A stretch of DNA of 46,981 bases from Gemmatimonadota bacterium (GTDB lineage: Bacteria; Gemmatimonadota; Gemmatimonadetes; Palauibacterales; Palauibacteraceae), in assembly GCA_022825725.1 (NCBI GenBank), contig JAJDWE010000023.1:1-46981 (forward strand), given 5' to 3'. Under the pieces are notes generated by a model. It was not told the origin of the DNA. It did not search any database and saw only the letters and a program-made list of their open reading frames with translations. Position 1 is the stretch's first letter, and every line of letters begins with the position of its first letter. Both the position numbers and the translations under genes were made by a program. This document shows, piece after piece, positions 1 through 46,981 of this stretch.

Positions 1-55
1 CCTTGCCCGTACCGCCCCCTCCCCGCGGAACTCCTGCCGAAACGAGGTAAGCAAG

Positions 56-3000
56 ATGCGTACGCGCTCAGGGCTCCCGGTCGCAGTGTCTCTACTCGCG
101 GTGCTCGCCCTCACCGCAGCCCCTCGCCCCGCGCTGGCTCAGGACGCCGATCTGCAGGCGGCCGTGCAGGCGCTCGAATGGCGCGAAATCGGACCCACGA
201 TCATGGGCGGCCGAGTCGCCGACCTCGCGGTCGACGAAGCCGATCCGTCCACCTTCTACGTCGGCGTCGCGACGGGCGGCGTGTGGAAGACGATCAACGG
301 CGGGTCGACCTTCGAGTCCATGTTCGACGACCAGACCATGCTGTCCGTCGGGGACATCACCCTCGCCCCGTCAAACCCGAACGTGGTGTGGGTCGGCTCC
401 GGCGAGCCGCAGAACCGGCAGTCCTCCCCGTGGGGGATGGGCGTGTTCAGGTCGACGGACGCCGGCCGCACGTGGACCCACCTCGGACTCGAGGCGACGC
501 ACCACATCTCCCGCATCCAGGTCCACCCGCGGAATCCGGACGTGGCCTACGTGGCGGCGATGGGTCGCCTGTGGGGCTCGAACCCGGAGCGTGGCGTCTA
601 CCGGACGATGGACGGCGGGGAGACGTGGGACCTCGTTCTCTACGTTGACGAGCACACGGGCGCGATCGACCTCGCGATGGATCCGGGCGATCCGATGACG
701 CTGTTCGCGGCGATGTACCAGCGGCAGCGCACGCTGTGGGGCTTCAACGGCGGCGGTCCGGGCGGCGGCATCTACCGGACGATGGACGGCGGCGACAACT
801 GGACGAAGCTCGCCGGCGGTCTGCCGGAGGGTGACGTCGGCCGCATCGGGCTCGACATCTACCGCCGCGACGGGAACCTCGTGTGGGCGATCGTCGAAGC
901 CGACGCTCGCGCTCCGGGCGGGGGCGGCGGTCCGCAGGGTCCCGGAGATCCCGACCGCAAGACGGGGACCTGGAAGTCGACCGACCGCGGCGACACGTGG
1001 GTGCAGACCAGCACGACGAACAACCGTCCCATGTACTACAGCCAGATCCGCATCGACCCGAACGATCCGGAGCGGATCTACCTGGGCGGCTCGAGCCTGT
1101 ACCGCTCCTCCGACGGTGGGAACAACTTCACGCCGGACGCGGCCTCGGAGGTCCACTCCGACCACCACGCGCTGTGGATCAACCCGGACAACTCCGACCA
1201 CCTCATCCTCGGTGGCGACGGCGGCGTCTCGATCAGCTGGGACCGCTCCGACAACTGGCGCCAGCTGACGAACCTGCCGCTCGCGCAGTTCTACGAGATC
1301 GGCGTCGACAACCGCGAACCGTACCACGTGTGCGGCGGCCTGCAGGACAACGGCTCGTGGTGCGGCCCGTCGGACACCTGGTCCAACCAGGGGATCCGGA
1401 CCCGCGACTGGTACAACGTGGGAAGCGGCGACGGCTACTTCACCGTCCTCCATCCCAACGGCGAGGAGATGATCGCGGAGTCTCAGAACGGGAATCCGAT
1501 GCGGGTGAACCTCAAGACGGGCGAGCGCCTGCGGATGCGTCCGCTGGGGCGTCCGGACGGGGATGACGAGGATCTGCCCGACTTCCGCTGGAACTGGGAT
1601 ACGCCGGTCGAAGTGTCGCCGAGCGATCCGAACACGGTCTACTACGGGTCGAACGTCGTATTCAAGACGCCCGACTACGGACAGACGTGGGAGCAGATCT
1701 CCCCCGACCTGACGAAGGCCATCGATCGCCAGACGCTGTCGATCATGGGCGTCCTCGGCTCCGAGCCGATGATGTCGGCCAACGACGGGACGTCGAGCTT
1801 CGGCAACATGATCTCGATCGAAGAGTCGCCGCTCGATCCGATGGTTGTATATGCGGGCACGGACGACGGGAACCTTCAGGTCACGCGGGACGGCGGCGGG
1901 ACGTGGACGAACGTGGCGCCGAACATGCCGGGCGTCCCCGACCAGTTGTACATGACGCGCATCGTCGCCTCGCACGCCGACGCAGGCACGGTGTGGGTCG
2001 CGGGGGACAACCACCGCAACGACGACATGGACCCCTACCTGTACGTCTCGAACGACTTCGGCGAGTCGTGGCGGGCGGTCAGGGACGGGATCCCGGACGG
2101 CTGGTCGCTGAACGCGCTGGCGCAGCACCCGCGAGCGGCGAACCTCCTCTTCGCCGGCAACGAGATCGGCACCTATTTCTCGGTCGACGCCGGCAACTCG
2201 TGGCAGCCGCTGCTGCGGAACATGCCGCCGGCGCCGGTGGACGACATCAAGATCCAGGAGCGCGAGAACGACCTCGTGATCGGCACGCACGGGCGCGGGA
2301 TCTGGATCATGGAGGACATCACCCCGCTCGAGGAGTTGAGCCAGGAAATCCTCGCCTCCGAGGCGCACCTCTTCTCGACGCAGTCGGCGGTCGCGTACAA
2401 CCCGTACACGCCGCAGGGCTGGACGCCGGGCGTGTGGGAGGCGGAGAACCCGCCGCAGGGCGCCCGAATCCGCTACTGGCTGGGGAGCGACCTGCCGGAT
2501 GCCCCGATGGCCGACGAGGAAGGCGGCGAGAGCGGCGAGCGGATCGTGACCTCCGGTCCGTCCGCGAACGGCGATGCCCCGGCGCCGATGTCCGAGATGG
2601 CGGGCAAGGCGACGATCACGATCCTCGACTCCGATGGTTCCGTCATCCGTGAACTCGAGGGCGGCGGCGACCGCGGCCTGAACGAGGTCATCTGGGATCT
2701 CCGCTACGAGCCGCCACCGGCGCCGCCGGGCGGAGGCGGGTTCTTCTTCCGGGCCGGCAGCGTGGCGCCGAAGGTCCTCCCGGGGACGTACACGGCGCAG
2801 CTGGAGGCGGCGGGACACACGCTTCAGACGTCGGTCACGGTGCGGCTCGATCCGCGCGTGAACATCAGCCAGGGCGACCTCATGGCGCGGCAGGAAGCGC
2901 TCATGAGCGCCTACGCGCTGGCGAAGCCGACGAACGAGGGGCTGCAGGCGGTGGCCCGCATGCGCGAGCACCTGTCCGGCATCGAGGACCAGCTCGAGGG

Positions 3001-3313
3001 CCACGACGTGTCCGAGTCGCTCACCGGAGAGATCGAAGCCGTGGGCGAGGAACTGGACGAGATCGGTGACGAACTCGGCACGGCCCGAGCGGGTGCGGGC
3101 GTGTCCGGCGGTCTGTCCGGTTACCACACGGCGCCGACGGCGGACATGCTCTACCAGCTCGAGCGCGGCTGGGGCGCGCTGCCCGGCGCGGTCGACCGCC
3201 TCAACGCCGTGATCGAGGACCGCATGCCGGCGCTCTACGCGGCGCTTCAGGCCGCGGGGGTCCGTCCGGACCTCGGCGATCCGGTGCAGGTCCCGATGCC
3301 GCCGATGCGCTGA
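56..3313 (+). CDS. Secreted VPS10/sortilin-like BNR-repeat protein
   Basis: The 1085-residue product has a signal peptide (about residues 1-28, cleaved after an Ala-rich stretch ending ALAQ). A long beta-propeller region follows, with repeated Asp-box motifs of the S-x-D-x-G-x-T-W type: STDAGRTW, TMDGGETW, TMDGGDNW and STDRGDTW. Such proteins are usually annotated as VPS10-domain or glycosyl-hydrolase-like WD40/YVTN/BNR repeat proteins. No sialidase catalytic residues are evident to me, so hydrolase activity is not supported. The last 300 residues contain a proline/glycine-rich segment, a FlgD-like beta segment (around residues 850-930) and a helical tail. The ATG at 56 is preceded by a GAGGT ribosome-binding site. 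The protein probably acts outside the cytoplasmic membrane, in binding or processing polymers together with the downstream secreted peptidase; that role is inference. Confidence 0.88.
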   Translation: MRTRSGLPVAVSLLAVLALTAAPRPALAQDADLQAAVQALEWREIGPTIMGGRVADLAVDEADPSTFYVGVATGGVWKTINGGSTFESMFDDQTMLSVGDITLAPSNPNVVWVGSGEPQNRQSSPWGMGVFRSTDAGRTWTHLGLEATHHISRIQVHPRNPDVAYVAAMGRLWGSNPERGVYRTMDGGETWDLVLYVDEHTGAIDLAMDPGDPMTLFAAMYQRQRTLWGFNGGGPGGGIYRTMDGGDNWTKLAGGLPEGDVGRIGLDIYRRDGNLVWAIVEADARAPGGGGGPQGPGDPDRKTGTWKSTDRGDTWVQTSTTNNRPMYYSQIRIDPNDPERIYLGGSSLYRSSDGGNNFTPDAASEVHSDHHALWINPDNSDHLILGGDGGVSISWDRSDNWRQLTNLPLAQFYEIGVDNREPYHVCGGLQDNGSWCGPSDTWSNQGIRTRDWYNVGSGDGYFTVLHPNGEEMIAESQNGNPMRVNLKTGERLRMRPLGRPDGDDEDLPDFRWNWDTPVEVSPSDPNTVYYGSNVVFKTPDYGQTWEQISPDLTKAIDRQTLSIMGVLGSEPMMSANDGTSSFGNMISIEESPLDPMVVYAGTDDGNLQVTRDGGGTWTNVAPNMPGVPDQLYMTRIVASHADAGTVWVAGDNHRNDDMDPYLYVSNDFGESWRAVRDGIPDGWSLNALAQHPRAANLLFAGNEIGTYFSVDAGNSWQPLLRNMPPAPVDDIKIQERENDLVIGTHGRGIWIMEDITPLEELSQEILASEAHLFSTQSAVAYNPYTPQGWTPGVWEAENPPQGARIRYWLGSDLPDAPMADEEGGESGERIVTSGPSANGDAPAPMSEMAGKATITILDSDGSVIRELEGGGDRGLNEVIWDLRYEPPPAPPGGGGFFFRAGSVAPKVLPGTYTAQLEAAGHTLQTSVTVRLDPRVNISQGDLMARQEALMSAYALAKPTNEGLQAVARMREHLSGIEDQLEGHDVSESLTGEIEAVGEELDEIGDELGTARAGAGVSGGLSGYHTAPTADMLYQLERGWGALPGAVDRLNAVIEDRMPALYAALQAAGVRPDLGDPVQVPMPPMR

Positions 3314-3360
3314 ACGCGGCCGCCGGACCGCCGACGCCAGGCGTCGACCCGGCTCAAGCC

Positions 3361-3417
3361 GGAACCGCCCGCCGCGAACCCGGAGATTCGGGCTCGCCGG
3401 CGGGCGGCGGCGCTTCC
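3361..3417 (+). terminator. Strong GC hairpin between two secreted-protein genes
   Basis: A perfect 10-bp stem (CCGCCCGCCG at 3365-3374 with CGGCGGGCGG at 3398-3407) encloses a 23-nt loop that can form a small inner CCCG/CGGG hairpin. GGAA (3361-3364) and TTCC (3414-3417) could extend it beyond a 6-nt bulge. It lies about 50 nt after the first gene and 50 nt before the next start. There is no long T tract, so it may be an unusual terminator or an mRNA-stabilising structure rather than a classical intrinsic terminator. Confidence 0.45.
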
Positions 3418-3467
3418 ATAATGGGCGCCGAAACTCTGCACACGATTCGCGCAAGGAGAGTCCGCAC

Positions 3468-6269
3468 ATGTCGTTCTTCGCCCCCCACCGGACCGCGGTC
3501 CGCGGAGCCCTGCCGGCCGTCGCGATCATCCTCGGAGTCGTGGCCGCCCGGCCCGGCCTCGCGCAGGAGCTGACGACCCCTGAGGCCTTCTTCGGGCACG
3601 AGATCGGCGCCGACTACGAACTCCCTGACTACGGCGACCTCTCCCGCTACTGGGAGACGCTGGCCGCCGAGTCCCCGCGCATGACGCTGCAGTCGATCGG
3701 GACGACGGCCGAGGGCCGCGACCAGCTGATGGCGATCGTCACCTCGCCTGAAAATCATGCGAACCTCGACGAGTACCGGGAGATTTCCGCCCGTCTCGCG
3801 CTCGCCCGGGGCGTGACCGAGGAGGAGGCGCGCGCCCTCGCCAGGCGCGGAAAGGCGATCGTGTGGATCGACGGCGGCCTTCACGCGACGGAAGTGCTCG
3901 GCGCGCAGCAGCTGATGGAGACGCTGTGGCAGTTCGTGAGCGGGACCGACGACGAGACGATGCGGATCCTCGACGACGTCGTCATCCTCTTCGTCCACGC
4001 GAACCCCGACGGCATGGACCTCGTCTCGAACTGGTACACGCGGGTCGAGGAGAAGACGGAGCGCTCCACGCGCGGGATCCCCGTCCTCTACCAGAAGTAC
4101 GTGGGGCACGACAACAACCGGGATTTCTACACGTCCTTCCAGCCGGAATCCGAGAACATGAACCGGCAGATGTACCGGACGTGGTATCCGCAGATCGTCT
4201 ACAACCACCACCAGACGGGACCCACCGGGACCGTGCTCTTCGCGCCTCCGTTCCGCGATCCCTTCAACTACAACATCGACCCGATGGTCATCACCGGGAT
4301 CGATCTCGTGGGGTCCGCGATGCACTCGCGCTTCACGGAAGAGGGAAAGCCGGGAGCGACGCGGCGTCGCGGCGCGAACTACTCCACGTGGTGGAACGGT
4401 GGCCTGCGGACGACCCCCTACTTCAAGAACATGATCGGGCTCCTCACGGAAACGATCGGGAACCCGACCCCGATGGAGATCCCGCTCATCCTCGAGCGGG
4501 TCCTGCCCAACGACAACCTGCCCGCCCCGATCGAGCCGCAGCCGTGGCACTTCCGGCAGTCGGTCGACTACTCGGTGACCGCGAACAAGGCGGTGCTCGA
4601 CGTCGCCTCGCGCTATCGCGAGACCTTCCTGTACCGCATCTGGCGCATGGGGATGAACTCGATCGAGCGCGGCAGCAGGGACAGCTGGACGATCCACCCG
4701 AGGCGGGTGGACTGGCTGCGCGACGAGATGCGGGCAGGGGCGGCGGAGGCCGACTTCGCCCGCAACGTGGGCGGTTTCGGCGGGAGCCGCGGCACGCGCG
4801 CGGACTACGACAGGCTGTTCGAACCCGACCTTCGCGATCCCCGGGGGTACATCCTCCCCTCGGACCAGGCCGACTTCCCGACCGCGACGAAGTTCGTCAA
4901 CACGCTGCTCGAGAACGGTGTGATCGTGGAGCGGGCGACATCCGACTTCAGCGTGGGCGGCACGCAGTATCCCTCCGGCTCCTACGTGGTGCGGGCCGCG
5001 CAGGCCTTCCGGCCGCACGTCCTCGACATGTTCGAGCCGCAGGACCACCCGGACGACTTCCTCTATCCGGGGGCGACGCCGACCCCGCCGTACGACAACG
5101 CGGGCTGGACGCTGGCGATCCAGATGGGGGTCGAGTTCGACCGCATCCTGGAGGGCTTCGACGGACCGTTCGAGGAGATCACGAAGTGGAACGCAAGCCC
5201 CATGGCGGGGACGGTCGCGGACGCGGGCGGGGCGGACGGCTTCCTGTTCAGCCATGAGGCGAACAACTCGTTCACGGCGATCAACCGGCTGCACGCCTCC
5301 GGGCACGAGGTCTACTGGCTCACCTCGCCGCTGCGCGAGGGCGGCCGGATGCACCCGGCCGGCACCTTCTACGTCAAGAGTCGGCGAGGGACGGACGACG
5401 CGGTCGAGTCGCTGGCCTCCGAGCTGGGCATCGACTTCCAGGGTGTGGACGACGATCCGGACACCGAAGCTCTGCGGCTGCGGGCGCCGCGCATCGCGCT
5501 CTGGGACACGTACGGCGGCTCCATGCCGTCCGGCTGGATCCGCTGGATCCTCGAGCAGTTCGAGTACGCGGACTTCGAACTCGTCTTCCCGCAGCGGCTC
5601 GACGCGGGAGGCCTGAGCGAGGACTACGACGTCATCATCTTCCCGCAGGGCGCCATCGGTACGCGGTTCCAGTTCGGCGGCTTCGGCGGGCCGGAGCCGG
5701 AGACGATTCCCGAGGAGTACCGGGACCGGCTGGGCCGGGTGACCTCGGATGCGACGACGCCGGCGTTGATCGAGTTCCTCGAGGACGGCGGCTCGATCGT
5801 CACCATCGGCGGCTCGACGGCACTCGGGAACGAGCTCGGGCTCCCGCTCGAGGACCATCTCGTGAAGGACGGAGAACCGCTGGGCCGGGAGGATTACTAC
5901 GTGCCCGGGTCGATTCTGAAGGTCACGGTGGACAACACGCGGCTCGTCTCCACGGGGGTTCCGTCGGAGCTCGCGGTATCCTTCAACAACAGCCCCGTGT
6001 TCGGCGCCTCGGCGCTGGCGGCGAGGAACGACGGGGCGAACGGAGTCACTCCGCTCGCCTGGTTCGACGCCGACGCTCCTCTCATCAGCGGGTGGGCGTG
6101 GGGCCAGGGCTACCTGCAGGGCGGCGTGACGATGGCGGAAGCGCAGGTGGGCAACGGGCACCTGTACCTGTTCGGCCCGCTCATCACGCGGCGCGCGCAA
6201 CCGCACGGCACCTTCAAGTTCCTGTTCAACGCGATCGCCCTCTCGACCGCCGAGCCCGACCGGCCGTAG
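3468..6269 (+). CDS. Secreted M14-family zinc carboxypeptidase
   Basis: The 933-residue protein starts with a signal peptide (about residues 1-33, ending GLAQE). The N-terminal third is a peptidase M14 domain. The zinc motif H-A-T-E lies at residues 139-142, the second zinc-ligand region around YNHHQTG (residues 245-251), and a candidate catalytic glutamate at LTETIGN (about residue 328). It is therefore expected to hydrolyse C-terminal residues from peptides in the periplasm or outside the cell. The remaining 550 residues resemble the long C-terminal extension of M14 proteins from soil and marine bacteria and include a possible glutamine-amidotransferase-like fold (around residues 670-850). 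The ATG at 3468 follows AAGGAGAG, a good ribosome-binding site. A hairpin separates it from the upstream gene, so it is probably transcribed or regulated on its own. Confidence 0.9.
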   Translation: MSFFAPHRTAVRGALPAVAIILGVVAARPGLAQELTTPEAFFGHEIGADYELPDYGDLSRYWETLAAESPRMTLQSIGTTAEGRDQLMAIVTSPENHANLDEYREISARLALARGVTEEEARALARRGKAIVWIDGGLHATEVLGAQQLMETLWQFVSGTDDETMRILDDVVILFVHANPDGMDLVSNWYTRVEEKTERSTRGIPVLYQKYVGHDNNRDFYTSFQPESENMNRQMYRTWYPQIVYNHHQTGPTGTVLFAPPFRDPFNYNIDPMVITGIDLVGSAMHSRFTEEGKPGATRRRGANYSTWWNGGLRTTPYFKNMIGLLTETIGNPTPMEIPLILERVLPNDNLPAPIEPQPWHFRQSVDYSVTANKAVLDVASRYRETFLYRIWRMGMNSIERGSRDSWTIHPRRVDWLRDEMRAGAAEADFARNVGGFGGSRGTRADYDRLFEPDLRDPRGYILPSDQADFPTATKFVNTLLENGVIVERATSDFSVGGTQYPSGSYVVRAAQAFRPHVLDMFEPQDHPDDFLYPGATPTPPYDNAGWTLAIQMGVEFDRILEGFDGPFEEITKWNASPMAGTVADAGGADGFLFSHEANNSFTAINRLHASGHEVYWLTSPLREGGRMHPAGTFYVKSRRGTDDAVESLASELGIDFQGVDDDPDTEALRLRAPRIALWDTYGGSMPSGWIRWILEQFEYADFELVFPQRLDAGGLSEDYDVIIFPQGAIGTRFQFGGFGGPEPETIPEEYRDRLGRVTSDATTPALIEFLEDGGSIVTIGGSTALGNELGLPLEDHLVKDGEPLGREDYYVPGSILKVTVDNTRLVSTGVPSELAVSFNNSPVFGASALAARNDGANGVTPLAWFDADAPLISGWAWGQGYLQGGVTMAEAQVGNGHLYLFGPLITRRAQPHGTFKFLFNAIALSTAEPDRP

Positions 6270-6296
6270 GCACCGCGGACCGGCTGGATCTGCGGT
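6270..6296 (+). terminator. Hairpin after the M14 peptidase gene
   Basis: CACCGCGGA and TCTGCGGTG form a 9-bp stem (one G-U pair) around a 9-nt loop, starting one base after the peptidase stop codon. Only a short T-rich tail (TTG) follows. It is a plausible transcription terminator for the peptidase gene. A consensus-like TTGACA box lies directly after it (6298-6303), but I see no convincing -10 element at the right distance. Confidence 0.4.
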
Positions 6297-6325
6297 GTTG
6301 ACAGCGAGTTGACGCAAGCGAGGAG

Positions 6326-6351
6326 GATGCGGCGTGTTCGCTCGCCGCATC
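6326..6351. other. Perfect inverted repeat upstream of coiled-coil gene
   Basis: GATGCGGCG (6326-6334) and CGCCGCATC (6343-6351) form a perfect 9-bp stem with an 8-nt loop, 60 nt before the start of the small coiled-coil gene. It could be an operator, a second terminator arm or a structured 5' leader. The sequence alone does not decide between these. Confidence 0.4.
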
Positions 6352-6410
6352 GCTGCGGCGTACCTTGCGAAGTCGACTCGGGAGGTGTCGTTGCGAAGGA
6401 AGAGGGCCGC

Positions 6411-6797
6411 ATGAGCGGCGAAATGATCGCGATTATCGCGGCCACCATCGCGCTGGCCGGCGTGATGGTGCCGGGCATGCGCGGGATGCGCCGCGACATG
6501 AACCGGCTGGAAGTCCGACTCACCGAGCGCATGGCGGCGTCGGAGACGAAGCTCACCGAACGCATGGCGGCGTCGGAGGCCAAGTTCACCGAGCGCATGG
6601 GCGCGCTGGAGGCCAAGTTCACCGAGCGCATGGGCGCGTTGGAGGCCAGGTTCACCGAGCGCATGGGCGCGCTGGAGACGAAGCTCACCGAGCGCATGGG
6701 TGCGTCGGAGATGAAGCTCACCGAGCGCATCGCGCGGCTCGAGGGAGCGTTCGAGGGATCCACGCGCGGTCGGGAGCCGCGCAAGACACGGCACTAG
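6411..6797 (+). CDS. Small membrane-anchored hendecad coiled-coil protein
   Basis: The 128-residue protein has one N-terminal membrane segment (about residues 4-22, MIAIIAATIALAGVMV). A basic stretch follows, then six to seven near-identical 11-residue repeats of the form LTERMAASETK, as expected for a hendecad coiled coil, and a short basic tail. The start was placed at 6411 because AGGAAGAGG lies just upstream and the membrane segment begins there; an in-frame ATG at 6309 would add 34 unlikely residues. The function is unknown. A stalk, scaffold or membrane-tethered oligomeriser would fit. It sits directly before a glycosyltransferase gene and may be cotranscribed with it. Confidence 0.7.
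   Translation: MSGEMIAIIAATIALAGVMVPGMRGMRRDMNRLEVRLTERMAASETKLTERMAASEAKFTERMGALEAKFTERMGALEARFTERMGALETKLTERMGASEMKLTERIARLEGAFEGSTRGREPRKTRH
6519..6749 (+). repeat. 33-bp tandem repeat, seven units
   Basis: Units begin at 6519, 6552, 6585, 6618, 6651, 6684 and 6717. Each encodes an 11-residue unit (L/F)TERM-(A/G)-A-x-E-x-K, and the last unit is more diverged. The near identity at DNA level points to recent tandem duplication. The unit length keeps the reading frame, so copy-number change would only lengthen or shorten the coiled coil. Confidence 0.85.
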
Positions 6798-6804
6798 GCG
6801 AACG

Positions 6805-7698
6805 CTGCCTTCAATTTCCGTCGTACTCAGCACGTACAACGCGCCGGACCAACTCGCACTCACGCTCTTGGGCTACTCGGCCCAGACGTACGGAGAGTTC
6901 GAGCTGGTTATCGCGGATGACGGCTCCGGCCCGGAGACGCACGGCCGGATCGCGCAGGTGCGAGCGTCCACCGGCCTCACGATCTTCCACGTGTGGCAGG
7001 AGGACGACGGGTTTCGGAAGTGTCGAGTCCTGAACCGTGCGATCGCGCAGGCCCGGGGTGACGTTCTCGTGCTCAGCGACGGCGACTGCATCCCGCGGGA
7101 GGACTTCGTGGAGACGCACGCCCGGCTCGCCCGGCGAGGGCACTTCGTCTCCGGTGGAAGAGTTCGCCTCGCCCCCTACATCGGATCCCGGATCCGGAGA
7201 AACGATGTGCTCGGTGGTTCGCTGTTCGACGAACGGTGGTTGAGGGCGAAGGGCGCGATCCTACGCGGTCGGGACCGCAACAAGCTCACGGTTTCCGCGC
7301 GCCGGGCGATGTGGCTCGATCGTCTGACGACGACGCGGGCGACGTGGAACGGGCACAACGCGTCGGCCTGGAAGACGGACCTCCTGCGCGTGAACGGCTT
7401 CGACGAGCGCATGACGTACCCGGTCGAAGACCGCGAACTCGGCGAGCGTCTCCGCAACGCGGGCATTCGCCCGATACAGGCTCGGCACCGGGCGATCTGC
7501 GCTCACGTCGAACACGACCGGCCGTGGCTGGACCCGGAAGCGCAGGCGACGAACGAACGACTGCGCGCCGAAACCCGCGGCGTGCCCCGGCCGCTCCGAA
7601 TCTTCCAGGGCTTCGCGCACGGTCGCGACTGGACGGAGCACGGCATCCACAAGGGTCCGCGACCCGCCGAATCCGTCGGACCCGGCACTCACATGTAG
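6805..7698 (+). CDS. Family 2 glycosyltransferase (GT-A) with non-canonical start
   Basis: A GT2-type transferase of about 297 residues. The N-terminal nucleotide-binding motif SVVLSTYN is followed by ADDGSGPET, the metal-binding D-x-D-like LSDGDC, and a C-terminal galactosyltransferase-like segment with WNGHNASAWKTDLL and YPVEDRELGERL. The first ATG/GTG/TTG in frame is a TTG at 6868, which would remove the essential first beta strand. Translation therefore probably begins upstream; the CTG at 6805, six bases after an AGG, is my best guess. The gene closely resembles the converging minus-strand glycosyltransferase at 7689-8543 (both have V-x-S-T-Y and ADDGSGPET), so the two are probably paralogues. 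The 3' ends overlap by 10 nt. The likely role is adding a sugar to a surface glycan. Confidence 0.8.
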   Translation: MPSISVVLSTYNAPDQLALTLLGYSAQTYGEFELVIADDGSGPETHGRIAQVRASTGLTIFHVWQEDDGFRKCRVLNRAIAQARGDVLVLSDGDCIPREDFVETHARLARRGHFVSGGRVRLAPYIGSRIRRNDVLGGSLFDERWLRAKGAILRGRDRNKLTVSARRAMWLDRLTTTRATWNGHNASAWKTDLLRVNGFDERMTYPVEDRELGERLRNAGIRPIQARHRAICAHVEHDRPWLDPEAQATNERLRAETRGVPRPLRIFQGFAHGRDWTEHGIHKGPRPAESVGPGTHM

Positions 7699-8543
7699 CG
7701 GTCGATTCCGCGTTCTGCCCGGACCGCGTCGGAGCGCATCCGCCGCTCGAAGCGCTCGCGGCTCGCGGGGTCCGGCGGGCGCAGCTCGTGCCAGAGGTGC
7801 AGGACGGGGACGGCGTAGCGGCCTTCCTTGCGGCGTACTCCGTTCCGGATGAGGCGTACGACGAGGTCGTTGTCCTCGAAGCCCCAGCCCTGGAAGCCCT
7901 CGTCGAAGCCGTTCACCGCCAGGAAGTCCGAGCGCCACAGGGCGACATTGCATCCCTTGACGCCACGCCAGCGCCGCGGCGACATCCGACGCAGGGGTCC
8001 CAGCGGCACGCGCAGCAGCGGTCCGAACCGGTCCACGCGCCCCCGCATCCATTCACCGAGCCAACGGGCGGCGCTCCACCGCCCGATTCCGGGATCCTGC
8101 CCGATTACGGTCCGCGAGAGTCCGGGGTCGAGCCTCACGCGGCTGCCGTGGACGAAATGCCCCGGCTCGGCCAGACGGGCATGCCGCTCGACGTAGTCCG
8201 GCCGCACGAGACAGTCGCCGTCGAGAAAGATGACGTACGGCCGTTGGGTCGCGGCGGCGGCCCTGTTCCGGACCGCGGCCAGGCGATACCCGCGGTCCTC
8301 CTGCCGGACGTGCCGCAAGTCGATGCTGGATTCCTCCGCGTGCCGTGCGACGAGTACCCGGGTCTCCGGGCCGGAACCGTCGTCCGCCACGACGATCTCG
8401 AACCGGCGGTACGTCTGTTCGGCGAGGCTCCGCAGAACCGCGTCGAGAGCGTCGGGCCGGTCGTAGGTCGAGACGATGACCGCGATGCCGGGGCCGTCGG
8501 GCGGCTTCACGCCGGTGTCGTGTCCCGGATATCCGCCGGACAC
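7689..8543 (-). CDS. Family 2 glycosyltransferase
   Basis: A 284-residue GT-A fold transferase with IAVIVSTYDRP (nucleotide binding), VVADDGSGPET, FLDGDC (D-x-D region) and a C-terminal galactosyltransferase-like block containing GCNVALWRSDFL and GWGFEDNDLVVRL. In this family the second block typically carries the catalytic base and acceptor-site residues. It is the last gene of a minus-strand operon with two sulfotransferase genes. The ATG at 8543 overlaps the upstream gene by 37 nt. A GTG at 8510 would give the 4-nt GTGA overlap seen elsewhere in the window and is an equally good start. It probably extends a glycan that the neighbours sulfate. Confidence 0.85.
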   Translation of the reverse strand: MSGGYPGHDTGVKPPDGPGIAVIVSTYDRPDALDAVLRSLAEQTYRRFEIVVADDGSGPETRVLVARHAEESSIDLRHVRQEDRGYRLAAVRNRAAAATQRPYVIFLDGDCLVRPDYVERHARLAEPGHFVHGSRVRLDPGLSRTVIGQDPGIGRWSAARWLGEWMRGRVDRFGPLLRVPLGPLRRMSPRRWRGVKGCNVALWRSDFLAVNGFDEGFQGWGFEDNDLVVRLIRNGVRRKEGRYAVPVLHLWHELRPPDPASRERFERRMRSDAVRAERGIDRYM

Positions 8544-9562
8544 GACCCCAGGTATCCCGCGCGCTCCATGACGGGGCCGAACGCGGCTTCGATCCGGGCC
8601 GCGTCCGCCGGATCCATCTCATCCTTCCACCCCTCCGCCCGTCCCAGGCGAATGAACCGTCCCTCGCCCCGGGCACGCCCCGCGTAAGCCTCCGCGCCGT
8701 AGCGCCCCTCGAGGTCCCGCATCGCCTCGAACGACCCGAGCGCCACCGCCCGGGAAAGTCCCTCGGACGTTCCCGCGGGAACGTCTCCGGCGGGAACGTC
8801 TCCGGCGGGAACGTCTCCGGCGGGAACGTCTCCGGCGGGAACGTCTCCGGCGGGAACATCCGCTGCGGGCACCACCCCGATGAAGTCCGCCACGCGCCGC
8901 AACGCAGCCTCGCGGTCGGCGACGAGGTCTTCATAGCGCACGATGCAGACCCTCTCGCCGCCCTCCGCACGTCGAAGGGCGGTCGCGACCTGCCGGTCCC
9001 ATCTCCCCAGGTGCCGGTGCCAGGAATCGAACGGCGCGGCACCCGAGAGGTATCCGTCGACGAACCTCGAGAGCGTCATGTCCCGGTCATCGAACACCGT
9101 CGCGAACATGTGCCAAAAGGAGATCAGGACCGCCCGCGGATCGCGCACGAGATAGAGGGTCCCCGGATAGCGGCGCGGATAGCGGGGATACTCGTTCCGG
9201 AACACCCTCGGATCCGGGAGGTGGTCGTAGTCGGCGATCGCATGGTCTCGGCCATGCACGAAGGGAACGTAGTCGCCGACGTTGTACAGGTTCACGTCCT
9301 CGTGGCGATCGTTGGACATAAGCACGGCCAGCATGTACGCGAGCCATGTGTTCCCCGACTTGGGGTGTCCCACGAGAAAGACATCGGTGGACCGCAGGGC
9401 CCGGCGAAACTCGGGCTCCCGGAGCCGATTCCGAAGCCCGTCGCGCAGCCGGTAATATCCGACTCGGCGCTTGCCACGACCGAACCATCGCTTGAAGGCT
9501 GGGACCCGGCGGCGGCGAACCCGGGGCGGGTCGAGCCTGGGGGGCCGGTTCACCGCGACCAC
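8507..9562 (-). CDS. Sulfotransferase with internal DVPAG repeat
   Basis: A 351-residue PAPS-dependent sulfotransferase of the Sulfotransfer family. The 5'-phosphosulfate loop HPKSGNTW lies at residues 66-73, and the 3'-phosphate-binding strand is YLVRDPRAVLISFWH. The N-terminus is basic and has no signal peptide, so it acts in the cytoplasm, probably on a glycan or lipid-linked sugar. Between VADFIGVVP and the C-terminal domain lies an unusual low-complexity insert of six DVPAG units, encoded by a 15-bp tandem repeat. Its start overlaps the stop of the upstream fusion gene by 13 nt, which indicates one operon. Confidence 0.88.
   Translation of the reverse strand: MVAVNRPPRLDPPRVRRRRVPAFKRWFGRGKRRVGYYRLRDGLRNRLREPEFRRALRSTDVFLVGHPKSGNTWLAYMLAVLMSNDRHEDVNLYNVGDYVPFVHGRDHAIADYDHLPDPRVFRNEYPRYPRRYPGTLYLVRDPRAVLISFWHMFATVFDDRDMTLSRFVDGYLSGAAPFDSWHRHLGRWDRQVATALRRAEGGERVCIVRYEDLVADREAALRRVADFIGVVPAADVPAGDVPAGDVPAGDVPAGDVPAGDVPAGTSEGLSRAVALGSFEAMRDLEGRYGAEAYAGRARGEGRFIRLGRAEGWKDEMDPADAARIEAAFGPVMERAGYLGSCPADIRDTTPA
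8777..8866. repeat. 15-bp tandem repeat inside sulfotransferase gene
   Basis: The + strand unit GGGAACGTCTCCGGC is present five times without a mismatch (8777-8851), followed by one diverged copy (8852-8866). On the coding strand each unit encodes five residues (PAGDV, cyclically). Perfect identity suggests a recent or continuing slippage expansion. Because 15 is a multiple of 3, copy-number change alters a linker length rather than switching the gene off. Confidence 0.95.
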
Positions 9563-11241
9563 GGAACCTGCCGTCCGATGAGTTCCGAGACTTCATCCGC
9601 ATCGAAGGCGTACTCCCGTTCGAGGTGATCGCGCACCCAGTCCGGCATGGGGACGGGAGCCGAAGCGTTCACCGGCCTTGCCAGCGACGCTCCGTCCACC
9701 ACCATCTCCCCGGCCTCAAGAAACCCGAACAGATCCCGTATCAGATCTTCAGGCTGTTCGCGCATCTCCTCCAGGAAGCCGAAGAAGAACTGCCCGGGCG
9801 GGAAGTGCTCGAGCCAGACGCGCAGACAGCCCGCGTAGTCGCTGCGGCGCCGGACCGGATCGCTCTCGAAGTAGGAGATGAGTTCGTCGCGGCTCACCGA
9901 CTCCAGGGCTTTCCCACGCCAACGCGGGAAGCCGTTTCGCGCCTGAGACCAGGCCCGTTCGATCGGATCGCGCATCATGAAGATGAGTCTGACGTCGGGC
10001 ATCCACTCGGCGATCCGCCGGATGACTTCGGGTTCGAGAACCGCGTAGGCGGGCGTGAATTCTCCCCGGATCCGGCCGCCACCCCGAGCCGGGACGAAGC
10101 GGGCAAGATACCGAAGCCGATCGATTTGGTCGCGCGCGGACCCGCTTGCGGCCGGCGCGCCGAGCTTGCGGTCGAAGAAGTGGATTTCCTTGCGTCCCAT
10201 TCGGATCTGGGGGTGATGCGAGAGCTGCGCCGCCACCCAGCTCGTGCCCGCCCGCGTGGCGCCGATCCCGAGAAAACGAGGCATCCGGCGCGACAGCACG
10301 CGCTTGCGCACCGGCGACCCGCCCGGCCGCTCGCTGGCCGGAAGCTCACCGCCCGGGGATCCGTCTGGTCGCCCTCCGCCCGATCCGCGCGGCCGCGCCG
10401 AACCGATCCGGGCATCGAGAAAGGTCGAGGGCAGGCGGCGAACCGCGACATCTGCCCGCCCGTCGCGCAGCCCCCGGAAGGTCGTCCATTCCCGTCGCTT
10501 GCGGGGCGAGGGGAACTCCGTCGTCGACCAGTGATCGAACTCCTCCTCGTCCACGAACTTGAGTTCATGGAAACAGACGGGCGCGAAGTGGCGCGTGCGG
10601 AGCCAGAGGGGCCGGATGAGCTGTTCCCAGTGTTCGCGCTTGTGGAACCTGACGGGATAACCGCAGGGAGCGATCCGCACCTCCCGGTTCACCTCCCCGC
10701 GGCGGGCCAGGAAAGACCCGTCGGGCATCCGGTAGACCGTCTGTCCGGCGAGAGACCAGGCGGCGGGCCACCCGCTTCCGAGTCCGGCAAGCAGGCTGGC
10801 GAAGGCACTCCGCTGCTCGCGCGCGAGCAGCATGTCCGCGTCCCATTTGCAGGCGTAGCGCAGCGTGCAGCGCGACAGCGCCCAGTTCGTGAAATAGACC
10901 AGCGAGTGCAGCGAGTCGGCGGGCGTCCCGTCGTGCTCGGGCCCGAACCGCCCCACCGAGAAGGGATAGGAATGAAGGCGGATCTTCACCCCCGCGTCGC
11001 CGGATCGCTGCAGGCGCCGCACGATCTCGGCCGTGTCGTCGCGGCTGCCGTTGTCGATGACGTGGATCTCATCGAACACGGGAAGGATCGAGCGCAGGCA
11101 GTACTCGATCTTCGTCGCCTCGTCCTTCGCCCGCACGAAGGCGCTCGTCCCCGGCGCGCGATTCCGGCGCGGGAGGGAGAACGCGTACTCCTCGTTCCCT
11201 TCACGGCTTCGAAACTCCATCCGGCTGGGCACTATCGCCAT
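9550..11241 (-). CDS. Glycosyltransferase-sulfotransferase fusion protein
   Basis: A 563-residue two-domain protein. Residues about 34-280 form a GT2-like domain, with FVRAKDEATKIEYCL, the VIDNGSRDDT nucleotide-binding motif and KWDADM as the D-x-D site (about residues 132-137). A Gly/Pro/Ser/Arg-rich linker (about 280-318) leads to a sulfotransferase domain with FLGIGATRAGTSW (about 323-335; PAPS loop) and FMMRDPIERAWSQ (3'-phosphate site). The protein probably adds a sugar and sulfates the product, or sulfates the growing glycan. I placed the start at the ATG at 11241, because an earlier start (11511) would run across the divergent rhodanese promoter and leader. It is the first gene of the minus-strand glycan operon. 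Confidence 0.85.
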   Translation of the reverse strand: MAIVPSRMEFRSREGNEEYAFSLPRRNRAPGTSAFVRAKDEATKIEYCLRSILPVFDEIHVIDNGSRDDTAEIVRRLQRSGDAGVKIRLHSYPFSVGRFGPEHDGTPADSLHSLVYFTNWALSRCTLRYACKWDADMLLAREQRSAFASLLAGLGSGWPAAWSLAGQTVYRMPDGSFLARRGEVNREVRIAPCGYPVRFHKREHWEQLIRPLWLRTRHFAPVCFHELKFVDEEEFDHWSTTEFPSPRKRREWTTFRGLRDGRADVAVRRLPSTFLDARIGSARPRGSGGGRPDGSPGGELPASERPGGSPVRKRVLSRRMPRFLGIGATRAGTSWVAAQLSHHPQIRMGRKEIHFFDRKLGAPAASGSARDQIDRLRYLARFVPARGGGRIRGEFTPAYAVLEPEVIRRIAEWMPDVRLIFMMRDPIERAWSQARNGFPRWRGKALESVSRDELISYFESDPVRRRSDYAGCLRVWLEHFPPGQFFFGFLEEMREQPEDLIRDLFGFLEAGEMVVDGASLARPVNASAPVPMPDWVRDHLEREYAFDADEVSELIGRQVPWSR

Positions 11242-11323
11242 CGGCGCATTGCTCTCGAATCCAAGGCGCAAATATGCTTCCACCAGGTTGAAAGCGAGTC
11301 GAATTCGAGCGAAGAGACAACCA

Positions 11324-12250
11324 ATGCCGAACTTCAGAAAGATCCTCAGCCCACGAACCGCGGTCCTCACGATTGGGTTGGCGGCGCTGGCGGGTTCGGT
11401 ACAGCCCGGCTCCGCGCAGGCGAATCCGGACATCCTCGTGAGCGGCGACTGGCTCGTCGAACACCGCGATGACCCCGGTGTCGTCGTGCTGCATGTGGGG
11501 ATGGCGAGCATGGGACGACCCCTGGAGGAATACGTGCAGGGGGCCCACTACCTCGATTACCACGATATAGCCCTCGACCGGAACGATCTCATCACCGAAC
11601 TCGCGCCGGTCGAGGATCTCGTGGAAGTGTTCCGCGCGGCGGGCGTCTCCAACGACAGCCGCGTGATCGTGGTGGGAGACCCGGGCCTTCACGCCGCCCG
11701 CGTCTTCATGACGCTCGACTACCTCGGCCACGGCGACCGCACCTCGGTGCTCGATGGAGGACTGGCGGCGTGGAAGGCGGCTGGAGGCGGAGTCGCCACG
11801 GAGCCGGCGGCACCTGCGCGGGGCGACTTCGAGGCGGACGTCCGGGAGGACATGCTCGTGACCGCGGAGTGGATCCACGAGCGGCTCGACGACCCGAACG
11901 TGACGCTGATCGATGCCCGGCCCGAGGACGAGTACACGGGCGAGCGACCGGGGCGGGACTTCCTGCGCGGCGGGCACATTCCCGGCGCCTACAACCTCTA
12001 CTGGCAGGATCTCACGGGTGAGGACATTCCCACGCTGATCGACCTCGCCGAGGTCGAGGCGCGCTTCGAGGAGGCGGGGGCGGCGAAGGACGGCGTCGTC
12101 GTCAGCTACTGCCTCATCGGCATGCGCGCGAGCTACACCTACATGATTTCAAGGTATCTCGGCTACGAAACGAAGTTCTACGACGCCTCGTGGAACGATT
12201 GGGGCCGGCGGGAGGATCTCCCGCTCGTCACCGGCAAGGCCCGCAGATAG
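11324..12250 (+). CDS. Exported tandem-rhodanese sulfurtransferase
   Basis: A 308-residue protein with a signal peptide (residues 1-30, ending GSAQA) and two rhodanese domains. The C-terminal, catalytic one carries Cys263 in the loop CLIGMRAS, which matches the C-x4-R active-site loop. The N-terminal domain lacks a matching Cys, as is usual for the structural half. It resembles thiosulfate or 3-mercaptopyruvate sulfurtransferases (SseA/TST family) and would transfer sulfane sulfur in the periplasm. The ATG at 11324 was chosen for the signal peptide; a longer in-frame ORF begins at 11033 but overlaps the divergent gene. The ribosome-binding site (GAAGAG) is weak. Confidence 0.87.
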   Translation: MPNFRKILSPRTAVLTIGLAALAGSVQPGSAQANPDILVSGDWLVEHRDDPGVVVLHVGMASMGRPLEEYVQGAHYLDYHDIALDRNDLITELAPVEDLVEVFRAAGVSNDSRVIVVGDPGLHAARVFMTLDYLGHGDRTSVLDGGLAAWKAAGGGVATEPAAPARGDFEADVREDMLVTAEWIHERLDDPNVTLIDARPEDEYTGERPGRDFLRGGHIPGAYNLYWQDLTGEDIPTLIDLAEVEARFEEAGAAKDGVVVSYCLIGMRASYTYMISRYLGYETKFYDASWNDWGRREDLPLVTGKARR

Positions 12251-12268
12251 CTTGCGGGTCTCGGATCT

Positions 12269-12285
12269 GCCTTCGGATCGAAGGC
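12269..12285 (+). terminator. Short hairpin after rhodanese gene
   Basis: GCCTTCG and CGAAGGC form a perfect 7-bp stem with a 3-nt GAT loop between the rhodanese stop and the next ATG. There is no T tract. It could be a weak terminator or an mRNA stability element; it lies 25 nt before the next start. Confidence 0.35.
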
Positions 12286-12310
12286 GCAGGAAGCTGCAGG
12301 AGGTTGTGAA

Positions 12311-13846
12311 ATGAAGACCGTCTCCGGAGTACTCGTCGCCCTCGTCATCTCCGCCGCCGCCGTGCTTGTGCTCGTGGGCACGAACCGCGGCGAGGCCGCC
12401 GCGACGGAAGCCCCGTCGCCCGCCGCCGCATCTTCGTCGGTCGCCGTGTCTCTCGTCTCGCCGGCCCCGCACTCGATCGAAGCCGGTCCGGAGTCGCCGG
12501 TCGAACTCGTGCTCGCGCAGCCGCTCGACCCCGGCGGGTTCGATCCGTCGGCGCTGTCCGTGTTCGGCCGCTGGAGCGGCGTGATGACCGGCTCCGTGCA
12601 ACTCTCCGACGATGGCCGGCGAATCCGCTTCGAGCCCGGCGAGTCCTTCCACGCCGGCGAATCGGTCACGGCTTCGCTGCGCGCCGGGGAGAAGCTCGCG
12701 TCCGGCGGCGCCATGGAGACGGGGTTCGCGTGGAACTTCTGGATCCGGCCGCAGGCGGGGTCGCTCGACATGATCGACCGCGGCGCGCGGACCGTCCTCG
12801 ACGACGGAGAGAAGCACGTCCAGCCGTACGGGGCCTACGCCGGCGATTTCAACGGCGACGGCTACCCCGACATCGCGATTCCCAACGAGGTCTCCGCGGA
12901 CGTCCGCGTGATGTTCAACGACGGGAAGGGGGACTACAGCGAGTTCCGCGTCCTCGACATCCCCGGCGGGAGCTGGCCGAGCCCGAACGAAGGGGCGGAT
13001 TTCGACGGCGACGGCCTCACCGACTTCGTGGTGGGGAACGCGGGGAACGATCTCGTATCCGTCTTCCTCGCCGACGGGAACGGCTGGTTCGAACTGGGGA
13101 GCAACATCGAGTCCGGGCAGAACGTCCGCGGCGTGTGCATCGGCGACTTCGACCAGGACGGCTGGCCGGACGTGGCGGCGGTGAACATGTCCGTCGGTCC
13201 GGAGGAATCGCGCGGCAACGTGGCGATGCTGCTCAACAACGCGGACGGGACCGGTGATCTCCGTCGAGCCTCCGAGATCGCTTCGCCGGGCCAGGGCGAG
13301 AAGACGTGCGCGACGGCCGACGTGAACAACGACGGCCTGCCCGACCTGCTCGTCGGCGCCTACTTCACCGACGAGGTCCTCACGTACCTGGGGGACGGGC
13401 GCGGCAATCTCGAACTGGGCACGCGCGTGCGCGCCGGCGGCAAGCCGTGGATGATCGTGGCGGGCGACGTGAACGGCGACGGGAACGTGGACGTGATGTC
13501 CGCGAACCGTGAAGGGAACAACGTCGCGGTCCTCATCGGCGACGGCGCGGGCGGCTTCGCGGATCCCGTCGAGTACGAGACGGGCGACTCGCCGCTGGCC
13601 GTCGACGTGGGCGACATCGATGGCGACGGCGACCTCGATGTCGTCACGAGCGACTTCGAGGGCAACAGCTTCACCGTGCACGAGAATGCCGGCGACGGAA
13701 CGCTCGTGAACCCCCGCTCGTACGCCGCGAGCACCAACGGCTCGTGCGTCGTCATCCACGACCGGGATCTGGACGGGGATCTCGATCTCACCGGTGTGGA
13801 CGAGACGGACGACAAGATCTTCATCCTGGAGAACCCCGGCCGGTGA
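12311..13846 (+). CDS. Exported FG-GAP/VCBS repeat protein with Ig-like domain
   Basis: A 511-residue protein with an N-terminal signal or anchor segment (about residues 5-22). An SbsA-type bacterial Ig-like domain follows (about residues 45-145, VELVLAQPLDPGGFDPSAL to WNFWIRP). The rest is a beta-propeller of FG-GAP/VCBS repeats, each with a calcium-binding-like D-x-(D/N)-x-D-G motif: DFNGDGYPDI, DFDGDGLTDF, DFDQDGWPDV, DVNNDGLPDL, DVNGDGNVDV and DIDGDGDLDV. Such propellers act in extracellular binding; no enzyme site is visible. GGAGG lies upstream of the ATG. The stop is 2 nt from the following msrB start, which suggests cotranscription. Confidence 0.85.
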   Translation: MKTVSGVLVALVISAAAVLVLVGTNRGEAAATEAPSPAAASSSVAVSLVSPAPHSIEAGPESPVELVLAQPLDPGGFDPSALSVFGRWSGVMTGSVQLSDDGRRIRFEPGESFHAGESVTASLRAGEKLASGGAMETGFAWNFWIRPQAGSLDMIDRGARTVLDDGEKHVQPYGAYAGDFNGDGYPDIAIPNEVSADVRVMFNDGKGDYSEFRVLDIPGGSWPSPNEGADFDGDGLTDFVVGNAGNDLVSVFLADGNGWFELGSNIESGQNVRGVCIGDFDQDGWPDVAAVNMSVGPEESRGNVAMLLNNADGTGDLRRASEIASPGQGEKTCATADVNNDGLPDLLVGAYFTDEVLTYLGDGRGNLELGTRVRAGGKPWMIVAGDVNGDGNVDVMSANREGNNVAVLIGDGAGGFADPVEYETGDSPLAVDVGDIDGDGDLDVVTSDFEGNSFTVHENAGDGTLVNPRSYAASTNGSCVVIHDRDLDGDLDLTGVDETDDKIFILENPGR

Positions 13847-13848
13847 CG

Positions 13849-14271
13849 ATGAGATCGAAGACGATGAAGTCGAAGTCCGCGAAGTCGAAGAAGGAGTGGC
13901 GGGAGGAGCTTCCCGAGCAGGCCTACAAGGTGCTGTTCGAGGAAGCGACCGAACGTGCGGGGACGAGCCCGCTGAACGATGAGAAGCGCCCCGGCACCTT
14001 CGAGTGCGCGGCCTGCGGGCAGGCGCTGTTCACGACCGACATGAAATACGACAGCGGCACGGGGTGGCCGAGCTTCTTCGAGACGCTGCCCGGGGCCTTC
14101 GAGACGAAACGCGACTTCAAGCTCATCCTCCCGCGGACGGAGTATCACTGCACCGGCTGCGGGGGTCACCAGGGCCACGTGTTCAACGACGGCCCCGAGC
14201 CCACGGGCAAGCGCTTCTGCAACAACGGCGTCGCGCTCCGGTTCATCCCGGACGACGACCCGGACGACTGA
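13849..14271 (+). CDS. msrB: Peptide-methionine (R)-S-oxide reductase MsrB
   Basis: The 140-residue protein carries the whole MsrB domain. It reduces methionine-R-sulfoxide in proteins. Two CxxC zinc pairs (CAACG and CTGCG) are present, along with GTGWPSF, HQGHVF and the catalytic Cys124 in RFCNNGVALRF. The family's resolving cysteine, if one is used, is not obvious. No signal peptide is seen; the N-terminus is a Lys/Ser-rich stretch. Translation starts 2 nt after the preceding stop, and the gene overlaps the multicopper oxidase frame, so the three genes are likely one transcript. A link to oxidative damage in exported proteins is plausible but inferred. Confidence 0.95.
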   Translation: MRSKTMKSKSAKSKKEWREELPEQAYKVLFEEATERAGTSPLNDEKRPGTFECAACGQALFTTDMKYDSGTGWPSFFETLPGAFETKRDFKLILPRTEYHCTGCGGHQGHVFNDGPEPTGKRFCNNGVALRFIPDDDPDD

Positions 14272-16547
14272 TCCGACATCCCGCGCGGGCGCTGACGGCG
14301 GGGGCGTTCGGTCTGCTCGTCGCGGCGTCCGGCGCGGCGGGCCAGCTTCCGGGCTCCAGCGGAGCCTGCGAAGCCCGTAGCGCGGAGACTCGCGCCGCGG
14401 GGGCCGCCGGGGCGCTCACGGACACGCCGACGGGCCGGGTCGCGGCCGACCTCCACTGCATCAGCCTCTACTCCACGGCGCGTAGCGGCGACGCGCAGGG
14501 GTTCGTCGAACTTGGACGGGTGCCGTCGCCGTTCGGCGTGACGGTGACGCCGTCCGGCCACCACGTCCGCGCGTTGACCGCGCACATCGAGGGCCTCCCG
14601 CCACCCTCCAGCCTCGGGCCGTACACGGTCTACATGGCGTGGGCGACGCCGCTCGAGCTGGCTCCCGTCGTGCCGCTGGGCCCGGTCGGAAACGGCGAGC
14701 AGGCGCTGGGGCGCGTCGCGTTCAACAAGTTCCTCGTGATGGTCAGCGCGGAGGCGTCGGCCGATGTGACGGAGCGGGAGGGGCCGCTCGTGCTGCGGGG
14801 TCGCTCGCCCTCCGCGCTCATGGAGGCGCACGATCTCCTGGCCCTCGCGCCGTCGGCGACGCGGCGGGCGGCCGACCGGGCCCCGACGCGCTGGGACGCG
14901 CCGCCTGCGTATCCCGGCATCGCCATGCTGCCCGGCGTAATGGACCTCGAACCGCGCGCCCGCCCGGCCAGCCTCCGAAGCGCGGCCGACCTGCCCCCGT
15001 GGGAGACGCTCCCCGAGGCCGCTCCGCGCCAACTCGTCGATCTCCCCGATGGGGGCACGTTCGACCTCGAGGCGACCATCGTCCGGCGGGAAATCGAGGG
15101 CCGCCGACTCGCCATGCTCGCCTTCAACGGCCAGCACCCAGGTCCCCTCATCCGGGTCCCGGAGAAGTCCACCATCTTCGTGAACTTCACGAACCGAACG
15201 CCGTACCCGACGGCGGTGCACTGGCACGGCATCCGGCTCGACAACGCGTTCGACGGCGTCCCCGGCCTCACCCAGGATCCCGTCGCCCCCGGCGAATCGT
15301 TCCGGTACCGGATCCATTTCCGGGACGCCGGGATCTACTGGTACCACCCGCACCACCGCGAGGATGTCCAGCAGGAACTCGGCCTGTACGGGAACCTCCT
15401 CGTCGACCCCGCGGCCGCGGACTACTACGGTCCGGCGAACCGCGAGGAAGTCCTGATCCTCGACGACATCCTCCTCGACGACGACGGGCTCGTGGATTTC
15501 GGGGAGGAGTCGGCGAACTACATGCTCATGGGCCGCTTCGGGAACCGGCCCCTGGTGAACGGACAGCCGACGTACGGACTGCGTGTCGACCGGGGCGAGG
15601 TCGTCCGCTTCCACCTCACGAACGCCTCCAACACGCGCACCTTCAACCTCTCCTTCGTCGACATCGAACGCGGCGGCGTGCCCGACCCCGACCAGCGCGT
15701 CGCGGACCCCGACGTCGAGGATCCCCACCGTCTTCCGATGAAGGTCATCGCCTCCGACGTGGGCCGCTTCGAGCGGGAGGAATGGACCCGGAGCGTCGTG
15801 CTCGCGCCGGCGGAGCGCTACGTGATCGACGTCCGCTTCGACGGCCCCGGCGCGCACGCGCTCGTCAACCAGGTACAGGGGATCAACCACCGGCAGGGCG
15901 TCTTCCGTTCGGAATTCTGGACGTTCGGCATCGTGAGAGTCGCGTCACAGCCCGCGGCCCAGGACCACGGGGCCGCCTTCGAGACGCTGCGCGAACACGC
16001 GGACGTCATCGCGGACATCGACCGCTACCGGCCCCGCTTCGACGACGCACCCGACCGCGAACTCGTGATGACGCTGGAAACGGAGGATCTCCCGCTCGCG
16101 ATCGAACGTTCGATGGCCTACGACTGGGTCTACTTCAACCCCGTCGAATGGACCGGGACAATGCCGCGCATGAACTGGGCCACGACCGGCAGCGAGATTC
16201 GCTGGGTCCTGCGGGAGACGGACACGGGCCGGGAGAACGAGGAGATCGAGTGGAACTTCGCGGTCGGAGACGTGGTGAAGATCCGCGTCGTGAACGACCG
16301 GGGCGCCTTCCACGCGATGCAGCATCCTCTGCACATCCACGGCCAGCGCTTCCTCGTTCTGTCGCAGAACGGGGTGCCGAACGACAACCTGGTGTGGAAG
16401 GACACGGTCCTGTTGCCCGCCGCATCCACGACGGACATCCTGCTGGAACTGTCGAACCCCGGCCGCTGGATGATCCACTGCCACATCGCGGAACACCTCG
16501 AAGCCGGGATGAAGATGGTGATGAACGTCGCCGACGCCCCGCCGTGA
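14268..16547 (+). CDS. Exported multicopper oxidase with extra N-terminal domain
   Basis: A laccase-like multicopper oxidase of about 759 residues. All four copper motifs are present: HWHGIRLD, WYHPHH, HPLHIHG and HCHIAEHLEAGM (type 1 ligand Met at the end). It should oxidise phenols, amines or metal ions in the periplasm while reducing oxygen to water. Before the oxidase domains lie about 250 residues without a family I recognise, after a hydrophobic signal-like segment (ALTAGAFGLLVAASGAAG). No ATG, GTG or TTG gives a sensible start. The CTG at 14268 overlaps the msrB stop as CTGA and places the signal peptide correctly; GTG near 14064 or ATG at 14004 would require a long overlap with msrB. 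Confidence 0.85.
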   Translation: MIRHPARALTAGAFGLLVAASGAAGQLPGSSGACEARSAETRAAGAAGALTDTPTGRVAADLHCISLYSTARSGDAQGFVELGRVPSPFGVTVTPSGHHVRALTAHIEGLPPPSSLGPYTVYMAWATPLELAPVVPLGPVGNGEQALGRVAFNKFLVMVSAEASADVTEREGPLVLRGRSPSALMEAHDLLALAPSATRRAADRAPTRWDAPPAYPGIAMLPGVMDLEPRARPASLRSAADLPPWETLPEAAPRQLVDLPDGGTFDLEATIVRREIEGRRLAMLAFNGQHPGPLIRVPEKSTIFVNFTNRTPYPTAVHWHGIRLDNAFDGVPGLTQDPVAPGESFRYRIHFRDAGIYWYHPHHREDVQQELGLYGNLLVDPAAADYYGPANREEVLILDDILLDDDGLVDFGEESANYMLMGRFGNRPLVNGQPTYGLRVDRGEVVRFHLTNASNTRTFNLSFVDIERGGVPDPDQRVADPDVEDPHRLPMKVIASDVGRFEREEWTRSVVLAPAERYVIDVRFDGPGAHALVNQVQGINHRQGVFRSEFWTFGIVRVASQPAAQDHGAAFETLREHADVIADIDRYRPRFDDAPDRELVMTLETEDLPLAIERSMAYDWVYFNPVEWTGTMPRMNWATTGSEIRWVLRETDTGRENEEIEWNFAVGDVVKIRVVNDRGAFHAMQHPLHIHGQRFLVLSQNGVPNDNLVWKDTVLLPAASTTDILLELSNPGRWMIHCHIAEHLEAGMKMVMNVADAPP

Positions 16548-16561
16548 GAAAGGAAGTTCGC

Positions 16562-18001
16562 ATGATGACCGACCGCCGCCGTCTCTTTCCCACCCTTTTC
16601 GCGGCGCTCGCCGCCGGGGGCATGTTGCCCGCCGACGCGCAATCGCAGGAGGCGATGGAGGACTTCATCGCGGTGCAGGCGCCGACCGTCGCCCTCACGA
16701 ACGTCAAGGTGATCGACGGGACCGGCGGCCCCGCCCGCGAGGGGCAGACCATCGTCATCCAGGACGGCCGCATCGCCGATATCGGCCCCGTCGACGAGGT
16801 CGCGGGGCGGATTCGCAACGCGCAGGTCCTCGACCTAGAGGGCCACACCGTCATCCCGGGTCTCATCGGGCTCCACAACCACAGCTACTACACGGGCGGG
16901 AATGGACGCGCCGCGCAGCTCTCCTTCTCGGGGTCGAGGCTCTACCTCGCGTCCGGCGTGACGACAATCCGGACGACGGGCGCCCGCGCGCCGTACGAGG
17001 AGATCAACCTCAAGCGGGCGATCGACGAGGGGCGCACCATCGGCCCCAACATGTTCACGACCGGTCCCTACCTCACGGGTCAGGAGGGCTCGCAGTCGAT
17101 GGCCCAGCTCGAGGGGCCGGAGCAGGCGCGGCGCCTCGTCCGCTACTGGGCAGAGGAGGGCGTGCCCTGGTTCAAGGCGTACACCTGGATCAGCCGCGAG
17201 GAGCTCGGGGCCGCGATCGACGAGGCGCACCGGCACGGCGTGAAGGTGACGGCCCACCTCTGCTCGGTCGGCTACAGGGAGGCGGTGGCGCTCGGGATCG
17301 ACAACCTGGAGCACGGCCTGCTCGCGAACAGCGAATACTTCCCGGCGAAGGAGCCGGACGACTGCCCGTCGGGGTTCCGGAACGGCTACGGCGACCTCGA
17401 CGTGAACTCCGAGGAGGTGCAGGAGACGTTCCGCATGATGATCGAGAACGACGTCGCGATGACCTCGACGCTCGCGGTCTACGAGATCTCCGTCCCCGGC
17501 CGGGGCCCGATCGACGAGCGGATCTACGACATCCTCGCCCCGGAGATCGCGGCGGAGGTGCGGGAGATCGCGAATCTGCGGCGGAACGCGACGCTCGATT
17601 CCGGGATCGGGATCCACCCCGACGTCTATCAAAAGGCGCTCGAGTACGAGTACGCCTTCGTGCAGGCCGGAGGGACGCTCGCGGCCGGCGTCGACCCGAC
17701 CGGGTACGGCGCGGCGCCCCCGGGCTACGGGGACCAGAAGAACTACGAACTGCTGCTCGAGGCCGGGTTCACGCCCGCCGAGGTCGTGCAGATCATGAGC
17801 GCGAACGGCGCCAGCGTGCTGGGAATCGACGACGAGACGGGGACGATCGAGGTCGGAAAGGTCGCGGATCTCGTCGTGCTGGAGGGAGACCCGGAGGCGG
17901 ACGGCCACATCCGGGAGACGCGCATCGTGTTCAAGGGCGGCGTGGGCTGGGACGCGCCGAAGCTCATCGACTCGGTTCGCGGCATCGTCGGCATCCGCTA
18001 A
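16562..18001 (+). CDS. Exported amidohydrolase family metal-dependent hydrolase
   Basis: A 479-residue protein of the amidohydrolase superfamily, imidazolonepropionase/prolidase-like branch. It has a signal peptide (residues 1-27, ending ADAQS), the N-terminal beta-sandwich, the H-x-H metal site in GLHNHSYY, further ligand regions FKAYTW, VTAHLC and NLEHGLL, and a late Asp in AAGVDPTG. Members hydrolyse C-N bonds in amides or dipeptides; the substrate cannot be read from the sequence. AAAGGAAG precedes the ATG at 16562. It follows the multicopper oxidase gene by 14 nt and is probably cotranscribed with it. Confidence 0.88.
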   Translation: MMTDRRRLFPTLFAALAAGGMLPADAQSQEAMEDFIAVQAPTVALTNVKVIDGTGGPAREGQTIVIQDGRIADIGPVDEVAGRIRNAQVLDLEGHTVIPGLIGLHNHSYYTGGNGRAAQLSFSGSRLYLASGVTTIRTTGARAPYEEINLKRAIDEGRTIGPNMFTTGPYLTGQEGSQSMAQLEGPEQARRLVRYWAEEGVPWFKAYTWISREELGAAIDEAHRHGVKVTAHLCSVGYREAVALGIDNLEHGLLANSEYFPAKEPDDCPSGFRNGYGDLDVNSEEVQETFRMMIENDVAMTSTLAVYEISVPGRGPIDERIYDILAPEIAAEVREIANLRRNATLDSGIGIHPDVYQKALEYEYAFVQAGGTLAAGVDPTGYGAAPPGYGDQKNYELLLEAGFTPAEVVQIMSANGASVLGIDDETGTIEVGKVADLVVLEGDPEADGHIRETRIVFKGGVGWDAPKLIDSVRGIVGIR

Positions 18002-18014
18002 ACGGGTCAGCTCT

Positions 18015-19232
18015 ATGAACTCGCGAGGAGCGGTACGGGTCCGGCTCTCGGGCCTGACGATCATCGCGCTCCTGGCGGCTGCCCTCGGCGGCCCGCGGCC
18101 CGCCGCTGCCCAGCTGACCGCGGCGGACTCTGCAGCCGTACTCGTCGCGACCGCGGCCGATTTCGAGGAGCGCGGTGAACTCGAGGTCGCCCGGGCCCTG
18201 TATGAGGAGGTCGTCCGCCGCTACTCCGGCACTCCGGGTGCGGCGCTGGCCCGGGCTCGGCTGGAAGGGTTGGAGGCTCCGGAGAGCCCGACGCCGGCGG
18301 GGCTGGCACCGGGCGGCGCCCCGCAGGACCGGCGTGGCGATACGGAGTTCCGCGTGTGGTCGACGATGTACGGCCTGTGGCTTGGCGTCGCGGTGCCGAT
18401 GCTCGCGGAGGCGAGCGGCTCCGAGCCCTACGGCGCGGGTCTTCTGCTCGGCGGGCCCACGGGCTACCTTGTCGGCCGCCTGTTCTCGCCTTCCCTCTCG
18501 GTGGGACGTTCGCGCACGATCAGTTGGGCCGGCACGTGGGGCACCTGGCAGGGGGCGGGGTGGGCGCACGCCCTTAATCTGGGCGCCGAGTCGGGCTGCG
18601 AGTACTGCGAGCCGGGCGAGAAGGAGGTCGTGACCGCGGCGCTGGCCGGCGGACTGGCCGGCATCGTCACGGCCGGCCTCCTCGCCCGCGAAACCACGGA
18701 AGGTACGGCCGCGGCGACGTACCTCGGCAGCCTTTGGGGGACGTGGTTCGGACTCGGGGGAGCGACCGCGCTGGACCTGGACGACGAGGCGATGTGGGCG
18801 AGCACGCTGCTCGTGGGCAACGCGGGCCTGATCGCCGGAACGCTGGCGGGGAGCCGGTTCGACCTCTCCTCCCGCCGCGCGCACATGATCAGCCTGGGCG
18901 GTCTGATCGGCGGCTTCGGCGGGGTCGGCATCGTGCTCATCACGAAGCCGGGCAGCACCAGCGGCGACTTCGCGATTCCGCTCGCCACGAGTCTCGTGGG
19001 TCTGGGCTTCGGGGCCCTGTTGACCGGCGAGTCGGAGGACGCGCCCGCGGGAGAGTCGAGCGCCGCCCGAGCGGCGTCCGGTTCGTCGTCTCCGGCTCTC
19101 CTGAACTGGTCCGAGGGGGAACCGCTTGCGGTGGGTCTGCCGCTGCCGTTCCCGACAACCGTCTTCGATCCCGAACGGAGCGGACGGCGGCACACCGCCT
19201 GGAACGTCCCGCTCCTCCGTCTCCGCTTCTGA
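18015..19232 (+). CDS. Glycine-rich envelope protein with TPR-like N-terminus
   Basis: A 405-residue protein I cannot assign to a family. It starts with a signal-like hydrophobic segment (residues 15-36). A short TPR-like helical pair follows (AADFEERGELEVARALYEEV, about residues 53-72). After a Pro-rich linker come many Gly/Ala/Leu-rich hydrophobic stretches (about 115-355) with glycine-zipper-like spacing, and a C-terminal tail ending in a beta-type segment (PLLRLRF). It may be a multi-pass membrane or outer-membrane protein. It begins 13 nt after the amidohydrolase stop and ends 10 nt before the SDR gene, in the same direction. Confidence 0.65.
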   Translation: MNSRGAVRVRLSGLTIIALLAAALGGPRPAAAQLTAADSAAVLVATAADFEERGELEVARALYEEVVRRYSGTPGAALARARLEGLEAPESPTPAGLAPGGAPQDRRGDTEFRVWSTMYGLWLGVAVPMLAEASGSEPYGAGLLLGGPTGYLVGRLFSPSLSVGRSRTISWAGTWGTWQGAGWAHALNLGAESGCEYCEPGEKEVVTAALAGGLAGIVTAGLLARETTEGTAAATYLGSLWGTWFGLGGATALDLDDEAMWASTLLVGNAGLIAGTLAGSRFDLSSRRAHMISLGGLIGGFGGVGIVLITKPGSTSGDFAIPLATSLVGLGFGALLTGESEDAPAGESSAARAASGSSSPALLNWSEGEPLAVGLPLPFPTTVFDPERSGRRHTAWNVPLLRLRF

Positions 19233-19242
19233 GGCAGCCGGG

Positions 19243-20250
19243 ATGCCGGACCGTTCGCTGAAGGACCGTGTGGCCGTCGTCGCCGGCGCGACGCGCGGCG
19301 CCGGGCGCGGCATCGCCCGCATGCTCGGCGAGGCGGGTGCCACCGTCTACTGCACCGGCCGCAGTGTACGGGGCCATCACGCCACGCCTGGCCGGCCGGA
19401 GACGCTGGAGGAAACGGCGGAGATGGTGACGGCGGAGGGGGGCCGGGGCATCGCCGTCCGCGCCGACCACACGGTCGAGTCCGAAGTCGAGCAACTCTTC
19501 GCCCGCGTGCGCGCCGAGGCAGGCCGGCTCGACGTCCTCGTGAACGACATCTGGGGCGGCGACGCGCTGACGGAGTGGGGGAAGCCCTTCTGGGAACTCT
19601 CCGTCGCGCAGGGAGAGAAAATGCTGGAGCGCGCCGTCCACACGCACATCATCACGAGCCGGCACGGCGCCCCGCTGATGGTCGAACGCAACGTCGGCCT
19701 CATCGTCGAGGTCACCGACGGCGACACGTTCGGCTACCGCGGCAACCTCTTCTACGACCTGGCGAAGAACGCGGTCGTCCGGCTCGCCTACGCCATGGCC
19801 GCCGATCTGCACGTGCACAGCGTGACGGCGTTGGCGATCACCCCCGGATTCCTGCGCTCCGAGGCGGTGCTCGACCACTTCGGCGTCACCGAGGCCGACT
19901 GGCGCGACGCGATCGAGAAGGACGAGTACTTCGCCGAATCCGAGACCCCGTGCTACGTCGGCCGCGCCATCGCCGCCATCGCCGCCGATCCGAACGTGGC
20001 GGCGAAGAGCGGCGGGCTGTTCTCGAGTTGGGGCCTGGCGAAGGAGTACGGCTTCACCGATGTCGATGGACGCCAGCCGGACTGGGGCACGTTCTTCCTG
20101 CGCAAGGTGCGGGGAGTCCTCGAACGGGACGCGCCGCCGGACGAGATGGACGTCTTCGTCGTCCGCAGCCGACTCTACCAGGCCGAACTCGATCCGTCCG
20201 CCGGGGACGAGGCCGAGCGCCTCCGCGCCTGGCTCGCCCGCCACGAGTAG
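19243..20250 (+). CDS. Short-chain dehydrogenase/reductase
   Basis: A 335-residue SDR. The cofactor motif is GATRGAGRGIA near the N-terminus (TGxxxGxG type), and CTGRS after beta-2 suggests NADP preference. The usual NNAG is replaced by NDIWGG, and the catalytic Y-x-x-x-K is YDLAK. At 335 residues it is longer than a classical SDR (about 250) because of a C-terminal extension after residue 250. It is expected to reduce or oxidise a carbonyl/alcohol substrate in the cytoplasm; the substrate is unknown. The ATG at 19243 follows GAGG and starts 10 nt after the previous stop. Confidence 0.9.
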   Translation: MPDRSLKDRVAVVAGATRGAGRGIARMLGEAGATVYCTGRSVRGHHATPGRPETLEETAEMVTAEGGRGIAVRADHTVESEVEQLFARVRAEAGRLDVLVNDIWGGDALTEWGKPFWELSVAQGEKMLERAVHTHIITSRHGAPLMVERNVGLIVEVTDGDTFGYRGNLFYDLAKNAVVRLAYAMAADLHVHSVTALAITPGFLRSEAVLDHFGVTEADWRDAIEKDEYFAESETPCYVGRAIAAIAADPNVAAKSGGLFSSWGLAKEYGFTDVDGRQPDWGTFFLRKVRGVLERDAPPDEMDVFVVRSRLYQAELDPSAGDEAERLRAWLARHE

Positions 20251-20284
20251 CGAGCGGGCGTCCCGGCGGAGGTTGCTCGTACGG

Positions 20285-22525
20285 TCAGAAGCCGATGGAC
20301 TTCGACACCTTCGCGGCGAAGACGCGCTCGACCGTCATGCCGGCGTCCAGATCGCGGCGCTCGGTGTAGACGAGGAAGATGTCGCTGAGCGGCGAATACA
20401 GGTAGTTGAAGCGCACGTTCGTCACGAACTGGTCCTCCGCCGCATTGTACTGGACGAAGGCGCTCGCGAAGACCTTCGTCGAGAGGCCGTAGTCGACCCG
20501 ACCCCCGAAGACGTCCGCCGTGAACGCCCCGTCCGGGAGCGAAATGTCGTTGTGGTTCGCCGAGAGATCGACGGAGAGGTGATGGCTCGGCCGCCACATG
20601 ATGCCGCCCGACAGCGACGTCAGCGTCCCGTCGAAGAACCCGCCGCGCTCGACCCGGACGAATCCCGTCAGCGCCCGGCCCGGCGCCGACCGGTACTGCA
20701 CCGAACCCGAACCGAAGTTGTAGCGCCCGATGGGGACCGTCCCATCGGATGAGACGCGGAAGGGCTGCCGCAGGAGTTCGAACCGGTCCGTGTAATCGAG
20801 CGTGAGCCCGCTCCCGTTCAGGAACGAGATCCCGAACCCCGCCGTCCGCCTCCTCGTCACGAGAACGGACTCGAGATCCTGGATGTGGTCGATCTCGATG
20901 TACGGATTGACCTCCTGCACGCCGGGCACCGGAGGCCGCGGGTGGAGCCCCACCGTCGCGTAGCTCTGGCGGATGTCGCGCCGGCGCACGAAGCCCACCG
21001 TCGGGTTGAAGTCCTCTCCCACGTGGCGCCACAGTGCGGAAACGTCCCACAGTTCGTCGCGCCAGCCGACCCACATCCGGCCTGCGAAGGCGTTCCCGTC
21101 GGTATCCGGCGATCCGGTCCAGGCCAGGAACGGCGCGAAGAGCAGCGACGGGAGCGGTCGCAGGTTCGCATCGAAACCGACGTTGCGGTTGAAGCCGGGG
21201 TGTTCTCCGATGTCCGAGCCGGTCGCCTCCCGGTTGATGAAGATCGCCCCCACGTCCGACGTCCCGAACACGCTCCGGCGCGCCCGCATGACCGAGAAGT
21301 TCTCGGCCGGGAGGCCGCGGCCCGACCGGGTCTGGAGGTTCATGAGGCCGACCTCGAACCCGCCCGTCCGGCCCGTGAGCCGCGCCCCGCCGAGGATGGG
21401 GATCGGCTCCCCCCGCCCCGTGAGTCCGATGCGGCGCGAGTGGAAGAGGGTGAGGTCGCGCAGCGAGACGCCGGTCCGGTAGCTGCGCTCCGACTGGTCG
21501 CCGAAGGCGAAGGTGCCGGAGTTTTCGACGAAGAAGTCCCGTTTCTCCGGAAAGAAGAGCGGGAAACGGGTCAGGTTGACCTGCTCCTGGTCGACCTCGA
21601 CCTGGGCGAAGTCCGTGTTGTACGTGAGGTCGAGCGTAAGCCCCGGCGTGACCCCGTACTTCACGTCGAACCCGATGTCGGCCTGGGTGCCGGCGCGCCC
21701 TTCCTCGACCAGTGTCCCCGTCTGGTCCTGCGCGAGGGCGTAGGGCTTAATCCGCAGGTTGAGTCCCGGCCCCACTCCCCGGAACCCGGTCAGCGTCCCC
21801 GCCTTCGACATCTTGTGGATCTGGTCCCGCCGGTCGAGCGGCGCCCAGAAGGTGTCCTCCGCCTTCCGCCGGATGCGGCGCAGGATCTGGAGTCCCCAGG
21901 TCTGGTCCTCGTCCGACGGATTGAAGCGGAGCGTGGAGAAGGGGATCTCGATCTCCACCGTCCAGCCCTCGTCGCCCCGGGTCGTCTCGACGCGGATAGG
22001 GCCTTCCCACGCCTGGTTCTCGGAGCGGCTGTCGTCGAAGAGCTGGACATCCTTGAGCGCTCCGCCGGGATTCACGAGAAACATGAACCCGTTGCGGCGG
22101 TCGAGGTACGTGTCGAGCGCCACGCCGAAGACGTCCGATGACCCGCTGTTGAAGTCCTGCTTCAGGCTGGAGATGAAGTAGCGGTCGGGCTCCGAGTCGT
22201 GGCAGATCGCGCCGATGTAGAGGGCCCGGTCGTCGTACGCGAAGTAGACGACGGTGTTCTCGGTGGCGGGCGCCCCGGTGTCGGGACGGGACTGGACGAA
22301 CCCGGTCAGGGGCTGAGCCTGCCGCCAGACGGGATCGTCGAGGCGGCCGTCCACGGTCGGCGGCGAGTCAGTGCGCAGCGCCGCTGCCGTCGGGCGCAGC
22401 GCCGACTCGACCGCGATCCGGGCAGGTCCCTCCCGACCCGGCTCCTGTGCTGCGGCGTCCGCCGCCGGCAGCGATCCGAGCAGGAGGATGAGCTGAACGA
22501 GGCGAAGGCCGCTTCCGCCCGCCAT
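20285..22525 (-). CDS. DUF5916-type outer-membrane protein with CBM9-like domain
   Basis: A 746-residue exported protein. The signal peptide is at residues 1-25 (ending ADAAAQ). Residues about 40-240 resemble a family-9 carbohydrate-binding fold (VDGRLDDPVWRQAQPL, YDDRALYIGAICHD, VEIEIPFSTLRFNP). The rest is a long run of alternating-residue beta strands with aromatic ends, consistent with a beta-barrel, as in proteins annotated DUF5916. The C-terminus ends SKSIGF, a typical barrel end with terminal Phe. It probably sits in the outer membrane and may bind or import glycans. The ATG at 22525 was preferred over an upstream one at 22726 because it places the signal peptide first. It lies 36 nt from the PLP enzyme gene, same strand. 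Confidence 0.85.
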   Translation of the reverse strand: MAGGSGLRLVQLILLLGSLPAADAAAQEPGREGPARIAVESALRPTAAALRTDSPPTVDGRLDDPVWRQAQPLTGFVQSRPDTGAPATENTVVYFAYDDRALYIGAICHDSEPDRYFISSLKQDFNSGSSDVFGVALDTYLDRRNGFMFLVNPGGALKDVQLFDDSRSENQAWEGPIRVETTRGDEGWTVEIEIPFSTLRFNPSDEDQTWGLQILRRIRRKAEDTFWAPLDRRDQIHKMSKAGTLTGFRGVGPGLNLRIKPYALAQDQTGTLVEEGRAGTQADIGFDVKYGVTPGLTLDLTYNTDFAQVEVDQEQVNLTRFPLFFPEKRDFFVENSGTFAFGDQSERSYRTGVSLRDLTLFHSRRIGLTGRGEPIPILGGARLTGRTGGFEVGLMNLQTRSGRGLPAENFSVMRARRSVFGTSDVGAIFINREATGSDIGEHPGFNRNVGFDANLRPLPSLLFAPFLAWTGSPDTDGNAFAGRMWVGWRDELWDVSALWRHVGEDFNPTVGFVRRRDIRQSYATVGLHPRPPVPGVQEVNPYIEIDHIQDLESVLVTRRRTAGFGISFLNGSGLTLDYTDRFELLRQPFRVSSDGTVPIGRYNFGSGSVQYRSAPGRALTGFVRVERGGFFDGTLTSLSGGIMWRPSHHLSVDLSANHNDISLPDGAFTADVFGGRVDYGLSTKVFASAFVQYNAAEDQFVTNVRFNYLYSPLSDIFLVYTERRDLDAGMTVERVFAAKVSKSIGF

Positions 22526-22560
22526 ACCGGACGCGCGGGCCCTGCGCAGGAACGACCCGT

Positions 22561-23547
22561 TCAGTTCCAGCTCAGCCCCCGCAGCTGCTCGACATCGAGA
22601 TTCCCGCCGCTGAGGACACACGCGACTTTCGTCCCCTGCGGGGCGTCGATGAGGCCGTGCAGGACGGCGGCGACCGACGCCGCGGCCGCGCCCTCCGTCA
22701 CGAGCTTCGCCCGCGTCATCAGCCACAGCATGGCGTCGAAGATGTCCTCGTCGGAGAGCGTGACGACGCGCTCCACGAAGCGGCTCACGACGGACGCCGT
22801 GTTGTCGCCGACCCGCATCACCTTCAACCCGTCGATCACGCAGTCCACCCGCTCCAGCGTGACCATCTCTCCAGATTCGACGGTGCGCTTCATCGCCGGC
22901 GCCCCCGAGGATTCCACCCCGAACACGCGGATATCGGGGTTCGCGCTCTTCAGCGCCATCGAATTGCCGGAGATGAGGCCGCCTCCGCCGATGGGGATGA
23001 CGACGACTTCGACCTCCGGCCAGTCCTCGAGAATCTCGAGGCCGAGCGTCCCCTGGCCCGCGATCAGCCGCGGGTTGTCGAACGGGTGGACGTACGTGAG
23101 TCCGCGCTCCTCGGCGAGTTCCAGCGCCCGCTCGTTCGCCTCGTCCCAGATCGATCCGTGCAGCACGACCTCCGCGCCGTATCCCTCCGTGGCCGCGACC
23201 TTGGCCGGGGTCGCGTTCTCCGCCATCACGACGACGGCGGGAATCCCGTACAGGCGGGCCGCCAGCGCGACGCCCTGCGCGTGGTTCCCGGCGGAGGAGC
23301 AGATGATGCCCCGCGCCTTCTCCTCCTCGCTCATGTGCGCCATCACGTTCAGCGGCCCCCGCACCTTGTACGAGCCCCCGCGCTGGAAGAGTTCGGCTTT
23401 GAGCCGGATGTCGAACCCGGAGGCCTCGCTCAGCGAGCGCGACGTGAGAAGCGGGGTGTGGTAGACGTGCGGCGCGACATGCTTCCGCGCGCGCTCAAAG
23501 TCCTCGAGGGTCAGCGTGAGTCCGGGGATCTCGACGTGTGGCGTCAC
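22561..23547 (-). CDS. Threonine ammonia-lyase / serine racemase-like PLP enzyme
   Basis: A 328-residue fold-type II PLP enzyme. The Schiff-base lysine is in FQRGGSYKVRG; the substrate loop is SSAGNHAQG; the phosphate-binding glycine loop is IGGGGLISG; the C-terminal serine loop is LSGGN. It lacks a C-terminal ACT domain, so it resembles catabolic threonine dehydratase (TdcB type) or serine racemase rather than regulated biosynthetic IlvA. It converts threonine to 2-oxobutyrate and ammonia, or handles serine. The GTG start at 23547 was chosen from the family N-terminus and the upstream GAGAGA. It is divergent from the transporter gene, with 139 nt between them. Confidence 0.9.
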   Translation of the reverse strand: MTPHVEIPGLTLTLEDFERARKHVAPHVYHTPLLTSRSLSEASGFDIRLKAELFQRGGSYKVRGPLNVMAHMSEEEKARGIICSSAGNHAQGVALAARLYGIPAVVVMAENATPAKVAATEGYGAEVVLHGSIWDEANERALELAEERGLTYVHPFDNPRLIAGQGTLGLEILEDWPEVEVVVIPIGGGGLISGNSMALKSANPDIRVFGVESSGAPAMKRTVESGEMVTLERVDCVIDGLKVMRVGDNTASVVSRFVERVVTLSDEDIFDAMLWLMTRAKLVTEGAAAASVAAVLHGLIDAPQGTKVACVLSGGNLDVEQLRGLSWN

Positions 23548-23686
23548 TCGGGCCGTCTCTCTCGGGTGGGTGGTGGGCCGGCGATCGGCACCTTGCCCGT
23601 GGCTGCGCCCGGGACCGCCCGGGCGTAGTCGATAATCCCCCACCCGAAGCCGAACACGCAACCGGGAAGTACCGTCACCTTGCGGC

Positions 23687-25099
23687 GTGAGGCGTTTGTC
23701 GGCGACACTCAAGCCTCCTCCCCGCACGGACAGGCAGCCGAGGATCCGCCACTTGAACCGGTCATCGGACACCCCGACACCCGCACGCGAGCGATTCGGC
23801 ACCCGCGCCGGTTTTGTGCTTGCGGCGGTGGGGTCCGCCGTCGGGCTGGGGAACATGTGGCGCTTTCCCTATCAGACGGCGGAGGGCGGAGGCGCGGCCT
23901 TCCTCGTGGCCTACGTCTGCATGGCGTTCCTCATCGGCGTGCCGATGATGCTGGCGGAGTTCGCCGTGGGGCGGCGCGCGCGGCAGTCGGCGATCGGCGC
24001 CCTGCGCTCGGTCGGCGGCAGGCGCTGGGCTGCGGCGGGGCTCCTCTTCCTCGTGACGTCGACCGTGATCATGGCGTACCTGTCCGTCATCACGGGCTGG
24101 GCCCTTCGCTACGCCCTCGACGGCCTGACGACTGGATTTCATGCGGATGCGGCGGGACGATACGCGTCGGTGTCGTCCGGACCCTCGGCGGTCGTCTTCC
24201 ACCTGGCGTCGATCGCCGCGACGGTGGGGATCGTGGTGTTCGGCGTCCGCAAGGGGATCGAGCGGGCGAGCATGCTGCTCATGCCGCTCCTCTTCCTCCT
24301 CCTCATCGGCCTCGCGGTCTGGGCCGCGACGCTGCCGGGCGCCGCGGAGGGATACCGCTTCTACCTCTCTCCCTCGCTGGGCGAACTGCTGGATCCCGTC
24401 GTCCTGCAGGGCGCGGCCGCCCACGCCTTCTATTCGCTGAGCGTGGGGATGGGGATCATGGTCACCTATTCCTCCTACCTGTCGAAGCGCACCAATCTCG
24501 GCCGCGAAAGCGCCGTGATCGCGCTCTCGGACTTCTCCGTCGCCTTCGTCGCGGGGCTCGTCGTCTTTCCGATCGTCTTCGGCCTCGGGCTTTCGGAGGA
24601 TGTGGGGGAGAGCACGCTGGGCGTGCTGTTCATCTCGCTCCCGAGCGCGTTCGCGCAGATGGAGGCGCTGGGCCGGATCGTGGGAACGCTGTTCTTCGTC
24701 GCCGTGATCGTGGCGGCGATCACGTCGGCGGTCTCCCTGCTGGAGGTGGCGGCCTCGATCCTCATCGACGAACGGGGATGGACGCGACGCCGGGCGACGC
24801 TGACTTCGGGCTTCCTGATCGCGGCGGTCGGGATCGCGCCCGCGCTTTCCCTCGACGCACTGGGAATCATGGATCAGGTGGCGGCGGAACTCCTCACGGT
24901 GCTCGGCGTACTCGCCATCGCGGTGCTCGTGGGATGGGTGATGAAGCACCCGGAGGAGGAACTTCGGATCGGGGCCTCGCCACGGTTCGCGCGCCTGATT
25001 CCGACGGCGCGCTTCCTGATTCGCTATGTGGCGCCGCCCCTGCTGGCGTACGTGAGCTGGATCGCGCTGCGGCAGACGATCCGCGTGATCGCCGGTTAG
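23687..25099 (+). CDS. SNF-family sodium-dependent amino-acid transporter
   Basis: A 470-residue multi-pass protein of the neurotransmitter:sodium symporter (SNF/LeuT) family. The signature AVGSAVGLGNMWRFPY spans TM1 and its unwound sodium/substrate site. YSLSVGMGIMVTYSSY corresponds to TM6 and its substrate region. About 11-12 membrane segments follow. It should import an amino acid with sodium ions. The start is uncertain: GTG 23687, TTG 23696, or a later codon closer to RFGTRAGF, since the first 35 residues are hydrophilic. It lies next to a threonine/serine-type ammonia-lyase and an aromatic amino-acid gene, which suggests amino-acid uptake and use. Confidence 0.9.
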   Translation: MRRLSATLKPPPRTDRQPRIRHLNRSSDTPTPARERFGTRAGFVLAAVGSAVGLGNMWRFPYQTAEGGGAAFLVAYVCMAFLIGVPMMLAEFAVGRRARQSAIGALRSVGGRRWAAAGLLFLVTSTVIMAYLSVITGWALRYALDGLTTGFHADAAGRYASVSSGPSAVVFHLASIAATVGIVVFGVRKGIERASMLLMPLLFLLLIGLAVWAATLPGAAEGYRFYLSPSLGELLDPVVLQGAAAHAFYSLSVGMGIMVTYSSYLSKRTNLGRESAVIALSDFSVAFVAGLVVFPIVFGLGLSEDVGESTLGVLFISLPSAFAQMEALGRIVGTLFFVAVIVAAITSAVSLLEVAASILIDERGWTRRRATLTSGFLIAAVGIAPALSLDALGIMDQVAAELLTVLGVLAIAVLVGWVMKHPEEELRIGASPRFARLIPTARFLIRYVAPPLLAYVSWIALRQTIRVIAG

Positions 25100-25120
25100 A
25101 CCGGACCCCTGGAGCGCGAC

Positions 25121-26206
25121 GTGCCGAACCTCGATCGACTCAGAGACGAACTCGCGCGCATCGACCGCGAGTTGCTCGAACTCGTGGCGCGACGGCAGGA
25201 GGTCTCCGCGAAGGTCGGGGAGCGAAAGCGCGCCTCGCAGACGCCCCCGCGCGACTACCGGCAGGAGAAGGTCGTCATCGAGCGGGCCCGCGCCGCCGCG
25301 AGCGATCTCGGCCTCTCGCCGCGGCTGGCCGAGGATCTCGTCCTTTCGCTGATCCGTTCGTCGCTCACCGTGCAGGAACGGGGCAGCGTGGCGGCGGCCG
25401 CGAGGGGAGGCGGGAAGCGCGCCCTCGTCATCGGCGGTTCCGGGAAGATGGGCGGGTGGTTCGTCCGCTTCCTTTCGTCCCAGGGGTTCGAGGTGGAGAA
25501 CGCCGACCCGAACGGGGGGGATCACGCGGATTGGGCGACGACGTCGCTGGACCACGACCTGATCGTCGTGGCGACGCCGATGATCACCGCCAACGAGATC
25601 CTCGAACGGCTGGCGGCGATCGGACCGCCGGGCCTGGTGTTCGACATCGGTTCGCTCAAGAGTCCGCTGCGCTCCGGCCTGATGGCGCTGGCGGAGGCCG
25701 GGGTCCGCGTCACTTCCGTCCACCCCATGTTCGGTCCCGACACCGAACTCCTCTCGGGGGAACACGTGATCTTCGTGGACGTGGGCTGTGCCGACGCCAC
25801 GGAAGGCGCGGAAACACTCTTCGCCTCGACGATGGCGACGCGAGTGCGCATGGACCTGGAGAGCCACGACCGGGTGATGGGGTTCGTGCTGGGGCTCTCG
25901 CACGCCCTCAACATCGCCTTCTTCACGGCGCTGGCTCGCTCCGGCGAAACGACACCGAAGCTCGCGGACGTGTCGAGCACGACCTTCGAGGCGCAGCTGG
26001 ATGTGGCGCGCGCGCTGGCCGGCGAGAACCCGCACATGTACTTCGAGATTCAGTCGCTGAACGAGTACGGGGACGTCGCGCTGAAGGAACTCGTGGCGGC
26101 GGCGGAAAGGGTCCGCGACGCGGTCGAAGCGGGAGACGAGGACGCCTTCGTCGCCCTGATGGCGGCCGGCCGCGACTACCTGGAGTCCCGCGGCTCCCGG
26201 GAATAG
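25121..26206 (+). CDS. tyrA: Chorismate mutase-prephenate dehydrogenase (T-protein)
   Basis: A 361-residue bifunctional enzyme of tyrosine biosynthesis. Residues about 1-90 are an AroQ-type chorismate mutase ([19 protein letters not shown], with VGERK further on). Residues about 98-361 are prephenate dehydrogenase: nucleotide-binding [12 protein letters not shown], the [13 protein letters not shown] motif with the conserved His, and a C-terminal helical dimerisation region. The order matches the enterobacterial T-protein. The enzyme turns chorismate into 4-hydroxyphenylpyruvate using NAD. Start is the GTG at 25121, 21 nt after the transporter stop, so cotranscription is likely. Confidence 0.92.
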
Positions 26207-26229
26207 CGCCGGCGGCTGGACCGGTGCGG

Positions 26230-26258
26230 TTCGACTGGCGTTCGGACGTCGATAATCC
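26230..26258 (+). promoter_or_regulatory. Candidate promoter before the DUF1592 cassette
   Basis: The 157-nt gap before the DUF1592 gene contains a relatively AT-rich core. TTCGAC (26230-26235) and TAATCC (26253-26258) are spaced by 17 nt. The match to sigma-70 consensus is poor. The same 12-mer GTCGATAATCCC also occurs once in the 139-nt divergent gap near 23628-23639, which may mean a shared site. Low confidence. Confidence 0.22.
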
Positions 26259-26363
26259 CTATCTTGCACAGGCTGGATGCGGGGAGGGGTCATTGCGTCC
26301 AAACGCCGCGCAGGGTCGCGGTGTTTGCCCGGATGGAATCGGGCGACAGCCGGTGAGGTCCAC

Positions 26364-28796
26364 ATGAAGAAGTTCGCGATCGCGGCTCTGGGTACGGCGG
26401 CGCTGTATCTCGCCGTCACGGGCAAGGATGCGCCGCTTGGCGCACCCTCTCAAGCCCTTGCGGTCGCGCCCGCCCCGGACACCGTCGCGAACTCGGTCAT
26501 CCAGACCGTGTGCACCCGCTGCCACAACGACTCGCGCAGGGCGGGAAACCGCTCCTTCCTCGAGTTCGACGCCGCGGAGCCGCAGGCCGATCCCGAGGCC
26601 GCCGAGCAGATGATCCGAAGGCTCCGCGCCGGGATGATGCCGCCGCCCGGCGTGAGGCGTCCGGACGAAGCGACGCTGACGGCCGTGGTCGAGGAACTCG
26701 AGACGCGCATGGATGCGGCGGCGCGCGAGAACCCGAACCCGGGGACGCGGACCTTCCAGCGCCTCAACCGCGCGGAATACCGGCGCGCGGTCCAGGATCT
26801 GCTCGATCTCGACGTCGATATGGAGGCGTTCCTCCCGACCGAGACGATGAGCGACAACTTCGACAACATCGCCGATGTCCAGATGATGTCCGCGACGTTG
26901 ATGGAGGGCTATCTGCGGGCGGCGAGCGAGATCAGCCGCATGGCGATCGGCGACCCGGACGCGGGCCCGCGCCAGGTCACCTACAAGGTGCCGAAGACGG
27001 CGTCGCAGGCGGTCCGGGCCGAGGGCGCGCCCTTCGGGACGCGGGGCGGGATCTCCGTTATCCACGTCTTCCCGGCCGACGGGGAGTACGTCTTCAAGAT
27101 GGACATGCACCCGGGCCCGACGGGGTTCCTGTACGGGATGACCGCGCCGGATGAGAAGATCGAGGTGTCGATCGACGGCGCGCGCGTGGCGCTGCTCGAG
27201 ATCGACCCGTTCATGTCGGAGTCCGATCCGCAGGGGATGGTGATCGAGACCGAGCCGATCCACGTGCGTGCGGGTCCGCAGCGGGTCACGGCGGCCTTCC
27301 TCCTCAACGCGGAGGGTCCGGACAACGACCTCATCAAGCCGATCGACTACAAGCTTGCCGACTCGAACATCGGCAGCGCCTACGGCGTGACGACGCTCCC
27401 GCACCTGCGCGACTTCCTCGTCACCGGGCCGTTCACGGTGACCGGCATCTCGGAGACGGCGAGCCGCAAGAGGATCTTCTCGTGCCGGCCCACGGCGCCC
27501 GACGAGGAGCGGCCCTGCGCGCGTCAGATCATCAGGACGCTGGCGGCCACGGCCTATCGCCGGCCGCTGGAGACGGACGATGTCGAAGACCTCATGGTGT
27601 TCTTCGATCTCGGCACCGAAGAGGGCGGTTTCGAGGTCGGTATCCGCACCGCGCTCCAGGCGATCCTCGCGAGCCCGCACTTCGTCTTCCGTCTCGAGGA
27701 GATGCCGGCGGATGTCGCGCCCGGGGACATCTACCGCCTGAGCGACATCGACCTCGCCACCCGTCTCTCGTACTTCCTGTGGGGCACGCACCCGGACGAC
27801 GAACTCGTGGAGCTGGCCGACGCGGGCCGCCTGTCGGATCCGGCGGTGCTGGAGGCCCAGGCGCGACGCATGCTCGACGACCCGCGGTCGGAGGCCATGG
27901 CGACGCGCTTCGCCTACCAGTGGTTCCGCCTGCAGGACCTCGAGAAGATCCACCCCGACGCGCTGCTCTACCCGTACTGGGATCATCGGCTCGTCGAGGC
28001 GATGCTGCAGGAGACGCAGCTCTTCTTCGAGCATCTCCTGCGTTCGGACGCTTCGTTCTTCGAGCTGCTCACCGCCGACTACACGTTCGTGAACGAGCGG
28101 CTCGCGCGGCACTACGGGATTCCGGACGTGACCGGGGAGGAGTTCCGCCGGGTCGCGATCCCCGACGAGGCGCGCCGCGGACTGCTGGGTCACGGGAGCA
28201 TCCTCACGCTGACCTCGCACGCGGACCGCACCTCGCCGGTCCTGCGCGGGAAGTGGGTGATGGAGGTCCTGCTCGGGACTCCGCCACCGCCGCCTCCGCC
28301 GGACGTGCCCGACCTCGAGGCGACGGACGAGGCGGAGGATGGACGCTTCCTGACGGTGCGCGAGCGGCTCGAGATGCACCGCTCGAACCCGGCCTGCCGG
28401 TCGTGTCACCGGGTGATCGACCCGATCGGCCTCGCGCTGGAGAACTTCGACGTCACCGGCGCATGGCGGATCAAGGACCAGGGCCGGACGGTGGACACGT
28501 CGGGCGAACTCTACGACGGGACCCCGATCCTGAGCGCGATGGATCTGAGGGCCGCGCTTCTCGAGCGAGAAGACTCGATGGTCCGGACCTTCATCGAGAA
28601 TCTCATGGCTTACGCCCTGGGCCGGCGGATCGAATACTACGACATGCCCACGGTGCGGGAGATCGCGCGCGTGGCGGAGGCGGATGACTATCGGATGACA
28701 TCGTTCATCATGGAGGTCGTGAAGAGCGCGCCCTTCCAGATGAGCGCCGTCGAGATGTTGGCGGAAGAAGATATCGACGCAGGCGGCGGGCACTGA
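26364..28796 (+). CDS. Diheme DUF1587/DUF1592/DUF1588/DUF1585 exported protein
   Basis: An 810-residue exported protein with a signal segment (residues 1-20). Two c-type heme motifs are visible: CTRCH near the N-terminus (residues 50-54) and CRSCH near the C-terminus (about 678-682). Between them lie the blocks of the planctomycete-type cytochrome set: FQRLNRAEYRRAVQDLLDL (DUF1587), RPLETDDVEDL (DUF1595-like), a long DUF1592 block with YRLSDIDLATRLSYFLWG, and the DUF1588 block HGSILTLTSHADRTSPVLRG. The C-terminal DUF1585 block ends the protein. The biochemical function is not established. ATG 26364 follows GGTGAGG. It heads a three-gene cassette with a DUF1552 protein and an ankyrin protein. 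Confidence 0.92.
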   Translation: MKKFAIAALGTAALYLAVTGKDAPLGAPSQALAVAPAPDTVANSVIQTVCTRCHNDSRRAGNRSFLEFDAAEPQADPEAAEQMIRRLRAGMMPPPGVRRPDEATLTAVVEELETRMDAAARENPNPGTRTFQRLNRAEYRRAVQDLLDLDVDMEAFLPTETMSDNFDNIADVQMMSATLMEGYLRAASEISRMAIGDPDAGPRQVTYKVPKTASQAVRAEGAPFGTRGGISVIHVFPADGEYVFKMDMHPGPTGFLYGMTAPDEKIEVSIDGARVALLEIDPFMSESDPQGMVIETEPIHVRAGPQRVTAAFLLNAEGPDNDLIKPIDYKLADSNIGSAYGVTTLPHLRDFLVTGPFTVTGISETASRKRIFSCRPTAPDEERPCARQIIRTLAATAYRRPLETDDVEDLMVFFDLGTEEGGFEVGIRTALQAILASPHFVFRLEEMPADVAPGDIYRLSDIDLATRLSYFLWGTHPDDELVELADAGRLSDPAVLEAQARRMLDDPRSEAMATRFAYQWFRLQDLEKIHPDALLYPYWDHRLVEAMLQETQLFFEHLLRSDASFFELLTADYTFVNERLARHYGIPDVTGEEFRRVAIPDEARRGLLGHGSILTLTSHADRTSPVLRGKWVMEVLLGTPPPPPPPDVPDLEATDEAEDGRFLTVRERLEMHRSNPACRSCHRVIDPIGLALENFDVTGAWRIKDQGRTVDTSGELYDGTPILSAMDLRAALLEREDSMVRTFIENLMAYALGRRIEYYDMPTVREIARVAEADDYRMTSFIMEVVKSAPFQMSAVEMLAEEDIDAGGGH

Positions 28797-28833
28797 GGGG
28801 GCCGCCCGGCGGAACAGATCAGGAGGAGTGAGC

Positions 28834-30234
28834 ATGGAACTCATCACAGGTAAGCACATCTCCCGCCGCATGGCTCTGAAGGGCGTGGGGGCGACGGTGG
28901 CGCTGCCGTTCCTCGATGCGATGCTGCCGGCCGGCCGGCTGTGGGCCTCGACGAAGTCTCTCACGGACGTGAAGCGGTTCGTGGCCATCGAGATGGTGCA
29001 CGGCGCCGCCGGGTGCAACGAGTGGGGCGCGTCGCAGTTCATGTGGTCGCCCGAGAAGGTGGGGCGCGACTTCGACCTCTCGCCGAGCAGCCTGAGTCCG
29101 CTCGAGCCGTGGCGCGACTACCTGACGATCATCTCGAACACCGATGTCGAGAACGCGGAGGCGAAGGCGCCGAAGGAGATCGGCGGCGACCACTTCCGCT
29201 CCAGCGCCACCTTCCTCACGCAGGCGCACGCGAAGCAGACCGAGGGCTCGGACGTGTTCGTCGGAACCTCGATGGACCAGTACTACGCGCAGCGCTTCGG
29301 GCAGGACACGCCGATCCCCTCCATGCAGCTCTGCATCGAGAACGTGGACCAGGCCGGCGGATGCGCATACGGCTACGCATGCGTGTACACCGACACGATC
29401 AGCTGGGCGTCGCCGACGGAGCCGCTGCCCATGATCCGCGATCCACGGGCCGCGTTCGACCAGTTGTTCGGGGCCGGCGGGACATCGGAGGACCGGGCCC
29501 GGCGCCGGCGCACCGACCGCAGCATCCTCGACTGGATCATGGGAGAGGTCAGCGGCCTCAAGCGCGCGCTGGGGGCCACGGACCAGCGGCGGCTGGACCA
29601 GTATCTCGACAACATCCGCGAAATCGAGCGCCGCATCGAGCGCATCGAGGCGTACAACACGAGTGGAGAGACGCGCGAGATCCCCGAGGCGCCGCCGGGC
29701 GTGCCGGATGACTTCGCCGAGCACGTACGCCTCATGTTCGACCTGCAGGCGCTGGCCTTCCAGTCGGACCTCACGCGGGTGTTCTCGTTCAAGCTGGGCC
29801 GCGACGGCTCGGGCCGCGTGTATCCGGATAGCGGCGTGGACGCCGGCTTCCATCCGGCCTCGCACCACGGCGGCCGCGAAGAGCGCGTGCGGGACTACGA
29901 GAAGATCAACCGCTACCACGTGAGCATGATGCCGTACCTGCTCGAGAAGCTGGCCAGCATCGAGGAGCCCGATGGGAACCTGCTCGACAAGAGCCTCATC
30001 CTGTACGGCTCGCCGATGGGCGACTCGAACCTGCACAACCACAAGCGTTGCCCGCTGTTCGTGGTCGGGAAGGCCGGCGGCGAACTCGAAGGCAACATGC
30101 ACATCAAGGCGCCGGATGGGACGCCGATGGCGAACGTGATGCTGAGCCTGATGCACAAGCTCGGTCTGGAGGACATGGAGAGCTTCGGCGACAGCACCGG
30201 CGACTTCTCGTTCTCGGCGGTCGCGCAGGACTGA
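28834..30234 (+). CDS. DUF1552 family exported protein
   Basis: A 466-residue protein of the DUF1552 family, which regularly follows DUF1592-type heme proteins. The N-terminus carries a twin-arginine-like signal (SRRMALKGVGATVALPFL), so it may be folded before export. The middle holds a long alpha-helical stretch (RRLDQYLDNIREIERRIERI, about residues 253-272). Conserved HHGGREE and LYGSPMGDSNLHNHKRCP blocks resemble the metal-site region of sulfatase/DUF1501-like folds; that likeness is tentative. The ATG at 28834 is six nt from a perfect AGGAGGAG; a GTG at 28828 lies within it and is less likely. The intergenic gap to the heme gene is 37 nt. Confidence 0.92.
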   Translation: MELITGKHISRRMALKGVGATVALPFLDAMLPAGRLWASTKSLTDVKRFVAIEMVHGAAGCNEWGASQFMWSPEKVGRDFDLSPSSLSPLEPWRDYLTIISNTDVENAEAKAPKEIGGDHFRSSATFLTQAHAKQTEGSDVFVGTSMDQYYAQRFGQDTPIPSMQLCIENVDQAGGCAYGYACVYTDTISWASPTEPLPMIRDPRAAFDQLFGAGGTSEDRARRRRTDRSILDWIMGEVSGLKRALGATDQRRLDQYLDNIREIERRIERIEAYNTSGETREIPEAPPGVPDDFAEHVRLMFDLQALAFQSDLTRVFSFKLGRDGSGRVYPDSGVDAGFHPASHHGGREERVRDYEKINRYHVSMMPYLLEKLASIEEPDGNLLDKSLILYGSPMGDSNLHNHKRCPLFVVGKAGGELEGNMHIKAPDGTPMANVMLSLMHKLGLEDMESFGDSTGDFSFSAVAQD

Positions 30235-30269
30235 GTCGACGGGTCGGTCAGAGGGTCGGAGGCAGATCG

Positions 30270-32282
30270 ATGTTGAAGAAAATCGGCAAGGCCGGTCTTA
30301 GGGCCGGGGCCCTCGTCGCGCTCTGCGCGACTACACTGTGGGCGGCCACCGCGATGGACGCGCCCGTCGCCGAGGCGGCCGCGCGAGGCGACATCGAGTC
30401 CGTGCGGACGCTACTCCGCGACGGAGCGGATGTGAACGCGGCCCAGGGCGACGGGATGACCGCGCTGCACTGGGCGGCGCTGCGGGGCGACGCGGAGATG
30501 GTGTCCGTGCTCGTCTACGCCGGCGCCAACGTCGCGTCGACCACGCGCCTCGGCGCCTACTCGCCGCTCCACCTCGCGAGCCGGGACGGCCGGGCCGAGT
30601 CGGTCACCCTCCTTCTCGAAGCCGGAAGCGACCCCAACGCGACGACGACGACCGGCGCCACGCCACTTCACTTCGCGGCGGCGGGCGGGGACGTGCCGAC
30701 CCTTGAGGGTCTGCTCGGGGCCGGAGCCGAGGTCGACGCGCGAGAGAACTCCAACGGGCAGACGCCGCTCATCTTCGCCGCTGCCGCCGGACGTCTGGAG
30801 GCGGTGCAGGCGCTGATCGCACACGGCGCGGACGTGTCGGTCGCGTCCCGTGTCCTGGACTTCGTCGAAAAAGCGCGCACCGACAGCGAGGCCCGCGGCC
30901 GCCGGCGGGAAGTCCTCACCGCGATTCGGAAGGCCGAAGCCGAAGCTCGCGGCGAAACCGTGGTGGCCGGAGTCACCCGCACCGACACGCCGTCCGGTCA
31001 GGAACCGACGCGGCGCGAGGCCGCCGACCGGGCGAACCGGGACCAGACCGGCACGGCCCCCGCGACGGGTCAGGGTGCGGGCGCCAATCCCGGCCAGGAG
31101 ACTCCGCCGGCGGAATCCGCGGCCGCGCAGGGCGAGGATCCTCCCGAACCCGCGCAGGAGGCTGCCGAGGCTGAGGAGGCTGCCGAGGCCGAGGCCGAAG
31201 CGGAACCGGCGGAGGAAGAAGAGGCTGCCGAGGAACCGGCGGCGGAGGCGGAAGAGGAGTCGAAACCTGCGCCGCGGCCGCTGAGCTACAGCGACATCGT
31301 CGGCAAGCAGGGCGGCATGACCGCGCTCCACTACGCGGTTCGCGAAGGTCACTTCGAGACCGTCAAGGCCCTCCTCGCGGCGGGCGCAGACATCGACGGA
31401 CGGACGGGGGGCGACGAGAGCACCCCGCTCGTCGTCGCCACCGTGAACGGGCACTACGACCTCGCCGGCTGGCTGCTTGAGCAGGGGGCGGACCCGAACC
31501 TGGCCAGCGAGGACGGCGTGGCCCCGCTCTACGCGACGATCGCCAACCGCTGGGCGCCCAAGGCGCTCTATCCGCAGCCCACCGCGTTCCGGCAGCAGGA
31601 ACTCGACTACATGGAGCTGATGGAGATGCTCCTCGCCGCCGGGGCGGATCCGAACGCCCGCGTGAACACGCACATCTGGTACTCCGCCTACAACTTCGAC
31701 CTGCTCGGCGTGAACTTCAGCGGCGCGACGCCCTTCTGGCGCGCCGCGAAGGCGCTCGACATCCCCGCCATGGAGATGCTGGTGGCCGCCGGAGCGGATC
31801 CCCACATGCCGACGAAGAAGGCTCCCTCCCGCCGGTTCCGTCGTCCCGCCGATGGCGAGGAAGAGGAGGAGGAGGATCCCAGCGGACTCCCGCCCGTCGA
31901 GGTCGGGGGGCCGGGCATCCCGCCGCTCGTCGCAGCCGCGGGCTACGGCTACGGGCGCTCACGCACGGGCAACCAGCACCGGCATCGGCCCGATGAATGG
32001 ATGGCCACGGCCATTTACCTTGTCGAAGAACTGGGCGCGGACGTCAACGCGCGCGACTCGGACGGCTTCGGGGCGCTCCACTACGCCGCCGCGCGCGGCC
32101 ACAACGAGCTGATCGAGTACCTCGTCGGCAAGGGCGCCGACCCGCTGATCGTGGCCCGCAGCGGCCAGACGACGGTCGACATGGCGAACGGCCCGATCCA
32201 GCGCGTGCAGCCGTTCTTCGAGACGATCGCCCTCCTCGAGGGCATGGGCGCGAAGAACAACAACAACTGCCTCAGCTGCTGA
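30270..32282 (+). CDS. Exported ankyrin-repeat protein
   Basis: A 670-residue protein with a signal peptide (residues 1-28, ending TLWAATA). A first block of about five ankyrin repeats (residues 35-200) includes GMTALHWAALRGDAEMV and GATPLHFAAAGGD. An Ala/Glu-rich low-complexity linker follows (about 285-350). A second ankyrin block (about 350-650) contains an inserted loop with a run of Glu. The protein ends NNNNCLSC. Ankyrin repeats bind proteins; this one would act outside the cytoplasm, probably with the DUF1592/DUF1552 partners encoded just upstream. ATG 30270 follows GGAGGCAG and is 35 nt from the previous stop. Confidence 0.9.
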   Translation: MLKKIGKAGLRAGALVALCATTLWAATAMDAPVAEAAARGDIESVRTLLRDGADVNAAQGDGMTALHWAALRGDAEMVSVLVYAGANVASTTRLGAYSPLHLASRDGRAESVTLLLEAGSDPNATTTTGATPLHFAAAGGDVPTLEGLLGAGAEVDARENSNGQTPLIFAAAAGRLEAVQALIAHGADVSVASRVLDFVEKARTDSEARGRRREVLTAIRKAEAEARGETVVAGVTRTDTPSGQEPTRREAADRANRDQTGTAPATGQGAGANPGQETPPAESAAAQGEDPPEPAQEAAEAEEAAEAEAEAEPAEEEEAAEEPAAEAEEESKPAPRPLSYSDIVGKQGGMTALHYAVREGHFETVKALLAAGADIDGRTGGDESTPLVVATVNGHYDLAGWLLEQGADPNLASEDGVAPLYATIANRWAPKALYPQPTAFRQQELDYMELMEMLLAAGADPNARVNTHIWYSAYNFDLLGVNFSGATPFWRAAKALDIPAMEMLVAAGADPHMPTKKAPSRRFRRPADGEEEEEEDPSGLPPVEVGGPGIPPLVAAAGYGYGRSRTGNQHRHRPDEWMATAIYLVEELGADVNARDSDGFGALHYAAARGHNELIEYLVGKGADPLIVARSGQTTVDMANGPIQRVQPFFETIALLEGMGAKNNNNCLSC

Positions 32283-32323
32283 CCCGCCCGCTCCGGCGTT
32301 ATTGAGAGGGTGGACTCCGGCCG

Positions 32324-32728
32324 TTAGTCGGTGCGCGGGAGTCGCTGGGAGATGGAGATCGGGTAGCCGTCGGGGTCGCGCAGGGTGAACTCGATGGAGC
32401 GGGCGTTCGGGTTCACGTGCGGTTCGTCGAGGCAGTCGGCTCCCATGGCGCGGGCGCGCTCGAAGAGGGCCTGTGCATCCTCCGTGTAGAAGTAGAGCAG
32501 GACGCCGCGGCCGGGCGTCCCCACCAGCGGGTCCGTCATCCCCGGGTGGGCCTTGAACTCGCGGTGGTGCAGCATGAGTTCGACGCTTCCGTCCGGCGCG
32601 AGGAGCCGCTCGAAGTGATGGCCCCCCCGACCGCTCACGAAGCCGAAGAGTTCCACGTACCAGGCTGAACTCGCCGCCACGTCCCGGACGACGAGCATCG
32701 GCGTCAGGCCTTGACCGGTCATGGCCAT
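32324..32728 (-). CDS. VOC (glyoxalase/bleomycin-resistance) family protein
   Basis: A 134-residue single-domain vicinal-oxygen-chelate protein with the beta-alpha-beta-beta-beta pattern twice: LTPMLVVRDVAASSAWYVEL, LMLHHREFKA, GVLLYFYTEDAQALFERA and IEFTLRDPDGYPISISQ. Such proteins bind a metal and act as lyases, dioxygenases or drug-binding proteins; the substrate is unknown. An AGGT lies upstream of the ATG at 32728. It converges with the ankyrin gene, 41 nt away, and no clear terminator is visible between them. Confidence 0.88.
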   Translation of the reverse strand: MAMTGQGLTPMLVVRDVAASSAWYVELFGFVSGRGGHHFERLLAPDGSVELMLHHREFKAHPGMTDPLVGTPGRGVLLYFYTEDAQALFERARAMGADCLDEPHVNPNARSIEFTLRDPDGYPISISQRLPRTD

Positions 32729-32764
32729 CGGCTTGGACCTTCGGCGCCGGCTTCCGGCTGACGC

Positions 32765-34150
32765 CTAGTGGTTCGAGTTGTTCGTCTGCGCCTGGGCGGC
32801 GCGGCGCGCCTCCTCCCGGGCGGCGACGAGCGCCTCGAACTCCGCGGGGTCGAGGTACGTCACGTCGACCCACAGGTGCGCCATCTCGTCCACGGTCCGG
32901 TCCCCGTAGTCGACCCACTGCTCATGGTCGGGGTTGTTCGGGTTCTCGGCGGTGTTGTCGTGCCAGGCGGTGATGACGAGCGTGGTGCCCGCGGGGAGGA
33001 GCGGGGCGGCGTCTTCCTCGTAGATGTAGTTGATGTGCCAGTTCCACTGGAAGTTGTCGACCTGGTTGATCAACTCCTTGCGGCCATCCGGATAGATCGC
33101 CTCGAGCGACATCGCCTTGCCGCGCATGTGCATGTGCGGCTGGAAGTTCTCCAGTCGCGCGGGCCAGCGCAGCGTGTGGAAGTCCTGCGTGACCGCGACC
33201 TCGCCCGGCGGAATGTCGAGGCCCGTCCGGCCTGTGGCGTTGTAGAACATGAGCCGGGTGCGGTTCCGGGGCTCCTCGCCTTTCGGATAGAACCAGACGC
33301 CGAGTTCGACGTAGCTGTCCTCGATCCGCTTGCCCATCGCGTGAAGGTGGACCTCCCAGCGGATCTCGGAGCCGGGGAGCATGACCTTGCCCGCGCCCTC
33401 GGGGAAGATCTCGCCCTCCTTGCCCACAGCCCACTCCATGAAGAGTCCCGGGCCGCCCATCGCGCCGCCCCGCGTGCTCGCCTCGACGATGCCGGCGCTC
33501 ATGGGGCTCTCCTCCTCGTCCTGCTGGAGGAAGGCGAGGACGTGGTGCGTGATCGTGCGCGCGTCGTTGCCGGCCGGCTTGATCTCGATCGCCTTCACCC
33601 AGCGCGGCTCCGTGACGCCGGTCGGCGTGGTCGGCCGCCACCACTTGTCCATCGTCTCGGCTTCGAGCGTGTACGGCTCCGAGGCGATGATCAGGTCCGG
33701 CTCCCCGAAGTCGGCCCTGAGGCGCCATTCGTTCGGGTCGGGGAACTCGGCGGGCGGCGGGAGGTCCGCGGGATCGCCTTCGGCGCGGCCGCCGTCGATC
33801 CACGCGACGATCGTCTCGATCTCCTCACTCGACAGGCTGCGGTCGTTCCTGAACTCCTGGATCCCGACCGTCGGGTCGAGGTGCCAGGGCGGCATGATGC
33901 GGTTCGAGACCTTCTCGCGGATGCTCGTCGCCCAGCGGTAGGCGTCCCGGTACGTGAGGAGCGCCATGGGGGCGATCGAGCCTTCCTGGTGACACTCCTG
34001 GCAGTTCGCCTGGAGGATCGGCGCCACGTCCCGGTTGAAGGTCACCTCCCCGGGCCCGCTCTCCTGCGCCTGCGCCGGCCCCGTGGCGCCCAGCGCGCCG
34101 AGTGCCGCTGCGATTGCGGCTCGCTTACGGGAGATCGATGTCTGTCTCAT
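32765..34150 (-). CDS. Exported heme-c / copper monooxygenase-like protein
   Basis: A 461-residue exported protein. Signal peptide at residues 1-29 (ending PAQAQ). A cytochrome c-like domain (FNRDVAPILQANCQECHQEG; heme motif CQECH; Met ligand probably in RIMPPWH) is followed by two beta domains. These contain HHVLAF, HLHAMGK, PHMHMRGK and a late WHDN, a histidine distribution like copper type II ascorbate-dependent monooxygenases (PHM/DBM fold). Electron delivery from the heme to a copper centre would be a reasonable hypothesis. AAGGAG lies just upstream of the ATG. The same-strand genes upstream are a hypothetical protein and a creatininase family protein. Confidence 0.85.
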   Translation of the reverse strand: MRQTSISRKRAAIAAALGALGATGPAQAQESGPGEVTFNRDVAPILQANCQECHQEGSIAPMALLTYRDAYRWATSIREKVSNRIMPPWHLDPTVGIQEFRNDRSLSSEEIETIVAWIDGGRAEGDPADLPPPAEFPDPNEWRLRADFGEPDLIIASEPYTLEAETMDKWWRPTTPTGVTEPRWVKAIEIKPAGNDARTITHHVLAFLQQDEEESPMSAGIVEASTRGGAMGGPGLFMEWAVGKEGEIFPEGAGKVMLPGSEIRWEVHLHAMGKRIEDSYVELGVWFYPKGEEPRNRTRLMFYNATGRTGLDIPPGEVAVTQDFHTLRWPARLENFQPHMHMRGKAMSLEAIYPDGRKELINQVDNFQWNWHINYIYEEDAAPLLPAGTTLVITAWHDNTAENPNNPDHEQWVDYGDRTVDEMAHLWVDVTYLDPAEFEALVAAREEARRAAQAQTNNSNH

Positions 34151-34205
34151 GGTCGTGCTCCTTCAGCCTGACTCGGAAAAACGTCCCTGAATCGGACGGC
34201 GCGCG

Positions 34206-35048
34206 TCACGGGTTGACGATGACCCGAACGAACCCGTTCGTCCAGCAGCATTGGGCGTGGCCCGCGGCGGAGACGCCCGAACCGTCGTTCGCCCGCACGC
34301 GCAGGATGTATTCGCCGGGCTCGCTGAAGGTGACCGGCGTGATGACCTCCGCTCCGCTCGATGGGACGCGAGCAGTTCGCTCGCCGAACGTCGCGTCGCC
34401 CGGACCCTGGTGCTTGAACCACGTGAGACTGACCGGCGAGCCGTCGCGGCTCCCGGCCACGAAATGGCTCCGCCCCACGCCGTCGTCCCGAACGTGGACG
34501 CCCACGTCGAGTGGTTCTCCGACCCGGGCCGAAAGGGGACCTCCCCAGGCGCCGGCCGGTCCCGCGCCTTCCTCGCCCGCCCCGAAGCGGAGGACGGGGG
34601 GCGTGTTCCCGTCGCCGGCTTCGCCCTTGAGCGCATCGATCCGCCAATCCCGGTGCACGTGGCCCGGGACCCGGAGCGTCTGGCCGCGCATCCTGAGCGT
34701 CCAGTAGACCTTCCCCTCGCCGAAGTCCGCCGGGACGCGGACGACGAACACGCCGTAGTGGCGGCGCGGGGCGAACGAGGTGGGCTGCGCCCCCTGGAAC
34801 TCCGCCGGCTCGATCGTGTTGTCCGGCCCCAGGGGGACCTCGATCGTCTCATCGAAGTTGCGGTTGAAGTAGCCGAACGAGAGCGACAGCGTGCCGTCCG
34901 CGTTTGGATACCAGCCCTCGTAGGCGGGAGTCACCGTCTGCCCCCGGCCGCTGGGATTGCCGAGAGGGATCTGACCGGCGAGCGGCAGCGCCTCGGCACA
35001 CAGCGCCGCGATGACCGCAGCGGGCGCCAGGATCCGGGCAGGTCTCAC
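34206..35048 (-). CDS. Exported hypothetical beta-rich protein
   Basis: A 280-residue protein with a signal peptide (residues 1-26, ending PLAGQ) and otherwise beta-strand-type sequence. The C-terminal part (about 180-275) resembles an Ig/PKD-like fold (VTFSEPGEYILRVRANDGSG). I know no function. The start is a GTG at 35048 overlapping the upstream gene's stop as GTGA, so it is translationally coupled to the creatininase-like gene. The gap to the downstream heme/monooxygenase-like gene is 55 nt. Pair AQCC near the C-terminus could form a disulfide. Confidence 0.7.
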   Translation of the reverse strand: MRPARILAPAAVIAALCAEALPLAGQIPLGNPSGRGQTVTPAYEGWYPNADGTLSLSFGYFNRNFDETIEVPLGPDNTIEPAEFQGAQPTSFAPRRHYGVFVVRVPADFGEGKVYWTLRMRGQTLRVPGHVHRDWRIDALKGEAGDGNTPPVLRFGAGEEGAGPAGAWGGPLSARVGEPLDVGVHVRDDGVGRSHFVAGSRDGSPVSLTWFKHQGPGDATFGERTARVPSSGAEVITPVTFSEPGEYILRVRANDGSGVSAAGHAQCCWTNGFVRVIVNP

Positions 35049-35959
35049 CGGCCCGCTTCCGCCATGCTCGCCTCGATCGAGGCCCGGATCGCCTTCACCG
35101 TCTCCTCGACCCGGAAGCCGAGCAGCTTCTTGCCCGTGGCGATCGCCTCCTCCTTCGGGGCGATCGGGACGCCGTTGATGCTCGCCCGGCCGGCAGCCAC
35201 GCGCTCGTCGTAGCGCACCATCGTCGGGTCCTCGACCATCATGATCGCGGTGATGACGAAGTCGTCGTGGATCCCTTCGGGGTCCGTCTCGAAGATGCCG
35301 AGTTCGGTGTTCATCCAGTCGTGGACATCGCGGTAGCGGTAGAACTCGGGAATGAAGTGCGCCTGCGCGTCGTACCAGCGCTCGTTCAGGCGGGCGGCGA
35401 CCGCCTCCATGCCCGATTGGTTCCCGCCGCTGTCGCCGAAGAGGATGACGTGCTCGAACCCGTGCGCCTTGAGGCTCGACGCCACGTCATCGAGTACCGC
35501 CTCGAACGTCTCCTGCCGGAGGCTGATCGTCCCCGGATACCGCATGTGCCCGGACGGCTCGTCGATGTCGCCCTCGGGCACGAGCTTGATGATCGGCGCG
35601 CAGAGGGCGTTCCCGAGTTCGCGGGCCACCCCCTCGCAGGCGCCCTGGAGCACGTAGTTGTGCTTGCCGGTGGCGAGGTACGGGCCGTTCTGCTCGATGC
35701 CGCCCGTCGTGATGATCGCGGTGGTCTTCCCGGCCGCCATCGCGTCCCGGACCTCCATCCACGTCATCTCCTCGATCCACACCGTGTCGAACGCCTCGAT
35801 CGGCCGCTCGGATACGAGTTCTTCCTGCACCTGGCGCTCACGCTCGGCGGCCATCCGGGCCCGCTCCTCGGGCGTCATGTTCCGCTGCTGTCCGGCCAGA
35901 GCCGTAGCGGAGACCGCGAACAGCGCGATCAGGGGGAGGATCAATCGGGACTGTCTCAT
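35045..35959 (-). CDS. Exported creatininase-family amidohydrolase
   Basis: A 304-residue protein with a signal peptide (residues 1-23, ending ALAGQ) and a creatininase domain. Metal-site motifs include the Glu and His in GGIEQNGPYLATGKHN, EGDIDEPSGHMRYPGT and the loop LFGDSGGNQSGM. Family members hydrolyse cyclic amides such as creatinine or related pterin/flavin intermediates; here an exported version acts on an unknown substrate. ATG 35959 was preferred over 35998 because it begins the signal peptide and follows GAGGT. It heads a minus-strand run with the two genes at 34206 and 32765, and is divergent from the MBL gene, 151 nt away. Confidence 0.88.
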   Translation of the reverse strand: MRQSRLILPLIALFAVSATALAGQQRNMTPEERARMAAERERQVQEELVSERPIEAFDTVWIEEMTWMEVRDAMAAGKTTAIITTGGIEQNGPYLATGKHNYVLQGACEGVARELGNALCAPIIKLVPEGDIDEPSGHMRYPGTISLRQETFEAVLDDVASSLKAHGFEHVILFGDSGGNQSGMEAVAARLNERWYDAQAHFIPEFYRYRDVHDWMNTELGIFETDPEGIHDDFVITAIMMVEDPTMVRYDERVAAGRASINGVPIAPKEEAIATGKKLLGFRVEETVKAIRASIEASMAEAGR

Positions 35960-36110
35960 GGCAAACCTCGTTTCCGCAGCATGGAAGATCGACGACAACT
36001 CCCAACGCTAGCATATCCCGTCCCACCCGGACCAGACCGGCCGGGTCTGGCGGGTTGCACCCTCGATGGGAGAAGATTCGGATCAGGTTCTCTCCCTCCC
36101 GGAGGCAAGC

Positions 36111-37121
36111 ATGGTTCGGCGCACTTCCCATCGGGTGTCCTGGCTCGCTCTTCCTTTACTCGCCGCCTGCGGTGCGCCCGGCGAGACCTCCCCGGAAGCC
36201 GCGGTCCAGGCCGCGGCGGCGGGGCTGGAGACGTCTGACCCCTACGTGCACGGGTTCACCGACGCGGATTACCCACGCGTGATCGAGGTCGCGCAGGACG
36301 TGTACGCGTACGAGCAGATCCACCCGACGGGGGGCGAGATCATCACGACGGTGAGCCTCATTGTCATCACGCCGGACGGGGTGCTCGTCGCGGACGGGCA
36401 GGAGAACCCCGAGGAGACGCAGCGGCTCGTCGACACGATCGCCGGGATGACGGACCGGCCGATCACGCACGTCGTCGTCGCCTCGGACCACGGGGACCAC
36501 ACGGGCGGCAACTCCGCCTTCCCCTCGGGGGCTCGCTTCCTCGCGCATCCCACCTCCGCGGCGATTCTGGAGGAGAGCGCGGTGAACCCGAACCGGCCCG
36601 AGGGCGCGCCGCCGGTCATCGTCCCGACGGAGATCGTGGGCGAGAATACGGTGCTCGAACTCGGCGGACGCGAGATCCATATCCTCCACCTCGGCCGCGC
36701 GCACACGGGCGGGGACCTCGTCGTGTACGTGCCGGACGGGAAGGTGCTGTTCATGAGCGAGACGTACCTGAAGCACATCTTCCCGGCGATGCGTTCCGCG
36801 TATCCCTCGGAGTGGGTGGCGATGCTGGACCGCGCGCTCGAGATGGACGTGGATATCTACATCCCCGGACACGGGGTGATGGAGTCGCCGGAGATCCTCG
36901 AAGCGGGGCTCGTGTCGTTCCGCGAAGCGGTGCAGCGGGTCGTGGAGGAAGCGACGCGATTCCACGGCGATGGGCTGAGCGCGGAGGAAGCGGCGGAGGC
37001 GGCAACGTTCGGCGCCATCGAGGAATGGTCGCTCCGGGACAGCCAGAAGCCGCGTGCGATTCAGCGCGTCTACCTGGAACTGAACGGATATCTGGAACTG
37101 AACGGAGAGTTGCGGGGATGA
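36111..37121 (+). CDS. MBL-fold lipoprotein with altered metal ligands
   Basis: A 336-residue lipoprotein with a lipobox LAAC near residue 20. The metallo-beta-lactamase fold is clear, but the canonical HxHxDH motif reads SDHGDH, with Ser in place of the first His. Other motifs are GRAHTGGDLVVY, MSETYLK (where an Asp ligand is usual) and PGHG. The family (SoxH/quinoprotein-relay type) hydrolyses esters, lactams or thioesters, but the lost ligand means metal binding may differ. The ATG at 36111 follows GGAGG; an in-frame ATG at 36066 would add 15 residues before the signal peptide. It heads a coupled operon: its TGA overlaps the next ATG. Confidence 0.85.
   Translation: MVRRTSHRVSWLALPLLAACGAPGETSPEAAVQAAAAGLETSDPYVHGFTDADYPRVIEVAQDVYAYEQIHPTGGEIITTVSLIVITPDGVLVADGQENPEETQRLVDTIAGMTDRPITHVVVASDHGDHTGGNSAFPSGARFLAHPTSAAILEESAVNPNRPEGAPPVIVPTEIVGENTVLELGGREIHILHLGRAHTGGDLVVYVPDGKVLFMSETYLKHIFPAMRSAYPSEWVAMLDRALEMDVDIYIPGHGVMESPEILEAGLVSFREAVQRVVEEATRFHGDGLSAEEAAEAATFGAIEEWSLRDSQKPRAIQRVYLELNGYLELNGELRG
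37071..37106 (+). repeat. 18-bp tandem duplication at MBL gene 3' end
   Basis: Two adjacent 18-nt copies (37071-37088 and 37089-37106) differ at one base and encode YLELNG twice, just before the stop codon. It is a small recent in-frame duplication in the C-terminal tail. Confidence 0.8.
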
Positions 37122-39256
37122 GCACGCGGAACAGCAACAGCAGGGGCCTGGGCACCGGGGGACGAAGGGGTCGGGTGGCCGGACTCGCCGCGGCGGTGGC
37201 TGGCTTCGCGCTCAGCGCCGCAGTGCTCCAGGCGCAGTCGCACGTGACCGTGGACATCGGGGCCCGGGATCCCGCCTTCTCGCCGGACGGGTCGACGATC
37301 GCCGTCTCCATCCTGGGGAAGATCTGGACCCTTCCCGCCGAGGGGGGCGCGGCGCGCCAGCTCACGGACGGCGCCTCGTGGGACACGCGCCCCGCCTGGT
37401 CGCCCGACGGCCGCTTCCTCGCCTACGCCGCGAGAACCCGGCAGGGGGCGGACATCCTCGTGCGAAACATGGCGACGGGGGGCGTCCGCTTCCTGCACCA
37501 CGTTCCGGGATCCGTCGGGCACATGCAGTTCCATCCGGACGGAAGCCGGCTTTTCTTCGTGGACGACCGCTCGCAGTACGAGGCGCACGTGTGGCGGATC
37601 CCGCTGGCGGGCGGAGAGGCGGAGCAGATCACGCACACGCGGAACTGGCACGAGTGGTCGTTCGCCCTCTCGCCGGACGGGAGCCGGGTCCTCCTCGAGA
37701 CGGGGCGTTTCGACGGCACGGACCTGTACGAACTCGACCTGGAGGCGATGTCGCTCGACCAGGTCACGGACACGCCGGAGCGGGAGATGGCCGTGGCGTG
37801 GAGCGCGGATGGGACGCGACGGGCGCACGTGATGACGCACAACGGTCTCGATCAACTCGTGGTGTCCGAGCCCGGGCAACAGCAGCTGTTGGCGAGCGCC
37901 TTCGACCAGAAGCAGCTCGCGTTCCACCCCTCCGGCGATTGGCTGCTCGTCCTCGGGGGGCGGCGGATGCAGCGGCTGGACCTGGGGAGCGGCGAGTTCA
38001 CTCCGATCCCCTTCGAGGCCCGGTTCGAGGTCGCCGGGGATCCCGCCGACGATCTGCTGATCACGAACGTCCGCCTCTTCGACGGCACGGGCGACGAGGC
38101 GGTTGCGGTTGCGGCGGTGCTCGTCCGCGACGGGCGGATCGCCGAAGTACGAACCGGCGAAGACGCGGCGATCCCGGATGTGGGGCCGGGCACGCCGGTC
38201 ATCGAGGGTGGCGGCCGCATGCTGCTTCCGGGGCTGATGGACAACCACTACCACTACTGGCAGCCCCTCGCCGGCGCGGACCTGCTGGCCGCCGGAATCA
38301 CCGCGATCCGCGACCCGGGCTCGGCGATCCAGGACGCGATGGACTTCAAGGACGCGGTGCGGCTGGGCGTGCTGGCCGGCCCGGACGTGTACACCGCCGG
38401 CCCGCTGATCGACGGACCCGCAGGCTACCACCCGCTGGTCGACGTGAGCATCGACGACCCCGCGGCCGCCCCGGCGCTCGTCCGCGCGCTCAAGGATCAG
38501 GGCGTGGATCTGCTCAAGGCGTACTTCCTGCTCGACCCGGATGTGCTCGCCGCCGTCGTGGCCGAGGCGCGCGTCCAGGGGTTGCCGGTCACGGGACACA
38601 TCGGCGTACGCACGAGCTGGCGGCAGGCGATCGAGGCCGGGATCAGCGGGTTCAACCACATCCGGGTGTGGCGCGACTTCCTGCCCGCGGAGATCCAGGT
38701 CGACGGCCGGGACATGTCGCTCGACGGCGGCCGGAACCCCGTCGGCCGCATGCAGGCGGACTGGCGGGAGATCGATCCGGCGAGCCCCGAGGTCACGTCT
38801 CTCCTCGAACTCATGGCGGAGACGGAGACGGGACTCGACCCCACGCTCTACATCCAGGAGATCGAGGACAGCGACCGCGCGCGCTTCTCGCTCCCGGAAT
38901 TCCACACCGCCCGGCAGGCGTACGAGCGCATGGGCGAATTCGTGCGCCGCGCCGTCGAGGCCGGAGTCCCGCTCCTCGCGGGCACGGACAACGTCGGGCT
39001 GTTCAACGAACTCGAGGCGTACGCGCAGGCCGGCGTGCCGAACGCCGCGATCCTGCGGGCCGCGACGGCGAACGGCGCGCGCTGGCTCGGGAAGGAGGAC
39101 GACTTCGGGACCGTGGAGCCGGGGCGGCGCGCACACCTGATCCTCGTGGACGGAGATCCGCTGGCGGACATCGCCGACTTGCGGAACATCGATCTCGTCG
39201 TGAAGGACGGCGTGATCGTCTTCGGCGGCCCGCCGGCGGAGCCGCTGGTCCCGTGA
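37118..39256 (+). CDS. Exported PD40-propeller amidohydrolase
   Basis: A 712-residue protein with an N-terminal signal segment (residues 18-40). A TolB/PD40-type beta-propeller follows (SPDGSTIAVS, SPDGRFLAYAA, SPDGSRVLLE; about residues 45-310), then an amidohydrolase domain (about 315-700). The domain has MDNHYHYW (H-x-H metal pair), LKAYFLL, TGHIGV, FNHIRVW and the late Asp in LAGTDNVG. The combination occurs in exported peptidase-like hydrolases of environmental bacteria; the substrate is unknown. The ATG overlaps the upstream stop as ATGA, and its own stop overlaps the next start as GTGA. Confidence 0.9.
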   Translation: MSTRNSNSRGLGTGGRRGRVAGLAAAVAGFALSAAVLQAQSHVTVDIGARDPAFSPDGSTIAVSILGKIWTLPAEGGAARQLTDGASWDTRPAWSPDGRFLAYAARTRQGADILVRNMATGGVRFLHHVPGSVGHMQFHPDGSRLFFVDDRSQYEAHVWRIPLAGGEAEQITHTRNWHEWSFALSPDGSRVLLETGRFDGTDLYELDLEAMSLDQVTDTPEREMAVAWSADGTRRAHVMTHNGLDQLVVSEPGQQQLLASAFDQKQLAFHPSGDWLLVLGGRRMQRLDLGSGEFTPIPFEARFEVAGDPADDLLITNVRLFDGTGDEAVAVAAVLVRDGRIAEVRTGEDAAIPDVGPGTPVIEGGGRMLLPGLMDNHYHYWQPLAGADLLAAGITAIRDPGSAIQDAMDFKDAVRLGVLAGPDVYTAGPLIDGPAGYHPLVDVSIDDPAAAPALVRALKDQGVDLLKAYFLLDPDVLAAVVAEARVQGLPVTGHIGVRTSWRQAIEAGISGFNHIRVWRDFLPAEIQVDGRDMSLDGGRNPVGRMQADWREIDPASPEVTSLLELMAETETGLDPTLYIQEIEDSDRARFSLPEFHTARQAYERMGEFVRRAVEAGVPLLAGTDNVGLFNELEAYAQAGVPNAAILRAATANGARWLGKEDDFGTVEPGRRAHLILVDGDPLADIADLRNIDLVVKDGVIVFGGPPAEPLVP

Positions 39257-40032
39257 TCGACCCCATCGCAGCGGGCACGATCGGGGCCGTCGCCGTCGAC
39301 GTGATCGCCCTCGCGGCGCCGCAGGTGGAGCCGGCGGGCGGGCTCCTCCCGGCGCTCTCCGACAACCCGTTTCTCGCGCTCGGCGCGCTCTTCGGGGCGG
39401 GCGTCCTCACGAGCACGAACCCGTGCATCTGGCCGATGATCCCGATCACGTTCTCGGTCATCTCGGGGACGGCGGGCGAGGGTCAGCCGCGAAAGCGCAC
39501 CATCGGCCTCACGCTCACGTACGCCTTGGGACTCTCGCTCCTCTACTCGCTGCTCGGCGTCATCGCCGGGCTCAGCGGCACCGTGCTCGGCTCGATCGGG
39601 GCGAGCTTCTGGGCGCTGTTCGCGACCGGGAACCTCCTGCTCTTCTTCTCTCTGTTCATGCTCGACGTCTTCCCGGTCCCGGTGCCGAAGCGGCTCCTGG
39701 CGTGGGCGAGCAGCCGCGGCGGCGGGTCCTACCGGGCCGTGTTTCTCCTCGGCGCGACCTCCGGCATCGTGGCCGCCCCGTGCGGCGCGCCCGCCTTCGC
39801 CGTGGTCCTCACCTGGGTCGTCGCCGAACAGGCCGGGCTCATGGGGTTCGTCTACCTGTTCACCTTCTCGATCGGCATGACCGCCGTGCTCATCGCCGTC
39901 GGACTCTTCTCCGGGACGCTCGCCGTGCTGCCGAAGTCGGGGATGTGGATGATCTGGATGAAACGGGCCGCAGCCGTCATCATGATCGGGATGGCGCAGT
40001 TCTACCTCATCCGGGCGGGATACTTCATGTGA
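39253..40032 (+). CDS. CcdA/DsbD-like thiol-redox membrane protein
   Basis: A 259-residue integral membrane protein with about six to seven membrane segments, matching the DsbD transmembrane domain/CcdA family. Two conserved intramembrane cysteines are visible in STNPCIWPM and VAAPCGAPAF, the pair that carries electrons from cytoplasmic thioredoxin across the membrane. The GTG start at 39253 overlaps the upstream stop as GTGA, and its stop overlaps the start of the thioredoxin-like gene as GTGA. The pair would supply reducing power to exported cysteine- or, if the finding below holds, selenocysteine-dependent enzymes. Confidence 0.9.
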   Translation: MIDPIAAGTIGAVAVDVIALAAPQVEPAGGLLPALSDNPFLALGALFGAGVLTSTNPCIWPMIPITFSVISGTAGEGQPRKRTIGLTLTYALGLSLLYSLLGVIAGLSGTVLGSIGASFWALFATGNLLLFFSLFMLDVFPVPVPKRLLAWASSRGGGSYRAVFLLGATSGIVAAPCGAPAFAVVLTWVVAEQAGLMGFVYLFTFSIGMTAVLIAVGLFSGTLAVLPKSGMWMIWMKRAAAVIMIGMAQFYLIRAGYFM

Positions 40033-40601
40033 ACGCGAAACCGAGACACGTCGCCACGTTCGCGGCGCGCGCGATGTTCGCCGCGCTGGCCGCGGTCGCC
40101 GGGGCTGGCCTCCTGTCGGCGGGTCCGCTCCACGCGCAGGCGGGCGCGGGGCAAGTGAGCCTCGCCACAGGGACGCAGGGGCCGAACGCCTCTCTGCAGG
40201 ATCTGGACGGCAACGAGATCCAACTCCTCGACTTCGCCGCCGGCAAGCCCACGCTCATCGAGTTCTGGGCCGCGTGGTGCGAACAGTGCGAGGGGCTGCA
40301 GCCCGAGATCGACCGGGTGCAGGCGGACTTCGGCGACCGGGTCAACGTCGTCGCGGTCGCCGTGGCCGTGGCCCAGTCGCTACGCCGCGTGCGACGTCAC
40401 GCGGAGGCGCATGGGGCGGAGTACCCCTACCTGTGGGATGCGGATGGCGCAGCGGTGCGCGCCTACTCGGCGACCACGACATCGATCGTCGTGATCCTCG
40501 ACGCGGAAGGAAAGGTGGCCTACACCGGCGTCGGCCCCGACCAGGATCTCGTCGGGGCCGTCACCGGAATCCTCTCCGATCAACAAGCCGGAGGGGACTA
40601 G
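40029..40601 (+). CDS. Exported TlpA/ResA-like thioredoxin
   Basis: A 190-residue exported protein with a signal peptide (about residues 1-38, ending PLHAQ) and a thioredoxin fold. The redox motif is WAAWCEQCEG (Cys84 and Cys87). It belongs to the TlpA/ResA group, which passes electrons to periplasmic targets. The conserved cis-proline region is atypical: ATTTSIVV, with no Pro before the strand, which may alter specificity. The GTG start at 40029 couples it to the CcdA-like gene. It converges, with only 3 nt between, on the peroxiredoxin-like gene. Confidence 0.9.
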   Translation: MNAKPRHVATFAARAMFAALAAVAGAGLLSAGPLHAQAGAGQVSLATGTQGPNASLQDLDGNEIQLLDFAAGKPTLIEFWAAWCEQCEGLQPEIDRVQADFGDRVNVVAVAVAVAQSLRRVRRHAEAHGAEYPYLWDADGAAVRAYSATTTSIVVILDAEGKVAYTGVGPDQDLVGAVTGILSDQQAGGD

Positions 40602-40604
40602 CTC

Positions 40605-41201
40605 CTACGGGTCGGCGGGCTCGGGCGTCACCTCGTCGATGATGGCGGCGAGTTCGTCGTAGGCGGCGGGATCCACCTGATTGAAGCTCGGAATCACGCC
40701 CGCGATGCGGCCGTCCGGGCCCACGACGATCACGGCGCGGCTGTCCACCGCGTTGCTGTCTCTCAACCCTCCGCCGAAGGCGACGTACGTCCCCCCGTCA
40801 TTGTCCGCGTCGCTGCCGAACAGGAAGGGGAAGTCCTCGTCCTTCAGCCATGACGCGAGTTCGTCGACCGGGTCGTTCGAGATGCCGACGAGAACCACGT
40901 TGCGGCCCTCGTTGAAAACACTTGCGTACTGATCACGGTACGCTCTCATCTGAACCGTTCAGCCACGCGTCCTGACTCTGAAGAAGAAGGCGAGGACGAC
41001 GGTCTCTCCCCGGTAGTCGCTGAGGCGGATCGGGTCCTCGAGCGCCCCGTACCGCGTCGCGCCCGGGAGCGCGAAGTCGGGCGCCATCTCGCCCACGGCG
41101 AGCAGTTGCGAGTCCTGCGCGCTCACCGGGGCCGCGCCTCCGATGGCGAGCGTTCCGGCCAGGCCCAGCGTGAGGGCGGCGGCCAGGACAAGTCTCCGCA
41201 T
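40605..41201 (-). CDS. Secreted peroxiredoxin-like selenoprotein (in-frame UGA)
   Basis: The reading frame runs from ATG 41201 (good AAAGGA upstream) to 40605, 198 residues, interrupted by a single TGA at codon 81 (40961-40959). Before it are a signal peptide (residues 1-28, ending VSAQD) and the peroxiredoxin N-terminus GEMAPDFALPGATRYG with VVLAFFFRVRTRG. After it the frame continues TVQMRAYRDQYASVF, VVLVGISNDPVDELASWL, VVGPDGRIAGVIPSF and a normal C-terminus. The TGA thus takes the place of the peroxidatic Cys in the T-x-G-C-T motif of AhpC/TSA (BCP-like) proteins. The most economical reading is selenocysteine. No other Cys is present, so a separate resolving thiol, perhaps the neighbouring thioredoxin, would be needed. 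The alternative is a TGC/TGT-to-TGA nonsense mutation that happened at exactly this residue. A SECIS-like stem-loop follows. A start at 40949 would give a fragment lacking the first half of the fold. Confidence 0.8.
40924..40943 (-). promoter_or_regulatory. SECIS-like stem-loop downstream of the UGA
   Basis: On the minus strand GCGTAC (40943-40938) and GTACGC (40929-40924) form a perfect 6-bp stem around an 8-nt loop CGTGATCA. The stem starts 15 nt after the UGA and the loop 21 nt after it. As I recall the bacterial SECIS consensus, it has an apical loop about 16-37 nt downstream of UGA and a G in the first two loop positions; both hold here. No structure prediction was run, and a 6-bp palindrome can occur by chance. 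Confidence 0.55.
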
Positions 41202-41347
41202 GTCTCGGTCCTTTCGTGCGGGTGGAAGACAGGTGGAAGAGCCATGCCGAAGGGTGGCGCGCCCCCGGCGTTCGCGCCAGAGTTGAACGACGCCTCGCCG
41301 CCGGAGGCCGAGGCCCGATGCTCACCCCGCCCTCAAGGAGGCGCCTC

Positions 41348-42823
41348 ATGACCCGTCCATTCCGAGGCCGTCCATGGCGTCGTGCCGTCGCCTGCGTCGT
41401 CGCCGTCGTGCTCGCGGCTCCCGCGTCCGGGTGCGCCCAGGGGAATGGCGATCCCGTCGACGATCCGCGCTTCGAGCAGGCGGTGGCGCTGTTCGAGGCC
41501 TGGCTCGACGCGAAGATGGCGTACGAGAAGATTCCCGGCGTTTCCGCGGCGCTCGTGCACGATCAGGACCTCGTCTGGGCCCGCGGATACGGGTACGCGC
41601 ACCGCGAGACCGGGGTCCCCGCGACCCCGTCGACGATGTACTCGGTGTGCTCGATCTCGAAGCTCTTCACCTCCATCGGCGTGATGCAGCAGCGGGACGA
41701 GGGCAAGCTGGGTCTCGACGACCCGGTCTCCAGGCACCTTCCGTGGTACGACCTCGAGCAGGTCTACCCCGACGGCCCGAACGTGAGCGTGGAGGGGATC
41801 CTCACCCACTCCTCGGGACTCCCGCGGGAGTCGGCGCACCCCTACTGGACCGGTCCCGATCACCCGTTCCCGACAGTGGACGAGATCATCGAGGGGCTCT
41901 CGGAGCAGGAGACGCTGTATCCCGGCCGCCGCTACTTCCAGTACTCCAACCTCGGCATGGCGCTGGCGGGGCAGTTGATCGAGCAGGCTTCGGGGATGGC
42001 GTATGACGAGTACATCCGGAGCCGGATCCTGGAGCCGCTGGGGATGTCGGACACGTACCCCGATATTCCCGTCGAGCACCGGGGCGGCCGCTACGCCACC
42101 GGATATTCGCGGCTCGAGCGGGACGGCGGCCGGGCCGAGGCCCCCTTCTTCCAGGCGCTGGGGATGGCGTCCGCGGCGGGGTTCGCCTCCACCGTGGAGG
42201 ATCTCGCGCGCCTCGCGTCGTGGCAGTTCCGGCTGCTGGAGAACGGAGGGACGGAGATCCTCGACGCGAACACGCTGAGGGAGATGCACCGCGTACACTG
42301 GGTCGACCCGGACTTCGACACGATGTGGGGGCTCGGGTTCGCGGTCTCGCGCCGCGATGGGGAACGCACGGTGGGCCACGGCGGGAGCTGTCCGGGCTTC
42401 CGCTCGACCTTCCAGATCCTTCCGGCGAAGAAGCTGGCGGGCACGGTGATGATGAACGCCCAGGCCAATCCCACCGACGTGTGGACGAAGATGATGGCGA
42501 CGCTCGGCGCGGCCTTCGAGGAGATCCAGAGCGATCCGGGCGGTGGGACCCCGCGCCCGGCCTCCCTGGCGGAGTACGAGGGACTCTACCAGTCCACGTG
42601 GGGAGAGTCGGTCATCCTCCGGTGGGACGATGGTCTCGCGGTCCTCGGCGTCCCGACGAACGATCCGCTCGAAGCGATGACGAAGCTGCGGCACGAGGAC
42701 GGCGATACTTTCCGGCGCATGCGGGACGACGGCGAGCCGGGAGAGGCGTACATCTTCCACCGTGAGGACGGCGCCATCGCCCGGTACAGCGTCCACGGCA
42801 ACTTCTCGAACAAGGTCCGGTAG
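41348..42823 (+). CDS. Serine hydrolase of the class C beta-lactamase/PBP fold (lipoprotein)
   Basis: A 491-residue lipoprotein (signal peptide with lipobox ASGC near residue 28). The beta-lactamase-type domain has the S-x-x-K motif SISK (Ser102 to Lys105), the Y-x-N motif YSN in YFQYSNLGMALAG, and HGG in VGHGGSCPGF. About 100 C-terminal residues form a separate beta domain. Such proteins act as D-aminopeptidases, esterases or carboxypeptidases more often than true beta-lactamases; the substrate cannot be told. ATG 41348 follows AAGGAGG. It is divergent from the peroxiredoxin-like gene (146 nt apart) and followed 6 nt later by the aminotransferase gene. Confidence 0.9.
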   Translation: MTRPFRGRPWRRAVACVVAVVLAAPASGCAQGNGDPVDDPRFEQAVALFEAWLDAKMAYEKIPGVSAALVHDQDLVWARGYGYAHRETGVPATPSTMYSVCSISKLFTSIGVMQQRDEGKLGLDDPVSRHLPWYDLEQVYPDGPNVSVEGILTHSSGLPRESAHPYWTGPDHPFPTVDEIIEGLSEQETLYPGRRYFQYSNLGMALAGQLIEQASGMAYDEYIRSRILEPLGMSDTYPDIPVEHRGGRYATGYSRLERDGGRAEAPFFQALGMASAAGFASTVEDLARLASWQFRLLENGGTEILDANTLREMHRVHWVDPDFDTMWGLGFAVSRRDGERTVGHGGSCPGFRSTFQILPAKKLAGTVMMNAQANPTDVWTKMMATLGAAFEEIQSDPGGGTPRPASLAEYEGLYQSTWGESVILRWDDGLAVLGVPTNDPLEAMTKLRHEDGDTFRRMRDDGEPGEAYIFHREDGAIARYSVHGNFSNKVR

Positions 42824-42829
42824 CGGACG

Positions 42830-44089
42830 ATGACGACGGCGATGACCACTCTTTCCGGTCCTTCCGGCAGCCTCATTCCCGAGGCGGCGGCGCGCGAGGG
42901 GAACGACCCGATCTTCGCCCTGCACGGTGAGGCCGTGCGGCGGGCCGCGGCGGGCGAGTCGATCCTGAACTCGACGCTCGGGGCACTGATGAACGACGAC
43001 GGGAGCCTCGCGGTGATGCCCGCGGCCGCCGAGGCGCTGGGGCGCGTGCCGCACGCACGCGCCGCCGGCTATGCGCCGATCTCCGGAGACCCTCCGTACC
43101 TGGCCGCGGTGATCGCGGACCTCTGCGGCGAGGGCGGTCTGGCCGAGCAGGCGGTCGCCGTCGCCACGCCGGGGAGCACCGGGGCGATCCACCACGCGAT
43201 CCTGAACTTCCTCGAGCCCGGGCAGGCGGCGCTCACGCCCAGCTACTACTGGGGTCCGTACCACACGATCTCGACCCATTCGGGCCGCGCGGTCGAGACC
43301 TTCAACATGTTCGATGCCGGGATCCGCCTCGACGTCGAGGCGTTCCGGGCCGCGCTCGAGGGCCAGATCGAGCGGCAGGGGCGGTCGCTCGTCCTCTTCA
43401 ACTTCCCGTGCAACAACCCCACGGGGTATTCGCTCGACGAGGCGGAGTGGGAGGCGGTGGCGGAGATCGTGCGTGAAGTCGGCCGGCGGGGTCCCGTCGC
43501 GTTCCTCCTCGACCACGCGTACGCGAAGTTCGGGGACGAGGGGTCGAACCGCTGGATCGGCCACATCCCGCGGATGATGGAGTCCGCGACGATTCTCGTG
43601 GGCTGGACGGTGTCGAAGTCGTTTGCCCTCTACGGCGCGCGCGTGGGGGCGCTCGTGGCGCTCCACCGGGAGGCGGAGGAGCGGCAGCGGATCTCGAACG
43701 CGCTCGGGTTCTCGTGCCGGGCCACGTGGTCGAACTGCAACCACCTCGGACTGCTCGGCGCCACCGAACTCCTCACGGATCCGGAGCTGCGGCGGCGCAC
43801 GGACGAGGAGCGCGCGGGGATGATTCGTCTTCTCAACGAGCGGGTCGGGGTCTTCAACGAGCTTGCGGGGGGCGCGGGGCTGACCTACCCCCGTTACGAG
43901 GGTGGCTTCTTCGTCTCGGTGTTCACGCCGGACGCGGAGGTGACGGCCGCAACCATGCGCGAGGCCGGGGTGTACGTGGTCCCGATGGATGGCGCGGTGC
44001 GGATCGCGCTTTGCGCCACGCCGGCGCATGCGATCCCCCGGCTCGTCGACGCGCTGGCCGAGGGGATCGCAACCGCCCGCGCCGCCTGA
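42830..44089 (+). CDS. Class I/II PLP aminotransferase
   Basis: A 419-residue fold-type I aminotransferase. It has TPGSTGAIHHAILNFLEPGQ (cofactor loop), FPCNNPTGY (NNPTG motif), FLLDHAYAKF (Asp and Tyr near the cofactor), VSKSFALYGARVG with the Schiff-base lysine in SKSF, and a C-terminal Arg in GAVRIALCA for the substrate carboxylate. It resembles aromatic or aspartate aminotransferases; the substrate is open. ATG 42830 and 42842 are both possible starts. It lies between a serine hydrolase lipoprotein and a rhodanese lipoprotein, all on the + strand, likely one transcript. Confidence 0.92.
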   Translation: MTTAMTTLSGPSGSLIPEAAAREGNDPIFALHGEAVRRAAAGESILNSTLGALMNDDGSLAVMPAAAEALGRVPHARAAGYAPISGDPPYLAAVIADLCGEGGLAEQAVAVATPGSTGAIHHAILNFLEPGQAALTPSYYWGPYHTISTHSGRAVETFNMFDAGIRLDVEAFRAALEGQIERQGRSLVLFNFPCNNPTGYSLDEAEWEAVAEIVREVGRRGPVAFLLDHAYAKFGDEGSNRWIGHIPRMMESATILVGWTVSKSFALYGARVGALVALHREAEERQRISNALGFSCRATWSNCNHLGLLGATELLTDPELRRRTDEERAGMIRLLNERVGVFNELAGGAGLTYPRYEGGFFVSVFTPDAEVTAATMREAGVYVVPMDGAVRIALCATPAHAIPRLVDALAEGIATARAA

Positions 44090-44120
44090 ACAGGCGGTCG
44101 GGGAGGCTTCCGGGAGAACG

Positions 44121-44666
44121 ATGATGGAACGACAGAAGGCAGCTCTGGTTCTCGCAGCCCGTGGGCTGATGGCTCCGGCCCTCATACTCGTTACCGTCGC
44201 CGGTTGCGTCGGTCAGGCGGCGATGACGGATGAGGAGAAGCTCGCGCGCGTGGAAGAGATGGTGGAGGAGGTCGAGCGGCGCTTTCCCGAGGTGGAAGCC
44301 GTCACCGTGGAAGAGGTGGGGCGGCTGCTCGAGACCGGAAGCGTCTTGCTCGTCGACGCCCGGGCGCCCCGCGAGCGCGAAGTCTCGTGGATTCCCGGCT
44401 CCATCACCTCCGAGGAGTTCGAGCGGGACCCGGACCGGTACGCGGAGCTGACCGTCGTGGCCTACTGCACGATCGGGCACCGGAGTTCGGAGTACGCGAA
44501 GCGCCAGAACGAGGAGGGCCGGCCCGTCCTCAACCTGCGCGGCAGCCTCCTCTCATGGACCCACGCCGGCGCACCGCTGGTGGGCCCCGCCGGACCGACG
44601 AACCGCCTCCACGTCTACGGTGAAACCTGGAACCTCGCCCCCGCCCGCTACGAGACGATCTGGTGA
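44121..44666 (+). CDS. Rhodanese-domain lipoprotein
   Basis: A 181-residue lipoprotein (lipobox VAGC near residue 29). An acidic helical region (EEKLARVEEMVEEVERRFPE) precedes a single rhodanese domain with the active loop YCTIGHRSSEYA (C-x4-R). It would bind or move sulfane sulfur at the cell surface or in the periplasm. ATG 44121 follows GGGAGAA; an ORF start at 43989 lies inside the aminotransferase gene and is rejected. A degraded copy of its helical region lies at 45384-45485. Confidence 0.85.
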   Translation: MMERQKAALVLAARGLMAPALILVTVAGCVGQAAMTDEEKLARVEEMVEEVERRFPEVEAVTVEEVGRLLETGSVLLVDARAPREREVSWIPGSITSEEFERDPDRYAELTVVAYCTIGHRSSEYAKRQNEEGRPVLNLRGSLLSWTHAGAPLVGPAGPTNRLHVYGETWNLAPARYETIW

Positions 44667-44680
44667 CCGTCGCGAAGTAG

Positions 44681-44705
44681 CCGGGTCTCCGGCCGTCCGA
44701 CCCGG
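44681..44705. terminator. Hairpin between convergent rhodanese and Uma2 genes
   Basis: CCGGGTC (44681-44687) and GACCCGG (44699-44705) form a 7-bp GC-rich stem with an 11-nt loop in the 49-nt gap between the converging genes. It could end transcription in both directions, though no T tract is visible on either side. Confidence 0.35.
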
Positions 44706-44715
44706 GCGTGGTCGA

Positions 44716-45300
44716 TCAGCGGGGGGCGTCGCCGAATACGGGGGCGAAGATGCCGGAAAGGTCGATCACGCCGACTTGCGTGTCGCCGAGGCGAACGGGG
44801 AGCCGGCGGCCGAAGCGCTCGGGCCCGAGGCGCAACGTCGGTCCCGCCCCGGTTCCGGGGCCGAACCGGTACACGTCGACCTGATTCTCGGCGGGGTCCA
44901 CGATCCAGTACTCGCGCACCCCTTGGCGCTCGTAGAGCCGCCGTTTTGCGCCGCGGTCGCGCTCGGCGGTGGAGGGCGAGAGCACCTCGATGACGAGGTC
45001 CGGTGCACCCACGAGTCCCGCCTCCTCGACGATGTGGCGCCGCTCGTTGGAAACGAAGAGGATGTCCGGCTGCACTCCCTCGCCGGTGGCCGGAAACTCG
45101 ACCCCGGGAGCGGCCACCACCTCGCCGTGTCCGGGATCCTCCAACAACTCGGACAGCCTCATCAAGAGCCGCTTGCTGACGACCTGATGACGCCACTTGG
45201 GGGCGGCGGTCACGTAAAGGATCCCGTTGATCGCCTCGTAGCGGTTGCCGTCGTCGGGCATCCGCTGCGCGTCCCGCCAGGTCCCTTCGGTAAGTTGCAT
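44716..45300 (-). CDS. Uma2-family (DUF820) putative endonuclease
   Basis: A 194-residue protein of the Uma2/DUF820 group, a PD-(D/E)XK restriction-endonuclease-like fold. The visible motifs are RYEAINGILYVTA, VVAAPGVEF, VQPDILFVSNE (with the Asp of the PD motif), APDLVIEVLSPSTAERDRGAKRR (E-x-L and K) and REYWIVDPAENQVDVY. Their role is not settled. The ATG at 45300 fits the family N-terminus; an upstream in-frame ATG at 45369 would add 23 residues. It sits between the rhodanese gene and a degraded rhodanese-like fragment. Confidence 0.85.
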   Translation of the reverse strand: MQLTEGTWRDAQRMPDDGNRYEAINGILYVTAAPKWRHQVVSKRLLMRLSELLEDPGHGEVVAAPGVEFPATGEGVQPDILFVSNERRHIVEEAGLVGAPDLVIEVLSPSTAERDRGAKRRLYERQGVREYWIVDPAENQVDVYRFGPGTGAGPTLRLGPERFGRRLPVRLGDTQVGVIDLSGIFAPVFGDAPR

Positions 45301-45383
45301 GGTTCGCACATCATAGCTCCGCGCTCGCGTTCGATCCAACCCGGAACCAATGATGCGCGTCACCGTCATCGCGTCCTCAACCG

Positions 45384-45485
45384 CGCGTGGAAGGGATGGT
45401 GGAACGGTTCAAACGGGGCTTTCCAGAGGCTGGCTGCGGCGCTATCTACGAAGCCGACCGCAGTGCCATCGACTGCCGGAGGTGA
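45384..45485 (+). pseudogene. Remnant of a rhodanese lipoprotein-like gene
   Basis: Reading 45384-45485 gives RVEGMVERFKRGFPEAGCG followed by about 14 more residues and a TGA. It aligns with RVEEMVEEVERRFPEVEA of the rhodanese lipoprotein, whose DNA starts near 44248; about three quarters of the first 50 bases agree by eye. No start codon or signal peptide precedes it in frame and no rhodanese domain follows. It looks like the leftover of a duplication or recombination event. Confidence 0.5.
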
Positions 45486-45545
45486 GTTGAGCGACGCGGT
45501 CCCGTTGCAGGCCGCCCAGATTATTGGCGGGAGCGAACAACTATC

Positions 45546-46981
45546 TTGGCATCTACGCCCAAAAGCGATCTTGAACCGAGGATTCGCAGAACCCTAAACG
45601 CAGTCGGTCGGGTATCGCTGCGACAGGGTGTGACAGAGCTGCTCGATGTCCTGGGATACCGTAGCGACCGTGTACCTCAGTTGGACAGCGCGGCCACGCT
45701 CCTGAATTTGGGCGAGGATCTGACCGAGAAACAGCGCTTGCTCTTCACATCTTGGTCAAGCGTGTCCGCCTTATTCAACTTCACGGTCGACGAAATGCCC
45801 ATCAGAGACGGGGTGTCACACGGAATTGCACGGGCGGGCCGCTGGGAGTCAATGCTCTTTCTTGCGGTCGAGCTGACGCCAGCGGATTACTCGGATTGGG
45901 GTCTGCTACACATGACCCGCACGGTCAACCGAATCTTCGCAGTGCCCGTAATCGTGCTGTATCGCTACCGTCGTCTTGTGAGCGACGTACCGTTGCTGGC
46001 GATCGCGGTCATCCGTCGTCGCCTCCACAAGAGAGACGCAAGCCGGGATGTGCTCGAACACCCCGTCGTCATGGGTATTCGCACGACGGGTCCGCGAGTT
46101 GCAGACGTCGAGACGCTCGCGGGGCTCTCACTGGAGAGGCTCACACGCACAAATCGCATCCGCCGCGTCGATGAACTCCATTTTGCATGGGAGATGAGGC
46201 TCCGAAACGCTCGAGCTCTAGCGTCGCTTGATCCGTACCTCCTGTGGCTACGGGATATGTCGCGCTTTCCGCTCATCGAGAACCCGCAGATCGAGCGCGA
46301 GATCGCCCGTAGAGCGCGGGCCGGCGACCGCAGCGCGGCGGAGCGCCTCGTCACGGCAAATCTGCGGTTCGTGATCTCATACGTAAAAAAATACCAGGGC
46401 CGGGGGCTCAACCTGATCGAACTCGTCTGCATCGGGAACGAAGGCCTGCTCAAGGCCGTCAAGAAGTTCGATCCCGAGAGGGGCGTGAAGTTCATCACGT
46501 ATGGCGTATGGTGGGTCCGTCAGACCGTGCTCCAAGCGCTTGCGGAGCAAACGCGGCCCGTTCGAATCCCTCTCAATCAGCACTCGAACCTGGCTAAGCT
46601 GTCCGACACCGAGTCGACACTCAGGGAGACGCTTGGTCGTTTGCCAACCGACCGGGAGATTGCCGAGGAGATGGAGGAGCCGGTGGAGGTGGTGCGCGCT
46701 CTGCGCCGGGTCGCCTCCCCGGAACTGAGCTTCGACACGCCGCCCGACGAGTCAGGTCCCAAGGTACCAGCCTTCGGTGATCCGTTTTCGGTCACGGACG
46801 ACGCGGACATCGATGAGGATGTCGAGGAACAAGCCCGCAAGGAGTTCCTGGAGAGGATGTTCGAGCGCTACCTCACGGAGCGCGAGCGGAAGATCCTCGT
46901 CCTCTACTACGGCCTCGACGACGGCGAGGAGATGACGCTGGAGGAGATCGGCTCGCTCCTCGGCGTGACCCGCGAGCGCAT
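45546..46981 (+). CDS. Sigma-70 factor fused to R-M methylase-type N-domain (3' partial)
   Basis: The frame is open from 45486 to the window end, with no stop. Residues about 1-216 (from TTG 45546; GTG 45630 is another option) resemble the N-terminal domain of large Eco57I-type restriction-modification methylases: LTEKQRLLFTSW, RTVNRIFAVPVIVLYRY, AIAVIRRRLHKRDASRDVLE, LAGLSLERL and DELHFAWEM. That resemblance is from memory. From about residue 225 the protein is a primary-like sigma-70: region 1.2 (DPYLLWLRDMSRFPLIENPQ), region 2 (LVTANLRFVISYVKKYQGRG, FITYGVWWVRQTVLQALAEQ), region 3 (LGRLPTDREIAEEM) and region 4 (TEREREILVLYYGL-like, MTLEEIGSLLGVTRER), cut off by the window. Codons such as TCA, CTA, GTA and AGA are more frequent than in neighbours, especially in the N-domain, which suggests transfer. 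An independent sigma start at ATG 46194 or 46257 cannot be excluded. Confidence 0.75.
   Translation, partial: MASTPKSDLEPRIRRTLNAVGRVSLRQGVTELLDVLGYRSDRVPQLDSAATLLNLGEDLTEKQRLLFTSWSSVSALFNFTVDEMPIRDGVSHGIARAGRWESMLFLAVELTPADYSDWGLLHMTRTVNRIFAVPVIVLYRYRRLVSDVPLLAIAVIRRRLHKRDASRDVLEHPVVMGIRTTGPRVADVETLAGLSLERLTRTNRIRRVDELHFAWEMRLRNARALASLDPYLLWLRDMSRFPLIENPQIEREIARRARAGDRSAAERLVTANLRFVISYVKKYQGRGLNLIELVCIGNEGLLKAVKKFDPERGVKFITYGVWWVRQTVLQALAEQTRPVRIPLNQHSNLAKLSDTESTLRETLGRLPTDREIAEEMEEPVEVVRALRRVASPELSFDTPPDESGPKVPAFGDPFSVTDDADIDEDVEEQARKEFLERMFERYLTERERKILVLYYGLDDGEEMTLEEIGSLLGVTRER

Follow-up and report, generated by a model that had tools for sequence, protein, structure and literature searches.

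What is encoded by a small gene that standard translation breaks in two at a single TGA, at the very place where its family carries the reactive cysteine? The window considered here, that is, the whole analysed stretch of 46,981 nucleotides from contig JAJDWE010000023.1 of a Gemmatimonadota assembly, contains on its minus strand a frame of 198 codons (40605..41201, ATG to TAG) with exactly one in-frame TGA, codon 81 (40959..40961). Translation with table 11 yields two open reading frames, 41201-40959 (80 residues) and 40949-40605 (114 residues), precisely those which a preliminary description of this DNA had joined into one frame and had expected gene callers to report as separate fragments; both statements hold. 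The residues around codon 81 read FFFRVRTRG-UGA-TVQM. This TGA is, judging from the comparisons set out below, almost certainly a selenocysteine (Sec) codon at the reactive site. We moreover consider it very likely that the gene as a whole encodes an exported single-selenocysteine peroxiredoxin, in which UGA 81 is decoded as Sec at the peroxidatic position, and which may be reduced by a TlpA-like redoxin.

The assignment to the peroxiredoxins is founded on domain and fold. With Cys written for UGA, the Pfam domain AhpC-TSA covers residues 36-167, and thus runs across the UGA, with 69.6 bits (cut-off 26). An AlphaFold2 model computed from 27 homologues, likewise with Cys in place of Sec, has a mean pLDDT of 86.7; its first row in Foldseek is Bcp4 of Sulfolobus, while VIA-align, which re-examines the Foldseek matches, ranks AhpE of Mycobacterium tuberculosis at the top (Z 22.8, r.m.s.d. 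1.6-1.8 over 150-152 residues). Sequence comparison was made with 102 Sec and 55 Cys proteins, obtained from 191 matches by merging duplicates and removing L100, which lacks the site, and L199, which has Asp there. Thr at position -3 relative to the catalytic residue occurs in 100 of the 102 Sec proteins, and the window protein has Thr78, Sec81 and Arg155, the last (codon 155, 40737..40739, minus strand) being invariant in the alignment of 27 homologues and presumably the catalytic Arg of peroxiredoxins. Hence the AhpC/TSA domain and fold, the Thr at -3, the catalytic residue and the Arg that mark the peroxiredoxin superfamily are all found. A resolving Cys as in 2-Cys peroxiredoxins is absent: the window protein has no Cys at all, and a further Cys within the domain is seen in none of the 102 Sec proteins and in one of the 55 Cys proteins. 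The family therefore comprises one-Sec or one-Cys enzymes that need a reductant from outside. At its N-terminus (residues 1-28, 41118..41201, minus strand) a hydrophobic stretch ending in VSA, with a possible cleavage site VSA/QDS, looks by eye like a signal peptide, and it is this stretch that the earlier claim of export depends on; the export itself, and likewise the peroxidase activity, are proposed here from sequence features.

The peroxiredoxin motif is PxxxTxxC. The preliminary description had recognised a TxGCT active site, and TRGUT indeed fits TxxC; the full motif is incomplete, since codon 74 (40980..40982, minus strand), at position -7, encodes Phe. It is thus by domain and fold, and not by the full motif, that the protein is placed among the peroxiredoxins, and peroxidase activity cannot be assumed because the motif Pro is missing. 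The substitution recurs in most Sec forms of the family. Position -7 is Phe in 87, Tyr in 7 and Pro in 8 of the 102 Sec proteins, and Pro in all 55 Cys proteins. In the largest set, 117 Sec proteins divide into 91 with Phe, 15 with Pro, 10 with Tyr and one with Val, while 89 of 90 Cys proteins have Pro, the distant relative L260 has Arg, and none has Phe or Tyr; these sets are non-random samples for which Cys rows were fetched deliberately. Another set of 175 proteins (the Sec protein L234, with Val, being left out) contains Sec forms with Phe (90), Pro (15) and Tyr (10), and 60 Cys forms that all have Pro. On a quick tree of 112 rows and 145 columns, from which the active-site and hairpin columns were left out and in which 45 of 109 inner branches are open, at least nine Sec/Cys changes and seven Pro/aromatic changes are counted. 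An independent-pairs test of Sec against position -7 gave averages of 2.4 pairs changing the same way, 0.0 the opposite way and 0.6 without difference, and with just three pairs on starred branches the sign test was not significant. Consequently, the co-switch of Sec and position -7 is a strong pattern in these sequences and an unproven rule. It is tempting to speculate that selenium frees the active site from the motif Pro, such that Cys pairs with Pro and Sec usually with Phe or Tyr in repeated joint switches, and we would give this proposal an even chance; that a selenolate tolerates the loss of the motif Pro appears to us equally open to acceptance and to doubt.

At seven Gemmatimonadota loci (L162-L168) Cys and Sec forms of the peroxiredoxin stand in tandem on one strand, with the Cys gene first in six of the seven, and all seven tandem Sec forms retain Pro at -7. 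In L162 the Sec gene seemingly starts at a GTG that overlaps the TGA stop of the Cys gene, and has a signal-like start of its own.

Since an outside reductant is needed, the neighbourhood deserves attention. On the plus strand, converging with the Sec gene, lie a gene for a CcdA/DsbD-type transmembrane protein (PF02683; 39253..40032) and one for a TlpA/ResA-like redoxin with the motif WCEQC and a hydrophobic N-terminus (40029..40601), the latter ending 3 nt from the Sec gene as had been stated; by domain match and position they are candidates for electron conduit and reductant, respectively. Among the 80 named loci, which are the best 80 of 209, TlpA matches occur in 61 and CcdA matches in 60, mostly immediately downstream and converging, whereas the remaining neighbours vary; in L080 both genes follow on the same strand as the Sec gene, and the more distant Sec loci L232 and L234 likewise carry CcdA and TlpA. 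By contrast, neither stands beside any of 30 Cys genes examined, and several Sec genes also lack the pair. Counting only genes with 3 kb of flank on both sides, and related loci separately, both partners are present at 45 of 76 Sec genes and at 0 of 29 Cys genes, and CcdA/TlpA is hence rejected as a universal partner; the count ignores matches that overlap the gene, so that L063, L068, L079 and L090 are scored as lacking TlpA. In these four loci the domain of the Sec gene is overlapped at its 3' end by a TlpA match on the opposite strand, and the convergent genes thus seem to overlap. Near four loci without CcdA/TlpA no redox partner was found by eye among the ORFs. The earlier link to the CcdA/TlpA pair is therefore partly supported, since the pair is conserved in part of the family: a reductant role is plausible for the lineage of the window, where gene order suggests it, and does not extend to the family in general. 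As to whether the TlpA-like redoxin is indeed the reductant, the gene neighbourhoods leave us evenly divided.

The same observations bear on the most serious alternative, namely that the protein is a selenoprotein and yet not mainly a peroxidase, acting instead, with TlpA as its partner, in thiol-disulfide exchange or in another redox reaction that depends on the selenol. The aromatic residue at -7 in 94 of 102 Sec proteins and the TlpA/CcdA pair adjoining the gene in much of the family would agree with such a function. However, Thr at -3, the invariant Arg155 and the AhpE-like fold are features of peroxiredoxins, and a UxxC or CxxU motif is nowhere present, since none of the 102 Sec domains contains another Cys; we consequently regard this alternative as improbable and retain the single-selenocysteine peroxiredoxin as the preferred reading.

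The TGA itself was compared among relatives. The best 80 of 209 loci were taken as named loci, 79 of which span the UGA site; the codon is TGA in 78 of these 79 and encodes Cys in one (L095). The closest named whole-gene relatives, from Candidatus Palauibacter and other Gemmatimonadota MAGs, are 91-98% identical. Against seven close homologues, all of which retain the TGA, omega ranges from 0 to 0.19 behind the TGA (3' side) and from 0.09 to 0.28 ahead of it (5' side), the 3' value being the lower one in all seven pairs. Conservation on both sides of the TGA, as described earlier from the single sequence, is therefore evident from the selection on the 3' side as well as from the domain that spans it, and a search among close relatives for a TGA limited to one decaying strain finds the reverse, that is, a shared TGA followed by sequence under purifying selection. 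An in-frame UGA, coding sequence conserved on both sides of it and homologues with Cys at the same column together make up the recognised signature of a selenoprotein, and all are seen here. A nonsense mutation or a sequencing error in a decaying gene, as the two ORFs of a standard call might suggest, is hardly conceivable as the origin of the TGA given the identical codon in 78 of 79 loci, the low omega downstream and the Sec machinery of the host described below.

Two further observations were made among the homologues. Three loci titled Gammaproteobacteria (L041-L043) carry a gene 76% identical to that of the window and similar to that of L048, which is titled BD2-11 clade, a group that we take to belong to the Gemmatimonadota; they are probably mislabelled bins. 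Four distant homologues without the TGA (L199, L262, L263 and L269), all from selB-positive genomes, carry Asp, Ala or Gly in place of the catalytic residue; they represent perhaps a paralogue devoid of peroxidase chemistry.

If UGA 81 is read as Sec, the machinery for it should be encoded by the same organism. The host assembly (84 contigs totalling 3.49 Mb, with a completeness of 97.7%, close to Candidatus Palauibacter of the Gemmatimonadota) indeed contains the full set for which a search had been proposed: tRNA-Sec (79.4 bits, cut-off 47; ARAGORN anticodon tca), SelA (502 bits), SelB (368 bits) and SelD (372 bits). This selD gene (L019) has a single in-frame TGA of its own, which lies near its start and is followed by a stem-loop (z -2.15), which points to SelD itself being probably a selenoprotein.

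Across the phylum, with 395 genomes sampled, a homologue (threshold E 1e-20) is found in 323 and SelB (threshold E 1e-60) in 283; for this tally, genomes absent from the first homologue listing and all those lacking SelB were searched again. Of the homologue-bearing genomes, 252 have SelB and 71 lack it; the TGA form occurs in 228 of the former and 17 of the latter, and thus in 245 of the 395 sampled Gemmatimonadota genomes. The 24 selB-positive genomes for which no TGA form is listed have Cys (18), Ala, Asp or Gly (4), or fragments that lack the site (2). Among the 17 SelB-less genomes with the TGA form, 14 have a tRNA-Sec of at least 65 bits and 13 have SelA; each of the 17 possesses at least one of both, so that the missing SelB is probably an assembly gap. 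In the other 54 SelB-less genomes neither SelA nor a tRNA-Sec of at least 65 bits was found (0 of 54 each), and Cys occupies the column in every one of them. Stricter filters were applied in this tRNA search, since it covered more than 40 genomes; the best score among the 54 Cys genomes is 50.4 bits, and although some scores exceed the family cut-off of 47, we take these matches to be other tRNAs because the 14 clear ones start at 65.3 bits. Wherever the TGA form is seen, at least one of SelB, tRNA-Sec and SelA therefore accompanies it, while genomes lacking all three have the Cys form. These data also speak to the proposal that a standard amino acid is inserted at the UGA, through a change of the code or leaky read-through, for which the continuation of the frame past the UGA is the sole argument: with the TGA form confined to genomes with Sec machinery, with Cys and not Trp in the others, and with 39 of 117 distinct Sec-form domains followed by TGA as their first stop, so that TGA also terminates the gene in some relatives, we can safely set it aside.

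Insertion of Sec at codon 81 would finally call for an in-gene signal. Following the UGA, at 40924..40943 (minus strand), the transcript can form the hairpin GCGUAC(CGUGAUCA)GUACGC, whose loop lies 21 nt after the UGA. The published model of the bacterial SECIS element (bSECIS; section 5 of PMC13188914) specifies (i) a stem of 4-16 bp, (ii) a loop of 3-9 nt with G among its first two bases, (iii) a distance of 16-37 nt from the UGA, and (iv) an energy of at most -7.5 kcal/mol; the hairpin of the window agrees with all of these, having 6 bp, the 8-nt loop CGUGAUCA, the distance of 21 nt and a centroid energy of -8.5 kcal/mol. The six-pair stem forms in 87 of 87 distinct Sec alleles, letter-identical in 86, and in 5 of 55 Cys alleles; 83 of the 87 Sec alleles share the loop CGUGAUCA. 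Its near invariance, with all six pairs identical in 86 of the 87 Sec alleles, is also why the stem gives no covariation signal. Among 123 distinct Sec alleles, the share of the commonest codon lies between 0.96 and 1.00 at each of the six codons of the hairpin, whereas at 36 other conserved codons the mean share is 0.63 and the highest 0.95; consistently, the hairpin of Sec alleles uses CGT and GAT at places where Cys alleles favour CGC and GAC. Taken by itself, the 54-nt stretch of the window folds no better than shuffled sequences (z 0.21); the comparative test did support the hairpin. Neither the hairpin, nor the lack of a second Cys, nor the aromatic residue at -7 figures in the preliminary description.

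We thus envisage the following course of events. With the help of SelB, tRNA-Sec and the hairpin that follows the codon, ribosomes would decode UGA 81 as Sec; once mature, the protein would adopt the peroxiredoxin fold with Thr78, Sec81 and Arg155 at catalytic places, and the selenolate of Sec81 would attack the peroxide. Having no second Cys, the selenoprotein would have to be reduced by another molecule, which in the lineage of the window may most likely be a periplasmic TlpA-like redoxin recharged through CcdA.

Apart from the enzyme itself, the family may be of wider use. What Sec adds, and what the motif Pro does, can be tested directly by comparing Sec with Cys forms, which adjoin one another in some genomes, and if the co-switch is true, a family with a nearly letter-frozen in-gene SECIS element would provide natural experiments on Sec versus Cys. 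SelA and SelB are reported from most sponge-symbiont bins and not from most of their reference relatives (PMC5649159), and a Sec-peroxiredoxin offers a target for this machinery. Among the open-licence PMC papers listed by our searches no report of the gene of the window, or of a Sec-peroxiredoxin from Gemmatimonadota, was found, and 'Gemmatimonad' has no occurrence in the reviews PMC13188914 and PMC9312934.

How, then, does the protein relate to known systems? None of the NCBIfam models reaches its own cut-off for it, and genes of this type are therefore probably annotated as two fragments. PrxQ/BCP proteins resemble it in that Bcp4 heads the Foldseek matches and the NCBIfam model PRK09437 matches 27 of 27 aligned homologues, but the window protein scores 51.1 bits with this model (cut-off 140), and its domain is without a resolving Cys. 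Of the three marks of a 1-Cys peroxiredoxin of the AhpE type, the third being common descent with AhpE, the window protein shows two, the fold and the lack of a resolving Cys, and two of the matched PDB titles name AhpE of M. tuberculosis a 1-Cys peroxiredoxin; however, identity in these matches is 24-25%, AhpE has Cys and not Sec, and the match leaves out residues 1-30 of the window protein. The adjacent converging pair has the domains of a TlpA/ResA and CcdA/DsbD relay, whereas a peroxiredoxin as its client is suggested by gene order only. Sec-peroxiredoxins of the TxxU class are themselves established (PMC2398784, PMC9312934 and PMC13188914): 253 Prx TxxU sequences are given for the Global Ocean Sampling set (PMC2398784), and a 2026 review lists Prx TxxU and calls PxxxTxxU highly conserved (PMC13188914). 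With PrxU the window protein has in common the AhpC/TSA domain and the TxxU site, in which Sec takes the peroxidatic position. It differs in that it scores 37.4 bits with the NCBIfam model peroxi_PrxU (NF040737; cut-off 270), that its family mostly has Phe or Tyr at -7, and that it appears, by eye, to be exported. The protein is of the known TxxU kind; new here are the lack of a second Cys and, in most Sec forms, the aromatic residue at -7.
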